Assembly (NCBI RefSeq): GCF_024347375.1
Contig: NZ_AP025470.1
Location: 2,852,001 to 2,916,000, forward strand
Source of the DNA: Vibrio coralliirubri
GTDB lineage: Bacteria > Pseudomonadota > Gammaproteobacteria > Enterobacterales > Vibrionaceae
DNA: 64,000 nt
Direction: 5' to 3'
Every line of letters begins with the position of its first letter. The stretch's first letter is position 1. The notes beneath the pieces were generated by a model. It did not search any database, was not told where the DNA came from, and was given only the letters and a program-made list of their open reading frames with translations. Positions 1-64,000 of this stretch are shown here, one piece after another. The position numbers and the translations under genes were made by a program.

Positions 1-649
1 TGGCAATACGCCAGCCTACGCTTTCGCGGTTTAGGCCTTTCAAACGGATTTCACCGCCGACTTCTACCATGTAGTTATGAATACCAATGGAATCAAGGTA
101 GTCAGCAACAACATCAACGCCCCAACCTTTTGCAATAGTTGACAGGTCGACATACAAATTAGGCAAGTCTTTAGTTAGCTTGTTGCCTTCAACGCTCAAG
201 TGGTGAATACCAACTTTAGCTTTACGAGCAGCAAGCTCTTCATCTGATGGAACCACTTCCGGACGCGCTTCAGGACCAAAACCCCAAAGATTAACTAATG
301 GACCAACCGTAACGTCCAACGCTCCTTCAGTAAGACCGTTCAAACGAATCGCTTCTTTCACAACGATAGCGGTTTGTTCAGAGACTTCGAATGCGTCCGC
401 GCCTTTATGTTGGTTGAAACGGCTCAGCTCTGAATCTTCACGGTAAGTCGACATTTGATCATTCACTTCTTCAAGTAGACGATCGATCTCAGTATGAACT
501 TCATTAGACTCAGGAAATTCATCACCATTGATGTATTTAATATTGTAACTGGTGCCCATAGTCGGGCCACTTAAGTGTACTTGCTCTCTTGCCTGCTCAC
601 AGCCCGCAAGAAAAATCAAAGAAGTTAATGCAACAAGCCAAATTCTCAC
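1..649 (-). CDS. apbE: FAD:protein FMN transferase ApbE (3' end outside window)
   Basis: This lipoprotein transfers FMN from FAD to threonine residues of NqrB and NqrC, which lie just upstream in the same direction. The reading frame starts at a GTG at 647-649 with AGGAG before it and runs off the window start, so about 216 N-terminal residues are visible. The N terminus has a lipoprotein signal ending in LIFLAGC, followed by GPTMGTSYNIKY, which is typical of the family. Further on, VDLSTIAKGWGVDVVADYL matches the conserved ApbE core. A hairpin lies between nqrF and this gene, so it may be transcribed partly on its own. The flavin transfer role is family knowledge; gene order supports it. Confidence 0.93.
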   Translation of the reverse strand, partial: MRIWLVALTSLIFLAGCEQAREQVHLSGPTMGTSYNIKYINGDEFPESNEVHTEIDRLLEEVNDQMSTYREDSELSRFNQHKGADAFEVSEQTAIVVKEAIRLNGLTEGALDVTVGPLVNLWGFGPEARPEVVPSDEELAARKAKVGIHHLSVEGNKLTKDLPNLYVDLSTIAKGWGVDVVADYLDSIGIHNYMVEVGGEIRLKGLNRESVGWRIA

Positions 650-777
650 TTGCTTACTCCTGTCTAATGTTGAGGATTTATATAAGGAAAAATAAGAGTA
701 AAAAAATAGGTATTTTGAATGCCTTACTCTTTCTTATATAAGCCAGTATGTTGTCAAAAATAGTCTTAGAAAAACAA

Positions 778-803
778 ATGGCTGACTCGTGAGAGTCAGC
801 CAT
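778..803 (-). terminator. Hairpin after nqrF
   Basis: An 11-bp perfect stem (ATGGCTGACTC/GAGTCAGCCAT) with a GTGA loop follows the nqrF stop. On the minus strand it is followed by a T-rich stretch, TTTGTTTTTC. It probably ends the nqr transcript or limits read-through into apbE. Confidence 0.7.
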
Positions 804-824
804 AATATCAATCACTTAAATGGA

Positions 825-2051
825 TTAACCACCGAAGTCATCTAGTAGGATGTTTTCATCTTCTACACCAAGATCTTTCAGCATGCCGATAACAGCCGCG
901 TTCATCATTGGTGGACCACACATGTAGTACTCACAGTCTTCAGGAGCTTCGTGATCCTTCAGGTAGTTTTCGTACAATACGTTGTGGATGAAACCTGTGT
1001 AACCGTCCCAGTTGTCCTCTGGTTGAGGATCAGACAGAGCACAGTGCCACACGAAGTTCTCGTTTGCAGCCGCTAGGCCATCGAAATCTTCAATGTAGAA
1101 CATCTCACGCTTAGAACGTGCACCGTACCAGTAAGACATCTTACGAGTAGAGTTAAGACGCTTAAGTTGGTCGAAGATATGTGAACGCATTGGCGCCATA
1201 CCTGCACCACCACCGATGAATACCATTTCATTGTCTGTGTCTTTAGCAAAGAACTCACCAAATGGACCAGAAATAGTACATTTGTCGCCTTCTTTAAGAG
1301 ACCAGATGTATGAAGACATCACACCAGGAGCTACGTCAGGGTTGTTTGGCGGCGGAGTTGCGATACGCACGTTAAGCTTGATGATGCCTTTCTCTTCTGG
1401 GTATGAAGCCATAGAGTAAGCACGGATCGAATGCTCTTTAACGATAGACTCGTAACGGAACAAGTTGAACTTATCCCAGTCACCACGGTATTCCTCAGGA
1501 ATATCGTAATCTGCGTATTTCACGTGGTGTGGTTCAGCTTCAATCTGAATATAACCACCCGCGCGGAACGGAACTTCTTCACCTTCAGGGATCGCTAGAG
1601 CAAGTTCTTTGATGAAAGTAGCTTCGTTGTTATTCGAGATAACAGTACATTCCCACTTTTTAACACCAAAGATATCTTCGTCTAGTTCAATCTCCATGTC
1701 AGTTTTCATAGCAACTTGACATGCAAGACGTTCGCCTTCGCGAGCTTCACCTTTTGTGATGTGATCAAGTTCAGTCGGAAGGATGTCGCCACCACCAGAC
1801 TTAACTTTTACACGACACTGACCACAAGAGCCACCGCCACCACAAGCAGAAGATACGAAGATACCAGCGCCAGCTAGGGCACCAAGTAGCTTGCTACCAG
1901 GTTGAGTAACGATCGCCTTTTCAGGGTCGCCGTTTACAGCAATAGTGATGTCACCTGATGGTACTAGCTTAGACTTAGCGAAAAGAATCACTAGTACTAG
2001 AGCCAATACAATAATGGTAAACATCGCTACGCCAAGAATAATGCTTTGCAT
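825..2051 (-). CDS. nqrF: Na+-translocating NADH:quinone reductase subunit F
   Basis: NqrF is the NADH-oxidising entry subunit of the Na+ pump. It is 408 residues long, the usual length. Residues 3-25 form one membrane helix. A ferredoxin-type 2Fe-2S site follows with Cys70, Cys76, Cys79 and Cys111 ([13 protein letters not shown], then RLACQV). The C-terminal half is a ferredoxin reductase module: RAYSMASYP binds FAD and GGGAGMAPM binds NADH, and YYMCGPPMM lies near the end. It is the last gene of nqrABCDEF, 29 bp after nqrE. Confidence 0.98.
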
Positions 2052-2080
2052 TTGTTATTCCTTATTACTGGGTGCTTACC

Positions 2081-2677
2081 CTACAGTTGAACACCAGAGA
2101 AAGACATAAAGCCTAACGCCATCAGACCAACAGTAATGAACGTGATACCAAGGCCACGAAGACCTGGAGGTACGTCAGAGTACTTCATCTTCTCACGGAT
2201 ACCCGCAAGAGCAACGATAGCTAACATCCAACCCACACCAGAACCGAAGCCGTAAACAACAGATTCAGCAAAGTTGTAGTCACGAGTTACCATGAAAGAT
2301 ACACCACCAAAGATTGCACAGTTAACTGTGATCAGTGGAAGGAAGATACCTAGTGCGTTGTACAAAGGTGGGAAGAAACGGTCTAGAACCATCTCTAGGA
2401 TTTGTACAAGTGCCGCGATAACACCGATGAATGCGATGAAGTTAAGGAAACTTAAATCGACACCTTCAACAAGCGCGTTTTCTTTCAGGATGTGTGTGTA
2501 AACAAGGTTGTTTACAGGAACAGCGATTGTAAGTACTACAACTACCGCAACACCAAGACCAAAAGAAGTTTTAACTTTCTTAGATACCGCTAGGAATGTA
2601 CACATACCTAGGAAGAAAGAAAGCGCCATGTTTTCGATGAAAATCGATTTAACTAGCAGACTAATATAATGTTCCAT
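2081..2677 (-). CDS. nqrE: Na+-translocating NADH:quinone reductase subunit E
   Basis: NqrE is one of the two homologous six-helix membrane subunits of the Na+ pump. With NqrD it holds a membrane iron-sulfur centre that passes electrons across the membrane. The protein has 198 residues and is nearly all hydrophobic, starting [13 protein letters not shown]. The conserved segment [12 protein letters not shown] holds the Cys expected for the iron site. It lies between nqrD (7-bp gap) and nqrF, so translation is probably coupled. Cofactor details are family knowledge. Confidence 0.97.
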
Positions 2678-2684
2678 GACTACC

Positions 2685-3317
2685 TTACCCCTTCGCTTCT
2701 ACTTGTTCTGGTTTGAACACACGAATTGCCCAAATCAAGAAACCAATTAGGAAGAATGCAGAAGGTGCTAGAAGCATCAAGCCGTTTGGCTGATACCAAC
2801 CACCGTTGCTCACTAGAGGTAGTACTTCCATACCAAATAGTTTGCCAGAGCCTAGAAGCTCACGGAAGAAACCAACAGTGATAAGAACGAAACCGTAACC
2901 AAGACCGTTACCAAGACCATCAATTAGAGATGGGATTGGCGCAGACTTCATTGCGAATGCTTCAGCACGACCCATTACAATACAGTTAGTAATGATTAGG
3001 CCTACGAATACAGATAGCTGCTTAGAGATATCGTATAGGTATGCTTTAAGCACTTGGTCTACCACGATTACTAATGATGCGATAATTGCCATCTGAACGA
3101 TGATACGCACACTGTTAGGAATGTGGTTACGGATCAAAGAAACGAAGAAGTTAGACAGAGCAGTAACAAACATTACCGCGATAGTCATAACAAATGCTGT
3201 TTCTAGCTTAGTGGTTACCGCAAGAGCAGAACACACACCAAGAACCTGTAGCGCGATTGGGTTGTTGTCCAACACTGGCGCTAAGATGCTCTTTTTAATT
3301 TCTTTTGCACTAGACAT
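2685..3317 (-). CDS. nqrD: Na+-translocating NADH:quinone reductase subunit D
   Basis: NqrD is the partner of NqrE in the membrane core of the Na+ pump. It has 210 residues with about six membrane helices. The conserved [14 protein letters not shown] contains the Cys that, by homology, helps bind the intramembrane iron centre. A second conserved stretch is [14 protein letters not shown]. Its first base overlaps the last base of nqrC, which fits tight co-translation. Length and sequence match Vibrio NqrD. Confidence 0.97.
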
Positions 3318-4084
3318 TAGTTCAGACCTCCGTCACGAACTTTTGCTAGGAACGGACCAAAGCCCATATCACCTAACCAGAAGTCAAATGTATGTTGAAC
3401 ACCAACGCTAGTCAGTGTTGCACCAGAAAGGCCATCTACACCGTGCTCAGAACCTTGAGGAGCGCCACCTTTAACAACCTGAATAGCAGGTTTGTGGTTT
3501 TCGTCGAATAATTTCTTACCAACGAATTGAGCGCGCCAAGTTGGGTTCTCAACTTCACCACCAAGTCCAGGAGTTTCACCTTGCTCGTAGTAAGTGATAC
3601 CAGAAACTGTGTTGCCATCAGTTTCTACCGCAACGAATGCGTACATCATTGACCATAGACCGTTACCGTGAACAGGGATGATAACTTTAGAAGTTTCAGC
3701 GCCATCTTTCACAAGGTATACAGTACCCGTGTTAGCACGACGAAGGATCTTAGCGATGTCATCTTCAGCTGAAAGCTTGATTGACTGAGCTGGATCTTTT
3801 GCCGCTTTACGTTGGTCGTATGCAGCAGCATCGCCGTCAACGAAATCGCCAGTAGCGAAATCAACTAGACGAGGTTCAATGTTCTCTGCGTACAGTTCAG
3901 GGATATTACCCGCAAGTTCAATGCCCGCAACTTCAAGGATCTTAGTTTGCTGATCCAGAACCGCGTTAGCTTGTTGCTTAGGTTTAAGAACAACTGCAGC
4001 TGTTGAAACGATGATTGAGCACACTAGGCTCAATGCGATAACAACAAACAGCGTCTTTTTAATGCTATCGTTATTACTTGCCAT
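3317..4084 (-). CDS. nqrC: Na+-translocating NADH:quinone reductase subunit C
   Basis: NqrC carries a covalent FMN on the periplasmic side of the Na+ pump. Of its 255 residues, about 12-34 form one N-terminal membrane helix; the rest is soluble. The flavin attachment motif SGAT lies at residues 220-223 in GLSGATLTS, so Thr223 is the expected FMN acceptor. ApbE, encoded at the other end of the cluster, makes this bond in known Vibrio systems. The start overlaps the end of nqrB by 11 bp. Confidence 0.97.
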
Positions 4085-5318
4085 AGCGCGCTAGTCTCCG
4101 CTTAATGTTCTTCTCGATTACAACGTGGTCAAACAGAGGAGCAAATAGGTTTGCGAATAGAATCGCAAGCATCATGCCTTCTGGGTATGCAGGGTTAACT
4201 ACACGAATCATTACACACATTGCGCCGATTAGGATGCCGTACCACCACTTACCTTTGTTGGTAAATGAAGCTGATACTGGGTCAGTCGCCATGAAGAACA
4301 TACCGAATGCAAAGCCACCTAGAACTAGGTGCCAGTGCCAAGGCATGCTGAACATTGCGTTAGTATCAGAACCGATCACGTTAAACAGCGTAGACACAGC
4401 AATCATACCGATCATTACACCAGCAATGATGCGCCATGAAGCGATACGCATGTAAACAATCATCGCAGCACCGATCATAAGTGCTAGAGTCGATACTTCA
4501 CCGATAGAACCTGGGATGTTACCAATGAATGCGTCCATCCAAGTGATTGCTTCACCAGATGTTACGTTCATTAGTGCGCTACCGCCGCCTTGAGCCCATT
4601 GGCTAAGAGCAGTTGCACCAGAGAAACCATCTGCAGCAGTCCAAACTACGTCACCTGAAATCTGTGCAGGGTATGCAAAGAATAGGAACGCACGACCAGC
4701 AAGTGCAGGGTTCAGGAAGTTACGACCCGTACCACCGAAGATCTCTTTAGCGACTACAACACCGAAGGTGATACCTAGTGCTGCTTGCCATAGAGGAAGT
4801 GTTGGCGGAACGATAAGCGCGAATAAGATAGAAGTAACAAAGAAACCTTCGTTTACTTCGTGCTTACGCACCATACAGAACAGAACTTCCCAGAAACCAC
4901 CGACGATGAATACCGTTGCGTAGATAGGTAGGAAGTAAGTCGCACCAAGTAGCATCTTGCTGCCAACACCTGCATCGGCTCCTAAGGAGGCTCCAAGCAT
5001 TTCGGTTAGCCAGTAGTGCCAGTTACCGCTGATAACAGATGCTAGTTCAGCGCCTGCGTACATATGGTTAAGTGCTGCGATAGCTTGTCCACCCGCGTTG
5101 TACATACCCCAGAACATTGCTGGGAATACCGCGAACCAAACCATGATCATGATACGTTTTAAATCAACGCTATCACGAACGTGCGAGCTTTTCTTTGTAA
5201 TAAGACCTGGCGTGTAGAACACTGTCGCTGCTGCTTCGTAAAGCGCAAACCACTTCTCGTGTTTACCACCTGGCTCAAAATGATGCTCGATGTCTTCAAG
5301 AAACTTTTTAAGGCCCAT
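4074..5318 (-). CDS. nqrB: Na+-translocating NADH:quinone reductase subunit B
   Basis: NqrB is the large membrane subunit of the Na+ pump. It holds a covalent FMN and riboflavin and is where quinone acts. The protein has 414 residues with about ten helices after a soluble N terminus. The motif SGAT at 233-236 ([10 protein letters not shown]) gives Thr236 as the FMN acceptor, the same number as in V. cholerae. [10 protein letters not shown] at 138-147 matches the region linked to inhibitor and quinone binding. It follows nqrA after 5 bp. Confidence 0.98.
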
Positions 5319-5323
5319 GAAAA

Positions 5324-6664
5324 TTACCCTTCCTTCTCAATCGTATCTAGGCATTCACGAAGTAGTTGACCGTACTCGTACTTACCTGGACATACAAAGG
5401 TACACAATGCTACATCTTCTTCGTCTAGCTCTAGCGCACCAAGTGCTTGAGCACTATCGATGTCGCCTGCACATAGATCACGAAGCAGCAATGTAGGTTC
5501 CATATCTAGAGGCATTACGCGCTCGTAGTTACCAATTGGAACCATTGAGCGGTCACTACCGTTTGTTGTCGTTGTCATGTTGAACAACTGACCTTTAAAC
5601 AGGTGACCAAGGAATGAACGAGTAACAGAGAACTTGTTCTTACCAGGCATAGCCCAGCCGAATAGCTCTTTATCACGACCTTCACGTAGAACAGAAACTT
5701 GCTGATGGTAACGACCAAGGAAAGCATGTGGACCTGTTGCTTCAGTACCCGTAAGTACAGAACCAGAAATCACACGAACTTCGCCTGGCATTAACTCGCT
5801 GTCTGTCAACTCTTCAAGGCTAGCACCAATTTGAGTACGAACTAGACGTGGGTTGTTCACCACTGGACCAGCCAGAGAAACAACACGCTCAGAGTAAATC
5901 TCACCAGTAAGGAAAAGCTTACCGAATGCGATAACATCTTGGTAGTTAATGCTCCACGCTACATTTTGTGCATTTACCGGATATAGGTAATGCATATGCG
6001 TGCCTGCAAGACCTGCAGGGTGTGGGCCATCAAAAACATGTTCTTCAACGTTAGACTGAGCTGAACGAGGTAAGCTAGTACCTTTTTTACAAACGTACAC
6101 TTTACCGTTAGTCAGAGTTGAAAGAAGATCTAAACCAGCAACGAAAGCATCAGACTGCTCGTTAATGATTAATTCTGGCTCAGCTGCTAGCGGATTAGTA
6201 TCCATAGCAGTAACGAAAATAGCCTGAGTTTCAGAATCAACTGCTGGAACCTTGCTGAACGGACGAGTTCGCAAAGCGGTCCATGCGCCAGACTCAACTA
6301 ACTGAGCTTTAACCGTTTCACGGTCAAGGCCTACTAGTTGGTTAGCTTCATAGCTATTGAACGTGATTTGCTCATTGCCTGCTACTTCAATCACTACTGA
6401 TTGAAGAACACGCTTAGCACCACGGTTCACTTCAATAACTTTACCGCTTGCTGGAGAAGTAAATACAACACCTGGGTTCTTTTTATCTGCAAAAAGAACT
6501 TGGCCTTTCTTCACTTCATCACCAACGCGAGCATGCATCGTAGGACGCATACCAACGTACTCTTCGCCAAGCAAGGCGACTTTAGTGATGGACTTACCAT
6601 CATTAATCACCTGGGATGGAGTTCCTGCGATAGGAAGATCCAAACCCTTCTTTATTGTAATCAT
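5324..6664 (-). CDS. nqrA: Na+-translocating NADH:quinone reductase subunit A
   Basis: NqrA is the soluble subunit of the Na+ pump, linked to quinone binding, and the first gene of the operon. The ATG at 6664 gives [18 protein letters not shown] and 446 residues, the start and length known in Vibrio. An in-frame GTG four codons upstream (6676) is possible but less likely. The sequence matches Vibrio NqrA along its full length, including [14 protein letters not shown] and the C-terminal [19 protein letters not shown]. No strong Shine-Dalgarno is visible before the ATG. Confidence 0.97.
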
Positions 6665-6676
6665 ACGCACTTGCAC

Positions 6677-7140
6677 TACTTTATCGGGAAAAAGATTCTT
6701 TTAATTGCGTAAATTCGGGACGTTTTAAAATCGCCCTTAGACACGACATTACAGTGTCCGGTTTTGGTAAATTTGAGATACCAAAATCGCAACATTACAT
6801 TAATAAACTCATCACAAAGATTATGTGAGATTTATCAGGTGCCGTATTCTAGCATTTTTTGACAACTTGATGCCATGACCAATAACTTGAATACCGCCTT
6901 TATTTGGTGAGATTTGAAGCATATGGACTCTCAAATATGTATAAATTTGACGAGCCGCACAGATAAAATGGCTTTTGAAACGTGTTTTAAACAAGAGATT
7001 AATACTCTGTCACAAACTATTATTTTACGAGTTATGTTGAAACACTGTTAATAAAAACATTACTCATTGTAGGTATTTTTAGTCGTTCAAATTGCCATCA
7101 GTTTGAGTGATATAACAACGAAAAACACATAGGTTTGGCG
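6677..7140. other. Intergenic region upstream of nqrA
   Basis: About 460 bp of AT-rich DNA separates nqrA from the bolA terminator. No ORF here looks real. It holds the likely nqr promoter and a leader of about 180 nt. I see no known riboswitch in it. Confidence 0.6.
6846..6854 (-). promoter_or_regulatory. Candidate extended -10 promoter for nqr
   Basis: On the minus strand the sequence reads TGCTAGAAT, an extended -10 element (TGN plus a TATAAT-like hexamer), about 180 nt before nqrA. The -35 region at the right spacing is poor. This is inference from sequence only. Confidence 0.35.
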
Positions 7141-7169
7141 ACAAAAAAGGCGGCATCACCACCTTTTGT
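7141..7169 (-). terminator. Terminator after bolA
   Basis: The minus strand reads AAAAGGTGG-TGATG-CCGCCTTTTTT: a 9-bp stem with one G-T wobble followed by a T run. It directly follows the bolA stop, so nqr is a separate transcription unit. Confidence 0.8.
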
Positions 7170-7185
7170 CAACATGCTCGTTGTG

Positions 7186-7494
7186 TTACTTGCCACCACC
7201 CATACACATAGGGCTGTCTGGCACGTTATCGAGCTGCTTCATCCATTCATCTTTTGTATAAGTGTGAATGGACAGTGCGTGAATATTGTTCGCTAACTCT
7301 TCTGAAAGAGCTTTATTTACCGCTCGATGACGAGCAATAAGACGCAATCCTTCAAACACATCACTGACAACAATCACTTTAAAATGACTCTCAGAACCGG
7401 CCGGAACATTGTGCATATAGCTCTCATTAACCACGTTTAAATGACTTGGTGAAAACTCATTGTGCAATTTTGTTTCGATAACTTCTTGGATCAT
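7186..7494 (-). CDS. bolA: BolA family protein
   Basis: BolA proteins work with monothiol glutaredoxins in iron-sulfur handling and affect cell shape and stress response; some act as regulators. The product has 102 residues, close to E. coli BolA (105). Conserved parts are [15 protein letters not shown] and [13 protein letters not shown] (helix-turn-helix-like), then [14 protein letters not shown]. The C terminus ends in MCMGGGK, typical of Vibrio BolA. It stands alone between rlmG (opposite strand) and nqr, with its own terminator. Confidence 0.93.
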
Positions 7495-7668
7495 TGTGAT
7501 TCCTTAATAACGTATTGGCATTATCCGTGGGGTCAGTATAAACCCTAACAGGTCGAGTGTCTGAGTATTTGATAGCGAATGGCATAGGTTTGGTTGAGTT
7601 TTTTCTATCTTGTTCAGCCTGCATTTGAGACAATATCTTTGTTATTTCTTACATAAGTATCTCAAGCA

Positions 7669-8820
7669 ATGAAAACCGAACTTACCCTTCACGACAGAAC
7701 TTTGACCTTACATCGTTTCCCGAAACGTTCAAATGAAACCCTTCAAGCTTGGGATGCGGGCGACGAATACCTGATCAGTCATGTCGAAGAGATGAACCTT
7801 GAACCTGGCAAACATATCCTGATCATGAACGACAGCTTCGGTGCCCTATCGACTTGGTTCTCGAAAGATCATGATGTCACTATGATGAGCGACTCATTTA
7901 TCTCTCACCGTGGCGCCCTGAAAAACTTGCAGCGCAATCAAAGTAACCGAGTGAACTTCTTGAACACGATGGATGATATCCCACACGGTATCGATCTTGT
8001 GATCATGCAGCTGCCAAAAACAAATCGTCACCTAATCTGGCAATTGAGCCAGCTACGCCAAGCTTTGCCTGAAGGCTGCCAAGTGATCGGCGTCAACAAG
8101 GTAAAAGAGATTCACACCTCTACGCTTAACTTGTTCGAAAAATACCTAGGTGAAACCAAAACATCACTAGCGAAGAAAAAACACCGCTTAGTCTTCTCAT
8201 CACCAAACTGCCAGCCGATTCAAACGGTAGAGCCTTTTGTTGAATGGGATGTAGACGGTGAAGATATCCGATTGAAAAATTTACCAAATGTTTACTCAGG
8301 GGAAGCACTCGATCAAGGCGCTCGCTATATGCTAGAGCACATCCCTCAAGATCCTGAGCTGCGTCATATCATCGATCTTGGCAGTGGCAACGGTGTATTG
8401 AGTGTAAAAGCAGGGCAATTGAACCCACAAGCTCGTATCACCTGTGTGGATGAAAGCTTTATGGCAGTGGAATCGGCGCGCCAAAACGTCAAGGATAACC
8501 TTGGTGAAGAAGGCAACTTCCAGTTCATCGCCAATAACTGTTTAGATGGCTTCAAGAAAAACAGCACCTACTTAGTAATGTGTAATCCTCCATTCCATCA
8601 GCAACAAGCGATTACGGATCACATTGCGTGGCAAATGTTCTGTGATGCAAAGCATGTTCTAAGCAATGGAGGCAAATTAATTGTTATTGGCAACCGACAC
8701 CTCGGATACGATGTCAAACTAGCAAGACTATTTGGTGAAGCTAACGTTGAAACGCTTGAACTAAACCAAAAATTTGAGATATTACAAGCAACAAGAGAAC
8801 CTGCGAATTTTAATAAATAA
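7669..8820 (+). CDS. rlmG: 23S rRNA (guanine-N2)-methyltransferase RlmG
   Basis: RlmG methylates G1835 of 23S rRNA at N2 using S-adenosylmethionine. The product has 383 residues (E. coli 378) and two Rossmann-like halves, as in this family. The C-terminal half is the active one: DLGSGNG at 236-242 binds AdoMet and NPPFH at 306-310 is the catalytic motif of N-methyltransferases. EIHTSTLNLFEK in the N-terminal half matches E. coli RlmG closely. It is divergent from bolA. Confidence 0.95.
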   Translation: MKTELTLHDRTLTLHRFPKRSNETLQAWDAGDEYLISHVEEMNLEPGKHILIMNDSFGALSTWFSKDHDVTMMSDSFISHRGALKNLQRNQSNRVNFLNTMDDIPHGIDLVIMQLPKTNRHLIWQLSQLRQALPEGCQVIGVNKVKEIHTSTLNLFEKYLGETKTSLAKKKHRLVFSSPNCQPIQTVEPFVEWDVDGEDIRLKNLPNVYSGEALDQGARYMLEHIPQDPELRHIIDLGSGNGVLSVKAGQLNPQARITCVDESFMAVESARQNVKDNLGEEGNFQFIANNCLDGFKKNSTYLVMCNPPFHQQQAITDHIAWQMFCDAKHVLSNGGKLIVIGNRHLGYDVKLARLFGEANVETLELNQKFEILQATREPANFNK

Positions 8821-8886
8821 GCAGAAACGACTTCACAAGAATTTAAGATACCGAGCTTCTGGTGTGAATTTAGAAAGGATAAAGGA

Positions 8887-9456
8887 ATGAAAAAACTGAT
8901 TTTGGCTGCTTCTATTATGGCTTTGACAGCATGTTCAGCCCCTCAGCAAGAACAGATCAATGTAATGCCAGAAGCTTCACTAAGCTCAAGCAACCTTGTA
9001 CAAGGCAAAACATACACACTAACCAGTAAAGATGTTCGTGCCGCTCAATATGTTGCATTGGTTGATAGTGGCCGTTCAAACATTCAGCCAATTCACGCTA
9101 AGCAAAACATGCGTATTTCTCTAGAAAACGCTGTTGCTCAACAGTTAGAGTCTCAAGGTTTTCGTGCAAGCGTAAACAGTGAAAACTCAATTGTTTTAGA
9201 AATTCAAGAAGCACTCGTTACCGTAGAACACACCATTATGGAAAACAAAATGGACGGTAAAGTAACGCTTGAAGTTACCGCGGAAACGCCTGAAGGCAAA
9301 CTAGTTAAAACATTCAACGGTACTGCAACACGCACTGGTGCATTGAGCGCATCAAACGACGACATCTCTATGGTGCTTAATGACGTAATCAACTTGGTTC
9401 TTACTGAGATCGCTAACGACCAAGAGCTACAAACTTATATGAAGGAACGTTTCTAA
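8887..9456 (+). CDS. yajG: YajG family lipoprotein
   Basis: This is a 189-residue lipoprotein with a signal ending in LTAC, so Cys16 is the lipid site. The body resembles YajG, whose function is unknown. In E. coli yajG also lies just upstream of ampG, and here the two are separated only by a cyclophilin gene. The stop overlaps the start of the next gene (TAATG), so the two are co-translated. The family call rests on overall sequence and gene order. Confidence 0.85.
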   Translation: MKKLILAASIMALTACSAPQQEQINVMPEASLSSSNLVQGKTYTLTSKDVRAAQYVALVDSGRSNIQPIHAKQNMRISLENAVAQQLESQGFRASVNSENSIVLEIQEALVTVEHTIMENKMDGKVTLEVTAETPEGKLVKTFNGTATRTGALSASNDDISMVLNDVINLVLTEIANDQELQTYMKERF

Positions 9457-10004
9457 TGGGTCGTATTTTATCTTCTATCGCATTAATGCTAGTGAGTGTG
9501 AGCGTTTGGGCTGGTCCTAAAGTAAACGTGGAAACAACATTAGGCGACTTCACTATCGAGCTTAACCAAGAGCAAGCACCGGTTAGCGCGGAGAACTTCC
9601 TAAAATACGTGGCAGACGGCAGCTACGAAGGCACTATCTTCCACCGTGTTATTCCTGGCTTTATGGCGCAAGGTGGCGGCTTCGATCAAGAGATGAATCA
9701 ACAAGCAACTTACGCTCCTATCAAGAATGAAGGCAGCAATGGCCTGAAAAACGATACAGCAACAATCGCTATGGCTCGTACTAATGCGCCAGATTCTGCA
9801 ACTCGTCAGTTCTTCATTAACTTCTCTGATAATGATTTCTTGAACGCAAAAGGTGGTAACCCAGGCTACGCTGTATTCGGCAAAGTAACTGAAGGTTTTG
9901 ATGTTGTTCAAAAGATGGCAACGATTCCAACCAAGCGAATGGGCCGCATGTCAGACATCCCAGTCGACCCAATCGTCATCACTAAAGTGACCCTTCTTAA
10001 GTAA
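9456..10004 (+). CDS. Secreted cyclophilin-type peptidyl-prolyl isomerase
   Basis: This protein isomerises proline peptide bonds and probably helps folding in the periplasm. It has 182 residues. Residues 1-19 form a signal peptide with likely cleavage after VWA. The cyclophilin core is clear: FHRVIPGFMAQGGGF, then ATIAMARTNAPDSATRQFF and FGKVTEGFDVV. The catalytic Arg of FHRV is present. It starts inside the yajG stop codon and ends in its own terminator before ampG. It is similar to PpiA/PpiB, but the exact orthologue is not clear from sequence alone. Confidence 0.92.
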   Translation: MGRILSSIALMLVSVSVWAGPKVNVETTLGDFTIELNQEQAPVSAENFLKYVADGSYEGTIFHRVIPGFMAQGGGFDQEMNQQATYAPIKNEGSNGLKNDTATIAMARTNAPDSATRQFFINFSDNDFLNAKGGNPGYAVFGKVTEGFDVVQKMATIPTKRMGRMSDIPVDPIVITKVTLLK

Positions 10005-10012
10005 TCCAATCT

Positions 10013-10046
10013 AACGCCCTTATTTCTTAAGGGCGTTTTTCTCTAC
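10013..10046 (+). terminator. Terminator between the cyclophilin gene and ampG
   Basis: AACGCCCTTA and TAAGGGCGTT form a 10-bp stem followed by TTTTTCTC. ampG starts only 12 bp later, so either some transcripts read through or ampG has a promoter of its own further upstream. Confidence 0.85.
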
Positions 10047-10057
10047 AAGGACGCCCT

Positions 10058-11416
10058 ATGTCATCAGGCACTCCCTCTCTTTCTTGGATGCAGACTTTCC
10101 GCAGCTACCTTGATAAACGCCTACTTTGGGTGTTTATGCTCGGCTGTTCGAGCGGCTTCCCATGGGTTCTTATTGGATCCAACATGTCTGGCTGGCTAAA
10201 AGATGCAGGTTTAACGCGTGCGGCCATCGGCTACTTTGGTAGTGTGTTTGCTGTGTATGCGATTAACTTTCTATGGGCACCATTGGTAGACCGAGTAAAA
10301 CTGCCGGTGCTTCACGCAATACTCGGCCAGCGCCGCAGTTGGATCTTTTTCTGCCAAACCATTGTTTTAATCGGTACCTTATTCATCGCAGGCGTCAATC
10401 CCGCAGAGAACTTGGCGTTTACTTCAATGTTGGCGCTCGCTATTGCCATTGCCTCAGCCACGCAAGACATCGCGATTGATGCATTTCGTATTGATACCTT
10501 CCCAAAATCCGAAGCATCAAAACTGCCGCAAGCTTCTGCAATGGCAGTGATGGGTTGGTGGACGGGGTATTCTCTACCAGGCTACCTTGCCTTTATTAAC
10601 GCAGACTCAATCGGTTGGAATGGTGTGTATTACGGAATGGCAGGCGTCGTTGTCGTACTAATGCTGTTTACGCTTTTTGTCGGAGAGCCAAACACACAAC
10701 GCGAAGCCCTGCAAGAACAAGCTCAGCAACGCCACAATAAGGTTATCGGTTCGAAAGTCGTGGCTTGGTTCAGTGTTACCGTGTTAGAACCGTTTTATGA
10801 CTTCTTCAAACGAAACGGAGTTCAAGTTGCCATCACCCTACTGCTGTTCGTATTCCTATTTAAGATAGGTGAAGCCTTCCTAGGTCGTATGTCGATCACC
10901 TTCTATAAAGAGATAGGTTTTAGTAACGAACAGATCGGCCACTATTCGAAGTTAATTGGTTGGGGCGCAACCATATTCTTCACTTTGGTAGGCAGTGTCT
11001 TCAATGTGAAATTCGGTATTGTACGCGGACTGATGATTGGCGGTGTTGCAATGGCAGCCAGTAATCTAATGTTTGCTTGGATAGCTCAAACAGGCCCAAG
11101 TGAAACCTTGTTCTTGGCAACGATTATTGTCGATAACTTCACGACCGCCTTTTCGACAGTAGCCTTTGTCTCTTTCTTAACACTATTAACCGGGCAAGCT
11201 TTCTCAGCGACACAATATGCCTTACTCGCATCCTTGGGGAATTTCGGTCGAACAACACTGGCTTCATTTAGTGGTGAATTGGTCGATTACCTCAATGATT
11301 GGTCAACCTTCTTTATACTGACCGCACTTATGGTGATTCCAAGTTTGATCATGCTCTATTCGTTACGCCACTTTTTCACGGATTTATTAGAAAAAGCCAA
11401 AAACAACCAAGAATAA
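10058..11416 (+). CDS. ampG: AmpG family muropeptide MFS transporter
   Basis: AmpG brings anhydro-muropeptides from the periplasm into the cytoplasm for cell wall recycling; in many bacteria this also feeds beta-lactamase control. The product has 452 residues and many hydrophobic helices of the major facilitator type. Conserved AmpG segments are GCSSGFPWVLIGSNMSGWL near the N terminus, ATQDIAIDAFRID, and ALLASLGNFGRTTLASFSGE near the C terminus. It lies two genes downstream of yajG, as in related gammaproteobacteria. Confidence 0.93.
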   Translation: MSSGTPSLSWMQTFRSYLDKRLLWVFMLGCSSGFPWVLIGSNMSGWLKDAGLTRAAIGYFGSVFAVYAINFLWAPLVDRVKLPVLHAILGQRRSWIFFCQTIVLIGTLFIAGVNPAENLAFTSMLALAIAIASATQDIAIDAFRIDTFPKSEASKLPQASAMAVMGWWTGYSLPGYLAFINADSIGWNGVYYGMAGVVVVLMLFTLFVGEPNTQREALQEQAQQRHNKVIGSKVVAWFSVTVLEPFYDFFKRNGVQVAITLLLFVFLFKIGEAFLGRMSITFYKEIGFSNEQIGHYSKLIGWGATIFFTLVGSVFNVKFGIVRGLMIGGVAMAASNLMFAWIAQTGPSETLFLATIIVDNFTTAFSTVAFVSFLTLLTGQAFSATQYALLASLGNFGRTTLASFSGELVDYLNDWSTFFILTALMVIPSLIMLYSLRHFFTDLLEKAKNNQE

Positions 11417-11436
11417 GAGTAAAAGAATACAAATAA

Positions 11437-11465
11437 GAAGAGGGTAGCATTGAGCTACCCTCTTC
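11437..11465. terminator. Bidirectional terminator between ampG and the DUF4397 gene
   Basis: A perfect 12-bp stem (GAAGAGGGTAGC/GCTACCCTCTTC) with an ATTGA loop sits between two convergent genes. Neither side has a strong T run; the minus side is followed by TTATTTGT. Confidence 0.75.
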
Positions 11466-11483
11466 TACGTTCTGTCTTCAGAT

Positions 11484-12778
11484 CTAGTCTGTTGTTTCAC
11501 TGACAATTAGGTTAAAACCCGTACCCATCGAATCATCAATCGCCACGACTTGATACACCACACCATTAGCCAAAGTAGCCGGCGCTGAATCAATCGCCAC
11601 AACCGATGGTTGTCCTGCCACCGTTATCGTCACATAGTAAGATCCCGCTGCCACATAAATGCCATTCGCATAATCTTTGAACTTCACATCACTTAACGCC
11701 GGAGTGCTACCAGAGATACCTACGTTTTCTGTTAAGTAGATGTCCACCGATGCCGCAATTGGGTTAGCAGCAGCGTGGGTAATGTTTAATACCGCACTGG
11801 TCGCCACCGGACGACGGTTCTCAGGAACAACCAAAGCTTCCAAATTCAGTGGGCTCACCGTCCCAACCGCATAGATGCTGTAATCCATGCCGGCAAATAC
11901 AGTGACACCATCCGCATCAACCAATGCATTAGTTGTAGTGCCGTCAGCAAAGATGTCAATGTCATAACTTCCTGCAGCTAAATCGATAAATCCACGGATC
12001 TCTTTAAACATCAAATCAGCAAGAGGTGCAAATGCAGCTCCGTTCACAAATGGATCCACATCCGGCGCCCCATCAACTAAATGCCCCACTCTTACTTCTG
12101 CCGTTTCTGCCATATCGTAAATTAGAGAAGAACCACTACCATCCATCACCATCAACTTCACTGGAGATGCACTGTTTGAATCCGCTCTTGGCACCGCCGC
12201 AATAGTTAGCTCGCTACCGCCAGACAGAGTGATTTCTCCAGAGTCAAAAGCAATAGCATTGCCGCTCACGGTTTCTAATCTCACACGATATTGTCCTGCA
12301 GGAATATTGAGTACGTCAGTAAAATCTTTATAGCCCAGCGTACCAAGCGGAGCGCCCAATGGATCACTCGGCCCTGTCACATATAGGTTTACATCGCCGT
12401 TCCCGCAGCAGGTCGTGTAACAACCAAAGCCTCAACCGGGTTATTGGAACCGTCAGCATCGCCGACCACCATCACGGTGTAATCTAATTCACCGCTTAAA
12501 TCGAATTGGCTTGGCGAAATAACAGTAGCAACAGCGTCACCTGGGAGTTGAACATCGACTTGAAGAGTTGTCTGCCCTTGATCTACTGAGGCGTATCCGG
12601 ATGCCTGAGCATAATCGACACCGCTCCAACGCGCCTGACTATTGACTAAAACGTTAGCTAAAGGCGCATCAGGCGATGCATGTACAGCTTGTAGTTGAGT
12701 TGTTGGTTCATCGTCATCATCACACCCAACAATGAAAAGGGCTGATATCGCTATAGCGAGTACTGGTGAATATTTCAT
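11484..12778 (-). pseudogene. DUF4397-type lipoprotein gene with a one-base frameshift
   Basis: One gene is split into two frames. The 5' part (12778 down to a stop at 12389) encodes a lipoprotein signal with lipobox IVGC and a first repeat containing AVHASPDAPLANV, typical of DUF4397. The 3' part (12380-11484) continues in another frame with two or three more such repeats. Adding one G to the GGG run at 12402-12404 joins VTRPAA to GNGDVNLYVTGPSDP, restoring the usual DUF4397 linker. The ATG at 12778 has GGAGAG eight bases before it. Function is unknown, probably a cell-surface protein. The break may be a real mutation or a sequencing error in a short homopolymer. Confidence 0.82.
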
Positions 12779-13365
12779 TGGTCTTCTCTCCAAAAAAGTT
12801 AAACCAGTTCGTCACACAAAAGATAGGCTCAGTAGAAAATCTTTAAACACTCTCTCAGTATTTAGTGCAGTGAACTGTCTCAATAATATCTGTGATTTGA
12901 AAAGTAATAAGGCCCACATTCCAAATTACTTATCACATGAGTTGTTCATCAATTGATTCCAACACCATTACGATGTTGGTCAAAAATAGATCAAAGGCTG
13001 GATTGTAAGACGGGTTGAATGAGTCATTTTTTAAGAGAAAACGCTTAGAAAGGAATACTGTTGATTTTGATATGCATGTCACTCTAATTAGTAGAATCGT
13101 TTGCTTAGAGCAGTATTTCACCTATTTATCCACAAAATAATCGAATTTCACAAAACCAATAGAATCAGAGGTGCATCAAGATGCATTTCCACCTTAAAGT
13201 TCCATCATTTAGATCATTAGTGTGATCAACCTCACCTTAATAATTGTGGTTTTCACTCTGTCTCACTTTTATTTGAGAACAAAATCGCTATTATGCTCGG
13301 CATTCGGACATCATAAACACGCACGGATTAGCGGGTTACTTATTTCAAACATAGAGAGTTCCATT
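12779..13365. other. Intergenic region between the DUF4397 gene and ompK
   Basis: About 590 bp holds no convincing ORF. It contains the divergent control regions of the DUF4397 gene and ompK, with a CRP-like site at 13221-13236 and a likely ompK -10 at 13289-13294. An open frame reaching from 13222 into ompK is not used: it has no signal peptide, and a proper start lies at 13366. Confidence 0.6.
13221..13236 (+). promoter_or_regulatory. Candidate CRP site upstream of ompK
   Basis: TGTGATCAACCTCACC matches TGTGA-N6-TCACA with one mismatch. Its centre is about 72 bp upstream of the start site implied by the TATTAT element at 13289-13294, a position used by class I activators. This is inference from sequence. 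Confidence 0.5.
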
Positions 13366-14115
13366 ATGCGTAAATCACTTTTAGCTCTTGGCGTAGTTGC
13401 AGCTGCAACAGCAATCCCTGCTCAGGCAGAATACTTATATGGCTTTGGTAGCATGTATGCTGATTACCAAGTTTGGGACCAAGGCTTTGGTAACGATGAC
13501 GATAACTTCGGTGGCGACATCTCAGATCGTAACCAAGCTGTTATTGGTATCGAAGGCGGTGCTGCATTTGACTGGGGTCAAATCTACGGCTTCTACGACT
13601 ACGAAGGTGTTGACCGTTCTGGTGATGATCGCGGAGCTTCAACTAAAGGTACTATCCACTACAACCTAATGGATACTAAAGTTAGCCTTTACGCACAAGT
13701 TTACAACACAGATACTGATGCTGGTTTCCATGAGCAAAACCGTGTTCTTGGTCTTGGCTATACTGGTCTAAGCGGCGACGGTTGGGCATTCACACCATTC
13801 ATCGGTGCACACCAAATTAACTCTGGCGATATCAGCGGTTCTAACGGTGGTATGGCTGGTTGGGTTGGTTACTACAATACTGACATTGCTGGTCAAAACT
13901 TCACATTCTCTACTTGGGGTGAATACGAATTCGCTCGTAACGATGAGTACTCAGCAGTTCAAGGTGGTGACTACGGTCTAAACGGTAGCATCAACGCACT
14001 TTGGAACTTCCACCAAAACTGGTCAACAGGCGTACTTTACCGTTACACAGTAAACAAACTAGCACGTGAAGATTACCAAGATCTAATCATCTACCGTCTA
14101 CAGTACAACTTCTAA
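13366..14115 (+). CDS. ompK: Outer membrane porin OmpK (Tsx-like)
   Basis: OmpK is a 12-strand beta-barrel of the Tsx nucleoside channel family, abundant in Vibrio and known as the receptor for phage KVP40. The ATG at 13366 gives 249 residues with a signal peptide (MRKSLLALGVVAAATAIPA, cleaved after AQA) and AGAGAG before the start. The mature part begins EYLYGFGSMYADYQ and ends in YRLQYNF, with the terminal aromatic residue needed for outer membrane insertion. A terminator follows. The upstream CRP-like site suggests control by carbon supply. Confidence 0.95.
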   Translation: MRKSLLALGVVAAATAIPAQAEYLYGFGSMYADYQVWDQGFGNDDDNFGGDISDRNQAVIGIEGGAAFDWGQIYGFYDYEGVDRSGDDRGASTKGTIHYNLMDTKVSLYAQVYNTDTDAGFHEQNRVLGLGYTGLSGDGWAFTPFIGAHQINSGDISGSNGGMAGWVGYYNTDIAGQNFTFSTWGEYEFARNDEYSAVQGGDYGLNGSINALWNFHQNWSTGVLYRYTVNKLAREDYQDLIIYRLQYNF

Positions 14116-14137
14116 TCAAGTTAAATCTTTATTAGAT

Positions 14138-14168
14138 AAAATGGCACCCTCGGGTGCCATTTTTTATT
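14138..14168 (+). terminator. Terminator after ompK
   Basis: ATGGCACC-CTCG-GGTGCCAT forms an 8-bp stem with a tetraloop, extended by A-T pairs and followed by TTTTTT. Confidence 0.9.
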
Positions 14169-14225
14169 GCTTTCATTTAATGCCTCGCTATCCTTGCAGC
14201 ATCACTTTCTTATCTCGGTATTGCT

Positions 14226-15119
14226 GTGAACATCACTATTGTTGGACCCGGAGCTATCGGCTCTTTATGGGCGATAAAACTGCTTAAAGCGGGTCATAAT
14301 GTGTCTTTGTGGAGTCGCTCCCCTGAAACCTCAATTGACCTAACACTTGATAAGCAAGCTTCACTTTCCTTCAGCAATAACAATATCGAAAAGCTATCAG
14401 CGAGTGACTTAGTGATCTTCACAGTCAAGGCTTGGCAAGTAGAAGAAGCCACTACTCCGTTACTTCAATATCTCGACTCTGACACCATTCTCATGTTCAT
14501 GCATAACGGAATGGGAGCGGTCGACAACATCGCCACCCAAATTAATGCTCACCCAATAGTATTGGCAACCACGACCCAAGCAGCATTCAAACCTGATCGT
14601 AATAGTGTATCTCACACAGGAATAGGCCAAACTCAATTGGGTGCTTTTAACCAAACGGGTCAGCAGTGCACGTTTTTAGTTGATGTGTTGGATAATGCTC
14701 TCCCCGCTGTGAGTTGGAACCCAGAGATAAAAACCGCGCTCTGGTCTAAACTCGCCATCAATTGTGCTATCAATCCACTTACTGGGTTGGAACAAATCAA
14801 GAATGGTGAACTTGCAGACCAAAGGTTTGAGGGTATTTTAAGTTCTATCGTTGAAGAGCTCACACAAGTTATGCAGGCCGAAGAGATCGCTTGTTCATTC
14901 GACGGATTAGAAGCAAGCGTCAAACAGGTCATCCAAGCCACAGCTCAAAACAACTCATCCATGAAGCAGGATATGTTTTACCAACGTAAAACAGAGATTG
15001 ACTTCATCACTGGACACCTAATAAAAACAGCGCTTAAGCATCAGATAGAAGCTCCCGTTAACCAAAAGCTGTTCGAACAGGTCAAAAAGCAAGAAAATAG
15101 CTGGAATCATCAAGATTAG
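14226..15119 (+). CDS. panE: 2-dehydropantoate 2-reductase
   Basis: The enzyme reduces 2-dehydropantoate to pantoate with NADPH in pantothenate (CoA) synthesis. The product has 297 residues and starts at a GTG at 14226. The N terminus ITIVGPGAIGSLWAIKLLKAGH is the NADP-binding Rossmann motif. Other family marks are FTVKAWQVEEA and a catalytic Lys in ALWSKLAINCAINPLTGL. It stands alone between ompK and csdA. Some ketopantoate reductase relatives act on other substrates, so the exact role is likely, not certain. Confidence 0.88.
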   Translation: MNITIVGPGAIGSLWAIKLLKAGHNVSLWSRSPETSIDLTLDKQASLSFSNNNIEKLSASDLVIFTVKAWQVEEATTPLLQYLDSDTILMFMHNGMGAVDNIATQINAHPIVLATTTQAAFKPDRNSVSHTGIGQTQLGAFNQTGQQCTFLVDVLDNALPAVSWNPEIKTALWSKLAINCAINPLTGLEQIKNGELADQRFEGILSSIVEELTQVMQAEEIACSFDGLEASVKQVIQATAQNNSSMKQDMFYQRKTEIDFITGHLIKTALKHQIEAPVNQKLFEQVKKQENSWNHQD

Positions 15120-15206
15120 TCAGCAACGGTCAACAAGTCGCGATAAAATAACAATACCGCTAAGCGTAACGCTGGCACCAATTTCCAAGATTTTAGGTAA
15201 GAATAG

Positions 15207-16418
15207 ATGCTTGATATCAATCACATCCGAGAGCAGTTTCCTGCGCTATCACAAACCATCAATCAACAACCATTGATTTACTTAGACAGCGCGGCAACGA
15301 CACAAAAACCTCAGGTAGTTATTGATGCCATTAGCCAATATTACTCCAAACAAAATGCCAATGTTCACCGCGGTAGTCATAGTTTAACAGCGAACGCGAC
15401 CAGTCAGTTTGAAGCAGCCAGAGATAAGGTCGCTCAGTTTATTGGAGCAAGCTCTTCAAAAGAGATCATCTGGACTCGCGGTGCCACCGAAGCGCTCAAC
15501 CTAATTGCTCAAACCTACGCAAGAAGCACTCTTCAGCCAGGCGATGAGATCTTAGTGAGTGAAATGGAACATCACGCCAACATAGTGCCTTGGCAAATTG
15601 TTGCAGAACAAACCGGCGCTAAAGTCGTTAAAGTACCGATGACATCGGATTGTGAATTTGACCTCACTGCGTTTGATGCACTTTTAAACCAACAAACCAA
15701 GATTGTTGCATTAGCTCAGATAACCAACGTAACGGGTTCTCGTCAGCCGATTGAACAAGTCATCGAAAAAGCTCACAAGATGAATGCGGTTGTGGTGGTT
15801 GATGGCGCACAAGGCATCGTTCATGAATCGGTTGATGTTGCTGCTTTAGGTGCGGATTTCTACGTTTTCTCAGGTCATAAACTCTATGCCCCTGCGGGTA
15901 TCGGTGTGCTTTACGGCAAGCTTGAACTTTTAGAAGCGATGCCCCCTTGGCATGGCGGTGGCAAAATGGTTGAGCGCGTCTCTTTCTCTGGCACTACTTT
16001 TTCAGAACTGCCTGGCAAATTCGAAGCGGGCACGCCAAATGTGGCAGGAGCCATAGCACTAAGCACCGCAATAGAATGGTTAAGTGGTTTTGTACAACAA
16101 GATGTCGAAAATCATATCCACCAGCTACAACACGAGACTTATCTTGCGCTCAATAAACTGGATGACATTCAGATTTTAGGGTATCAACCTAACGCAAGTG
16201 TGATTACTTTTGTGATGGATGGTGTTCACCATCAAGATATAGCGACTCTACTGGATCAGCAAGGTATCGCAGTACGTGCAGGACATCATTGTGCTCACCC
16301 ATTAATGGATGCACTTAATGTGAAAGGCACAGTTCGAATTTCATTTGGTATTTACAACAACATGGATGACGTTGATAAGCTTACAGCTGCGATAGAAAAA
16401 GCCGTTGATATGCTTTAG
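15207..16418 (+). CDS. csdA: Cysteine desulfurase CsdA
   Basis: CsdA removes sulfur from cysteine with PLP and passes it to CsdE. The product has 403 residues. The PLP lysine is Lys225 in FSGHKLYAPAGIG and the catalytic cysteine is Cys362 in AGHHCAHPLM, which marks the group II (SufS/CsdA) type. It is CsdA rather than SufS because csdE and tcdA follow nearby, as in E. coli, and no suf genes are present. Unlike E. coli, csdE is on the other strand. The stop codon abuts the first copy of a 117-bp tandem repeat. Confidence 0.93.
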   Translation: MLDINHIREQFPALSQTINQQPLIYLDSAATTQKPQVVIDAISQYYSKQNANVHRGSHSLTANATSQFEAARDKVAQFIGASSSKEIIWTRGATEALNLIAQTYARSTLQPGDEILVSEMEHHANIVPWQIVAEQTGAKVVKVPMTSDCEFDLTAFDALLNQQTKIVALAQITNVTGSRQPIEQVIEKAHKMNAVVVVDGAQGIVHESVDVAALGADFYVFSGHKLYAPAGIGVLYGKLELLEAMPPWHGGGKMVERVSFSGTTFSELPGKFEAGTPNVAGAIALSTAIEWLSGFVQQDVENHIHQLQHETYLALNKLDDIQILGYQPNASVITFVMDGVHHQDIATLLDQQGIAVRAGHHCAHPLMDALNVKGTVRISFGIYNNMDDVDKLTAAIEKAVDML

Positions 16419-16720
16419 GGAGTGGCGAGACTAAGTTAGAAATCGTCATTCCAGAACTGAGGAACGAAATATCTGGAATCTCTAATAGCAAACTATCCAA
16501 ACGAGATTCCCTATTACGCTCCTTAGTCGCTTTAGGGGATGGCGAGACTCAATTAGCAGTCATCATTCCAGAGCTAAGGAACGAAGTATCTGGAACCTCA
16601 AATAGCAAACCATCCAAACGAGATTCCCTATTACGCTCCTTCGTCGCTTTAGGGAATGACGAAACACAGTTAGAATTCGTCATTCCAGAACTGAGGAACG
16701 AAGTATCTGGAATCTATTTA
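16418..16720. repeat. 117-bp tandem repeat array, 2.6 copies
   Basis: Three copies start at 16418, 16535 and 16652, exactly 117 bp apart; the third stops after about 70 bp. Each begins near GGGRDTGRCGARA, carries CATTCCAGA...TCTGGAA (an imperfect palindrome) and, in full copies, GATTCCCTATTACGCTCCTT. The ends (GATTCCCTA and TAGGGAATGAC) can pair, so each copy could fold into a long hairpin. It fills the space between the convergent genes csdA and csdE. No ORF is present. Confidence 0.9.
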
Positions 16721-16750
16721 AAGCATTATGGTGAGAAAGTGTTAGGACAG

Positions 16751-17182
16751 TTACGAGTTAGCGAGGTTCTTAATTTGCTCAACAATCGCTTTTAATCCAT
16801 TACCGCGAGACGGGCTTAGATGGGTAATTAGACCGATTTGTTCAAAATAACCATCAATATCGAACGCTTGAACCTGCTCTGATGTTTTTCCATCATACGC
16901 AGCCATTACTAATGCAATCAGACCGCGAACGATACGCGCATCAGAATCTGTACAAAAGTGCCAAACACCGTCGATATTCTGAGAAACCAACCACACTTGG
17001 CTTTCACAGCCAGAGACAATCACCTGCTCACTTTTCAGTTCATCAGGCATCGTTGGCAGTTTCTTACCCCATTGAATCACTTGGCGATAACGGTCTTCCC
17101 AGCCGCTGAATGTCTGCATCTTCGCGACAATATCATCACTGGTAATTTCAGTGCCGAATGGAGAGCTTGGGAATGTGGTCAT
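16751..17182 (-). CDS. csdE: Sulfur acceptor protein CsdE (SufE family)
   Basis: CsdE takes persulfide sulfur from CsdA and boosts its activity. The product has 143 residues, normal for the SufE family. The acceptor Cys59 lies in VSGCESQVWL, the family signature. The C-terminal part (LSPSRGNGLKAIVEQI) is also typical. It is convergent with csdA across the repeat array and 37 bp downstream of tcdA in the same direction. The csdA-csdE-tcdA-mltA-argA neighbourhood resembles that of E. coli, with rearranged strands. Confidence 0.93.
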   Translation of the reverse strand: MTTFPSSPFGTEITSDDIVAKMQTFSGWEDRYRQVIQWGKKLPTMPDELKSEQVIVSGCESQVWLVSQNIDGVWHFCTDSDARIVRGLIALVMAAYDGKTSEQVQAFDIDGYFEQIGLITHLSPSRGNGLKAIVEQIKNLANS

Positions 17183-17219
17183 TTTAATATCCAGTCGATT
17201 ATTAATTGAGTATAAGACG

Positions 17220-18029
17220 TTACTTAGTGTGCTTTTGAATCAGCTTTTCAACGATACGCGAAACAGCCACAAAACCAAACGTCGCGGTTACAACCGTTGC
17301 CGCACCAAAACCTGTCGCACAATCCATGCGTTTTGGACCTTCTGCTGTCGCTTTCGCAGCACATACGCTGCCGTCAGCTTGAGGGTATTTCAACTGTTCA
17401 GTTGAGAACACACAATCGATACCAAACTTACGTGCTGGATTCTTAGGGAAATTATGATTACGACGAAGGGTATCTTTAAGCTTCTTCGCTAGCGGATCTT
17501 GAATCGTCTTAGTCAGATCAGCCACTTTGATTTGAGTGGGATCGATTTGACCACCTGCACCACCCGTGGTGATCACCTTAATTTTGTTGCTACGACAATA
17601 TGCCAACAGTGAAGCCTTAGCTTTCATGCTGTCAATCGCATCTAATACAAAGTCGAACTCTTTCGATAGGTATTCAGCCTGATTGTCAGGGCCGATGAAA
17701 TCGTCAATTAGGTTAACTTTACACTCAGGGTTAATCAGCTTAACGCGTTCGGCCATCACTTCGATTTTGCTCTTACCGACCGTGCCCGACATTGCGTGGA
17801 TCTGACGGTTAATGTTAGTTACACACACGTCATCCATATCGATCAAAGTCAGCTCACCTAAACCAGTACGAGCAAGCGCTTCAACAGCCCATGAACCTAC
17901 ACCACCAATACCGATCACACACACGTGTGCTGCTCTAAGTATATCGACTTCACTATTGCCATATAGGCGACGAGTGCCACCAAATCGTTGGTCATAGTTT
18001 TCTGAAGCTGGAGTGGTCAATTCACGCAT
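17220..18029 (-). CDS. tcdA: tRNA threonylcarbamoyladenosine dehydratase TcdA
   Basis: TcdA (CsdL) uses ATP to turn t6A37 of tRNA into its cyclic form. It belongs to the ThiF/MoeB/E1 fold. The ATG at 18029 gives 269 residues; an in-frame TTG four codons upstream is less likely. The ATP-binding motif VIGIGGVGSWAVEALARTG and the aspartate-rich LIDMDDVCVTNINRQ are clear, followed by FVLDAIDSMKAKA and TTGGAGGQIDPT. The C terminus is hydrophobic (GFGAATVVTATFGFVA). It sits upstream of csdE in the same direction; CsdA-CsdE sulfur transfer is linked to this protein in E. coli. Confidence 0.94.
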   Translation of the reverse strand: MRELTTPASENYDQRFGGTRRLYGNSEVDILRAAHVCVIGIGGVGSWAVEALARTGLGELTLIDMDDVCVTNINRQIHAMSGTVGKSKIEVMAERVKLINPECKVNLIDDFIGPDNQAEYLSKEFDFVLDAIDSMKAKASLLAYCRSNKIKVITTGGAGGQIDPTQIKVADLTKTIQDPLAKKLKDTLRRNHNFPKNPARKFGIDCVFSTEQLKYPQADGSVCAAKATAEGPKRMDCATGFGAATVVTATFGFVAVSRIVEKLIQKHTK

Positions 18030-18142
18030 TGTTGCCGCCAATTTATTTCTGAGAAAAAGAAAAGAGTGCGTTTTATACGCACTCTTGAATAAAAAGTCTA
18101 GGGGATTAGCGATTCGCTTTCAATGCCCTATTTTATTGTCGC

Positions 18143-19246
18143 TTACTCAACCTTTTCAGGAGGCAAAGCCCAAGGAGCTTCAGTCGCGCTGCCATCTAAG
18201 CCGAGCTTCCACACACGACCAAAATGCTTGTAATGACCCGCTTCGGTACCCGCTCGTGGGCCCATACCGTGGTAAAGATCCAAATGGTTTTGCTTAACCG
18301 CGCCGCCCGTATCTAAAACCAGTAACAGTCTTAGTTGGTGAGCACCGCTCCAGGTACCATCGGCATTCAGTAGTGGAACCTCGGCAAGAATCGGAGTACC
18401 CATTGGCAAAATAGAACGATCGCCCGCTACCGCCGCCATAGGTAATAGAGGAATACCCGCGCTGCCCATTACCGATAGGTCGTCTCTCGCTTCAAAAAAC
18501 ACGAAAGATGGGTTTTGCTCAAGCAGCTCTTTGACCACTTCAGGATCGTTTGCCAATACCCACTCTTTGATTGCTTTTAGCGACATTTTTTCACGTGGAA
18601 CTAAGCCTCGTTCAATCAGAACACGGCCAATACTCACATAAGCTTTATTATTCTTACCCGCGTAGGCGAAATACTGCAGCGTGTCATCATCACCGAAGTG
18701 CACAAATCCACTGCCCTGCACTTCCATCATAAATGGGTCGATACGGTTGGCAGAGTAACCTAACTCAAGGCCTTGACCTTCTAATGCGCCGTTGTAGATC
18801 TCTTCGCGTGTTGGACACTCTTTACCACACTCAGGAAGCCCGTAAACAGGGTAACGGTATTCTTCATTCGCTTCGTGGCGCAGCTCCATCACAGGAGAAA
18901 AGTAGCCCGTGAACAAAACATTACCTTGCTTATCACCACCGCCTAGTTGAGCAGTTTGAACGCCAAAATTAGCGAGCTCACTTGGATCCCCACTCAGCAT
19001 CGCCCACTCATTGAGTTGTTGATAAAGCGGCTCATAGATTTTAGCCATCGAAGGGGATTTAGAAACCACCATCTCAGCTTGCTCTGCAAATGCGGTGTAG
19101 TCTCTTGGTTTATTGGATTCAACCTGATCGACCTGATTCAAGGTATGAGGAAATTCGTCATCAAGGTGTTGTTGAGCAAGGTCAGTGGGTTGAGCACAGC
19201 CAAATAACAAAGAGGCAGCGACAAGGGGAAGCCATTTTTTAATCAC
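18143..19246 (-). CDS. mltA: Membrane-bound lytic murein transglycosylase A
   Basis: MltA cleaves the glycan strands of peptidoglycan and leaves 1,6-anhydro ends, the material that AmpG brings back into the cell. The sequence has a lipoprotein signal (LVAASLLFGC). Family marks are FTGYFSPVMELR, MMEVQGSGFV, and the catalytic DTGGAVKQNHLDLYHG. The start is uncertain: a GTG at 19246 has AGGATGA at good spacing, an ATG lies at 19255, and the open frame reaches a TTG at 19285. The GTG gives 367 residues and a short signal starting MIKKWLP. Confidence 0.92.
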   Translation of the reverse strand: MIKKWLPLVAASLLFGCAQPTDLAQQHLDDEFPHTLNQVDQVESNKPRDYTAFAEQAEMVVSKSPSMAKIYEPLYQQLNEWAMLSGDPSELANFGVQTAQLGGGDKQGNVLFTGYFSPVMELRHEANEEYRYPVYGLPECGKECPTREEIYNGALEGQGLELGYSANRIDPFMMEVQGSGFVHFGDDDTLQYFAYAGKNNKAYVSIGRVLIERGLVPREKMSLKAIKEWVLANDPEVVKELLEQNPSFVFFEARDDLSVMGSAGIPLLPMAAVAGDRSILPMGTPILAEVPLLNADGTWSGAHQLRLLLVLDTGGAVKQNHLDLYHGMGPRAGTEAGHYKHFGRVWKLGLDGSATEAPWALPPEKVE

Positions 19247-19336
19247 AAGAGTCATCCTAAAAATTCTATGCATCGAGGATGACAAAAACAGTCAGATAAC
19301 ACAATCGTAGATTGTAAGAGTTTACAAGAAGATAAC

Positions 19337-19825
19337 CTATCGGACGGAGTTATCGATATGGCCTTTAAGGCGGAAGATGGGATTGTAGTGACTGTCAGAA
19401 TCGAGCACCATTTCTGTATTGTCAGAATTGGTCATGCGGAAGCGATAGGTTTTATCACCCGCCTTATATTCAAAGTAGCTACCGTCAAAGTCAAAGCTCG
19501 TCGAAACAACAGACCCGCGAACTGACACACCATTAGCATTCAGAACAAACTCATCCGTCGCATAATGTGCAACATCCTGCTCTATCCAAGTGCCGTATAT
19601 CAGATTGTCGGGCGTTGCCGCATCTTGCACTCGGGAAAGCACATCGCCGAACAAAGAAACCACCGCAAATGAACCCACCAAGGCTAGAATCATTAAACAG
19701 CGTTCAATGATCTTACGCTTCAACTTAGATTGATTGCGCTGATCAGCTTCGCTGTAGAGGCCTTTGGTTATCTCATCGATTTTGTTGTTTGTCGCTGGAG
19801 CTTGTTGCATTCGGTGACTACTCAT
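19337..19825 (-). CDS. DUF2850 family membrane protein
   Basis: This looks like a Vibrio DUF2850 protein; its function is unknown. It has about 162 residues from the ATG at 19825 (a GTG five codons upstream is also open). Residues 1-40 are polar and basic, then one membrane helix follows (CLMILALVGSFAVVSLFG). The rest is outside, with the family motif LIYGTWIEQDVAHYATDEF and a beta-rich tail (SYFEYKAGDKTYRFRM, SHYNPIF). It lies between mltA and argA with no clear operon partner. Confidence 0.75.
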   Translation of the reverse strand: MSSHRMQQAPATNNKIDEITKGLYSEADQRNQSKLKRKIIERCLMILALVGSFAVVSLFGDVLSRVQDAATPDNLIYGTWIEQDVAHYATDEFVLNANGVSVRGSVVSTSFDFDGSYFEYKAGDKTYRFRMTNSDNTEMVLDSDSHYNPIFRLKGHIDNSVR

Positions 19826-19919
19826 AAGGATGCTATGCACATTCTACACTGAGACAGTTTATATATTGAAGCCTAGATAAGAATAGTTTGCGCTTTATTC
19901 CAAAAAGGTGTTGTTTACA

Positions 19920-19958
19920 TTTGAATTTAAATGCTAAATTATCGAATAAATAAACAAA
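19920..19958 (+). promoter_or_regulatory. Tandem ARG boxes upstream of argA
   Basis: TTTGAATTTAAATGCTAA (19920-19937) matches the ArgR box consensus WNTGAATWWWWATTCANW at all but two positions. A second box, ATCGAATAAATAAACAAA (19941-19958), has three mismatches. They are 3 bp apart, the spacing of paired ArgR boxes, and end 13 bp before argA. This points to arginine repression by ArgR. Confidence 0.72.
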
Positions 19959-19971
19959 ATGGACTTGTTCT

Positions 19972-21309
19972 GTGAAATTAAGAAGTACAGCGCTAGTAAA
20001 AGGTTTCAGACAATCTACCCCTTACGTCAATGCTCACCGTGGCAAAACCATGGTCATTATGCTGGGAGGCGAAGCCGTTGCCGATAGAAACTTTGGCAAC
20101 ATTATTAGTGATATAGCCTTGCTCCACAGCCTTGGGGTAAAGATTGTTCTCGTTCACGGGGCAAGACCGCAGATCAACCAATTGCTCGCCAAGCAAGATT
20201 GCCATACGCCTTATCACAAGAATATTAGGGTCACTGATGAATATTCTCTGGGCGTCGCTATGCAGGCTGCTGGCCAACTACAACTTGCCATCACTGCTCG
20301 ACTTTCGATGAGTTTAAACAACACCCCGATGGCAGGAACTCAACTCAATGTGATGAGTGGTAACTTCATTACGGCTCAACCGCTTGGCGTGGATGACGGT
20401 ACGGATTATTGCCACAGCGGGCGTATTCGTCGAATCGATATAGAAGGGATCAATCGCACTCTTGACCAAGGTTCAATTGTACTGCTTGGCCCTATTGCCA
20501 GCTCTGTGACAGGCGAAAGTTTCAACCTACTTTCTGAAGAGGTCGCGACCCAAGTTGCAATTCGTCTAAAGGCCGACAAGCTGATTGGCTTTTGTTCCGA
20601 ACAAGGGGTAACAGATGAACGCGGTAACGTGCTCGCCGAACTCTTCCCTAAAGATGCCAAGCAAATTCTAGAACGATTAACGAAATCTCAAAATCCTGCC
20701 GAAGACATGAGCACAGGAACACTGCGCTTCTTGAAAGGAGCGATCTCCGCTTGTCGAGCTGGTGTGCCTCGTTGTCATCTAATCAGCTACAAGGTAGATG
20801 GCGCATTAATCCAAGAGTTGTTCTCTTTTGACGGTATTGGAACCCAAGTGGTCATGGCTAGTGCCGAGCAAGTAAGACAAGCTCAGATTGACGATATTGG
20901 TGGCATATTTGACCTTATTCGTCCTTTGGAAGAACAAGGCATTCTCGTTCGTCGCTCAAGAGAACAATTGGAACAAGAGATTCACCGCTTTACGATCATC
21001 GAAAAAGACGGACTGATTATTGGTTGCGCTGCACTTTACGCATACCCGGAAGATCATATGGCGGAGATGGCTTGTGTGGCTATCCATCCTGATTATCGTG
21101 ATGGCAACCGCGGGCAAATATTACTGGACTATATGCGTCATCAATCGAAGTCTCGTGATATCGACCAAATTTTTGTTTTAACCACACATAGCCTGCATTG
21201 GTTCCGTGAACAAGGGTTTTACGAGATTGGAGTTGATGAGCTACCGATGGAAAAACAGGGCCTATACAACTATCAACGTAACTCAAAAATCTTAGCGTTA
21301 AATGTGTAA
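19972..21309 (+). CDS. argA: Amino-acid N-acetyltransferase (N-acetylglutamate synthase)
   Basis: ArgA makes N-acetylglutamate from glutamate and acetyl-CoA, the first step of arginine synthesis. The product has 445 residues from a GTG at 19972. Residues 1-280 form an amino acid kinase fold ([28 protein letters not shown]) that binds arginine for feedback control. The C-terminal third is a GNAT domain ([23 protein letters not shown]). Paired ARG boxes lie just upstream. Length and both domains match the gammaproteobacterial bifunctional form. Confidence 0.96.
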
Positions 21310-21510
21310 ACAAAGTTTTGGACTAAAATCTCACTTCAAAGGAAAAATAATTGCAAATGTAATCGTTTTCTATATGAGATTTATTAGGTATGCACTTTAA
21401 CTCACAAACAAAATTGTTTAGAATTTGGTCGCTTTAACAAAATAACAAATGTTTTTATTGGAATGACCACCTCGAACGCCCTATGACACAAATCATTTGA
21501 GCGAATCGAA

Positions 21511-21795
21511 GTGGTTACTGCACGGATTGCTATACCCGTTAACGATCAGCAGGCGCTTGATGCTCTGGTCGTTGATATAAACAGCAAAAAGAGCAACATT
21601 GATATGAGAACCATTGTTTGTAACTCGCTGCAAAGTTTTTGGGATATGGCTGATAACCAATTCTTAGAAGGGCTAGACGTACACTGCGTGTTCCCTGTGA
21701 GCGAAAATCTAAAAGAGTTTATTTTGAATTGCCAAGCAAAATACAAGATAAACCACATATCGTTTACTCGAGCGTTTTTAGGTACTGATTCCTAG
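21511..21795 (+). CDS. Small hypothetical protein
   Basis: I do not recognise this protein. The frame starts at a GTG (21511) and gives 94 residues with no signal peptide or membrane helix. It begins MVTARIAIPVNDQQALDAL and is of mixed charge, with three cysteines. A strong hairpin follows the stop by a few bases, and 200 bp of AT-rich DNA lies upstream, both of which suggest a real gene. No strong Shine-Dalgarno is visible. Confidence 0.5.
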   Translation: MVTARIAIPVNDQQALDALVVDINSKKSNIDMRTIVCNSLQSFWDMADNQFLEGLDVHCVFPVSENLKEFILNCQAKYKINHISFTRAFLGTDS

Positions 21796-21801
21796 CACGC
21801 T

Positions 21802-21827
21802 CAAAGCAACCAGGGATGGTTGCTTTG
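21802..21827. terminator. Bidirectional hairpin between the hypothetical gene and recD
   Basis: CAAAGCAACC and GGTTGCTTTG form a perfect 10-bp stem with an AGGGAT loop. It lies between convergent genes. T runs are short, so termination strength is uncertain. Confidence 0.65.
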
Positions 21828-21847
21828 TACATATGCCTCAATTATCT

Positions 21848-24049
21848 CTAGTTGGTTAAGCGACTTCCTAAACCACTCACTCGCTCTGTTTTCACCTTAA
21901 TCCCACGCTTCAATACATTCGTATCACTGAACATCATCAGTCGTTTCTTCGCACGCGTAATCCCCGTGTAGATAAGCTCTCGAGTCAAGATCGGGCTGAA
22001 ATCTGGTGGCAGAATCATTAAGGTCAAATCAAATTCACTACCTTGGGATTTATGAATTGTCATCGCATAAGCCGTTTCATGCTCAGGTACTCGGCTTGGT
22101 AGTACCGCTTTCACGCTGCCATCTGGCAACTCAAAATAAACCTTCAAACGAGGAGTTGCGTCAGGTTGGTTTGAATCCGATTCAAGCATACAGATACCAA
22201 TATCACCATTATATAAACCCAAACCATGATCGTTACGCGTTACCATCACTGGTCGCCCGTGATACCACAATTCATCATTGTGTGGACTCACTAAACGCCT
22301 TGCGGCAAGCGCTCTTTCAATTCTGTGGTTGAGGCCATTAACACCAAAATCGCCCTCACGAATAGAGCACAACAGTCGGCATTGGCTGAACAAATCGAGC
22401 ACCGATTTAGCTCTCGATTCTTGAGTTTCTAACTCTTCTAATGGCACATTCATTCGATTGAGATACGCACCATACTCATTAACCAAGGTACGCAGCATCA
22501 AGTTATAGCTATCGCTCGATAGAGGATGATTTTCGATATCGCCAAAACCTTTGGCAAACACTTGGTCTACTTGATTCGCAGAGCCGTTATTGATTGCTTT
22601 TGCCAGCTGCCCGATACCTGAGCGCGCATCGAAACGATAACTCTTCTGCAGCATACACAAGCTATCTGCAATCGCAGGCGGATTCACCGATCCAGCTTTG
22701 TCTTGCCTTGGTTTAGCTATCGCATCAAAACCTGTCATTTCCGCAATCAAATTGCCTTGCGCTGTGCTGTACCCTGCAGAGTTGAATGAACAGATATCAC
22801 CGAGCACAGCACCTGCCTCTACTGAAGCGAGTTGGTCTTTATCACCCAATAAGATGAGCCTTGCGTGCTCAGGAAGTGCATCAACCAGCTTATACATCAT
22901 CGACAGATCAACCATAGAAGCTTCATCCACTACCAAGATATCAAGGTGAAGTGGATTGCGTCGGTTATGTCTAAACTCAGCACGGTTAGGAATCGCGCCG
23001 AGTAATCTGTGTAACGTACTGGATTCTGTTGGTATGTTGGCTTTTACTTCAGGCGCTAATGGCAGCTGTTCAATCGCTTTGCCAATCGACTCGGTTAAAC
23101 GCGCCGCTGCTTTACCCGTCGGTGCCACCAGTTTAATCGTCGGTGTTTTACCTTGGCTGAGCGATTGCTCGACCATAGCCGACAATAACTTGGTTACCGT
23201 GGTGGTTTTACCGGTACCCGGACCACCAGAAATCACCGCAAAACGACGACTCAGTGCCACCGCGGCTGCGACTTTTTGCCAGTTCAAACATGCCGATAAC
23301 GGCACCAAGTCGTCTAATACATCTAAATCTGTCACTTGCTTAGCTTGTACAATCGCTTGGTCGATTGCGCCCCAATCTAGAGCCTGCTCATTCACAATAT
23401 CAAGATGGTCACATACCAATTGTTGACGTAATACCTGAGAGGTGTGATGGCTTGCTTCAGCCTTGGCTAAGGCGTTAAACAGAAAGTGATAGCTACGTGC
23501 AAAAAGCTGATTCAACGTTTCGGTTAGCGCTTTTTTCTGCTCAGTATTGAACTCTACAGGCTTACTTAAACGGTTTAAGGTCTCAGCCAACACAACTTCG
23601 TAATTCCAATAACGCTGTAAATAGACACGTTGCCCATCGAACATTAGCGGCTTAACACAATCGTTGGCCGTACCCACTAAGTTTGACGATTGCAGAACCG
23701 TCGCCCAATCAATACCTAACAATTTCTGGTTCAGTTGCAATGCCGTCTCACCATACAAACCAAGTAACTGAGCTAGATCTGCCGTTTGTTCAGCGCCTAC
23801 CGTATGCTGCTGTATAAGCTGAGTACAAATGTGCCCCTTGCCTAATTCATGGCTCACCACCCCAGCCAGAAAGCCGATCTCTTGAGGGTGACTCGTCGCT
23901 TGCTGCGTAATAAAACGGGCAAACTGATAATCCAACTGACGAATCGAGCCCTTATCCGCGAGGAACTTGAGTACATCCATGAGCTGTTCAGGAATAAGTG
24001 AAACTGGCTTTACAGAGTTCGCTGTTTCCATATTAGTCGTCGTTGTCAT
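21848..24049 (-). CDS. recD: Exodeoxyribonuclease V subunit alpha (RecD)
   Basis: RecD is the fast 5'-3' helicase of the RecBCD enzyme, which processes double-strand DNA ends for recombination and destroys foreign linear DNA. The product has 733 residues. The Walker A motif GGPGTGKT is at 275-282. Walker B-like DILVVDEASMVDLSMM and RLILLGDKDQLASVEAG follow, and AMTIHKSQGSEFDLTL is helicase motif V/VI. Its start overlaps the recB stop (24049), so RecB and RecD are co-translated. Confidence 0.97.
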   Translation of the reverse strand: MTTTTNMETANSVKPVSLIPEQLMDVLKFLADKGSIRQLDYQFARFITQQATSHPQEIGFLAGVVSHELGKGHICTQLIQQHTVGAEQTADLAQLLGLYGETALQLNQKLLGIDWATVLQSSNLVGTANDCVKPLMFDGQRVYLQRYWNYEVVLAETLNRLSKPVEFNTEQKKALTETLNQLFARSYHFLFNALAKAEASHHTSQVLRQQLVCDHLDIVNEQALDWGAIDQAIVQAKQVTDLDVLDDLVPLSACLNWQKVAAAVALSRRFAVISGGPGTGKTTTVTKLLSAMVEQSLSQGKTPTIKLVAPTGKAAARLTESIGKAIEQLPLAPEVKANIPTESSTLHRLLGAIPNRAEFRHNRRNPLHLDILVVDEASMVDLSMMYKLVDALPEHARLILLGDKDQLASVEAGAVLGDICSFNSAGYSTAQGNLIAEMTGFDAIAKPRQDKAGSVNPPAIADSLCMLQKSYRFDARSGIGQLAKAINNGSANQVDQVFAKGFGDIENHPLSSDSYNLMLRTLVNEYGAYLNRMNVPLEELETQESRAKSVLDLFSQCRLLCSIREGDFGVNGLNHRIERALAARRLVSPHNDELWYHGRPVMVTRNDHGLGLYNGDIGICMLESDSNQPDATPRLKVYFELPDGSVKAVLPSRVPEHETAYAMTIHKSQGSEFDLTLMILPPDFSPILTRELIYTGITRAKKRLMMFSDTNVLKRGIKVKTERVSGLGSRLTN

Positions 24050-27000
24050 TATAGAAGCCCCATCTGTCCAGTTTCATTGTCATTCAATTGTGCTGAACGT
24101 CTGTCTATCACTTTACCGTCAATCAATTGATCCATTTCATCGAGCAAAGCCAATGTAGGTTTAGCCGAGAAAATACCTTGTTGAGATTGGCCGTCCATTC
24201 CTCTTAAAAACAAGTAATAAACCCCACCAAAATGTTGTTCATAACTGTAATCTGCAACACGACTGCGTAAGAAACGATGCAATGCCAACGCATAGATTTG
24301 ATATTGCAGATCGTAACGGTGGTCGGCCATCGCCGATTTCAATGCTTCACCATGGTAGACAGCAACGTCATCACCTAAATGATTCGATTTCCAGTCGAGG
24401 ACATAGTATTTACCTTGGTGCTCGAACACCAAATCGATAAAGCCTTTCAACATGCCTTGCACGGTTTGGAAACCAAGGTCACCCGCTTTTGCTGATAGCG
24501 GATCGTGATACTGAATGGTTTGATTCAATTCCGATGCGGCTAACACTTCGATCGGCAACAAGAACTCCATCTCGACTAATCGTTGCGTTGAGTCTTTCTC
24601 GCTTAGCTTTAAGTTCTTACCATCCAGCGCGGTGTTCAGCACCGTATCGACCAGTTGTTGAAGCACAGGTAACCACTCTAGTTCGTATTGCTCCGACTCT
24701 AATAAGTGAGTGATTACTTGCGTGTTATGTTCGCTGGTTGCTGGCTCGGTAAATTCAACATCCTCAAACAAGGTGTGTAAGAAGGTACCCGGGCGAGCGC
24801 CGCGAGGGAACGTGAATATAGAACGTTCAGGTTCAATCAATTCCGACTCATCTTGTTCATCCGCCGAGTCAATATCAAAGCCAGACACCTCAATAGTCGC
24901 GTCATGGCTCGCACCGTGACTGCCTTGCTTTACAAGCCCCGAGTAACTGGTAATACGCCAAGCTCGGTCAATTGAAGCCTTAAGTTCACTGGCCTGTAAG
25001 TCGTCACTCACTTGCTCTGTTTGCACAAAAATTTGTTCGTGAGCGGTAGGTGTTTCGGCTAACAGCACACTGGAATTCTTACCCTCAATAGCCGATAGAG
25101 CTTGATGCAACTCGGCGATGCCTTGCTCTTGTCCGTTTTGAACCAAATAGCCCATAGCACTCAAGTGAACGCCAGTTGGCTCTTTGGTTGAACGCCCTTT
25201 ACGTAAAGGAGCCATACCAATAAAACATCCATATACTGCACGAGTCAGCGCCACATAAATCAAGCGTAAGTCTTCCGCCAATCGCTCTTTATCGGCTTGT
25301 GCTAAGGCACTGTCGCTGCCAGTAATATCAAGCACGGTAGTATCTGAATCATGATCGTAGAACTTGCCTTCGCTCGCTTCACGGTAGCTCGCGACAAACG
25401 GCAAAAATACCAGGTCATATTCCAAGCCTTTCGACTTATGAATGGTAACGATTTGAACCAAGTTTCTTTCTGATTCAAGGCGTTGAATATCGTCTTCACT
25501 GCCACCTAAACCATTCTGAGCATCGGAAATCGCTTCTGCCAACCAACGCAGCAAGCCATAGTCACTGTCGAGTTCCTGCCTTGCTTGTTGTAGCAATTCG
25601 CCAATGTGCATCAAATCAGTGAGTGAGCGCTCACCATTTTCTTCTTCCAGTAAGCGCTCAGCGAGATGTCGTTTGCTAATAACGCTACGAAGCATTGGCA
25701 GCACGCCGCGCTGAAGCCACAACTTACGATATTCTCGAAATTCGTTAACTACGTTTTCCCACACAACCTCATCATTATTGAGTTCATCCAATGAAGCCGC
25801 ATCCAGAGCAAACAACTCGGAGGCTAAACTGGCACGCAATGCACGATCGTTTTCTGGTGTCAGCACCGCTTGTAGCAGGCGTTGAATATCTTGCGCGACC
25901 AAGCTGGTAAACACACTGTCTCGGTTGGACAAATACACACTCGCAATGCCTTGCTCCGATAGCGCGTTCTTGATCAGGCGAGCTTCACTACCGGTTCGAA
26001 CCAAAACAGCAATATCACCCGCATTCACGGCATGTTGTTTTTTGCCGTTATCAAAATAGACTTGATGATTTTGAGAAGCGGCCAGAATGGTTTGAATTTG
26101 ACTCGCCGTCGCTTCTGCCATTGCCTTGTGATATTCGCCTTTAGGTAGTGGCTTATCTTCTGCTTCTTGTAGCCAAAAGGTCAGTGCGTGTTGAGTTTCT
26201 CCGTTCATTACCCATTGACGTTTATCAGCCGATGGACTGGCAGCGACGGGCAGAAATGGAATGTCTTGGTCGTAGATAAACGGGCTATCTGAATTCATAA
26301 ACACTTGGTTTACCGCGCTGACCATATCAGCACTCGAACGCCAGTTAGTGCCTAACGTATAGTGAGCACTAACTTGGTTTCTTGCCTTAATGTAGGTAAA
26401 GATATCCGCGCCACGGAAACCGTAGATAGCCTGCTTCGGGTCACCGATCATAAACAGACCACACTGCGGGTTATCGAGATATATTCGGCTAAAAATACTG
26501 TATTGCAGCGGATCGGTATCTTGGAATTCATCGATCATAGCCACTGGGTATAAGGTGCGGATTCTCTCCACCAGCAGTGATTGCTCATCCACATCAATCG
26601 ACGCCGACAACTGAGTCAGCAAGTCATCAAATGATAGCCACTGCTTCTGTTGTTTCGCCTTGGCTAACATAGTTCGACAATGGGTAATCGCATGCGCCAG
26701 CAACGGAGCTTTTAGATCTGCTGGAGAATTTAAGAAGTCCTCAATCGCCTCAAACACCGCGTGCTGAGGCGCGGTGCCCTTTAGTGTTTTTTCAATTAGA
26801 GTGGCTTGTGAGAACTTCTCTAATTTATCTGGAAACTGGTAATCATGAGTGTCGCTTTGTGCCCATGCAGTCACCGCTTCTAACCAAGTCGGTAAAGACT
26901 TCTTGGTGTAGCTGCGCTTGTTCACATCTGAACCAGAGATCAAAGCCAAAAAGTCCGCTTCAGATTCACACCACAGCGCTTTAAGTTGCTTCACTTTATC

Positions 27001-27723
27001 TAGGTTTTGATTGTGTAGAGTTTGCAGGTCGCCCGACATCGCATCGACCGTCAATTTCAGCGGAGATCCTGTCAGATAACGATTTACGTCTGCTAATAAC
27101 GAAGCGGGAGAGCCCCAAATATTACGAACCTCACCAGCCAGTTGAATGGGCAGCGGGTAGAACTGTTTACGCCAATAGTCGGCAACCACTTGCGCTTTTA
27201 GGTGGCTTTCATCGGTCACAAATTCATTATCAAAACGGCTTCCTGATTCAAAAGCATTTTGGGTCAACATTCGCTGACAGAAACCGTGAATGGTGTATAC
27301 CGCTGCCTCATCCATTTGTCTTTCAGCGTTAAGCAGAGTTTTCGCCGCACCAGCATGATCATCGATGGCTTGCAACAAAGGCGCAATCACTGGGTCGTCA
27401 CTTTGCCCACGTGCAAACGCAATACGTGCGTCATGGATTCGAGCACGGATACGATCTCGTAACTCAGCCGTTGCCGCTTCAGTAAAGGTCACAACCAAGA
27501 TTTGGTCCACGGTCAGTGGCTCATGGTGCCGAGTAGCTTCCGTCAGATCACCTTGCGGCGCAGCCGTACCGTGACCCAGCAGTAAGCGTAAGTACAAGCC
27601 AGCAATGGTAAATGTTTTACCCGTACCCGCCGATGCTTCAATTAAACGCGCGCCATGAAGTGGAAACGTCATGGTATCGAGTGTTTTTGGAGCGATTACC
27701 TGAACACTGCTTGTGGTCGTCAT
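24049..27723 (-). CDS. recB: Exodeoxyribonuclease V subunit beta (RecB)
   Basis: RecB is the 3'-5' helicase and nuclease subunit of RecBCD and loads RecA after Chi. The product has 1,224 residues. Superfamily 1 helicase motifs are clear: EASAGTGKTFTIAGLYL near residue 30, AMIDEFQDTDPLQYSIF, and VQIVTIHKSKGLEYDLVF. The C-terminal nuclease domain holds YYVLDWKSNHLG, the Mg-binding D-x-K centre. It overlaps recD by one base. Confidence 0.97.
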   Translation of the reverse strand: MTTTSSVQVIAPKTLDTMTFPLHGARLIEASAGTGKTFTIAGLYLRLLLGHGTAAPQGDLTEATRHHEPLTVDQILVVTFTEAATAELRDRIRARIHDARIAFARGQSDDPVIAPLLQAIDDHAGAAKTLLNAERQMDEAAVYTIHGFCQRMLTQNAFESGSRFDNEFVTDESHLKAQVVADYWRKQFYPLPIQLAGEVRNIWGSPASLLADVNRYLTGSPLKLTVDAMSGDLQTLHNQNLDKVKQLKALWCESEADFLALISGSDVNKRSYTKKSLPTWLEAVTAWAQSDTHDYQFPDKLEKFSQATLIEKTLKGTAPQHAVFEAIEDFLNSPADLKAPLLAHAITHCRTMLAKAKQQKQWLSFDDLLTQLSASIDVDEQSLLVERIRTLYPVAMIDEFQDTDPLQYSIFSRIYLDNPQCGLFMIGDPKQAIYGFRGADIFTYIKARNQVSAHYTLGTNWRSSADMVSAVNQVFMNSDSPFIYDQDIPFLPVAASPSADKRQWVMNGETQHALTFWLQEAEDKPLPKGEYHKAMAEATASQIQTILAASQNHQVYFDNGKKQHAVNAGDIAVLVRTGSEARLIKNALSEQGIASVYLSNRDSVFTSLVAQDIQRLLQAVLTPENDRALRASLASELFALDAASLDELNNDEVVWENVVNEFREYRKLWLQRGVLPMLRSVISKRHLAERLLEEENGERSLTDLMHIGELLQQARQELDSDYGLLRWLAEAISDAQNGLGGSEDDIQRLESERNLVQIVTIHKSKGLEYDLVFLPFVASYREASEGKFYDHDSDTTVLDITGSDSALAQADKERLAEDLRLIYVALTRAVYGCFIGMAPLRKGRSTKEPTGVHLSAMGYLVQNGQEQGIAELHQALSAIEGKNSSVLLAETPTAHEQIFVQTEQVSDDLQASELKASIDRAWRITSYSGLVKQGSHGASHDATIEVSGFDIDSADEQDESELIEPERSIFTFPRGARPGTFLHTLFEDVEFTEPATSEHNTQVITHLLESEQYELEWLPVLQQLVDTVLNTALDGKNLKLSEKDSTQRLVEMEFLLPIEVLAASELNQTIQYHDPLSAKAGDLGFQTVQGMLKGFIDLVFEHQGKYYVLDWKSNHLGDDVAVYHGEALKSAMADHRYDLQYQIYALALHRFLRSRVADYSYEQHFGGVYYLFLRGMDGQSQQGIFSAKPTLALLDEMDQLIDGKVIDRRSAQLNDNETGQMGLL

Positions 27724-28151
27724 GCCTTACTGCCTTTTGATAGATGAGTCTGTTAAAAATGTGACTATTGCTATAAATGTGACCTAGCGTGGAAAACGTC
27801 ATTCAATTTACGTCCTACGCTAATTTGTTAATAGTTAGTGCGATCTCTCTCACGGATCAATTCGGATCGCCTCGCTACTATGCGCCCACGAGTTCAGGAG
27901 CGCGTACGAGTTTTGTACTTTACGACGTTACTTTGAACCACAGAATAATGGTCCCTCTGACCTGTGGCCGTACAGCGAACGCCCTACACTAATAATGATT
28001 TACTGGCGGCCACTTTATTTCCTGTACCTTGCTTCTCTTCAGCTTGATTCCATTCACATTGAAAGCAAGTACCCCAAATGCTTACCAGCGACTCTCTTTC
28101 GTTCTTCATTAATTCAGCGCACTCGCTATTGATCTTGTCGATCACAGCCAC
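27724..28151. other. Region between recC and recB without a recognised gene
   Basis: The recC stop and recB start are 428 bp apart, unusually far for this operon. The only open frame of note (27789-27992, plus strand, 67 residues) has a GTG start, no clear ribosome site and no familiar features; I do not call it. I see no riboswitch, strong hairpin or tRNA. The stretch may hold a recB promoter. Confidence 0.45.
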
Positions 28152-31100
28152 CTACTCCTGATCTTCCAGCTCGGCTGCAGCCAACCTTGCCGCCTGCAAC
28201 ACAAGTGTCGAGTACATACGTGATTGAGCAGCCAGTTCATCATCCCACTTAGGCCAAATTCGTGAGATGTAGGTATCTCTGCCCTCGCCCGTAAAGGCGA
28301 AGCTATCATTAAAGGTATCGGCCATTTTCTTGAGTGACTTTTCTTCGTCATCGACCCACTTACCACGGCTAAAGCCCGCTTCAACACCAGCTAATGCGGT
28401 TTTCGGGAAGTAAGGCAATGGTGCTGTCATGCCTTGATAAAACAGTCGTACTAACTCAGCTAATATACTCTTCGCTTGCTGCGCATCGCCGATAGGTTGT
28501 AGCGTTTGATGAACCACGCCCTCTTTTCTGTCATAGCCAATAATATGGGTCGTTTTTCCGTGCCCCATAACAGCGCAGGATAGATGATCAATCCACGCAG
28601 CCAAATAATCTTGAGAGCGTATTTTTCCGCTACGGAAACGCACCAGACCTGACTGATAGTTTTGAGTTAACCACCCCATCAAGCGAACAGGCTTACCTTC
28701 GCCTAACACGTCAAACTCGATATTCACTTCGAGATCTTGTTGCGGTGATCCGCTCACAAATCGAATCTCTTTGGCTAAGTCTTCCGCTTGAACACGGTTG
28801 GTTTCAAATTCGATATCACCAAAAGCTCCGACCGGTAATCGGCCCTGTGCTTTTTGCTCAGAGACAAACAATCGAACGGCTTTGTCTGCGCCTTCAGGGT
28901 GGTCTAGTAACACTTGCAGCAGCGCATCTTTAAGCTGGAAGCTTTCTAAGCCATTAAGCACGAACGGCTCATCGTCTTCCATTACCGGAAGCGGCGGCTC
29001 AAACACTACTTTTAGACGGCGATTAAAGAAGTATTGCACTGGCAAGCGCCAGAAACGCTGTAGCTCAACCAGATCGAGCTCCAATGGATAGGTCGCACCC
29101 AACAAATAGTCGTCCAATGCGCGATTGAACTCACCACTGCGTTCACCTGAACGGTTAGCCGCAGGTAACCACTCTTTGGCATAACTCAATACATAGCTCG
29201 CATCACCTTGAGTAAACGCAGCGGGGCTGAACGGTGTCATGGTGTGCTCAAAGCTGATCGCTTGAGTCAGGTTGATACCAGAATCGTCACTTGGTAGTGC
29301 TTGGTCTTCACTTAGGCAGTAGTTCTGTTGGCAGTACTCTATCAATTCAGAAACCAACACCGACGGCACTCGCTCGGTATTATCTTGAATCGAACGGCCG
29401 ACATAGCTGATGTATAAACACTCTTGCGCCGACAGCATCGCCTCTAAGAATAGATAGCGGTCATCATCACGACGAGAACGATCGCCAGGTCGTGTGCGCC
29501 CGTTCATCATGTCAAAACCTTCTGGCGGCATTGAACGAGGGTAAACACCATCATTCATGCCCAACAGACAAACGGTTTTGAACGGGATAGAACGCATCGG
29601 CATCAGAGTACAGAAGTTAACCTGTCCCGCTAAGAAGCGCTGACTGATACGCGCACCCGACAGTTTATTATTCAAGTACTGATAGATAATGCTTGGCGAT
29701 AGCTTTTGTTCGTATAAGGCATCATCAAGCTGTTCATTCAGTTGAGAAAGCGCGTCGCGAATCGACTTAAGCACCACCTCACCTTCTAGCTCCACTGCAA
29801 AAAAGTCATCAATCATTTGCAGCAAGGTTTCACGCCACATATCGATAGATTGTGTTTCAGTTAAGCGTTGGCGGTAATGGGCAATACGATCGATAAAGTG
29901 CGCTAATTTACCAGCAAGTTCGGCGTTAATACCCTGAACTTCATTGTAAGCGGCAATCGGAGAATGCTCGGTCTCAAACAAACCAGCAGAATCCGACATT
30001 GCATAGCCCAATAACATACGCTGAATACCAAATAGCCAGGTATTTTGCTCGGTTGCAGGTAGATCAAATTCCGTTGCGGTAGAAGAGTCGACACCCCAAC
30101 GGATGCCCGCTTCTTCAACCCATTGCTTGGCTTGCTCGAATTGAAACTCATCAATACCAAAGCGTGCCATCATCGCTGGGATTTCTAATAACTCTAGAAG
30201 TTCAGAAGCTAAACAGCGCGTGTTTGGTAGCGCGACCAACTGCATGAATGCCGTCAGAATTGGGCTTTCTTGGTCTGCGGTTCTATCAGAGATCGAGTAA
30301 GGGATATAGCGCTCACCCGGGGCATTACCAAATACCGCCTGAATCGCTGGGCTATAAGCATTAATGTCAGACACCATCACAATGATATCGCGTGGTTTCA
30401 GTGTCGGGTCAACATCAAACATTGCCAACAACTGATCATGAAGGACTTCAACCTCACGCATTGGACTATGACAAGCGTGCACCGTCAACGAGCGATCACC
30501 CAGTTCAACCACCTGCTTATGGTTACTGGAATCTAAGATGTGGTCGTCTTGATGTTCTTCGAGCTGGAGAATATCGGCTTGCAGCTGATGCAGCAGGCTG
30601 TCTCTCTCAACATCAATAAAGAATTCGTGTTCTTCGCTGTCTGATTGAGATAGCAAGAACAGGTTATCCCTGCCTAATTTACCCATAGACGCCAGTAAGC
30701 TATTACCCACGGCTTGGCTGGTATGCAGTTCGTCTTCAATATTGGCTTCAATGCCATCTTTCAATGGTGAGGCTTCGCCTTCAAGCTGAGGTAAACCATC
30801 AACCAGAGCGAACTGCTTGCGGCGCTGTGCTTCGACTCTCGCCAAGTATTTACGGTCACGAATATCGCCCCAGTAATGCTGACAAGGGTTGGTAAACATC
30901 AAGTGCACATCAATCTGCTCACCTAGCGCTTTCAACGCGTCCATATAACGAGGAGGCAACGAAGAAATACCAAACACAAATAAGCGTTTAGGTAGGTGCT
31001 GCAGTTGACCTTGTTGATTAGCTAGCGCTTCAATGAAGTCGTGATACAAGTTGCCACGGTGGTATTTAGATTGGCCTTGAGACAGAGTTTGATCATAGAG

Positions 31101-31628
31101 CGCTTGCCACAAAATCGGTTGCCAAGGGTGCTCTTGCTGCCCTTCCTCATCGATAAGTTCTGCAACGGCCTCTCCCACTTCCCACATCGCCATCCATTCA
31201 GGTCGATACACTAAGTAGCCATCGAATATATCGGCAATTTTTTCTGCCAATTGGTACAACTTCGAATCATCTTCGTCGTTTTCAAGATAGCGCTGTAAAG
31301 GAAGAAAATCAGGGTGGTCAAGCTTAGCGGGTAGCAAACTCATCAGCTTCCACGTCATCGCTTCTTTGTTAAAAGCACTGCGTTTAGGAACATCAGGAAG
31401 CACTTGGGTAAACATATCCCAAATGAAGGTTGCTGGAAGTGGGAAATCGATATTTGCTGCTACGCCAAACTCTTTGGCGAGTTCCATCTTAAGCCATTGA
31501 GACATACCTGGGCTCTGAACCAAGATCTGCTCTTTTTCGAAGGGATTGGCTAAAGGGTCACTTTTGATTAAGTGAACGAGAAGGATTTTTAAAGTATCAA
31601 CTTTATTGGAATGGTAAACAGTAAACAA
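28152..31628 (-). CDS. recC: Exodeoxyribonuclease V subunit gamma (RecC)
   Basis: RecC holds the RecBCD complex together, splits the DNA strands and recognises Chi. The product has 1,158 residues, normal for the family. The start MFTVYHSNKVDTLKILLVHLI and segments such as VQSPGMSQWLKMELA, RLFVFGISSLPPRYMDAL and VCLLGMNDGVYPRSMPPEGFD are typical. It has a degenerate helicase fold without an intact Walker A. It is upstream of recB in the same direction. Confidence 0.97.
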   Translation of the reverse strand: MFTVYHSNKVDTLKILLVHLIKSDPLANPFEKEQILVQSPGMSQWLKMELAKEFGVAANIDFPLPATFIWDMFTQVLPDVPKRSAFNKEAMTWKLMSLLPAKLDHPDFLPLQRYLENDEDDSKLYQLAEKIADIFDGYLVYRPEWMAMWEVGEAVAELIDEEGQQEHPWQPILWQALYDQTLSQGQSKYHRGNLYHDFIEALANQQGQLQHLPKRLFVFGISSLPPRYMDALKALGEQIDVHLMFTNPCQHYWGDIRDRKYLARVEAQRRKQFALVDGLPQLEGEASPLKDGIEANIEDELHTSQAVGNSLLASMGKLGRDNLFLLSQSDSEEHEFFIDVERDSLLHQLQADILQLEEHQDDHILDSSNHKQVVELGDRSLTVHACHSPMREVEVLHDQLLAMFDVDPTLKPRDIIVMVSDINAYSPAIQAVFGNAPGERYIPYSISDRTADQESPILTAFMQLVALPNTRCLASELLELLEIPAMMARFGIDEFQFEQAKQWVEEAGIRWGVDSSTATEFDLPATEQNTWLFGIQRMLLGYAMSDSAGLFETEHSPIAAYNEVQGINAELAGKLAHFIDRIAHYRQRLTETQSIDMWRETLLQMIDDFFAVELEGEVVLKSIRDALSQLNEQLDDALYEQKLSPSIIYQYLNNKLSGARISQRFLAGQVNFCTLMPMRSIPFKTVCLLGMNDGVYPRSMPPEGFDMMNGRTRPGDRSRRDDDRYLFLEAMLSAQECLYISYVGRSIQDNTERVPSVLVSELIEYCQQNYCLSEDQALPSDDSGINLTQAISFEHTMTPFSPAAFTQGDASYVLSYAKEWLPAANRSGERSGEFNRALDDYLLGATYPLELDLVELQRFWRLPVQYFFNRRLKVVFEPPLPVMEDDEPFVLNGLESFQLKDALLQVLLDHPEGADKAVRLFVSEQKAQGRLPVGAFGDIEFETNRVQAEDLAKEIRFVSGSPQQDLEVNIEFDVLGEGKPVRLMGWLTQNYQSGLVRFRSGKIRSQDYLAAWIDHLSCAVMGHGKTTHIIGYDRKEGVVHQTLQPIGDAQQAKSILAELVRLFYQGMTAPLPYFPKTALAGVEAGFSRGKWVDDEEKSLKKMADTFNDSFAFTGEGRDTYISRIWPKWDDELAAQSRMYSTLVLQAARLAAAELEDQE

Positions 31629-31755
31629 AGTGCACTCACGCTAATCTTGCCACAATATAAAGCCAGATTAGCATAAGTGCCGTGTTTGGATTAGGAATAT
31701 AAGCTTATGAAATACTGAAAACTTAAGGTCCGTTTATCTTTTGAACTAATGCGGA

Positions 31756-32733
31756 TTACAATTTACCGCTTACCGAACTTAGAACACGATGTGGTTTGTA
31801 GTTCATGTAGTAACGAATCGCTACATAGCTTACGACAAGCGTTGCAATCATTAGCTCAATGTCCGCCAACCCATTCACTTGCGCTACATACTCGCTAGCT
31901 ACATTAACACTCTCCATCCAGTCAGCCGTTTTAAATAATGCCGTTGCGCTAATCACAAGTGGGAAAGTGAACGCTGCATAGCCAGGGCTAAATGGTAAAC
32001 GCATAAGCTTTAGAAACGCTACGTAGATTATCGATGTCATCAGAACCGCTATACCAAACAACATACCAATGATAACTGGAGATGGTTCAGGGCTCACCGC
32101 TAAATAACCAGCCAATGAAACACTTGCAGGGGCAGCCATTACCGCAATAGTTGGTTTTGCTGCATCTGGAACTTCATTAGTAAAGATTAGGCGATAAATC
32201 ATCATAGGTAGCATGACGACATAAGATGCCAAACCAAACCACAGAACCGAGTCTGCTATCCATTGTAATGAAGGTTCACCAGAGAAAGCCACATCAGCAA
32301 CTACGATGCCGATAGGTGGAACGAACCAACTTGGTACCATGTGGTGTAATTCAAAGTCTTTTGCACGGTGGTAAAAGAAACTCACTAAAAACACGACGTG
32401 TAGTACGACAGCCGCTAGCCAAATTGCATTGCCCGCTTGTGGGTAAAAGTGTCCAATTGAGCTTGAAACTACCATAACCCCCATCGCAAATGTTGGTACA
32501 ACACTTCCTACAACTGGGTGAGCAAGGTCTTGACGCAATAGGTGGCCGTGGACTAAAAATTTGATAGCAAGAATTGTGAGTAATACTCCACCAATTGCGG
32601 CACTAAACCATTGAGCATAACCGTTGCAGTCTAAAACATTTTCCCAGCTCCAGCCTAAGCTTGCTATTGCTAGGCCTAACCCTGCCATGGGTGTTGGAGC
32701 TCCTGTTAATCTATATTTAATACGTTGAATCAT
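31756..32733 (-). CDS. TDT family transporter (TehA/SLAC1-like)
   Basis: This is an integral membrane protein of 325 residues with about ten helices, matching the tellurite-resistance/dicarboxylate transporter (TDT) family. Conserved parts are PTPMAGLGLAIASLGW near the start, PSWFVPPIGIVVAD in the middle, and FSPGYAAFTFPLVISATA near the C terminus. GAGAGGCTGAC before the ATG is a good ribosome site. The substrate cannot be read from sequence; anions such as dicarboxylates, sulfite or tellurite are known for relatives. A divergent LysR gene next to it is the likely regulator. Confidence 0.87.
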   Translation of the reverse strand: MIQRIKYRLTGAPTPMAGLGLAIASLGWSWENVLDCNGYAQWFSAAIGGVLLTILAIKFLVHGHLLRQDLAHPVVGSVVPTFAMGVMVVSSSIGHFYPQAGNAIWLAAVVLHVVFLVSFFYHRAKDFELHHMVPSWFVPPIGIVVADVAFSGEPSLQWIADSVLWFGLASYVVMLPMMIYRLIFTNEVPDAAKPTIAVMAAPASVSLAGYLAVSPEPSPVIIGMLFGIAVLMTSIIYVAFLKLMRLPFSPGYAAFTFPLVISATALFKTADWMESVNVASEYVAQVNGLADIELMIATLVVSYVAIRYYMNYKPHRVLSSVSGKL

Positions 32734-32840
32734 GTCAGCCTCTCTTAAACTTAATTCACAAAACTTGTGAACTCATCAGCTTGTTGAAGCCATAATACGC
32801 TTGCACTTCGTTAAACAATATCCAATTATATATAACAAGT

Positions 32841-32857
32841 GTTCACAAATAATGAAC
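32841..32857. promoter_or_regulatory. Candidate LysR-type operator
   Basis: GTTCACAAATAATGAAC is a perfect 5-bp inverted repeat with a 7-bp spacer, in the 163-bp gap between the divergent transporter and LysR genes. CTTGTGAAC at 32764-32772 repeats its half-site GTTCACAA in reverse. Such paired sites are usual for LysR proteins, but binding is inference. Confidence 0.42.
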
Positions 32858-32896
32858 AAAACCCATTTTCACCAGCAGAGTTAAACTAGGAATCTG

Positions 32897-33793
32897 ATGG
32901 CTAATATTTCAATAAAACAGCTCAAAGTGTTCGTCACTATTACTCAGCACTCGACATTGACTGCTGCCTCTGAGGCTCTGTTTCTGTCTAAGGCCGCTGT
33001 CAGCATGGCATTAGGCGAAATGGAGAAGCAACTCGGCCACTCTCTATTTGACCGGGTAAACAACCGATTAATTCTCAACCAAGAGGGACATAAGTTACTT
33101 CCATTGGCGGATGAGATATTACATCGAGCTGCTGGTATTGATGTTTTGTTCCGTGATGATCAGCCTTTAAGTGGCAATCTAAAGGTCGGCGCGAGTGACA
33201 CGATTGGTAATCAGGTCGCACCGTTTATTTTGTCAGGCTTTCGCGAACGAACTCAACATCAGGATCAAAGCTTGTTCATTTCAAACAGTGCACTGATCTG
33301 TCAAAAGTTGGTGGATTATGAACTTGATATCGCGCTAATTGAAGGAAAAACATTACACCCTGAACTCATTTCGAGTCAGTTTAGCAGCGATGAAATGTGT
33401 ATTATTGTGAGTAATCAACATCCTCTCGTTGCAAAAGAAAAAGTAACTTTAAGCGATTTAGAAGACAGCCATTGGATTTTACGTGAGTCAGGTTCAGGGA
33501 CTCGTGAGTTTTTCCTACGAGCCGTCGCGCCACGTATCGAACATTGGTATGAATCCTTTGAACTCAACACCACAGAGGCGATCATCAATTCAGTTTCCGC
33601 CAATCTTGGATTCGCGTGTTTATCACGATTGGCGGCACAACGAGCGATTGATTCAGGCCGAGTAAAAGCGCTTGATGTGCCACTCGACATGAAACGACGT
33701 TTCTGGATGCTGGTACACAAAGACAAATACCAGAGCCCGCTTCTGAAATCTTTCATGAGTTATTGTGAAGACTGGGCTACACATCAAGATTGA
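32897..33793 (+). CDS. LysR family transcriptional regulator
   Basis: This is a 298-residue DNA-binding regulator. Residues 1-60 form the LysR helix-turn-helix (QLKVFVTITQHSTLTAASEA, AAVSMALGEMEKQLGHSLF). The rest is the effector-binding domain (GNLKVGASDTIGNQVAP; WILRESGSGTREFF), which resembles CysB/CbbR-type relatives. AGGA precedes the ATG at good spacing. It is divergent from the TDT transporter gene and probably controls it and itself. The effector is unknown. Confidence 0.92.
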   Translation: MANISIKQLKVFVTITQHSTLTAASEALFLSKAAVSMALGEMEKQLGHSLFDRVNNRLILNQEGHKLLPLADEILHRAAGIDVLFRDDQPLSGNLKVGASDTIGNQVAPFILSGFRERTQHQDQSLFISNSALICQKLVDYELDIALIEGKTLHPELISSQFSSDEMCIIVSNQHPLVAKEKVTLSDLEDSHWILRESGSGTREFFLRAVAPRIEHWYESFELNTTEAIINSVSANLGFACLSRLAAQRAIDSGRVKALDVPLDMKRRFWMLVHKDKYQSPLLKSFMSYCEDWATHQD

Positions 33794-33836
33794 GGCCGCA
33801 TAGTTAGGGCTCCAACTGGACTTTTAGCATCAGAAA

Positions 33837-33852
33837 CTGTATAAAAAGCCAG
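33837..33852 (+). promoter_or_regulatory. LexA box upstream of yebG
   Basis: CTGTATAAAAAGCCAG fits the SOS box pattern CTG-N10-CAG. It lies 30 bp before the yebG start, so it can block the promoter. yebG is a known LexA-controlled gene in E. coli. Confidence 0.8.
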
Positions 33853-33881
33853 TAAAATTTATCAAACTTAGAGGATTAACC

Positions 33882-34175
33882 ATGGCTGTTATCGTCAAGT
33901 ACGTGGTGGAACGCAACGGAGAAGAGAAAATGACTTTTACCTCTAAAGCCGAAGCCGACGCATACGACAAAATGCTGGATATGGCTGATGAGCTTTTTGA
34001 ACTTTTAGGCAAAAGCGATTTAGTTGAAGATGAAGGCAAGCAAGAAGAACTTGCAATGTACCTAGCGAAGAACAAAGAAGAAGTTCTTTACGCATTAGGT
34101 GCTAAGCGTAAACCAGCTCCGAAAAAAGCTAAGAAACTTGAAGCTGTTGAAGACGCAGAAGAAGATGCAGCGTAA
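33882..34175 (+). CDS. yebG: YebG family SOS-induced protein
   Basis: YebG is a small protein made during the SOS response; its exact role is not known. The product has 97 residues. It begins MAVIVKYVVERNGEEKMTF and has the conserved AEADAYDKMLDMADELFELL. The C-terminal tail is charged (KPAPKKAKKLE, then acidic EDAEEDAA). GAGG lies before the start. A LexA box is just upstream, which supports both the family call and its regulation. Confidence 0.92.
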   Translation: MAVIVKYVVERNGEEKMTFTSKAEADAYDKMLDMADELFELLGKSDLVEDEGKQEELAMYLAKNKEEVLYALGAKRKPAPKKAKKLEAVEDAEEDAA

Positions 34176-34192
34176 CTAGCTGATCGCTTTCT

Positions 34193-34242
34193 AAAAAACG
34201 TCAATGACGCCTCTAATCAGAGTTCGTTATTGGCGTTTTTTT
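34193..34242 (+). terminator. Terminator after yebG
   Basis: AAAACGTCAATGACG and CGTTATTGGCGTTTT pair with two G-T wobbles, followed by a run of seven T. It ends yebG transcription and separates it from the riboswitch leader. Confidence 0.85.
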
Positions 34243-34339
34243 ATACTTATCGAAATATAATGAAGCTTGTTTATAGTCGAAATTGCTCTAAACATTCGCT
34301 TGCATGAAAGTGTGATAAAGATCTAATCTATAGCCATCA

Positions 34340-34411
34340 GGTGATGGGGTTCCACCTAAGCTTTTGCTTCAACCGCCCGTTCTTTCCGAACAGTGCTAAT
34401 GACTCCTACAG
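34340..34411 (+). promoter_or_regulatory. Fluoride riboswitch aptamer (crcB motif)
   Basis: The stretch GGTGATGGGGTTCCACC at 34340-34356, then AACCGC at 34371-34376, then GCTAATGACTCCTACAGA, follows the fluoride riboswitch pattern step by step; the Pseudomonas syringae one reads GGAGATGGCATTCCTCC, AACCGC, GCTGATGATGCCTACAGA. The first stem is AGGTG/CACCT. Loop bases GGGGTT can pair with GACTCC to form the required pseudoknot. A GTTC/GAAC stem lies between. These RNAs bind fluoride with Mg and usually switch genes on. It sits about 200 nt upstream of the scaffold-GGGtGRT operon. Confidence 0.93.
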
Positions 34412-34415
34412 AATC

Positions 34416-34606
34416 GAAAACAGGTAATACTGTTGGATGTATCGCTATTCCTCCATTTTGAAATGGACTTAGTCTATTAAGACCAAGTTCCATGACGCCT
34501 TTGGATTATCGATACTCAAGATCTGTAGTGAATTAGCCGCACCTCTTCCAACACGTCCTGTTTTCTCAACGCCCTAGGTCTTCAATGACTCTAATAGTGA
34601 GAAAAC
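34416..34606 (+). promoter_or_regulatory. Likely expression platform of the fluoride riboswitch
   Basis: GTTTTCTCA (34560-34568) is the perfect complement of TGAGAAAAC (34598-34606), which holds the ribosome site GAGA just before the ATG at 34610. CCTGTTTTC (34557-34565), overlapping the first arm, is the perfect complement of GAAAACAGG (34416-34424), directly 3' of the aptamer. The two pairings exclude each other, as in riboswitches acting on translation. GATCTGTAG (34520-34528) can also pair with the aptamer 3' end CTACAGAATC (one bulge). No T-run terminator is seen. The model is inference. Confidence 0.6.
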
Positions 34607-34609
34607 ATT

Positions 34610-35302
34610 ATGCACTACTCTTCAGAAATTCAATCAATGTGCCCTATTCAAAGGGGTGATCTACACACTTCAGCACCAATTCCAGTTGAAGGCGCTATGG
34701 TTAGTCCAAAAGATGTCATCGCTATTTCTGGCTTAAGCCATGGCGTCGGCACTTGTGCACCACAACAAGGTGCAGCAAAACTAACGCTGAACGTAAAAAA
34801 CGGCATCATCGAAGAAGCACTAATCGAAACTATTGGTTGTTCAGGCATGACTCAATCAGCCGCGATGGCAGCAGAAATCCTCACCGGAAGAACCATTCTT
34901 GAAGCCCTAAATACTGACTTAGTGTGTGACGCTATTAACGTAGCCATGCGTGAAATCTTCCTGCAATTTGTTTACGGTCGAACTCAATCAGCTTTCTCTG
35001 AAGGCGGTCTAGAAATTGGCGCAGCATTAGAAGACTTAGGTCAAACGCAGCGCAGCCAAGTGGGTACCAGTTACTCAACCGCGGCAAAAGGCGTTCGTTA
35101 TCTAGAGCTTGCAGAAGGTTACGTGACCAAGCTAGCGCTTGATGATCACAGCGAAGTGATTGGCTACGAATATCTCAACCTCGGCAAAATGATGAAGGCG
35201 ATTAACCAAGGCGTGCCAGCGAATGAAGCGGCCGACCTTGCGACAGGGACCTATGGCCGCTTCGATGAAGCCGTGACCACTATTAACCCACGCCAACAGT
35301 AA
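34610..35302 (+). CDS. Iron-sulfur cluster scaffold-like protein (IscU/NifU N-domain type)
   Basis: The product has 230 residues. The middle resembles IscU/NifU scaffolds: GVGTCAPQQGAAKLTLNVKN with Cys49, then ETIGCSGMTQSAAMAAEIL with Cys77, and DLVCDAIN with Cys106. These three cysteines match the cluster ligands of IscU in order; Cys11 is extra. It lacks the IscU LPPVK motif, so it is unlikely to be a normal Isc scaffold. It is followed after 23 bp by a GGGtGRT gene, a recurring pairing in bacteria. The fluoride riboswitch upstream should raise its expression when fluoride is present. The actual function is unknown. Confidence 0.85.
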   Translation: MHYSSEIQSMCPIQRGDLHTSAPIPVEGAMVSPKDVIAISGLSHGVGTCAPQQGAAKLTLNVKNGIIEEALIETIGCSGMTQSAAMAAEILTGRTILEALNTDLVCDAINVAMREIFLQFVYGRTQSAFSEGGLEIGAALEDLGQTQRSQVGTSYSTAAKGVRYLELAEGYVTKLALDDHSEVIGYEYLNLGKMMKAINQGVPANEAADLATGTYGRFDEAVTTINPRQQ

Positions 35303-35325
35303 TTTTGCCAATTTAGAGGAAAGAT

Positions 35326-36315
35326 ATGATGAACACTCAATTTAATGAATCAGTAACTCGCGTATTGGCAGAAATGAACTTCGACTCTTTGGAGCAAGCT
35401 GACCAATACTGTAAAGCCCACAACGTTGATCCAAAAGCGTTAGTAATGGACACCCAACCTATCGCTTTTGAAAGCGCTGCCGACGCTTATATCCTTGGCT
35501 CAGCACTGGCGCTATTTCGTAAAGCCACCAGCGCAGAACAAGCGGCAAACATTATTGGTGAAGGTCTTCAAGCATTCACCAAACCTGGCAGTGTTGCTGA
35601 ACAACGCCAAGTTGGTATTGGACATGGCGCGCTAGCCGCTCGTCTTCTCAATGAAGAGAGCCACTGCTTCGCCTTCCTTGCGGGTCACGAGTCTTTTGCT
35701 GCAGCAGAAGGTGCGATTAAAATTGCGCTAAACGTCAACAAATCACGTCAAAACCCATTGAAAGTGATCTTAAATGGTTTAGGTAAAGATGCGGCTTATC
35801 TTATCTCTCGCATCAACGGCTTCACTTACGTGCGCACTCAATACGATTACCAAACCGGTGAACTTGTTGAAACAGAACGTCGCCGCTTCTCACAAGGCCC
35901 TCGCGGCGACATCTTGTGTTACGGCGCTGATGATGTACGAGAAGGTGTAGCAATCATGCACAGAGAAGAAGTGGATGTCAGTATTACGGGTAACTCAACC
36001 AACCCAACTCGCTTCCAACACCCAGTAGCGGGTATCTACAAAGCAGAACGTACTCGTCAAGGTTTGCCATACTTCTCAGTTGCTTCAGGCGGCGGTACAG
36101 GTCGAACATTGCACCCAGATAACGTAGCAGCAGGTCCAGCGTCTTACGGCATGACCGATACCATGGGCAGAATGCACGCTGACGCGCAGTTCGCAGGTAG
36201 CTCTTCTGTTCCTGCTCACGTAGCGATGATGGGCTTCATCGGCATGGGCAACAACCCAATGGTCGGTGCGACGGTTGCACTGGCTGTGGCTGTGAGCGAA
36301 TCTCAAAACGCATAA
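35326..36315 (+). CDS. GGGtGRT family protein
   Basis: This 329-residue protein carries the name-giving motif GGGTGRT at 255-261 (SVASGGGTGRTLHPDN). It has no signal peptide or clear membrane helix, so it is probably cytoplasmic. Other striking parts are HGALAARLLNEESHCFAFLAG, VILNGLGKDAAYLISRING and a glycine- and methionine-rich end (AMMGFIGMGNNPMVGATVA). AGAGGAAAG lies before the start. It is the second gene of the riboswitch-controlled operon. The biochemical function is not known to me; the partner suggests iron-sulfur chemistry. Confidence 0.88.
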   Translation: MMNTQFNESVTRVLAEMNFDSLEQADQYCKAHNVDPKALVMDTQPIAFESAADAYILGSALALFRKATSAEQAANIIGEGLQAFTKPGSVAEQRQVGIGHGALAARLLNEESHCFAFLAGHESFAAAEGAIKIALNVNKSRQNPLKVILNGLGKDAAYLISRINGFTYVRTQYDYQTGELVETERRRFSQGPRGDILCYGADDVREGVAIMHREEVDVSITGNSTNPTRFQHPVAGIYKAERTRQGLPYFSVASGGGTGRTLHPDNVAAGPASYGMTDTMGRMHADAQFAGSSSVPAHVAMMGFIGMGNNPMVGATVALAVAVSESQNA

Positions 36316-36422
36316 CGGTAAAATGAGCCCCACAACCTGCCTGTTATGTAGTGTCTGTTAGTTGAGAATCAAGCAATAACGAACGACTAAAACTCTACAC
36401 CTATCACTAAAACTAAACAGCC

Positions 36423-36434
36423 AGCCTTATGCTG
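36423..36434. repeat. Left target duplication of the IS4-family element
   Basis: AGCCTTATGCTG occurs here and again at 37862-37873 on the other side of the element. A 12-bp duplication fits the 10-13 bp made by IS4-family elements. Confidence 0.92.
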
Positions 36435-36488
36435 TAATGCCGATCAGTTAAGTAAAAAAGACTGGTTGAACGATCCTCCAAGGATGTC

Positions 36489-36523
36489 AAAATCCGAGTG
36501 TTTCTTTAACACTCGGATTTTTT
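36489..36523 (+). terminator. Hairpin at the transposase start inside the IS
   Basis: CCGAGTGTT-TCTTT-AACACTCGG followed by ATTTTTT ends directly before the transposase ATG at 36524. It can stop transcripts entering from outside. The only purine-rich bases before the ATG (CGGA) are in the stem, so outside transcripts would also be poorly translated. Confidence 0.8.
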
Positions 36524-37837
36524 ATGTTTCTTAGACAAGCCCTTAATCAAGTCCATAACTTCTCTCCAGAACAGCTCTCAGGGTTATCAGACCTGCTGTC
36601 CCCGGAACTCGTCGAACAGTGCCTCCAAGAATCTGGGGTTGCGACTATTCGAAAGCGCAGGTTACCAATGGAAATGATGGTTTGGAGTGTTTTAGGGATG
36701 TCCCTTTACCGTCATTTATCGATGGATAAAGTAGTCTCGCAACTTGATATTCTCCTACCGGGTAAGAAGCCATTCGTCGCACCTAGCGCTGTCATACAGG
36801 CACGTCACCGACTTGGTTCCGACGTTATGGAAGCCGTGTTCAATCACACTCAACGACTTTGGCACCGCAAGACTCCTCATCCCGATTGGCATGGGTTAAC
36901 ACTTCATGCTGTAGATGGTGTTGTGTGGAGAACACCAGACACTAAAAGTAATGATGAGCATTTTAGTAGAACAGGCAATAAAACAACGATATCTGACTAC
37001 CCTCAAGTGAGAATGGTCTGCCATATGGAGCTGACCAGTCATTTACTCAACAGCGCTTCATTCGACTCAGTATCTAAAAGTGAAGTCGACCTTACGATCC
37101 CGCTTATTGAACAATCTCCCTCAAACAGCTTAACTATTTTTGACCGCGGATTTTACGCCTTGGGCTTACTGCATAAATGGCAAACCAGTGGCGATGAAAA
37201 ACATTGGCTGCTCCCATTAAGAAAAGGGGCTCAATACACTGTGTTATCGAAGGTAGGCCGAGGACAAGAGCTCGTTGAGCTCAAGCTATCACCTCAAGCT
37301 CAAAAGAAGTGGGTTGATGCCCCCAAAACTCTCCAAGCTCGTTTAATCACAAAGACGATTAAAGGAAAAGAAGTCCGACTATTAACGTCAATGATAGACA
37401 CGATGAAATATCCTGGTGCTGATATCGCCGAACTATATAGCCATCGTTGGGAAATAGAGTTGGGGTATCGTGAGATGAAGCAATACATGCTTCAGAACCA
37501 ACTTACGTTAAGAAGCAAAAAGCCAGAGTTAGTGAATCAAGAGCTTTGGGGAATGCTGGTTGCTTACAATCTACTGCGGTTCATGATGTGTCAAATGGCC
37601 TATCATCAGAAGTCAGTGATGCCTTATCAAATCGGCTTTAAACAGGCTTCATTATTCCTTGTTGGACAGCTTCAATTATTACCAGCGGTCGCACCGGGAC
37701 GAATCCCAGAAGTAATAAACTACATACTGGATATGTCAGAAAGCTTTGTTTTACCTGAGAGGCGAGAACGAAGTTACCCAAGAGCAGTAAAAAAGAGGCC
37801 TTGTCGCTATGCGACAAGGCCTCCAAGAAGACGCTAA
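36524..37837 (+). CDS. IS4 family transposase
   Basis: The transposase cuts and joins the element ends by DDE chemistry. It has 437 residues and closely resembles the IS4 transposase of E. coli along its length (RKRRLPMEMMVW; FVAPSAVIQARHRLGS). The catalytic residues are Asp131 (HAVDGVVW), Asp207 (FDRGFYALG) and Glu312 in the YREK signature Y305-R308-E312-K319. The C terminus is basic. The frame is intact, so the element may still move. The last codons overlap a strong hairpin at 37795-37823. Confidence 0.96.
   Translation: MFLRQALNQVHNFSPEQLSGLSDLLSPELVEQCLQESGVATIRKRRLPMEMMVWSVLGMSLYRHLSMDKVVSQLDILLPGKKPFVAPSAVIQARHRLGSDVMEAVFNHTQRLWHRKTPHPDWHGLTLHAVDGVVWRTPDTKSNDEHFSRTGNKTTISDYPQVRMVCHMELTSHLLNSASFDSVSKSEVDLTIPLIEQSPSNSLTIFDRGFYALGLLHKWQTSGDEKHWLLPLRKGAQYTVLSKVGRGQELVELKLSPQAQKKWVDAPKTLQARLITKTIKGKEVRLLTSMIDTMKYPGADIAELYSHRWEIELGYREMKQYMLQNQLTLRSKKPELVNQELWGMLVAYNLLRFMMCQMAYHQKSVMPYQIGFKQASLFLVGQLQLLPAVAPGRIPEVINYILDMSESFVLPERRERSYPRAVKKRPCRYATRPPRRR
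37795..37823 (-). terminator. Inward-facing terminator inside the transposase 3' end
   Basis: GAGGCCTTGTCGC-TAT-GCGACAAGGCCTC is a perfect 13-bp stem. On the minus strand it is followed by TTTTTT, so it would stop transcription entering from the right end. It overlaps the codons for the basic tail of the transposase. Confidence 0.78.
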
Positions 37838-37861
37838 ACGATGCTTAACTTACAAGCATTA

Positions 37862-37873
37862 AGCCTTATGCTG
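37862..37873. repeat. Right target duplication of the IS4-family element
   Basis: This second copy of AGCCTTATGCTG is followed by GCTGTTTTTTATT, the second half of the broken terminator. Confidence 0.92.
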
Positions 37874-37982
37874 GCTGTTTTTTATTCACACTTGCTCTAC
37901 TATCTATTTCTAATAATTATTTGTATCTAAGATTAAATACATTCTACTGTCGTATTTAACTGCATACTTTCAAAGGAATAAT

Positions 37983-38624
37983 ATGAAAGAGCTCATCATT
38001 CATACCATTACCGTGTTCATGGGCTTTTTTGCCATCATGAACCCTATCGCCAACACACCGATCTTTCTTGGATTAACGGGTGATAATGATAGGGAAACGG
38101 TCAAGTCTATCGCTTTCCGCTCGGTTTTCATCGCCTTCATCATCGTCAGCACCTTTGCTGTGTCGGGTAAACTCATCTTCGACCTCTTTGGTATCACGCT
38201 TTACGCGCTTCGTATCACCGGCGGGATCCTCGTGTTCTTGATTGGCTTTCACATGCTGCAAGGTGACTCAACGCACTCTAAAGCGAAAGAGAAGGTCAAC
38301 TCAGACGCCCAACAAGATGCGGCGCTCAGTATCGCAGTCTCGCCACTGGCAATGCCAATATTGGCAGGCCCGGGCACCATTGCCACCGCAATGAACTTTG
38401 CCAGCACCGAAGGCATCTACGAAACCATCATCACCATCGTCGCCTTTGGCCTACTATGCGCCTTAACCTACGTATTGTTTGTATTCGGCGAGCGCTTCGT
38501 TAAAGCCGTTGGACCAAGTGCATTGAATGTAATTACCCGAATGATGGGTTTGATACTTGCTGTCATCGGCATGCAGATGTTGATTGAAGGTATTGAACAA
38601 GCTCATAAGGCACTGTTTGTTTAA
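37983..38624 (+). CDS. MarC family integral membrane protein
   Basis: The product has 213 residues and about six membrane helices. It begins FMGFFAIMNPIANTPIFLGLTG, the MarC/NAAT family signature, followed by LRITGGILVFLIGFHML and SPLAMPILAGPGTIATAM. The function of most family members is unclear; they were once linked to drug resistance, and some archaeal ones carry amino acids. GGAATA lies before the ATG. It stands alone with its own terminator. Confidence 0.9.
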   Translation: MKELIIHTITVFMGFFAIMNPIANTPIFLGLTGDNDRETVKSIAFRSVFIAFIIVSTFAVSGKLIFDLFGITLYALRITGGILVFLIGFHMLQGDSTHSKAKEKVNSDAQQDAALSIAVSPLAMPILAGPGTIATAMNFASTEGIYETIITIVAFGLLCALTYVLFVFGERFVKAVGPSALNVITRMMGLILAVIGMQMLIEGIEQAHKALFV

Positions 38625-38649
38625 GCCCAAACCACGAAATTCTGATACA

Positions 38650-38680
38650 AAAATAGCCAGCAACTTGCTGGCTATTTTCT
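38650..38680. terminator. Bidirectional terminator after marC-like gene
   Basis: AAAATAGCCAGCAA and TTGCTGGCTATTTT form a long stem rich in A-T pairs at its base, so it can act for both convergent genes. Confidence 0.85.
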
Positions 38681-38707
38681 CTGACGCTTTTGTTTACGAA
38701 TTATAAA

Positions 38708-40408
38708 TTAGTTCGCAGGGCAGCCTTTTACTTCTAAACCTTTACTCATGTAGATTAGATCACCATCCGCTGGTGCGTAATTCGCTGCAGTGACATCAGG
38801 GTTCTTAACAAAGAATTCGCGCAGTACCGAGGCATCCGTTAACTGTGTAGATTCAACGTCAATTACTGGGTAGTCATCACCACCAGCAGCACTGAAACTG
38901 ATCACGGAGAAAGTGTAAGTATCTGCTAGATTAAAGCCTTTGCCGTTGATGTCTCGAATGGTCACATCACTCAAATCGCAGTCAACCGTTAAGCTAATAT
39001 TGTCGAGTTGGGCATAAGCGCCGGATCCTGCAGTCTTCGTCGCAACAACGTCCAAATACGCTTTTACTTCAGCTCCTGTCATCGTTGCTTTAGTTACGAA
39101 GTTCCCGAAAGGTTGAACCGTCAGTACATCACGATAAGCAATGTCACCTGCCGCAATTGAATCACGAACACCACCAGAGTTCATTACACCAAAGTCAGCA
39201 TTCACCAATTCATAAGTGCGGTATGCTTCTCCTAACAAGTGACCAAGATTAGTTTGTTCTGAACGAACAACATCACGATCACCTTCCAGTTTTGCATCTG
39301 TCTTTGAGATGATGACATCGAGGAGGTCTTGTCCTTGTTGTTGATATGGGTAGAGAGTAGCTTTTACAACTGCATCAGGCTTTATTTCAGATTGAATAAA
39401 CTGATAATCACCATTTTCATCCTTCTCTTTTAGGTTCACAGGAACCAGATCGTACTTCGCTAAGTGCAGTTTGCCGTCATAAAATTCAAAGTCAGCTCGA
39501 CCTACATACTTACCCCACTCGTGGGCTTGCATGATGTAGGTACCATTTTGCTGATCAGGTTTACAGTCATCCCCTGGGTTGAAGTCGGCGTATTCATTAC
39601 CTTCCATACAAACAGGGTTTTGAGAGTGCCCACCAATAATTGCGTCTAGCTGACCTTCTTCTAGAGAGCGAGCAAGCAATACATCGCCAGGCGCTTCACT
39701 ACCATGCTGACCATCTGCGTAATGCCCCATATGCGTGGTAGCAAAAATCAGGTCAACAGTTTCATTGGCCTCAATTTCTTTTATGGCTTTTTTGATTTCA
39801 ACTTGTGGGTCGGCAAAGTGAATTGTCGCGACGTTGTCAGGATTAACTAATTTAGCCGTATCTTTGGTTGTCAGGCCAATAACAGCAATCTTTAAACCAT
39901 TAATGGTGAATACTTTATATGGAGAGAAAAGGCGTTCATCAGTAACTGTGTCTCCATCTTTGATATAAATATTCGCCGCAAGCATAGGGAAATCAGCTAA
40001 CTCCTCCTGCATGTCTAACACATCTAAGCTGTTATCGAATTCGTGATTACCTAATGCCATCGCATCGTAACCAAGTAGGTTCATGCCAACAAAATCGGGA
40101 ACCGCGTCCTGCATATCAGACTCTGGTACACCAGTGTTAATGTCACCACCGGACAGTAGGATCGTCTCACCACCGTTTTGAGTGACCTCTGCACGAATGC
40201 TATCGATCAAAGTCTTGCGTGCAGCCATTCCATACTCACCCTTGCTGTTCTCCCAAAAACGGCCGTGGTTATCGTTGGTATGTAAAACAGTAAACTTGGT
40301 ACAAGAAGCGGCAGTGTCACATGTCACTGCGATATCGTCACTGTCCGAGCCACAGCCAACCATCGCTACACCGATAGAGAGCACCAGTAAAGACTTAGTA
40401 AAATTCAT
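38708..40408 (-). CDS. 5'-nucleotidase / UDP-sugar hydrolase family lipoprotein
   Basis: This surface or periplasmic lipoprotein probably removes phosphate from nucleotides so that nucleosides can be taken up. It has 566 residues with Cys19 as lipid site (AMVGC). The N-terminal metallophosphatase domain has the metal motifs VLHTNDNHGRF, GGDINTG, ALGNHEFDNS and IIGGHSQNP. The C-terminal 5'-nucleotidase domain has NADFGVMNSGGVRDSI and ISFSAAGGDDYP. It resembles UshA and Vibrio NutA; which one it matches best cannot be told here. Confidence 0.92.
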   Translation of the reverse strand: MNFTKSLLVLSIGVAMVGCGSDSDDIAVTCDTAASCTKFTVLHTNDNHGRFWENSKGEYGMAARKTLIDSIRAEVTQNGGETILLSGGDINTGVPESDMQDAVPDFVGMNLLGYDAMALGNHEFDNSLDVLDMQEELADFPMLAANIYIKDGDTVTDERLFSPYKVFTINGLKIAVIGLTTKDTAKLVNPDNVATIHFADPQVEIKKAIKEIEANETVDLIFATTHMGHYADGQHGSEAPGDVLLARSLEEGQLDAIIGGHSQNPVCMEGNEYADFNPGDDCKPDQQNGTYIMQAHEWGKYVGRADFEFYDGKLHLAKYDLVPVNLKEKDENGDYQFIQSEIKPDAVVKATLYPYQQQGQDLLDVIISKTDAKLEGDRDVVRSEQTNLGHLLGEAYRTYELVNADFGVMNSGGVRDSIAAGDIAYRDVLTVQPFGNFVTKATMTGAEVKAYLDVVATKTAGSGAYAQLDNISLTVDCDLSDVTIRDINGKGFNLADTYTFSVISFSAAGGDDYPVIDVESTQLTDASVLREFFVKNPDVTAANYAPADGDLIYMSKGLEVKGCPAN

Positions 40409-40912
40409 AGAAGATCCTTTATTAATCGTTTTAATGTCGTTGTGGATGGAAATATACTTAATTAATATAGGGTTATAGTGATCTTCATCTTAATTACGCA
40501 GCTGAAAAATTGAGTATTTACTCGGACTGTAAGCACAAGCGATTAATCAACATAACTCGATCAATTCTTATAATAAACATGGATTTATAAAGAAAATGTG
40601 ACTTACTCTATTGATACTGCTAACAAGAAGGTGAGTTAGATATGAGTGACAGATATGGAAATGAAAGCATACTGATTGGTTAAATAAAACGCCGTAAGAT
40701 TAAGAACATGGTGCAGTATCCGGATAATGAAAACTATCGCTAGAAAGACAAGCAATATCATTTTACAGACTTTATCCCAATGCGCCCTTTCATAACGAGG
40801 GCGCTCTCTTTATGATGAACGCAATTAAATTAACTTTGCTAACGGCAGCGCTTGTTATTCGAGCCGTTGTTTTGGAATAGCAAAATCAAGACTCAACACA
40901 TGGAGATTCAAC
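40409..40912. other. Region between the 5'-nucleotidase gene and dapD
   Basis: About 500 bp of AT-rich DNA. No convincing ORF of normal size is present. It holds a terminator-like hairpin at 40779-40812 on the plus strand, which has no gene before it, and a very short frame (40812-40880, 22 codons, MMNAIKLTLLTAALVI...) after it. A small RNA or a dapD leader with an attenuator is possible. Confidence 0.5.
40779..40812 (+). terminator. Terminator-like hairpin upstream of dapD
   Basis: GCGCCCT-TTCATAACG-AGGGCGC is a 7-bp GC-rich stem followed by TCTCTTTA. It may end a small RNA starting near a TATAAT at about 40570, or act as an attenuator for dapD. Confidence 0.55.
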
Positions 40913-41944
40913 ATGGCTTACTTTTCACTAGCCTTCGGTACGGCAACCAAAAATCGCGACAATAAAATCATTGAAGCGTTCTTCCCTAACCCACTTCTAA
41001 ACCCAAGCGACGCTCTTGTAGCGGCTGTGGCAGAAGTATCAGGTTACACTGAAGGCAACCAAGCTATCGAAATCTCTGCTGCACAAAGCGCAGAACTGGC
41101 GAAAGCATTCGCAGCAAACGACGATGCAGCTAACGCATCTTTCGCAGAAAAAGCGGCAGCGTCTGAACAGCCACTTGTTCTTGTTGTTCTTGCTACTGAC
41201 GAGAAGCCAGCATCAGTTGCTGAAGGCTTCCTAAAGCTACAACTTATCTCTAACCGCCTAGTACAACCACACGGTACGGTGCTGGACGGCATCTTCGGTC
41301 TACTGCACAACATCGCATGGACAAACGAAGGCCCAATCGACCTTCCTGAGCTGGCTGAGCGTCAAATCGAAGCTCGCCTGGCAGGTCGCGCTCTGTCTGT
41401 AGATTGCGTAGACAAGTTCCCTAAAATGGTGGATTACGTGGTACCAACAGGTATTCGTATTGCTGACACTTCTCGTGTTCGTCTTGGCGCACATGTGGGC
41501 GAAGGCACAACAGTAATGCACGAAGGTTTCATCAACTTCAATGCTGGTACAACTGGCGTGAGCATGGTTGAAGGTCGTATCTCTGCAGGTGTTGTTGTAG
41601 GTAACGGTTCTGACATCGGCGGCGGCGCTTCTATCATGGGTACTCTGTCTGGTGGCGGTACTATGGTTATCTCTATCGGCGAAAACTGCCTACTAGGCGC
41701 AAACGCTGGTCTTGGCTTCCCTATGGGCGACCGTTGTACGGTTGAGTCTGGTCTTTACGTGACTGCGGGAACTAAGGTTCGCATGCTAGATAAAGAAGGC
41801 AACGAAGTAGAAATCATTAAAGCTCGCGACCTAGCTGGCGTTTCTGACCTTCTGTTCCGTCGTAACTCAATCACTGGCCAAATTGAATGTCTTGCGAACA
41901 AGTCTGCTGTTGAGCTAAACAGCGAGCTACACAGCAACAACTAA
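40913..41944 (+). CDS. dapD: 2,3,4,5-tetrahydropyridine-2,6-dicarboxylate N-succinyltransferase
   Basis: DapD adds a succinyl group to tetrahydrodipicolinate in lysine and diaminopimelate synthesis. The product has 343 residues, the longer form found in Vibrio and Pseudomonas. The N-terminal half is the family-specific domain (AYFSLAFGTATKNRDNK). The C-terminal half is a left-handed beta-helix of hexapeptide repeats (VRLGAHVGEGTTVMHEGFIN, SDIGGGASIMGTLSGGG). GGAG lies before the ATG. Its terminator at 43262 has been cut off by an IS3-family insertion. Confidence 0.95.
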   Translation: MAYFSLAFGTATKNRDNKIIEAFFPNPLLNPSDALVAAVAEVSGYTEGNQAIEISAAQSAELAKAFAANDDAANASFAEKAAASEQPLVLVVLATDEKPASVAEGFLKLQLISNRLVQPHGTVLDGIFGLLHNIAWTNEGPIDLPELAERQIEARLAGRALSVDCVDKFPKMVDYVVPTGIRIADTSRVRLGAHVGEGTTVMHEGFINFNAGTTGVSMVEGRISAGVVVGNGSDIGGGASIMGTLSGGGTMVISIGENCLLGANAGLGFPMGDRCTVESGLYVTAGTKVRMLDKEGNEVEIIKARDLAGVSDLLFRRNSITGQIECLANKSAVELNSELHSNN

Positions 41945-41951
41945 TCTAAGC

Positions 41952-41986
41952 GCTAGATGCTAGATGCTAGATGCTAGATGCTAGAT
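41952..41986. repeat. Heptamer tandem repeat (GCTAGAT)x5
   Basis: Five exact copies of GCTAGAT follow the dapD stop by a few bases. A related ATGCTAG occurs at 43248-43254, across the IS element, so the array may once have been longer and been split. Confidence 0.9.
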
Positions 41987-42025
41987 GTGATATTGATATG
42001 GCCCCTAAAAAGTAGACACAGGGGT

Positions 42026-42853
42026 TTAGTTGATTAGTTCAAAGTCCATGGGACTCACTCCACCTAGAGTCCCATGTCTTCTTACTGGATTATAATAGGT
42101 ATCGATATAAATTCGACTCTGCATCGTCATTTCTTGTCGTGAAAGCTGATCTAAGTTGTTCATCCACTCTTTCTTATATTGCGCAAAGAAGCTTTCGGAA
42201 CAAGCGTTGTCCCAACAGTTTCCTTTTCTCGACATGCTGACTTTAATCTTTCGTTTACGGTGCCAACGGATCGTCTCCAACGCTCGATACTGTATACCTT
42301 GATCGGAGTGAAACAAAAGCTCGTGACCTAAGGGCTGCCTTTGTTTCCAAGCCTTATTCAGGCTTCTTAGCACTAACTTTGCGTTATTAATGCGACTTGT
42401 CGACCAACCAATCACTTTGCGTGAAAACAAATCTAAGACGACGCACAGGTATTGCCAACCATCAGTACAGCGCACCTGAGTTATATCTGACACCCAAACT
42501 CGATCGGGTTTATCCACCTTAAATTGACGGGCAAGAATGTTATAGGCAGGTATAAGCGTATTTTGTCTTGGTGCTCGTCCATATCGCTTCTTGCTCGCGC
42601 AAGAGCGATAGCCCATATTCTGCAGAAGCCTCTGTACTCGCTTTTTATTACAAATAAAGCCGTTAGCGACCGCTGCTTCCCAAAGCTTTCGATAGCCTGG
42701 AATACAATACTGAGCTTTGCTTTCTCTCCTCAAGTAGTGACTTAAAGACTCATTGTCTGTCTCTCGCTTCGATGGTTTCCTTGTTAGCCACTTGTAATAA
42801 CCCGCTTTAGAAACACCCAACCATTGGCATAGTCGTATGACAGGAAGCTTCAC
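42026..42853 (-). CDS. IS3 family transposase OrfB
   Basis: OrfB holds the DDE integrase core of the transposase. The product has 275 residues from its ATG, but the real enzyme is probably an OrfAB fusion made by -1 frameshifting. Catalytic residues are Asp123 (WVSDITQV), Asp184 (FHSDQGIQY) and Glu220 (CWDNACSESFF), with the usual 35-residue gap between the last two. The N-terminal HTH_21-like part is present (PGYRKLWEAAVANG). In the -1 frame the sequence runs from the orfA end through RIRFEYILKKASV into this ORF. Confidence 0.95.
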   Translation of the reverse strand: MKLPVIRLCQWLGVSKAGYYKWLTRKPSKRETDNESLSHYLRRESKAQYCIPGYRKLWEAAVANGFICNKKRVQRLLQNMGYRSCASKKRYGRAPRQNTLIPAYNILARQFKVDKPDRVWVSDITQVRCTDGWQYLCVVLDLFSRKVIGWSTSRINNAKLVLRSLNKAWKQRQPLGHELLFHSDQGIQYRALETIRWHRKRKIKVSMSRKGNCWDNACSESFFAQYKKEWMNNLDQLSRQEMTMQSRIYIDTYYNPVRRHGTLGGVSPMDFELIN

Positions 42854-42882
42854 ACTGGCCTTCTTAAGGATATACTCGAACC

Positions 42883-43206
42883 TTATTCTTTTTGGCTGTC
42901 GAAGAAAGCCTTCGCTTCCTTTAAGAAATCATTCTCCAGCTCTGCCATCTCAAGCTTCTTTTTCAATTGACGGATCTCTTTCTCCAGTTGTGCAAAGGAT
43001 TTTTCGGGGCCGTGGTTAGGTATTGGGAGGGAGTTAGTCTTTTTCGATGTCATTTGGCATCTCCATTTAGAAAGTAGCACCGGCGATATTCCTAAGGATA
43101 GTGCTACTGACTTAACGGTATCAGAAGAATCGAGAGATCGCTGAACAGCTTCTCGTTTAAATTCGTCTGTATATTGTCTTTGTGATTTTACTTTCATGAC
43201 ACTCAA
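42883..43206 (-). CDS. IS3 family transposase OrfA
   Basis: OrfA is the helix-turn-helix part that binds the element ends. It has 107 residues. The N terminus QYTDEFKREAVQRSL and VKSVALSLGISPVLLSKW form the HTH, followed by a leucine-zipper-like coiled coil (FAQLEKEIRQLKKKLEMAEL). It ends FFDSQKE-stop. The run CCAAAAAG just before the stop is a likely -1 slippery site leading into orfB. The frame is intact. Confidence 0.93.
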   Translation of the reverse strand: MSVMKVKSQRQYTDEFKREAVQRSLDSSDTVKSVALSLGISPVLLSKWRCQMTSKKTNSLPIPNHGPEKSFAQLEKEIRQLKKKLEMAELENDFLKEAKAFFDSQKE

Positions 43207-43261
43207 TGCTCTGTATTAAGTGTCTACTTTTATGGGGTCACATCAGATGCTAGAAATTACG

Positions 43262-43296
43262 AAGCCGTTGGGGTTAAATCCAACGGCTTTTCTTTT
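43262..43296 (+). terminator. Terminator of dapD, now beyond the IS3 element
   Basis: AAGCCGTTGG and CCAACGGCTT form a 10-bp stem followed by TTCTTTT. No plus-strand gene lies between the IS and this hairpin, so it most likely served dapD before the insertion. Confidence 0.85.
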
Positions 43297-43317
43297 ATAT
43301 AGGCAGAACAGAGTGGG

Positions 43318-43851
43318 TTATGCTTTCTCTGCGGCTAGCTGCTCAAGAGCTTGAATAGAAGTCTCTGAAACTAGTGTGCCATCCATGTAATAGCTGACCT
43401 TGTCACCATCACGAACGCCTGTCAGTACTGCTTTTTGACCATCGTTGTAAGTAATGTCCATACGAATGGTGTTCTCGTCGATTTGATGCATCTCACCCCA
43501 TTCAATCTGACGATTGTTGAAGCCAAGTGGCGCATCTTTCAGTGAATCATCAAGGCTGTCGTTCACATCAATCATGGTATCGACTTTACTATCGAAGATG
43601 TGAGGCGCGCCAGTCAATGGGTTTTTACCCGCCCAGAATTCAATCGAGTTAAATACGATGTAATCGGCTGCGGTTGTTAGTGCATAAACCGGAGCAAGCA
43701 AGAAGTTGACCCCTGCACGAGCGTAACGGTTATCTACAACCTCAACGTTGAACTTCATTAATTTACCAGTAACGGCGTTACTACCGACACACCCAGCTAA
43801 CGACATGACAATCGCTGCCACTGCAACTGCTTTTGTGATTGTTGTTTTCAT
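43318..43851 (-). CDS. DUF3332 family lipoprotein
   Basis: This is a 177-residue lipoprotein (lipobox SLAGC, Cys21) that matches the DUF3332 family; the function is unknown. A hydrophobic stretch (GVNFLLAPVYALTTAADYIVF) follows the conserved KFNVEVVDNRYAR, then a soluble, acidic C-terminal half (MIDVNDSLDDSLKDAPLGF; YYMDGTLVSETSI). GAGGGAAC lies before the start. It is a single gene, facing the dapD terminator. Confidence 0.85.
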   Translation of the reverse strand: MKTTITKAVAVAAIVMSLAGCVGSNAVTGKLMKFNVEVVDNRYARAGVNFLLAPVYALTTAADYIVFNSIEFWAGKNPLTGAPHIFDSKVDTMIDVNDSLDDSLKDAPLGFNNRQIEWGEMHQIDENTIRMDITYNDGQKAVLTGVRDGDKVSYYMDGTLVSETSIQALEQLAAEKA

Positions 43852-44029
43852 AGTTCCCTCTTATGCCACGATGATTGATTCAGTTTTTGCATAGCCAAAC
43901 CTGCACACATACAGAAATTCATGGCCTAACAAATTGATTCCATAACATTTAGCGTAGTGGAGATTTTTAGAACAGCAAACTGCAAATGTTAATTTCTTCG
44001 CTCTGGTTCCTAAATTTTGAGAAATAAAA

Positions 44030-44059
44030 AAGCGCAGACCTTTCGATCTGCGCTTTTCA
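44030..44059 (-). terminator. Terminator after purL
   Basis: AAAAGCGCAGA and TCTGCGCTTTT form an 11-bp stem; on the minus strand it runs into TTTTTTATTTC. It follows the purL stop. Confidence 0.88.
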
Positions 44060-44105
44060 TTTTTGCATAACCTAGCCTAGATTAATGCGGCTAGTAAGAA
44101 AGTGA

Positions 44106-47100
44106 TTAACCCACATTCTTACGTGCGTTTTGGAACATACGCATCCAAGCGCCATTCTCGCCCCAACCTTCCGGAGACCAAGAGTTTGCAACCGTACGGA
44201 ATACACGCTCTGGGTGCGGCATCATGATAGTCACACGGCCATCTGTCGTCGTTAAACCAGTGATAGCGTTTGGCGAACCGTTCGGGTTGTTCGGGTATTG
44301 CTGCGTTTGGTTACCGTTGTTATCAACGTAACGTAGTGCAACCGTACCTGAGTTTTCAATCGCGTTTAGGTGGTCGTTGTCACGCACTTCTACGCGGCCT
44401 TCACCGTGAGAAACTGCGATTGGCATACGAGAACCTTCCATGCCGTTAAAGAATACAGAATCTGACTTCTGAACTTCAACTAGGCTGAAACGTGCTTCGA
44501 AACGCTCTGATTCGTTGCGAACGAAACGTGGCCAGTACTCAGCTCCTGGGATAAGTTCACGTAGGTTAGACAACATCTGACAACCGTTACACACACCTAG
44601 AGAGAAGGTATCTTCACGCTTGAAGAAGTTTTCAAACTGGTCACGAGTAGAGTCGTTAAACAGAACCGACTTAGCCCAACCTTCACCAGCACCTAATACA
44701 TCACCGTAAGAGAAGCCACCACAAGCCACAAGGCCGCTGTACTCTTCTAGAACCGCTTGACCCGTTAGGATGTCGCTCATGTGAATATCGGTAGCTTCGA
44801 AGCCTGCACGGTCAAATGCAGCTGCCATTTCAACGTGAGAGTTAACACCCTGCTCACGCAGAATCGCCATCTTAGGCTTAGCACCTGTGTTGATGAATGG
44901 CGCTGCAATATCTTCGTTTACATCAAAGCTTAGTTTTACGTTCAGACCTGGGTCTGAGTTGTCTTTCTTCGCTTCGTGTTCTTGGTCAGCACACACTGGG
45001 TTATCACGCAGACCTTGCATCTTGTGCGTGGTTTCAGCCCAGATAGTACGTAGTTCAGTACGGTTACGTTCAATTACTACAGACTCACCAGACTTAATCA
45101 CTAGCTCATCAGACGCTTCAACAGAACCAATGACATGTGAACACGTTTCTAGGCCGTTTTCTGCAAGAGTAGCAAGTACTACGTCTAGGTCATCGTTGCG
45201 AACTTGGATTACAGCACCCAGTTCTTCGTTGAATAGTGCCGCAAGTGTATCTTCGCCTAACGCCGCAATATCAGCGTTAACACCACAGTGACCTGCGAAC
45301 GCCATTTCTGCTAGCGTTACGAATAGACCACCATCGCCTTTATCGTGGTAAGCGACAACTTGGTCGTTCGCTACAAGTGCTTGAACGCCTTCGTAGAAAC
45401 CTTTTAGTTGCGCTGCGTTGTCTACATCTGCTGGCTTATCACCAAGCTGCTTGTAAACCTGTGCAAGTGCTGTCGCACCCATACGGTTTTTGCCGTTACC
45501 TAGATCGATAAGCACTAGTGAAGTGTCGCCTAATCCTTCAAGGTTATCAGGGGTGCGAAGCTGGGGAGTAATCGTCTTACGAACATCTTCAACACGTGCG
45601 AACGCAGTGATAACAAGAGATAGCGGAGAGGTTACTTCTTTTTGCTCGCCGTTCTCTTCCCACTTAGTCTTCATCGACATTGAGTCTTTACCCACTGGGA
45701 TAGTTAGACCCAGTGCTGGACATAGTTCTTCACCAACCGCTTTAACCGCTTCGTAAAGACCGGCATCTTCACCAGGGTGACCTGCTGGAGACATCCAGTT
45801 AGCCGACAGTTTAATGTGTTTGATATCGCCGATGTTGGTCGCTGCGATGTTAGTGATAGCTTCACCAACCGCTAGACGAGCCGATGCGCCGAAGTCTAGA
45901 AGTGCCACTGGCGTACGCTCACCAAGAGACATTGCCTCACCGTGGTAAGAGTCGTAACTTGCTGCTGTTACAGCACAGTTAGCAACAGGAACCTGCCATG
46001 GACCAACCATTTGGTCACGAGCTACAAGGCCTGTTACCGAGCGGTCACCGATGGTGATAAGGAATGTTTTCTCAGCGACTGTTGGCAAGCGAAGAACACG
46101 GTCAACCGCTTCGTTCATCTCGATACCAGAGCGGTCAATCGCAGGGTTGTTCGCTTTTAGCGTCTTAGCGTCACGGTGCATCTTAGGTGTTTTACCTAAT
46201 AAGATGTCCATTGGCATGTCGATTGGCGTGTTGTCGAAGTGTGAATCTTCAAGTTTAAGCTCACGCTCTTCCGTTGCTTTACCAACCACTGCGTATGGTG
46301 CACGCTCACGCTTACAAATCGCGTCGAATGTTGCCATGTCTTTATCAGCAACTGCCATTACGTAACGCTCTTGAGATTCGTTACACCAGATCTCAAGTGG
46401 GCTCATGCCCGGCTCATCGTTTGGTACGTCACGTAAATTGAAGATACCGCCACGCTCGCCATCGTCTACTAGCTCAGGAAGTGCGTTCGAGATACCGCCC
46501 GCGCCCACATCGTGGATGAATGCGATTGGGTTTGCATCACCTAGCTGCCAACAACGGTCGATAACTTCCTGACAACGACGCTCCATTTCTGGGTTTTCAC
46601 GTTGTACAGAAGCGAAATCAAGATCTTCAGAAGAAGAACCAGAATCCATTGAAGATGCCGCACCGCCGCCAAGGCCGATGTTCATCGCAGGACCACCAAG
46701 AACGATTAGGCTTGCACCTACTGGGATCTCTTTCTTCTGAACGTGCTCGTCACGGATGTTGCCAAGACCACCCGCTAGCATGATTGGTTTGTGGTAACCA
46801 CGCACTTCTTCACCTGCGTGAGAGTTTACTTTCTCTTCGTAAGTACGGAAGTAGCCAAGTAGGTTTGGACGACCAAATTCGTTGTTGAATGCCGCGCCAC
46901 CAAGAGGACCTTCAAGCATGATATCCAGAGCTGTAACGATACGGCTTGGCTTACCAAAGTCAGTTTCCCAAGGTTGAACGAAGTTCGGGATCTTAAGGTT
47001 AGATACAGAGAAAGCAACAAGACCCGCTTTTGGCTTACCACCAATACCGGTTGCGCCTTCATCACGAATTTCACCGCCTGAACCTGTCGATGCGCCCGGC

Positions 47101-48017
47101 CACGGAGAGATTGCAGTTGGGTGGTTATGCGTTTCAACTTTCATCAAGATGTGTGTTTTTTCTTGGTGGTAGCTGTACTGGCGAGTTTCTGGATCTGGGA
47201 AGAAACGACCAACTTCAGAACCAGTCATTACCGCTGCGTTATCTTTATAAGCAGACAGAACGTGTTCTGGTGTCGTTTCAAAGGTGTTCTTAATCATCTT
47301 GAACAATGATTTTTCTTGCTTAACGCCATCGATAGTCCAATCAGCGTTAAAGATCTTGTGACGACAGTGCTCTGAGTTCGCTTGTGCAAACATCATTAGC
47401 TCGATGTCAGTCGGGTTACGACCTAGCTTCTCAGTGAAGCTTTCAAGAAGGTAATCAATCTCATCTTCTGCAAGCGCGAGACCTAGGGTAACGTTTGCTT
47501 TTTCAAGCGCTTTACGTCCGCCAGTTAATAGGTCAACTTCCGCATAAGGAGCAGGCTCAGCAACGGTAAATAGTGCAGCCGCTGATTCGAAGTCAGTGAA
47601 AACCACTTCCATCATACGGTCGTGCAAGATTGCTTTCAGCTCAACAAGTTGAAGCTCAGAAAGTTCAGCAGAGGTTTCAATGTAGAAAGCAGTACCGCGC
47701 TCTAGACGTGACACTTTAGCCAGTCCGCAGTTGTGTGCGATATCTGTTGATTTTGAAGACCAAGGCGAGATAGTGCCCGGGCGTGGCGTTGCAAGCAGCA
47801 GTAAACCTTCAGGTTCATGCTCTTCAATCGTTGGACCGTAAGTCAGTAGCTTTTCTAGCTTCTCAACTTCAGACTCATCTAGGTCTGCCGTTAGATCAGC
47901 AAAGTGGGCAAACTCAGCGTAAATACCTGTTACAGGTAAGCTTAATTCACGACAAAGCTCTAAAAGCTTGTTAACACGAAACTCAGATAGAGCTGGGGAG
48001 CCACGCAAAATTCTCAT
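44106..48017 (-). CDS. purL: Phosphoribosylformylglycinamidine synthase
   Basis: PurL makes FGAM from FGAR, ATP and glutamine in purine synthesis. The product has 1,303 residues, the large single-chain form (E. coli 1,295). The order is an N-terminal PurS-like domain, two AIRS-like halves ([35 protein letters not shown]) and a C-terminal glutaminase with Cys1143 (GVCNGCQML), His1268 and Glu1270 (PHPE). The start [14 protein letters not shown] is the usual one. A PurR-like box lies upstream. The gene order purL-mltF-tadA matches E. coli. Confidence 0.97.
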
Positions 48018-48158
48018 GTGCTTACGTCTCTTATGCAGTTGATTAAGGTAGTATTGGAATAAATTCAGTGGGTTATAGGAACAACCTAACTGTTTTCTTC
48101 GAAGCTATTCCCGAAGGTTGCCAAACCTATGCCGATTCCACCTCTTCAATGCGAGCGC

Positions 48159-48187
48159 ATTATAAAGCATTTCTTTTTGTGACGTAA
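48159..48187 (-). promoter_or_regulatory. Likely purL promoter
   Basis: On the minus strand TATAAT (48164-48159) is a perfect -10, with TTACGT 17 bp upstream as a weak -35. The leader would be about 140 nt. Confidence 0.55.
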
Positions 48188-48193
48188 CACCAA

Positions 48194-48209
48194 AAGCAAC
48201 CGTTTGCGT
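48194..48209 (-). promoter_or_regulatory. PurR-like operator upstream of purL
   Basis: On the minus strand ACGCAAACGGTTGCTT matches the palindrome ACGCAAACGTTTGCGT at 14 of 16 positions. It lies next to the -35 of the likely promoter, so bound PurR could block purL when purines are plentiful. Confidence 0.65.
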
Positions 48210-48346
48210 GATTTTTTTTATCTTTCTGCGTAAATGGTACTTTTGCTGCATTTATCACCACTTTTACAACTGTTTAATTAAACCTGCTTTGCCAGCCTTG
48301 CGGGGTTTGGTATAAAGGGGCTTCCACTTTTCGAGATTTCATTTTG

Positions 48347-49915
48347 ATGCCTAAATTTACGCTCATCTTTTCGTCTAAGTTCCTTCTGCTCGCCATCGCC
48401 CTATTTGGGTTAGCTGGATGCCAGATTGAATCTGAACCTAAAAGTGTCCTTGAGCAGATACGAGATCGTGGCGTTCTTCGTGTCGGCACCCTAAATAACC
48501 AACTCTCTTATTACATCGGTCCTGATGGCCCTGCTGGCTTGGATTACGAATTAGCTCGTGAATTTGCGCAGGAGCTTGGTGTAAAGCTTGAGGTTAAACC
48601 CGCTTACCGTTTGTCTGGCTTGTTCCCTGCACTGCAGAAAGGCGAGATCGATCTTATCGCGACCGGCTTAACGCAAAACAGCAAACTGACACGCGCTTAT
48701 CGCGCCGCGCCTGCTTATTACTATGTAAGCCAACAGGTCGTATACAAAAAAGGCCAGTGGCGACCAAGAAATCTTGAGCAACTGATCAATTTCGAGAATG
48801 AGCGTCAGGCTGACTTTGTTAAAGCACAAACTGAATCAGAAGAGGCGGCGTCTACTGACACATTAACGCCATCTTTGGTCGTGGTGAAAGACTCACACTT
48901 TGAGCCAACACTAAAACAGCTGCAGAAAACACACGATGACTTTATCTATGATGCGGTCGGCAATGCTGATATCAACGACCTGCTCAAAGAAGTATCGACT
49001 GGCGAGCGCTTATTCACAGTGGCTGACTCGATTGAGCTATCACTGGCACAACGTTTATACCCAGACGTAGCTTTGGCTTTTGAATTGACAGAAGACCAAC
49101 CTATCTCTTGGTATTTGCAGAAGTCTGAAGATGAAAGCCTTTATGCTCTGTTGATTGAGTTCTTCGGTAACCTAAAACAGTCTGGTGAACTGGCTTCACT
49201 GGAAGAGAAATACATCGGCCACATCGGTACTTTTGACTACGTTGATACTCGCGCCTTTATCCGAGCACTGGACAGCAAGCTGCCAAAATGGTCACCGCTA
49301 TTTCAAAAGTACTCTCAAGAATTTGATTGGCGCTTGATTGCCGCTTTAGCCTACCAAGAATCACACTGGAATCCTGTTGCACGCTCACCAACAGGTGTTC
49401 GTGGCATGATGATGTTGACACTGCCAACCGCGAAGAGTGTTGGGGTAACCAACCGTCTCGACCCGAAACAGTCGGTACAAGGCGGGGTTGAATACCTGCG
49501 TCGTATCGTTAATCGAGTGCCAGATTCGATCACTCAGCACGAGAAGATCTGGTTTGCCCTAGCCTCATACAATGTCGGTTACGGACACATGATGGACGCG
49601 CGTCGCCTCACGAAGGCACAAGGTGGTGATCCTGACGCTTGGGGTGATGTAAAAGACAGATTGCCTCTATTGAGACAGAAGAAATACTACAGCCAAACTC
49701 GATATGGGTATGCACGTGGCGATGAAGCGAGAAACTACGTTGAAAACATTCGCCGTTATTACCAAAGTATTATTGGCCATGTAAATAAGCGCAATAAAGA
49801 ACAAGAAGCGACCCTTGAAGGTTTGGTGGTGATCCCACCTTTAGAGACCTCAGGTGCTGAATCGAGTATCAGCGCAGCTCAGTCGACAGTAAGCAGTTCT
49901 GAGCCTTCGCAATAA
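48347..49915 (+). CDS. mltF: Membrane-bound lytic murein transglycosylase F
   Basis: MltF cleaves peptidoglycan glycan strands from the outer membrane side. The product has 522 residues from the ATG at 48347 (an in-frame TTG is one codon earlier). Cys25 is the lipid site (LFGLAGC). Residues 40-270 form a solute-binding-like regulatory domain (RGVLRVGTLNNQLSYYIGPDG). The rest is the SLT domain with catalytic Glu in AALAYQESHWNPVARSPTG and the motifs GMMMLT and ASYNVGYGHMMDAR. The C-terminal tail is rich in Ser and Glu. It is divergent from purL. Confidence 0.95.
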   Translation: MPKFTLIFSSKFLLLAIALFGLAGCQIESEPKSVLEQIRDRGVLRVGTLNNQLSYYIGPDGPAGLDYELAREFAQELGVKLEVKPAYRLSGLFPALQKGEIDLIATGLTQNSKLTRAYRAAPAYYYVSQQVVYKKGQWRPRNLEQLINFENERQADFVKAQTESEEAASTDTLTPSLVVVKDSHFEPTLKQLQKTHDDFIYDAVGNADINDLLKEVSTGERLFTVADSIELSLAQRLYPDVALAFELTEDQPISWYLQKSEDESLYALLIEFFGNLKQSGELASLEEKYIGHIGTFDYVDTRAFIRALDSKLPKWSPLFQKYSQEFDWRLIAALAYQESHWNPVARSPTGVRGMMMLTLPTAKSVGVTNRLDPKQSVQGGVEYLRRIVNRVPDSITQHEKIWFALASYNVGYGHMMDARRLTKAQGGDPDAWGDVKDRLPLLRQKKYYSQTRYGYARGDEARNYVENIRRYYQSIIGHVNKRNKEQEATLEGLVVIPPLETSGAESSISAAQSTVSSSEPSQ

Positions 49916-49920
49916 AAACC

Positions 49921-49955
49921 AAAAGAGCAATGCCATCTAGCATTGCTCTTTTTTA
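49921..49955 (+). terminator. Terminator after mltF
   Basis: AAAAGAGCAATGC and GCATTGCTCTTTT form a 13-bp stem with a CATCTA loop and a T run. Confidence 0.92.
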
Positions 49956-50232
49956 TTGTCTTTTTTCGACTCTTCTTTCGTCGCTACGTGATAAGGAGAA
50001 GAGACAGGGAAAATAATGATGAGAGCTCGAGTGTCATATTACAGTAACAATCGAGCCTTATAACGGCACACCACAATCAAGATTATGCTCTGTTGCACTT
50101 CGATCCTGGCTTTAGGCTAGAACTGCTCTTCTAAGTAAGCCAAGCGTGCGACAGGCCAAACAAACGAATAACACTATAATTAAATCGTTAGTCCAAACTA
50201 AAAAGTCAGACGACAAATAGGAAATCATTGAA
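49956..50232. other. AT-rich region between mltF and the small basic ORF
   Basis: I see no gene in this stretch of about 280 bp. An ORF of 88 codons on the minus strand (50112-50378) is the shadow of the small basic gene below. The stretch probably holds that gene's promoter. Confidence 0.5.
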
Positions 50233-50364
50233 ATGATGAAGAAACTGAAATCGAAACGCCTTGATAAGACCGTTGCTGCAAACCGTCGTAAGCGTATGCT
50301 TTCAAATAATAAAAAGAAGATCATTTGGCGCAATCGCGCTTTCATGCAGATGATTGCTGAGTAA
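50233..50364 (+). CDS. Small basic protein, 43 residues
   Basis: The frame MMKKLKSKRLDKTVAANR... runs to a TAA at 50362-50364 with AGGA nine bases before the ATG. The second codon is also ATG. About 15 of the 43 residues are Lys or Arg, and no signal or membrane helix is present. The end is more hydrophobic (IWRNRAFMQMIAE). It looks like a nucleic-acid or ribosome-binding peptide, but I do not recognise it. It lies between mltF and the convergent tadA. Confidence 0.6.
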   Translation: MMKKLKSKRLDKTVAANRRKRMLSNNKKKIIWRNRAFMQMIAE

Positions 50365-50425
50365 ATGTAGTTACTCAATCAGTTTGCTTGGCACTCTTGC
50401 GATTGAGAGTGCCGAAAGTACGCTG

Positions 50426-50986
50426 CTATTTCTTGTTGCCAGCCTTCATCTCCGCCTCTAAACGCTGCTCTTGCAACAAACGTTCTTGCTTTCGCTTCTC
50501 TTTTATCTCTTTTATCTCTTTTCTACGACGCTTGAAAAACGCCTGTAATTGCTCACGGCACTCTTCCTCTAACAAACCATGTTCAACGTCGGCAAAGTGG
50601 TATGAGGCCTGGCTTTCAAACAAATTCAACACTGTACCTGCAGCACCCGCTTTTAAGTCTGGGGCACCAAACACAATCCGCTTTACTCGGCTGTGTAGCA
50701 AGGCACCTGCGCACATGGGGCAAGGCTCTAGCGTGACGTATAAAGTGGTATCGAGTAGACGATAGTTTTCTAAGGTTTGACCGGCTTTACGCAAGGTTTC
50801 AATTTCTGCATGTGCCGTTGCATCGTGGCTGCCAATCGAGCGGTTCCATCCTTCAGAGATAATCTCCCCATCTTTCACTAATACAGCCCCCACAGGAACC
50901 TCTCCCTCACTCTCTGCTTGCTTAGCTACCTCTATGGCGCGTCGCATAAAGATTTCATCTTGAGGGGTGAATTGATGGTCTGACAA
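50426..50986 (-). CDS. tadA: tRNA adenosine(34) deaminase TadA
   Basis: TadA turns adenosine at the wobble position of tRNA-Arg into inosine. The best start is a TTG at 50986 with GGAG six bases before it, giving MSDHQFTPQDEIFM and 186 residues; the open frame goes further but lacks a ribosome site. Zinc ligands are His59 (in HAE, with proton shuttle Glu61), Cys89 and Cys92 (PCPMC). The last 35 residues are a very charged helix (FKRRRKEIKEIKEKRKQE), longer than in E. coli TadA. Confidence 0.94.
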   Translation of the reverse strand: MSDHQFTPQDEIFMRRAIEVAKQAESEGEVPVGAVLVKDGEIISEGWNRSIGSHDATAHAEIETLRKAGQTLENYRLLDTTLYVTLEPCPMCAGALLHSRVKRIVFGAPDLKAGAAGTVLNLFESQASYHFADVEHGLLEEECREQLQAFFKRRRKEIKEIKEKRKQERLLQEQRLEAEMKAGNKK

Positions 50987-51124
50987 AGGGAACTCCAAAA
51001 ACAAAGGATAAAAACGAAAATAGGTATGCGGTGAAGCATACCTAATCTTCGTGATAATGAACAATAAAGAGGTTAAGACAACAAGAGACAATGAACCATT
51101 GCCGCTTGCTGGTTGGTCGAACTA

Positions 51125-52414
51125 TTAGCTATTAACGCCTTCTGTGTCATCGGCTATTGGCGTCGCTTTGATGCTCACAATGCGATTGTTCTCGACAGAG
51201 ATAATTTCAAACTGCCACTGCTGGTATTGAACAACTTCGCCTGCATCCGGTAAACGCCCGATTAACCAAGTCACAAGGCCATTCAACGTTTGGAAGCTCT
51301 CGCTTTCGCCCTCAATATCTGACAGCTCTAAACGGTTTTTCAGTTCACTGATAGGAATCAATCCATCCACCAGCAAACCGTCTTCCACTTGCTCGGTCCA
51401 AAGATCGTTTGGGTTATTCGATAGCTCGCCAGCAATCGCCTCAAGAATATCGTAATGAGTCACAAGGCCTTGAACATCGCCATACTCGTCGACAATGAAT
51501 GCCATCTCGGTACCCGACTCTTTAAAGTAGCCAAGTAAACGCAGAGCTTTCATCGATTCTGGAACATAGATCGGCGAGCGAGACAGCCCCATGATCACTT
51601 GAATGCTTAAATTGCCCGCCTGATTCAGTAACGCTTTGGCTGACACTGTACCCACCACTTTATTGAGGTGGTCTTGGCACAATGGAAACACACTGTGTTT
51701 TGATGAACGCAGTTTCTTTAATATCTGCTCAACGGGTTGGTCGACATCCAGAAAGTCGATGTCTCGACGCGGAGTCATCAATGAGCTCACAAGGCGATCA
51801 TCAAGCTGCAAGATATTACGAATCATCTCTTGTTCGCCGCGTTCAATCACACCCGATTCAGAGCCCTCTTTTACAAGTGCATGGATATCATCTTCAGTAA
51901 CGCTATCTTCTTCTCCGCCTCGGCCCATCAACTTAAGAATACCTTCCGTTGAAGCCGACAATGCAAACACAAACGGCGTCGCGATTTTAGATAACCAGAA
52001 GATTGGCAATGCGACTAACACAGCGATGTTTTCAGCTTGAGACTGAGCAAAACGCTTTGGTACCAACTCACCGACAACGATAGCGAAATAAGTAATACCT
52101 ACCACCACAACTGCAGTAGACAAGATATTTGCTTGTGTTGGGTCTAATCCCCACAGTTCCAGTTGAACGGCCAGTGGAGCCGATAGCGTCGCCTCACCCA
52201 CAATACCGCTGAGTAGGCCGATTACCGTGATACCGATTTGGATTGTAGAGAGGAAGCGGGTTGGGTTTTCTTTGAGCTCAAGAGCAATCTGAGCGGAACG
52301 GTGTTTTTCGGCTAAGCGTTTCAGCCGACTATTTTTTGCTGCTACCAATGCAATCTCTGACATGGCAAACAGACCATTTAAAACAATTAACCCTACTAAA
52401 AGCAGAATCTTCAT
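51125..52414 (-). CDS. CNNM/CBS domain membrane protein (hemolysin C/CorC family)
   Basis: The ATG at 52414 gives 429 residues. The order is an N-terminal CNNM membrane domain (three or four helices; GLFAMSEIALVAAKNSRL, VVGELVPKRFAQ), a pair of CBS domains (SLMTPRRDIDFLDVDQPVEQ; VDEYGDVQGLVTHYDILEAI) and a C-terminal CorC/HlyC domain (FQTLNGLVTWLIGRLPDAGE). Relatives such as YtfL or YoaE are linked to ion transport or stress, but the substrate is uncertain. Three copies of TTGGATATA lie upstream of the start (52490-52529). Confidence 0.9.
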   Translation of the reverse strand: MKILLLVGLIVLNGLFAMSEIALVAAKNSRLKRLAEKHRSAQIALELKENPTRFLSTIQIGITVIGLLSGIVGEATLSAPLAVQLELWGLDPTQANILSTAVVVVGITYFAIVVGELVPKRFAQSQAENIAVLVALPIFWLSKIATPFVFALSASTEGILKLMGRGGEEDSVTEDDIHALVKEGSESGVIERGEQEMIRNILQLDDRLVSSLMTPRRDIDFLDVDQPVEQILKKLRSSKHSVFPLCQDHLNKVVGTVSAKALLNQAGNLSIQVIMGLSRSPIYVPESMKALRLLGYFKESGTEMAFIVDEYGDVQGLVTHYDILEAIAGELSNNPNDLWTEQVEDGLLVDGLIPISELKNRLELSDIEGESESFQTLNGLVTWLIGRLPDAGEVVQYQQWQFEIISVENNRIVSIKATPIADDTEGVNS

Positions 52415-52540
52415 GTGGCTTGGATTTCCTAAATTTACCGGCCAACAATTAGCCGTAATCCGGAGTATAAGCTGAGTGCGTTTATTTTGGATATAAAAAG
52501 TTTTGGATATAGGAAAAGTCTTGGATATAAAAAAATAGCA

Positions 52541-52572
52541 AAAAAAAAGCCCGCACATTTCAGTGCGGGCTT
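52541..52572 (-). terminator. Terminator after the AbgT gene
   Basis: GCCCGCAC and GTGCGGGC form an 8-bp GC-rich stem with an ATTTCA loop. On the minus strand it is followed by a long T run, as expected for the AbgT gene. Confidence 0.92.
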
Positions 52573-52608
52573 AGCAATGAATAAAGCTTAGTTTTGCTTA
52601 GTTCAATC

Positions 52609-54171
52609 TTACATTGTGTAAGTGTAAGGTGCTTGGATACCTAGTGGGATACCAAGAGCCCAGTAAGCTAGCAAGAAGATAGACCAACCGATTAGCATAG
52701 CAATCGAGAATGGCATCATTAGAGAAGCTAGAGTACCGATACCTGTCGACTTAACGTAGCGCTGACAGTAAACAACAACCAGTGGGAAGAACACCATTAG
52801 TGGAGAGATGATGTTAGACACTGAGTCACCTACACGGTAAGCCGCTTGAGATAGCTCAGGAGAGATACCCACAACCATTAGCATTGGAACTAGGATTGGA
52901 CCGATAAGAGCCCACTTAGCTGAAGCCGAACCTACAAGCAGGTTAACTGAAGCCGTTAGTAGAATCATACCAACAACCGTTGCTTCACCTGGAAGGTCCA
53001 TCGCTTTCAAGCCTTCAGCACCGTAAAGTGCCAGCATAGTACCGATGTTTGATTGAGCGAATGCAGATAGGAACTGAGCACAGAAGAACGACATTACAAT
53101 GTATGCGCCCATCGTTGCCATCGTCTCAGACATTGCTTTGATAACATCATTACTATTCTTTAAAGTACCCGCTACACGGCCGTAGACGATACCCGGAATA
53201 ATAAACAGGATGAAGATAAGAGGAACGATAGACTTCATCACTGGTGCTGAGAACGCTGTTAGCTCACCTTCCGGCGAACGAAGTGCTGAGTTTTCAGGAA
53301 CCAAAGCTGCGATAAGCAGACCAATACCTGCAACCATTGCCCAACCAGCAAATTTGAATGCTTTAGATTCGATTGCCGTGAACGTGCCTAGATCAGGAGC
53401 TTGCTCTGCATCTTCATCAACTGGCGTATTAGCAAGACGAGGCTCGATAATCTTCTCAGTTACGTACCAACCGATAGCAACAATAAGAACTGAAGATAGG
53501 CCAGTAAAGAAGATGTTCGCTAGAGGGTTAACCACGTATGCAGGGTCAAGAACGTTTGCCGCTGTTTGAGTGAAACCTGCTAGTAGCGGATCAATACCTG
53601 AAGGGATAAAGTTCGCTGAGAAACCACCTGATACACCAGCAAACGCTGCTGCAATACCCGCTAGAGGATGACGCCCCGCAGCGTGGAAGATGATACCGCC
53701 AAGAGGGATTACTAGAACGTAACCTGCATCTGCTGCTGTGTGAGATACGATAGCAACAAGAATTAGCATTGGCGTTAGTAGCTTAGCTGGCGTGAAGTTA
53801 AGCATCTTCTTAAGGCCAGTCGTAATGAAGCCTGAAGAGTCTGCAACGCCAACACCTAGCATAGCAACAAGTACGATGCCTAGAGGTGCGAAGCCTGTGA
53901 ACGTGGTAACCATATTCGCTAGGAAGCTAGCAAGCGCTTCACCAGTTAGTAGGTTGTTTACTTCAAGAGCAGCACCCGTTTGAGGGTTGATTAAGTCGAA
54001 TGAAAGATTCGATAAAAGTGCAGATGCTACCCATACAATAACTAGAGCCCAGAAGAACAGGATTGCTGGATCTGGAATTTTGTTGCCGGCGCGTTCAATG
54101 AAGTTTAGAAAGCGGTCCATACCACTGATCTTCTCAGTCGATGGTGCTTTTTTTACGGCTTGGTTACTCAT
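52609..54171 (-). CDS. AbgT family transporter
   Basis: The ATG at 54171 has GGAG six bases before it and gives 520 residues with about eleven helices. The family match is clear: FLNFIERAGNKIPDPAILFF at the N terminus, SHTAADAGYVLVIPLGG, GGFSANFIPSGIDPLLAGFT, and VGSASAKWALIGPILVPMLM near the C terminus. AbgT of E. coli takes up p-aminobenzoyl-glutamate, while MtrF/YdaH-type members pump out sulfonamides. Which one this is cannot be told from sequence. It stands alone with its own terminator. Confidence 0.92.
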   Translation of the reverse strand: MSNQAVKKAPSTEKISGMDRFLNFIERAGNKIPDPAILFFWALVIVWVASALLSNLSFDLINPQTGAALEVNNLLTGEALASFLANMVTTFTGFAPLGIVLVAMLGVGVADSSGFITTGLKKMLNFTPAKLLTPMLILVAIVSHTAADAGYVLVIPLGGIIFHAAGRHPLAGIAAAFAGVSGGFSANFIPSGIDPLLAGFTQTAANVLDPAYVVNPLANIFFTGLSSVLIVAIGWYVTEKIIEPRLANTPVDEDAEQAPDLGTFTAIESKAFKFAGWAMVAGIGLLIAALVPENSALRSPEGELTAFSAPVMKSIVPLIFILFIIPGIVYGRVAGTLKNSNDVIKAMSETMATMGAYIVMSFFCAQFLSAFAQSNIGTMLALYGAEGLKAMDLPGEATVVGMILLTASVNLLVGSASAKWALIGPILVPMLMVVGISPELSQAAYRVGDSVSNIISPLMVFFPLVVVYCQRYVKSTGIGTLASLMMPFSIAMLIGWSIFLLAYWALGIPLGIQAPYTYTM

Positions 54172-54469
54172 TGTAACTCCATATGTGATGTTGTTTTGTT
54201 TAGGCCTAATATAAGTTTTGACCACGGCCTATTGGTACAGCACATATTCTATTAAAGTCGTTGTTAAAAAGCACAAGATTCCACCTGATTTTCCATAAAT
54301 GGAGACATATTTTGCAAAAACACCATACAACCACAACAATATAAAAACACAAAAAACACCATTCCATATACAGAGTTTTAACTAGCACGCAAACAATGTC
54401 CGAGAAGTGAAAATTATCAGTAAAAGGAGTGGCATGAGCCTTGGCATGCAGTAAACGTTTGCTTGAGGG

Positions 54470-54919
54470 TCAATCAAACTCACTGTATTTGGAGAGCATA
54501 GTTTCGAGGTAAATGCTTTGTGTGTGGTTCATACGATCTTGCCATGCAATTGTGACAGTAATGCTTTTTAACGCGCTAGACAGAGCACCATTTGCATCAG
54601 TCACTTCACAGGTCATGGCATAGGCAGAATCCGACAAACCGGATAAAGGATCTGAACTTGCTATGTTGAGACAATGACTCGCCTGATTTAGTTCCGAAAA
54701 AGGAATTAAACTTACCGCTCCACTCACATTAGACGCCCGAGTTCGATAATACTCCATCTGCCTTTCAGCAAAATGCAGCGCCTCTACGCTGTGGAGCGCA
54801 AAATCCGATTTTTGTTCAGCGTAGACCTGCAATTTAACCAGCCCTAGTGAGGCAACACCAATCAACAGAAAAGAGATAAGAACCTCTATCAAGCTAAAAC
54901 CTGAGTTCTTAGAAATCAT
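54470..54919 (-). CDS. pilV: Type IV pilus minor pilin PilV-like
   Basis: This is a minor pilin of the type IV pilus tip complex. The ATG at 54919 has AGGAT before it and gives 149 residues. The prepilin site is NSG/FSLIEVLISFLL, with Glu at +5. The globular part has two cysteines (ASHCLNIA; AMTCEVT) and is typical of PilV. It overlaps the 3' end of the PilX-like gene by 11 bp. The four genes on this strand match the V. cholerae cluster next to dnaJ (VC0857-VC0861 region). Confidence 0.85.
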   Translation of the reverse strand: MISKNSGFSLIEVLISFLLIGVASLGLVKLQVYAEQKSDFALHSVEALHFAERQMEYYRTRASNVSGAVSLIPFSELNQASHCLNIASSDPLSGLSDSAYAMTCEVTDANGALSSALKSITVTIAWQDRMNHTQSIYLETMLSKYSEFD

Positions 54920-56249
54920 TCCATGATCCTCGCTTCCACTGATAAGTTGAAGGCGGATCAATCGGATTAGAATCCGCACGAAAATCTAAGTCCATGTCAC
55001 CAACAATGGTCGTCACACCTGCTGGTGAGTCAAAAATAAGGCCACCAGAAGGCAAACCAGATGCAAACTGAATCCCGACACTTTTTTTAACGACGCTAGC
55101 CTCATCAATATCTTTGATAAAAGGCGCAAACACGTTATTAGCAGCGAGCGAATTCCAGAAACCATCGACTCGATTTTTCACATGGCTCTTTTGATAATCG
55201 ACCAAATGGTAAATCACTCCGTTGTAAGCCATGGCTCCATTCAGAGCCAACACACCATCCTGCACAACCAAAAGCTGTGATGGATTGATGGTCGCCGAAA
55301 CCGCAGCGTTGATATGGCAGTTGCCTTCAATCCACAGCCCTTTGGTTTGCCCTGCCGTAAAGTGGTCCATTATCTCAGTTCCGCACTCAGTCGCATTCAA
55401 TAGCTGAACATGCTTAAACAAATCCGTATCTTGTGATAAATCGACAATATTTTGCTCGGTTTTAGCGACACCAAAAAAGGTGTAAAAGGGATTCATATTG
55501 GGATCAGGATTAAAGTCTTTTTGGAAAGGCGCTGGATTAGTGCCTTGATAGTAATCAGGGGCATAAATCGAATGAGTAGTACCGGAAGTACCTTTCGGGA
55601 TCTCCGTTTTATACTCACTATGGCATATGCCATCGAAGCCAGAAAATGGACCATCAACACTCGGATCCAACACCTCTAACCCCAATGCCTGCCCAGAATT
55701 ACTATGTTTTGTGTCATATTGATAGGTGAAGAGATCAGCAAAAGAGACGCTGACACACTCGTATTCATTGCCGCTGATTGGGTCTTCTTTTGCTGTCGGT
55801 TTCAAGCTTAAGGTACCAATAAGCTCAATAGGCCCCGTCGACTGAATCGCTCCACTGCCGAACTGAGATCTTTCTCTTATTGTCTTAAAAAGTGACTGTG
55901 CGTTTGAGGATGACGCTACGATGTAAGCGCTAGAAATCGCACTATCAGAGATGTCGATCTGCGGTTTATTTTCGTAAGGAGAACACCAATCAGAAAAATC
56001 TGCAGGACGAGCACTCGCGTCTTTGATATCAGCAATTGTCTTGCCGAATTCAAGTAAATAGGAGTAGGTACACTCTAAGCCCCCTTCCGAGCGCCAGTGT
56101 TCTTGTCTGCCCTGAACTTCATTCTGAGCAACTTTAATTTGATGGAAAACACTGCGATACGTGCCTAACGTCACCACCAAAGATCCAATTAAAAGCACCG
56201 ACGTAATCAATAAAGTCACCACACCGCGTTGCTTTCTAAACATCATCAT
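54909..56249 (-). CDS. Large PilX-like pilus assembly protein
   Basis: The product has 446 residues, far longer than the other minor pilins here. It begins MMMFRKQRGVVTLLITSVLL, a prepilin-like N terminus with cleavage after RG, but the +5 Glu is missing (VVTLL), as in GspK/PilX-type tip proteins. The rest is a large soluble domain rich in Asn and Asp with no domain I know. It overlaps PilW and PilV genes at both ends, so it is surely made with them. It may sit at the pilus tip; this is inference from family and order. Confidence 0.78.
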   Translation of the reverse strand: MMMFRKQRGVVTLLITSVLLIGSLVVTLGTYRSVFHQIKVAQNEVQGRQEHWRSEGGLECTYSYLLEFGKTIADIKDASARPADFSDWCSPYENKPQIDISDSAISSAYIVASSSNAQSLFKTIRERSQFGSGAIQSTGPIELIGTLSLKPTAKEDPISGNEYECVSVSFADLFTYQYDTKHSNSGQALGLEVLDPSVDGPFSGFDGICHSEYKTEIPKGTSGTTHSIYAPDYYQGTNPAPFQKDFNPDPNMNPFYTFFGVAKTEQNIVDLSQDTDLFKHVQLLNATECGTEIMDHFTAGQTKGLWIEGNCHINAAVSATINPSQLLVVQDGVLALNGAMAYNGVIYHLVDYQKSHVKNRVDGFWNSLAANNVFAPFIKDIDEASVVKKSVGIQFASGLPSGGLIFDSPAGVTTIVGDMDLDFRADSNPIDPPSTYQWKRGSWNDF

Positions 56250-56878
56250 TGCCAGTTCCTTTGTTTAACAGAAACCGAAACCGACTTAGAAACACCCGCG
56301 GTTGGAATTGAAGCTGTGATGCTAATATCGGTAAGCGTGGTTTTAATAGAGTTCTGCTCTAATAGGTGAGCATCAACGCTGAATGCGTCCACCTCGATCA
56401 GGCTGTCATCAAACAGCGAATAACATCCGGTGACTTCATTGAAAGAAAGGAGATCCTCGCTAACAAGCGTGCCTTTTTCACATATTTGTAGTCGAGTACC
56501 ATTCTTACGGTAAACGATATGTCGATGATCTTTACTTGCGCTCGACCCCTCTCGGAAGTAAACAAAGCCAACAGCAACACCACCGCTTACTTGAATGGTA
56601 TCCGTCGCACCAGACAACTTGATTGAATAACCATTAGATCCATCGTAGCCCGCTCGTTGAATATCTTCTTTCATGACCTGCATAGTACTGGTTAGGTTTT
56701 GCAGCAGTAGTAATTCAATACCCTTATCTTTGGCAATTCGCTGCCCGGTAATAAACACACTGCCGATAATCGAAATCGCGAAGATGCCAATAACGGACGC
56801 CACCATTAACTCAATCAATGATGTGCCTTGTTGCTTGCTAGGCACTGCCACAATCGACTTAACACGCATAATAGCCAT
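56246..56878 (-). CDS. pilW: Type IV pilus minor pilin PilW-like
   Basis: The product has 210 residues. A short leader ends in KQQG, followed by TSLIELMVASVIGIFAISI with Glu at +5, a normal prepilin site. The segment GSVFITGQRIAKDKG then LTSTMQVMKEDIQRAGYDG matches PilW. Cys is found in LQICEKG and EVTGCYSLF. It starts inside the 3' end of the FimT-like gene and overlaps the next gene by 4 bp, so all are translated together. It likely helps to start pilus assembly for DNA uptake or twitching. Confidence 0.87.
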   Translation of the reverse strand: MAIMRVKSIVAVPSKQQGTSLIELMVASVIGIFAISIIGSVFITGQRIAKDKGIELLLLQNLTSTMQVMKEDIQRAGYDGSNGYSIKLSGATDTIQVSGGVAVGFVYFREGSSASKDHRHIVYRKNGTRLQICEKGTLVSEDLLSFNEVTGCYSLFDDSLIEVDAFSVDAHLLEQNSIKTTLTDISITASIPTAGVSKSVSVSVKQRNWQ

Positions 56879-57365
56879 ACTGTGCGCTCGACTCGCCGCA
56901 TACCTTTATTCGACCCGGTGGGCTAGATAATTTGATTAAAAGTCGGTCGGTTGACACACCATTAGGAAAGAGATAAATCGTACCTCTGGATGGCCTTCCT
57001 CTTACACTCTCAAAACTGATTCTTGCACCTGTGTAGTTATGGGAAAACGATACATCTCGAAACGGTTCGCCTGACAACATCAGTAATGTTTCTCCAGAAA
57101 GATCCTCCGTAGGCTTTAACCGCACAGTCCATTCTCCGGTAGATTGCACTTCATTTTTATCCATAGAAAAATGCACCCACAGATCTTGGTTCCTTTTAAC
57201 CGATTCAGACTTGGCTTGAATGAGAAAACCATTCAAATCTCCGGCGAGTCGCTGCATCTTGACGGTTTCAGTAACCGAACTAAAACTCGGGGCAGCCGAA
57301 GCTATCAGTATCGACAGCACCGATACCGTTACTAACAGCTCTAATAAAGTAAACCCGCGAGTCAT
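56859..57365 (-). CDS. fimT: FimT/GspH-like minor pilin
   Basis: The ATG at 57365 gives 168 residues with a short leader MTRG and the pilin helix FTLLELLVTVSVLSILIASA; Glu is at +5. The domain that follows (LAGDLNGFLIQAKSESVKRN) is typical of GspH/FimT. The end IKVCGESSAQYGYYAC has two cysteines. It is the first gene of the minus-strand minor pilin set and overlaps the next by 20 bp. FimT of relatives binds DNA during natural transformation. Confidence 0.87.
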   Translation of the reverse strand: MTRGFTLLELLVTVSVLSILIASAAPSFSSVTETVKMQRLAGDLNGFLIQAKSESVKRNQDLWVHFSMDKNEVQSTGEWTVRLKPTEDLSGETLLMLSGEPFRDVSFSHNYTGARISFESVRGRPSRGTIYLFPNGVSTDRLLIKLSSPPGRIKVCGESSAQYGYYAC

Positions 57366-57467
57366 TTCCCAAATTCCTATGTAACTCAATGCGTAACTGC
57401 ATTTAATCTTGCACCGATGCTACCACCAGAGAAAAATGGGCAGAGCTATGAAAGGAAACTACTCGCG

Positions 57468-57899
57468 ATGATTCGAAGAAATATATGCAACAACAACAAC
57501 TTAAGCATTAGAGGAATGACATTGATCGAATTATTGCTCGCTGTCGTCATCGTAGGGACACTTGGCGCCATTGCGTACCCGAGTTATACCAGCCATGTGA
57601 CCAAGGCGCATCGAGTTACAGCGATGGCCGACTTAACCAAGATACAACTGGAGATAGAAACCCTATACACAGGGAACTATGCATCGGCAGCGGAGAATAT
57701 TATTTCAGGAGGGACATGCTTGTTTTGCGATACCGATACTAGCCGGTACACGCTAGCGATCTCTGCGAGTAGCACCACCTATTCGATTCAGGCTGAACCA
57801 CTTTCACCACAAACAAACGATGAGTGCTTAGATTCAACGACCGATATCTTGGAATTACACCACTCAGGGGTTTCAGAACCAGAAGCGTGTTGGAAGTAG
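57468..57899 (+). CDS. pilE: PilE-like type IV pilin, divergent from the cluster
   Basis: The ATG at 57468 has AAGGA ten bases before it and gives 143 residues; the open frame reaches 17 codons further up, without better signals. The leader ends in SIRG, followed by MTLIELLLAVVIVG with Glu at +5. The globular part has cysteines at GGTCLFCDTD and a C-terminal pair (NDECLD, PEACWK) that may form the D-loop disulfide. It is transcribed away from the FimT gene but belongs to the same minor pilin set. V. cholerae has a matching divergent gene next to dnaJ. Confidence 0.86.
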   Translation: MIRRNICNNNNLSIRGMTLIELLLAVVIVGTLGAIAYPSYTSHVTKAHRVTAMADLTKIQLEIETLYTGNYASAAENIISGGTCLFCDTDTSRYTLAISASSTTYSIQAEPLSPQTNDECLDSTTDILELHHSGVSEPEACWK

Positions 57900-57988
57900 C
57901 AAGAGCAACCGCCAAAGGGCTCTAGAATTTATCAGAGAAACCTCGTTCTCTTTCTTCTCGAGCTTCTTTTCTTCTGATCTACAGATAC

Positions 57989-58018
57989 AAAAAAGCCTGC
58001 TACATGAGCAGGCTTTTC
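57989..58018. terminator. Bidirectional terminator between the PilE-like gene and dnaJ
   Basis: AAAAGCCTGCT and AGCAGGCTTTT form an 11-bp stem with an ACATG loop and A/T runs on both sides, between convergent genes. Confidence 0.92.
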
Positions 58019-58054
58019 TAATTTTATCAACAACTTAAATTATCAACAACCTAA

Positions 58055-59203
58055 TTACTTAGTTAGGTCATCGAAGAAGTTTTTAACGCCGCTGAAGAAG
58101 CCTTCAGATTTTGGCTTGTGCTTGCTTGCCGCTTCGCCACAACATGTTTCTTCGAATTCACGCAGTAGTTCTTTCTGGCGAGAGCTTAGCTTAACTGGAG
58201 TCTCAACCACTAGCTTAACGATTAGGTCACCCACACCGCCGCCACGAACGCCTTTCACGCCTTTGCCACGCATACGGAACATACGGCCCGTTTGTGTTTC
58301 TTCTGGCACTTTAAGGTTTACACGACCATCTAGTGTTGGAACTTCAACTTCACCGCCTAAAGCAGCCATAGAGAAGCTTACTGGCACTTCACAGTAAAGG
58401 TTGTTGCCGTCACGCTCAAAGATGTTGTGCTCTTTTACGTGTACTTGTACGTACAGGTCGCCAGCTGGAGCGCCTTGCTCTCCCGCTTCGCCTTCGCCAG
58501 ATAGACGAATACGATCGCCAGTATCAACACCAGCAGGGATCTTAACGTTAAGTGTTTTTGTCTTCTGTTTGCGACCTTGACCATGACATGAGTTACATGG
58601 GTCTTTGATGATCTTGCCTTTACCGTTACAAGTAGGACAAGTCTGTTGAACCGCAAAGAAACCTTGGCGCATTTGTACTTGGCCGTGGCCATGACAAGTG
58701 CCACACGTTTGTGCAGAAGAACCCGCTTTCGCGCCGCTGCCGTCACAAGTATCACACTCTACAAGTGTTGGTACTTCGATTTCTTTAGAAACACCACGAA
58801 CCGCTTCTTCTAGAGAAAGTTCCATGTTGTAACGTAGATCTGAACCGCGTTGTGCACGCTGTTGACCGCCACCACGACGACCGCCGCCGAAGATGTCACC
58901 AAATACGTCACCGAAGATATCGCCGAAGTCACCTTGGCCACCGCCGCCGAAACCGCCGCCGCCGCCCATGCCACCTTGTTCAAAGGCTGCGTGACCGTAT
59001 TGGTCGTAAGCTGCTTTCTTTTGAGAATCAGTTAGGATCTCGTACGCTACTTTTACTTCTTTAAACTTATCTGCTGCGGTCTCGTCACCCTGGTTACGGT
59101 CCGGGTGGAATTTCATCGCTAAGCGTTTGTACGCTTTTTTAATATCGCGCTCTGATGCATCGCGGCTTACGCCTAATACTTCGTAAAAATCACGTTTTGA
59201 CAT
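58055..59203 (-). CDS. dnaJ: Chaperone protein DnaJ
   Basis: DnaJ delivers unfolded proteins to DnaK and speeds up its ATPase. The product has 382 residues. It has the J domain with the HPD motif (MKFHPDRNQ), a Gly/Phe-rich stretch ([14 protein letters not shown]), four CxxCxGxG zinc repeats ([32 protein letters not shown]) and the C-terminal substrate-binding domains. It follows dnaK by 284 bp of DNA that can fold into several hairpins. Confidence 0.98.
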
Positions 59204-59487
59204 GTTCTAGGTCACCAAAATAATTGCTACTACCGAATGATCACTTCAGTAGTCTGTGTATCAATCTAGATAAAAGTTCTGCCGGCTGAAACGCCGAATA
59301 AAGCTATTATCTAGATCGACAAGTCTAAATACAAATTTACGGGCGTGAGAGTTACCTCTGACGCCCGCAATAATAAGTCTTTGAGACAAATTTCTAAGCA
59401 GATAGCTTGAGTTCTAGGAGGAAGCGCGGAGCCTACGTTAGTAGGTGAGCACTTCCGACAACGAAATCAGGCTACTCTGCAACGAAA
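59204..59487 (-). other. Structured spacer between dnaK and dnaJ
   Basis: This 284-bp spacer has three possible stems: TCTAGATAA (59265-59273) with TTATCTAGA (59307-59315), enclosing CGGC-TGAAAC-GCCG; and CGGGCGT-G-AGAG-TTAC-CTCT-G-ACGCCCG (59340-59367). The last has no T run, so it is not a plain terminator. The spacer may process or stabilise the dnaKJ message. No ORF is seen. Confidence 0.6.
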
Positions 59488-61401
59488 TTATTTTTTGTCT
59501 TCTTTAACTTCTTCAAACTCAGCGTCTACAACATCGTCGTCTTGCTTAGGTTGTTCACCAGCGTCAGCACCAGCTTGTTCAGCTTGAGCTTTCTGTTGAG
59601 CAATTTCCATTAGCTTTTGAGCTGCTTGCATAAGTTCTTGAACTTTAGCGTCGATAGCTTCTTTATCGTTACCAGACTTAACTTCTTCTAGTGCCGTGAT
59701 AGCCGCTTCGATTTTAGCTTTCTCGTCTGCAGGTAGAGCTTCACCAGCTTCTTCTACTTGCTTCTTAGTGCCGTGAATCATTTGGTCAGCTTGGTTACGT
59801 GCAGTTACTAGCTCTTCGAACTTTTTGTCCGCTTCTTTGTTAGCTTCTGCTTCTTGTACCATTGCTTCGATCTCTTCCTCAGACAGGCCGCCTGATGCTT
59901 GGATAGTGATCTTCTGCTCTTTACCTGTTGCTTTATCTTTAGCAGATACGTTCAGGATACCATCAGCATCTAGGTCGAATGTTACTTCGATTTGTGGCAT
60001 GCCACGTGGTGCTGGTTGGATGCCTTCTAGGTTGAACTGACCAAGAGACTTGTTGTAAGTCGCTTGCTTACGCTCACCTTGAAGAACGTGGATAGTTACT
60101 GCGTTTTGGTTGTCTTCAGCTGTAGAGAACACTTGATCCGCTTTAGTAGGGATAGTTGTGTTTTTCTCGATAAGCTTAGTCATCACGCCGCCCATCGTTT
60201 CGATACCGAAAGATAGAGGAGTAACGTCTAGTAGTAGAACGTCTTTAACGTCACCAGCTAGTACACCACCTTGAACAGCAGCACCCATTGCAACAGCTTC
60301 GTCAGGGTTCACGTCTTTACGTGGCTCTTTACCGAAGAATTCAGTTACTTTAGCTTGAACCATAGGCATACGAGTTTGACCACCAACTAGGATAACGTCA
60401 GTGATTTCGCCTACAGATAGGTCAGCATCTGCTAGAGCAACTTTTAGTGGCTCAAGAGAACGTTGAACTAGGTCTTCAACTAGAGACTCAAGCTTCGCAC
60501 GAGTCACTTTGATGTTCATGTGCTTAGGACCAGTCGCATCAGCAGTAACGTAAGGTAGGTTTACGTCAGTTTGAGTAGTAGAAGAAAGCTCGATTTTCGC
60601 TTTTTCTGCTGCTTCTTTAACACGCTGCATTGCTAGTGGATCAGCTTTAAGGTCGATGCCTTGCTCTTTCTTGAACTCATCTACTAGGTAGTTGATCATG
60701 CGGTTATCGAAATCTTCACCACCAAGGTGAGTGTCACCGTTAGTTGAAAGAACTTCGAAAGTCTTCTCGCCTTCTACTTCATCGATTTCGATGATAGAGA
60801 TATCGAATGTACCACCACCAAGGTCGTATACAGCGATAGTGCGATCACCACCTTGCTTGTCTAGGCCGTAAGCTAGAGCAGCAGCAGTTGGTTCGTTGAT
60901 GATACGTTTAACATCTAGACCAGCGATACGGCCAGCATCTTTAGTTGCTTGACGTTGAGCATCGTTGAAGTAAGCAGGAACAGTAACAACTGCGCCAGTT
61001 ACTTCTTCGCCTAGGAAGTCTTCAGCTGTTTTCTTCATTTTCTTAAGAACTTCAGCAGATACTTGAGGAGCAGCCATTTTTTGGCCTTGCGCTTCAACCC
61101 ATGCATCACCGTTATCAGCTTTAACAATGTTAAAAGGCATGATTTCGATATCGCGTTGAACTTCTTCATCTTCAAAACGACGACCGATTAGACGCTTAAT
61201 TGCGTATAGCGTGTTTTGAGGGTTAGTAACTGCTTGACGTTTCGCAGGTTGACCAACTAGCGTCTCGCCGTCAGTGTATGCGATTACCGATGCTGTTGTG
61301 CGTTCGCCTTCAGCATTTTCTAGTACGCGTGGTTTGTCGCCGTCTAAAACAGCAACACAAGAGTTAGTAGTACCTAAATCAATACCAATGATTCGACCCA
61401 T
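59488..61401 (-). CDS. dnaK: Chaperone protein DnaK (Hsp70)
   Basis: DnaK is the main Hsp70: an ATP-driven chaperone that folds proteins and holds sigma-32 in check. The product has 637 residues. The N-terminal ATPase domain has [31 protein letters not shown] and [14 protein letters not shown]. The linker [15 protein letters not shown] leads to the substrate-binding domain, and the C terminus is the acidic [12 protein letters not shown] lies before the ATG. A sigma-32-like promoter is about 140 bp upstream. Confidence 0.98.
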
Positions 61402-61707
61402 CAGGCTATCTCCGAAATATAATCTATATTAGTTTTTTGCTATACCCACATATGTGGGGGGCGGTAATCAGGGATTCAACCCTAATACACAAAATTTAAG
61501 TGCAAATGTAATTTGCTTTCGTATGCACCATAGATAAGGGCTGCAAACTGGTTTTCAAGGGAATAAGTAAAAAAAATCTATTTTTTCCCGTATCTTTTTA
61601 CATAAAGGTAAAAAGTGACCGATCCCTTGTCAATTAAGGCTCCGATGTTGAGAAGGTCTCGCATTTGACGCCATATTAAAACCTCAACCCTATTCCAGAT
61701 GCCATAA
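61402..61707. other. Control region of dnaK
   Basis: This stretch of about 300 bp holds the dnaK leader and a sigma-32-like promoter (listed separately). An imperfect palindrome, CCCACATATGTGGG at 61446-61459, lies in the leader and could form a small hairpin. No gene is seen. Confidence 0.6.
61532..61559 (-). promoter_or_regulatory. Sigma-32-type promoter of dnaK
   Basis: On the minus strand CTTGAAA (61559-61553) is a perfect heat-shock -35. After 12 bases CCCTTATCT (61540-61532) is close to the consensus CCCCATNT. The leader would be about 120 nt. Confidence 0.78.
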
Positions 61708-61736
61708 AAAAAGACCTTCATGTAGAAGGTCTTTTT
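61708..61736 (-). terminator. Terminator after the alginate lyase gene
   Basis: AAAAAGACCTTC and GAAGGTCTTTTT form a 12-bp stem with an ATGTA loop; the T run works on the minus strand. It separates the lyase gene from dnaK. Confidence 0.92.
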
Positions 61737-61790
61737 CAAATAGATGTTAATCAGTTAAATATTGTTCAAATGATTACTGATTCATACATG

Positions 61791-62828
61791 TTATTGGTTG
61801 AGCACTAACTGGTAGAAGCTCGCTTGAGTGTAATCACCCGCTTCCATACCACGCCATTCACAGGCAGAGCTCGACTTCTTAGTGTTGCATTGATTGTATG
61901 CGCCCGCCTTGAAGTACATCCAGTCTTGTCCATAACCAAGGTCGATATCATGCCCCTGATATTTACCCTTAGCCAAATCAACATCATACGTCTTCACAAT
62001 TGGATCAGCTGAGTTAGGATTCTTAGTAAATGTTAAGTGCATGATGTTGTCTTTGATGTTCACATCGTATGAGAACACTTCACCTAGCTTAATACCATCA
62101 GCAGGATCAGAACTGCCTTTTTTCAGATTGTATTGACCAAACACATCATGGCGAATGTCTTTACGAAGTTTCTTTCCGTTTTCATCCTTCGCATCTTTCA
62201 TCTCTGTCGGCGGATTGAGTTCATAGTTCCACGTTAACGAACCATGCTCATGCTCCGGCAGTTTACGGTAAACAATTTTCAGAGGCTCATTGTCTGAACC
62301 ATGAATTTGGCCGATCACTACCGAGAATGCGCCGGTTTTTTTGTAGCTACCGCTGGTACTCACCTGATCAACAGAAAGTGTTGCAGTCATTTGGCCACCG
62401 ATAGAACCAAACTCTTCTGCATTCTTATGGCTTGAAATCGCGAAGTTGTTGCTCGGCGCCGAGTAGCTGTCTGCCAGCATCGCTCTTAGTTCACTGCGCG
62501 TGTTTTTACTGTTTGGTGTCGTTGGTGCTGTATTCGGAGCCACAAATACCATCGCGCCAGATTCTGCATCAGTGTAGAACCATTTAGGATGAACGTAAGG
62601 CGTTTCTACATTCGACAATTCTTGCTTACCGATCTCCAATGTTTTGCCTTTTCTAGAGCCTTCTGTTGTTAGCTCCGGTAGGTTAATTTTCCATTTAGAT
62701 AAATCGAAGTTTTGTGCTGGTGCTTTTGCTGGATCAAGATTGAACTGTTGACCAATATCGTGATTAGAAGCAAGAGCGGGAGCCGCTAAGAGGCTAGCAG
62801 TCAGTAAGCTTAGGTAAGACAACTTCAT
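61791..62828 (-). CDS. Secreted polysaccharide lyase family 7 alginate lyase
   Basis: The enzyme cleaves alginate, the main brown algal polysaccharide, by beta-elimination. The product has 345 residues. Residues 1-20 form a signal peptide (cleaved after ALA). The three PL7 motifs are present: RSELR at 111-115, QIHG at 174-177 and YFKAGAYNQ at 305-313; the catalytic His and Tyr lie in the last two. QIH with Ile is often linked to activity on guluronate blocks. Cys314 and Cys323 may form a disulfide. No other alginate genes are in view. Confidence 0.94.
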   Translation of the reverse strand: MKLSYLSLLTASLLAAPALASNHDIGQQFNLDPAKAPAQNFDLSKWKINLPELTTEGSRKGKTLEIGKQELSNVETPYVHPKWFYTDAESGAMVFVAPNTAPTTPNSKNTRSELRAMLADSYSAPSNNFAISSHKNAEEFGSIGGQMTATLSVDQVSTSGSYKKTGAFSVVIGQIHGSDNEPLKIVYRKLPEHEHGSLTWNYELNPPTEMKDAKDENGKKLRKDIRHDVFGQYNLKKGSSDPADGIKLGEVFSYDVNIKDNIMHLTFTKNPNSADPIVKTYDVDLAKGKYQGHDIDLGYGQDWMYFKAGAYNQCNTKKSSSACEWRGMEAGDYTQASFYQLVLNQ

Positions 62829-63033
62829 TATTTGGTTTCCTTTATGTCGTCATAATGTAGGTTGCCAGAACAATAAAATAATATTGTATTATTATATGTG
62901 ATCTATATTAAATATTGAAAACTGATGACCAATTCAGCGCGAGTAAAAAGAAAAAATGAGACTTCGCACCAACACAGCCCCCTCTTTTGACCCATCAGCA
63001 GATAGCCCAAAACACCGATCAGCAGAAATAAAA
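62829..63033. other. AT-rich region upstream of the alginate lyase gene
   Basis: About 200 bp without a gene. It probably holds the promoter of the lyase gene; I see no clear regulator site. Confidence 0.45.
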
Positions 63034-63060
63034 AAGCCCCGCTCTAGTTGAGCGGGGCTT
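63034..63060 (-). terminator. Terminator of the DAACS symporter gene
   Basis: AAGCCCCGCTC and GAGCGGGGCTT form an 11-bp stem with a TAGTT loop; the minus strand continues into TTTTTATTTC. A 266-bp repeat element now lies between this hairpin and the symporter stop at 63351. Confidence 0.88.
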
Positions 63061-63061
63061 C

Positions 63062-63327
63062 AGGGGCTGTTGACCTTTCGAGCTGGGTTTTGCAGCATCT
63101 TGTGGGAAATTTATACAAGGAAGAGGCTTTGACGTGTAGCTGGCCTACATGAAAAGCCGATAACGCAGTAGAAATGAACCACAAGGGCTGCCCGAAGGGT
63201 TCGGCTAAAATCGTTTTATGCTTTGTTAAAGAATATTTGCTTAGAATGACTAGGCTACATACTCTTCGCCGCGCCTAAAACGATTTTATCTCGAACAAAA
63301 CTCAACCACGAAAGGTCAACAGCCCCT
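63062..63327. repeat. 266-bp palindromic repeat element (MITE-like)
   Basis: The ends are inverted repeats: AGGGGCTGTTGACCTTTCG on the left and its exact reverse complement on the right; the match continues less perfectly for about 12 more bases (to TTTTG). A second inner pair, AAAATCGTTTTA (63208-63219) and TAAAACGATTTT (63276-63287), is also complementary. It has no ORF, so it would be moved by a transposase acting in trans. I believe similar sequences recur in Vibrio genomes, but this is from memory. Confidence 0.85.
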
Positions 63328-63350
63328 AATTATCGAGTTTTAATTAAGGA

Positions 63351-64000
63351 TTAAGCTTCTGCTTTTTGCAGCTCAGCTTCTTCGTTAGCTTCAACGCCAA
63401 TTTCGTTTTCAGATTTAGCAACGATAGTGTTCACCGCTGTATCACCGACTACGTTTGAAGAAGTACAGAACATGTCACAGATACGGTCAACAGCAGCAAC
63501 AATCGCTAGACCTTCTGGTGGTAAACCTAGTTGGTGCAATAGAACACCGACCATCACAACACCGCCACCAGGAACACCACCAGCACCGATAGACAGTAGC
63601 AGGATAGTTAGACCAAGGGTGAAAATATCAGCAGTGTTGATTGGCTGACCAAACGCGTTTGCTACGAACATAGTTGCCAGTGCGATGTAGATAGATACAC
63701 CAGACATGTTCATGGTTGCACCTAGTGGTACACCGAAACCTGCTACTGACTTAGATACGTTTAGTTTGTCAGTAAGAGTACGCATTGTTACTGGGATTGT
63801 TGCGTTCGAACTTGCTGTAGATAGTGAGAATAGAACTTGCTCACGAGTTGCGCGTAGGAACTGCTTTGGAGAAATACCAGTGAATGAACCAACCATCATT
63901 GGGTAGAAGAAGAAAATCCAGAACACAAGCATTGCAACCACAAGCGCCACATAGCCAGCAACTGACATTAGCGTGTCTGCATCCAGTGTTGCGCCCAGTT
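63351..64000 (-). CDS. Dicarboxylate/amino acid:cation symporter (DAACS), 5' end outside window
   Basis: The visible part is the C-terminal 216 residues of a sodium- or proton-coupled symporter of the DAACS (GltP/DctA) family. The frame is open to the window edge (LGATLDADTLMSVAGY...), so the ATG at 63968 is internal. Family marks are STASSNATIPVTMRTL, GFGVPLGATMNMSGVSIY, SIGAGGVPGGGVVMVGVLL, and AVDRICDMFCTSSNVVGDT, which holds the substrate- and cation-binding residues. The tail is acidic. The substrate could be a dicarboxylate or amino acid. Confidence 0.93.
   Translation of the reverse strand, partial: LGATLDADTLMSVAGYVALVVAMLVFWIFFFYPMMVGSFTGISPKQFLRATREQVLFSLSTASSNATIPVTMRTLTDKLNVSKSVAGFGVPLGATMNMSGVSIYIALATMFVANAFGQPINTADIFTLGLTILLLSIGAGGVPGGGVVMVGVLLHQLGLPPEGLAIVAAVDRICDMFCTSSNVVGDTAVNTIVAKSENEIGVEANEEAELQKAEA

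Follow-up and report, generated by a model that had tools for sequence, protein, structure and literature searches.

A fluoride riboswitch upstream of an IscU-like/GGGtGRT gene pair in Vibrio coralliirubri

The window, which is the whole 64-kb stretch of Vibrio coralliirubri DNA analysed here, contains a fluoride riboswitch aptamer followed by two genes, all on the plus strand. The aptamer occupies positions 34331-34415 and is a match to the full model (1-64) of the Rfam family RF01734, with a score of 47.8 bits and an E-value of 3.8e-10 for the 64-kb window. The cut-off of the family is a covariance-model score of 34 bits. The first gene (34610-35302) encodes an IscU/NifU_N-like protein of 230 aa, and the second (35326-36315) a GGGtGRT protein of 329 aa that belongs to the family PF14057. 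The aptamer is the sole match at the Rfam gathering level within the window, and the sole RF01734 match found in the 5.74-Mb genome. The window sequence permits the 5'-most stem and a pseudoknot of five base pairs, one of them G-U, and one of the four pairs of the second hairpin is non-standard. A preliminary description of the locus had proposed both the fluoride aptamer and its pseudoknot, and the covariance-model scan and the available base pairs agree with it. The range given there contains the aptamer but starts at 34340, which clips the first bases of the match; the true start is 34331.

The structure of the aptamer was evaluated by covariation in 20 chosen aptamers. In these, 95.9% of the cells are paired, compared to 83.6% after shuffling, and none of 500 shuffles reached 95.9%. 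The pseudoknot has 98.0% of its cells paired, and three of its five pairs contain changes on both sides. Two of the five whole-structure measures were not clearly above those of the shuffles (pairs changed on both sides, 40/500; pair types, 491/500). Covariation supports the predicted stems and pseudoknot, which, together with the position in the 5' leader and an adjoining expression platform with a putative switching function, place the RNA in the RF01734 family.

The 3' end of the aptamer match is separated from the first start codon by 194 nt, and the expression platform is positioned in this segment. A possible promoter on the plus strand (34300-34329) is formed by the hexamers TTGCAT (34300-34305) and TAATCT (34324-34329) with 18 nt between them. 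Similar spacing, combined with the motif GTGTGAT or ATCACAC, was recognized by eye in a number of 32 upstream regions. A consensus promoter scan did not return the 34300-34329 site among its matches and gave another site at 34250-34277. The GTGTGAT motif is located at 34310-34316, in the spacer of this possible promoter, and its inverse, ATCACAC, is found in other species. It is possible that the element serves as the binding site of a second regulator. Among the leaders inspected, those of L033-L037 have an aptamer 3' strand of the GACGTC or GACTTC type, and most others have GACTCC.

Leaders extending from the aptamer to the start codon were taken from the fetched loci, and the 82 unique sequences were reduced to 30 representatives with less than 80% similarity. 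Three pairings recur in the leaders, all available in the window between plus-strand elements. Element X (CTACAG, 34406-34411) is the 3' end of the aptamer and is common to the aptamer and the anti-aptamer helix, in which it pairs with the anti-X sequence TCTGTAG (34522-34528) in the putative OFF state. Element B (CCTGTTTTC, 34557-34565) pairs with element C (GTGAGAAAAC, 34597-34606), the likely ribosome-binding region, in the OFF state, or with element A (GAAAACAGG, 34416-34424) in the putative ON state. The B:C helix spans the region directly upstream of the start codon. Pairing of B with A excludes its pairing with C. Because A is positioned within the loop closed by X:anti-X, the A:B and X:anti-X helices are mutually exclusive, barring a further pseudoknot. 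The free fold of the window leader has the OFF arrangement (z -3.2), with C paired to B. When the A:B helix is forced in the window, at an energetic cost of 1.8 kcal/mol, the openness of the ribosome site rises from 0.13 to 0.54. A scan of the window leader for terminators identified no terminator-like site.

The pairing of each element with its own partner was compared with partner swaps among the 30 representatives in 2000 permutations. Own partners paired better than swapped ones for A:B and X:anti-X (0/2000 each), and the effect was weaker for B:C (5/2000). The own partner was the best of its row in 11/30 cases for A:B, 3/30 for X:anti-X, and 2/30 for B:C; these numbers are perhaps low because close relatives have common sequences. 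Four of the 30 representatives (L205, L216, L225, and L248) did not display the usual element B in the first search window; they remained part of the permutation test, for which the window was widened. X:anti-X is weak in both representatives from family f2 (L189 and L191; -9.3 and -5.7). The proposal that the platform functions as a translational ON switch is well supported by the statistics of the leader comparison.

The product of the first gene scores 22.1 bits against NifU_N (PF01592; cut-off 22.0), and is a divergent protein, the second in the genome to match PF01592. The canonical iscU is located elsewhere (182 bits). The predicted structure is of moderate quality (pTM 0.52) and has the fold of IscU/NifU_N in residues 39-129. 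The scores are far below the equivalog cut-offs of IscU (TIGR01999, 22.4 of 192.4 bits) and NifU (TIGR03419, 27.4 of 187.9 bits), indicating that the protein is IscU-like but not IscU. Three conserved cysteines had been recognized previously, and in 39 aligned sequences C49, C77, and C106 are indeed invariant, whereas C11 is nearly so. Canonical IscU employs C37, D39, C63, H105, and C106 (canonical numbering) as ligands. These ligand positions are not reproduced in the IscU-like protein. When it was aligned to the IscU of the same genome using hhalign, only residues 50-100 could be matched, and solely C77 fell on an IscU cysteine. The column of the first IscU cysteine is occupied by Q53, with C49 four residues upstream, and C106 is beyond the aligned part. 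In one locus (L118:3177-3941), the IscU-like gene matches only in its 3' part.

The product of the second gene is a full-length member of PF14057 (560.6 bits versus a cut-off of 27; residues 8-325). Excerpts of the literature searched for this family did not mention a function. No convincing fold match was found for the predicted structure of the GGGtGRT protein, in which the invariant GGGTGRT region has low confidence. Conserved loops modelled with low confidence span residues 256-297 of the GGGtGRT protein and 127-149 of the IscU-like protein. The nearest named proteins to both members of the pair are from Vibrio, Aliivibrio fischeri is also recorded with both, and the identity to non-Pseudomonadota sequences of known origin is 63-73%. 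Two GGGtGRT subtypes can be distinguished in the genus by the N-terminal reach of the PF14057 match (L033-L037 and L038-L062). The gene is split into two frames in genome G435 (G435:C13:342738-343105). Four GGGtGRT proteins of 379-411 aa (P0060, P0095, P0106, and P0115) contain internal repeats of conserved pieces, which are perhaps assembly artefacts. Behind the operon, at 36489-37837, the window contains an IS4-family transposase gene with a terminator-like hairpin just upstream.

The linkage of the aptamer to the gene pair was determined in 196 sampled genomes of the genus. GGGtGRT is present in 86 genomes, and RF01734 matches in 103, of which 98 are above the cut-off. For 85 of the 86 GGGtGRT genes, the aptamer shares the strand and precedes the gene by 725-995 nt (median 906). 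The exception is a fragmented assembly (G118), in which the aptamer lies 112 nt before the IscU-like start near a contig end (L027), with GGGtGRT close to the end of a different contig; the break falls between the aptamer and GGGtGRT. A significant RF01734 score and conservation of the aptamer upstream of the pair in relatives had been set beforehand as checks, and the locus passed both; the 85/86 linkage, together with the two genes directly downstream of the aptamer in the window, confirms the pair as its target. The assignment of the riboswitch and its target gene pair is secure.

No fluoride riboswitch above the cut-off other than that of the pair was found in 84 of the 85 linked genomes; G112 has a second one. 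The other 20 RF01734 matches of the genus precede CLC-type transporters (11), crcB (one, in G112), and enolase (one, in G142), or are below the cut-off (seven, taken as chance matches). The other above-cut-off aptamers are thus positioned before known fluoride targets. The 11 genomes with riboswitch-linked CLC-type transporters (L063, L065-L073, and L082) all lack GGGtGRT and all belong to the 16 genomes in which CRCB has no match. Of the 86 GGGtGRT genomes, 84 have a CRCB match, and the genome containing the window has a single one, elsewhere and without an aptamer. The second aptamer leader of G112 (L064, G112:C1:783500-787000), located before crcB, shares 84-85% identity with leaders of the pair across 111 nt. 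Between this leader and crcB, the decayed start of an IscU-like gene is still present, matching at 32% identity across 81 residues (E 3e-6 within a set of 39 sequences). The similarity of the leader and the IscU-like remnant indicate that a leader of this type now serves a fluoride exporter family, in an apparent re-use of the leader of the operon.

Beyond the genus, GGGtGRT was identified in 45 genomes of an order-level sample of 295, in which adjacency outside the genus was read by eye from coordinates. The aptamer is upstream in 22 of them (13 from the same genus, six from family f2, and G249, G269, and G366), and 23 lack it (15 from f3, six from f10, one from f21, and G435 with the split gene). 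In the family of G221, six of 11 genomes have both features and five have neither. A more sensitive riboswitch scan found none in the six f10 loci, the f21 locus, and four of the 15 f3 loci, and recovered the known one in L179. A set of 80 loci from named genomes was searched with a model built from the 20 aptamers. The riboswitch precedes the pair in six of these loci, from Vibrio, Aliivibrio, two Shewanella, Photobacterium, and Motilimonas. The same model detected no riboswitch before the pair in the remaining 74 loci, which are mostly from anaerobes judging by their titles, and include Bacteroidota, Clostridia, Treponema, Collinsella, Succinivibrio, and a member of Aeromonadales. The Rfam model agrees for the 16 loci on which it was tried, with the Photobacterium match just above the cut-off (35.4 versus 34 bits).

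The IscU-like gene is positioned upstream of GGGtGRT on the same strand in 80/80 named-genome loci and 23/23 loci from the order-level search (103/103), which cover several phyla. The gap between the genes in the 80 loci exceeds 100 nt in five, including L102 and L114 with approximately 490 nt and another frame in between. In L113 and L130, the contig starts inside the IscU-like gene. Across the 80 loci, the pair itself is the only part of the neighbourhood that recurs throughout; the other neighbours were clustered but not named. RF01734 and PF14057 each have a match in the control genome of Bacteroides ihuae.

A tree of 61 GGGtGRT proteins, 22 of them with the riboswitch, requires two changes of the riboswitch label, compared to a mean of 18.2 for shuffled labels (0/500 as low). 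This distribution would be explained most simply if the riboswitch was gained once in the gammaproteobacterial clade and lost once on the f10/f21 branch. Flammeovirga proteins are at the base of the gammaproteobacterial clade. The pair proteins of this member of Bacteroidota (P0105, P0107, and P0210-P0214) are nearer to that clade than to those of other Bacteroidota, which suggests gene transfer. The gene pair is far older than its riboswitch control, which is seen in one gammaproteobacterial clade only. The lack of a detected riboswitch in 74/80 named-genome loci indicates that the basic job of the pair is not fluoride-specific; considered together with the 23/45 order-level genomes, fluoride control looks like a late addition with little bearing on the chemistry.

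A scarcity scaffold of the SUF type is expected to be expressed more when iron is short, the opposite of the behaviour of the pair. Excerpts from a study of C. pasteurianum report that, with iron, GGGtGRT is increased 7.1-fold early and 2.2-fold late and the NifU-like protein 1.6- to 3.7-fold, and that hydrogenase, aconitase, and pyruvate:ferredoxin oxidoreductase are likewise higher (PMC5395762). In B. thetaiotaomicron, according to a similarly partial source, the pair is 11 to 12.8-fold lower upon iron depletion (PMC10434189). As far as these sources reach, the higher expression in iron-replete cells favours an iron-consuming module over a scarcity or repair scaffold.

On balance, it is probable that the aptamer and the competing helices switch on translation of the pair in response to fluoride, and that the two proteins act jointly as a predicted iron-sulfur module, which would keep an iron-dependent step running in the presence of fluoride. 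Without fluoride, X would pair with the anti-aptamer sequence, A would be looped out, and B would hide the ribosome site. By analogy with the known family, the fluoride-bound, pseudoknotted aptamer would retain X, enabling A to capture B and the ribosome site to open. Among the least certain steps, the IscU-like subunit may hold an iron-sulfur cluster through its invariant cysteines, and the cluster may be handed to, or used jointly with, the Rossmann-like GGGtGRT subunit. Whether as an enzyme or as a carrier of clusters, the pair would be a consumer of iron and not an exporter of fluoride. A broader reading, put forward tentatively, is that Vibrio and its relatives possess a non-export arm of fluoride defence: a fluoride-induced, new two-subunit iron-sulfur protein, borrowed from anaerobic metabolism, might sustain an essential iron-dependent step while fluoride ties up metals, and might be the sole riboswitch-controlled fluoride response in most carriers.

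The preliminary description had suggested repair or replacement of a metal centre damaged by fluoride, which finds no support in the 74/80 riboswitch-free loci or, in the excerpts cited, in the higher expression with iron in two anaerobes (PMC5395762, PMC10434189). A related explanation, that the pair is an accessory scaffold rebuilding or supplying clusters for fluoride-hurt enzymes, is unlikely. The IscU fold of the model and the canonical iscU elsewhere in the genome, which makes the IscU-like copy an extra one, agree with it, as does the increase of suf and iron-uptake genes caused by NaF in anaerobic E. coli, described in excerpts of PMC10100675. However, the pair is lower under iron shortage in B. 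thetaiotaomicron and C. pasteurianum as far as those sources tell, and the recurrence of only the two genes in 80 loci indicates that no iron-sulfur assembly partner travels with them. It is less likely still that the pair is a metabolic iron-sulfur enzyme replacing a fluoride-blocked magnesium enzyme, as a riboswitch-driven spare enolase may; a riboswitch has enolase as its target in G142, a genome of the genus, and the 63-73% identity of both proteins is what an enzyme would show, but no substrate, convincing fold match, or conserved neighbour was found. Direct action of the pair on fluoride or a fluorinated compound, such as the binding of metal-fluoride complexes, would fit control by a fluoride-type riboswitch in one clade, but is improbable given how widespread the pair is without the riboswitch (74/80 loci) and, from the partial sources, its iron dependence in two anaerobes. 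An accidental aptamer-gene link or a different ligand of the RNA, left room by the lack of wet-lab data found for this leader, is highly improbable in view of the 85/86 linkage, the covariation in the aptamer and platform, and the same-genus aptamers that precede genes of fluoride-exporter families.

The fluoride regulon described so far, judging from excerpts of PMC11139923, consists mainly of functions in export and in the balancing of pH, and of metabolic enzymes, of which enolase and pyrophosphatase are examples. Excerpts of the literature that were searched contain no report of the IscU-like/GGGtGRT pair as a fluoride riboswitch target. For 84 of the 85 genomes with the linked riboswitch, this gene pair is the sole RNA-controlled fluoride target found. 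The riboswitch gives physiological access to the GGGtGRT/NifU-like proteins. These show strong conservation over several phyla and have appeared in studies of the gut and rumen, one of which names NifU and GGGtGRT proteins in a single shifting group in the rumen (PMC7035244). The system offers a direct test of whether fluoride poisons bacterial iron chemistry.

The RNA resembles known fluoride riboswitches of the crcB motif (RF01734) in its full-length, above-cut-off aptamer, pseudoknot, and 5' leader position. In contrast to them, its target lies outside the exporters, antiporters, enolases, and pyrophosphatases, and its platform appears to be translational, with a three-way helix exchange, whereas many crcB RNAs overlap terminators according to excerpts of PMC2864571. 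The first protein shares with IscU/NifU_N scaffolds the predicted fold of residues 39-129, and has C49, C77, and C106 invariant within its subfamily; it differs from them in approximately 100 extra residues on the C-terminal side, altered cysteine positions, and its tie to GGGtGRT. The second protein is a full-length member of PF14057, but is here under the control of a fluoride riboswitch.
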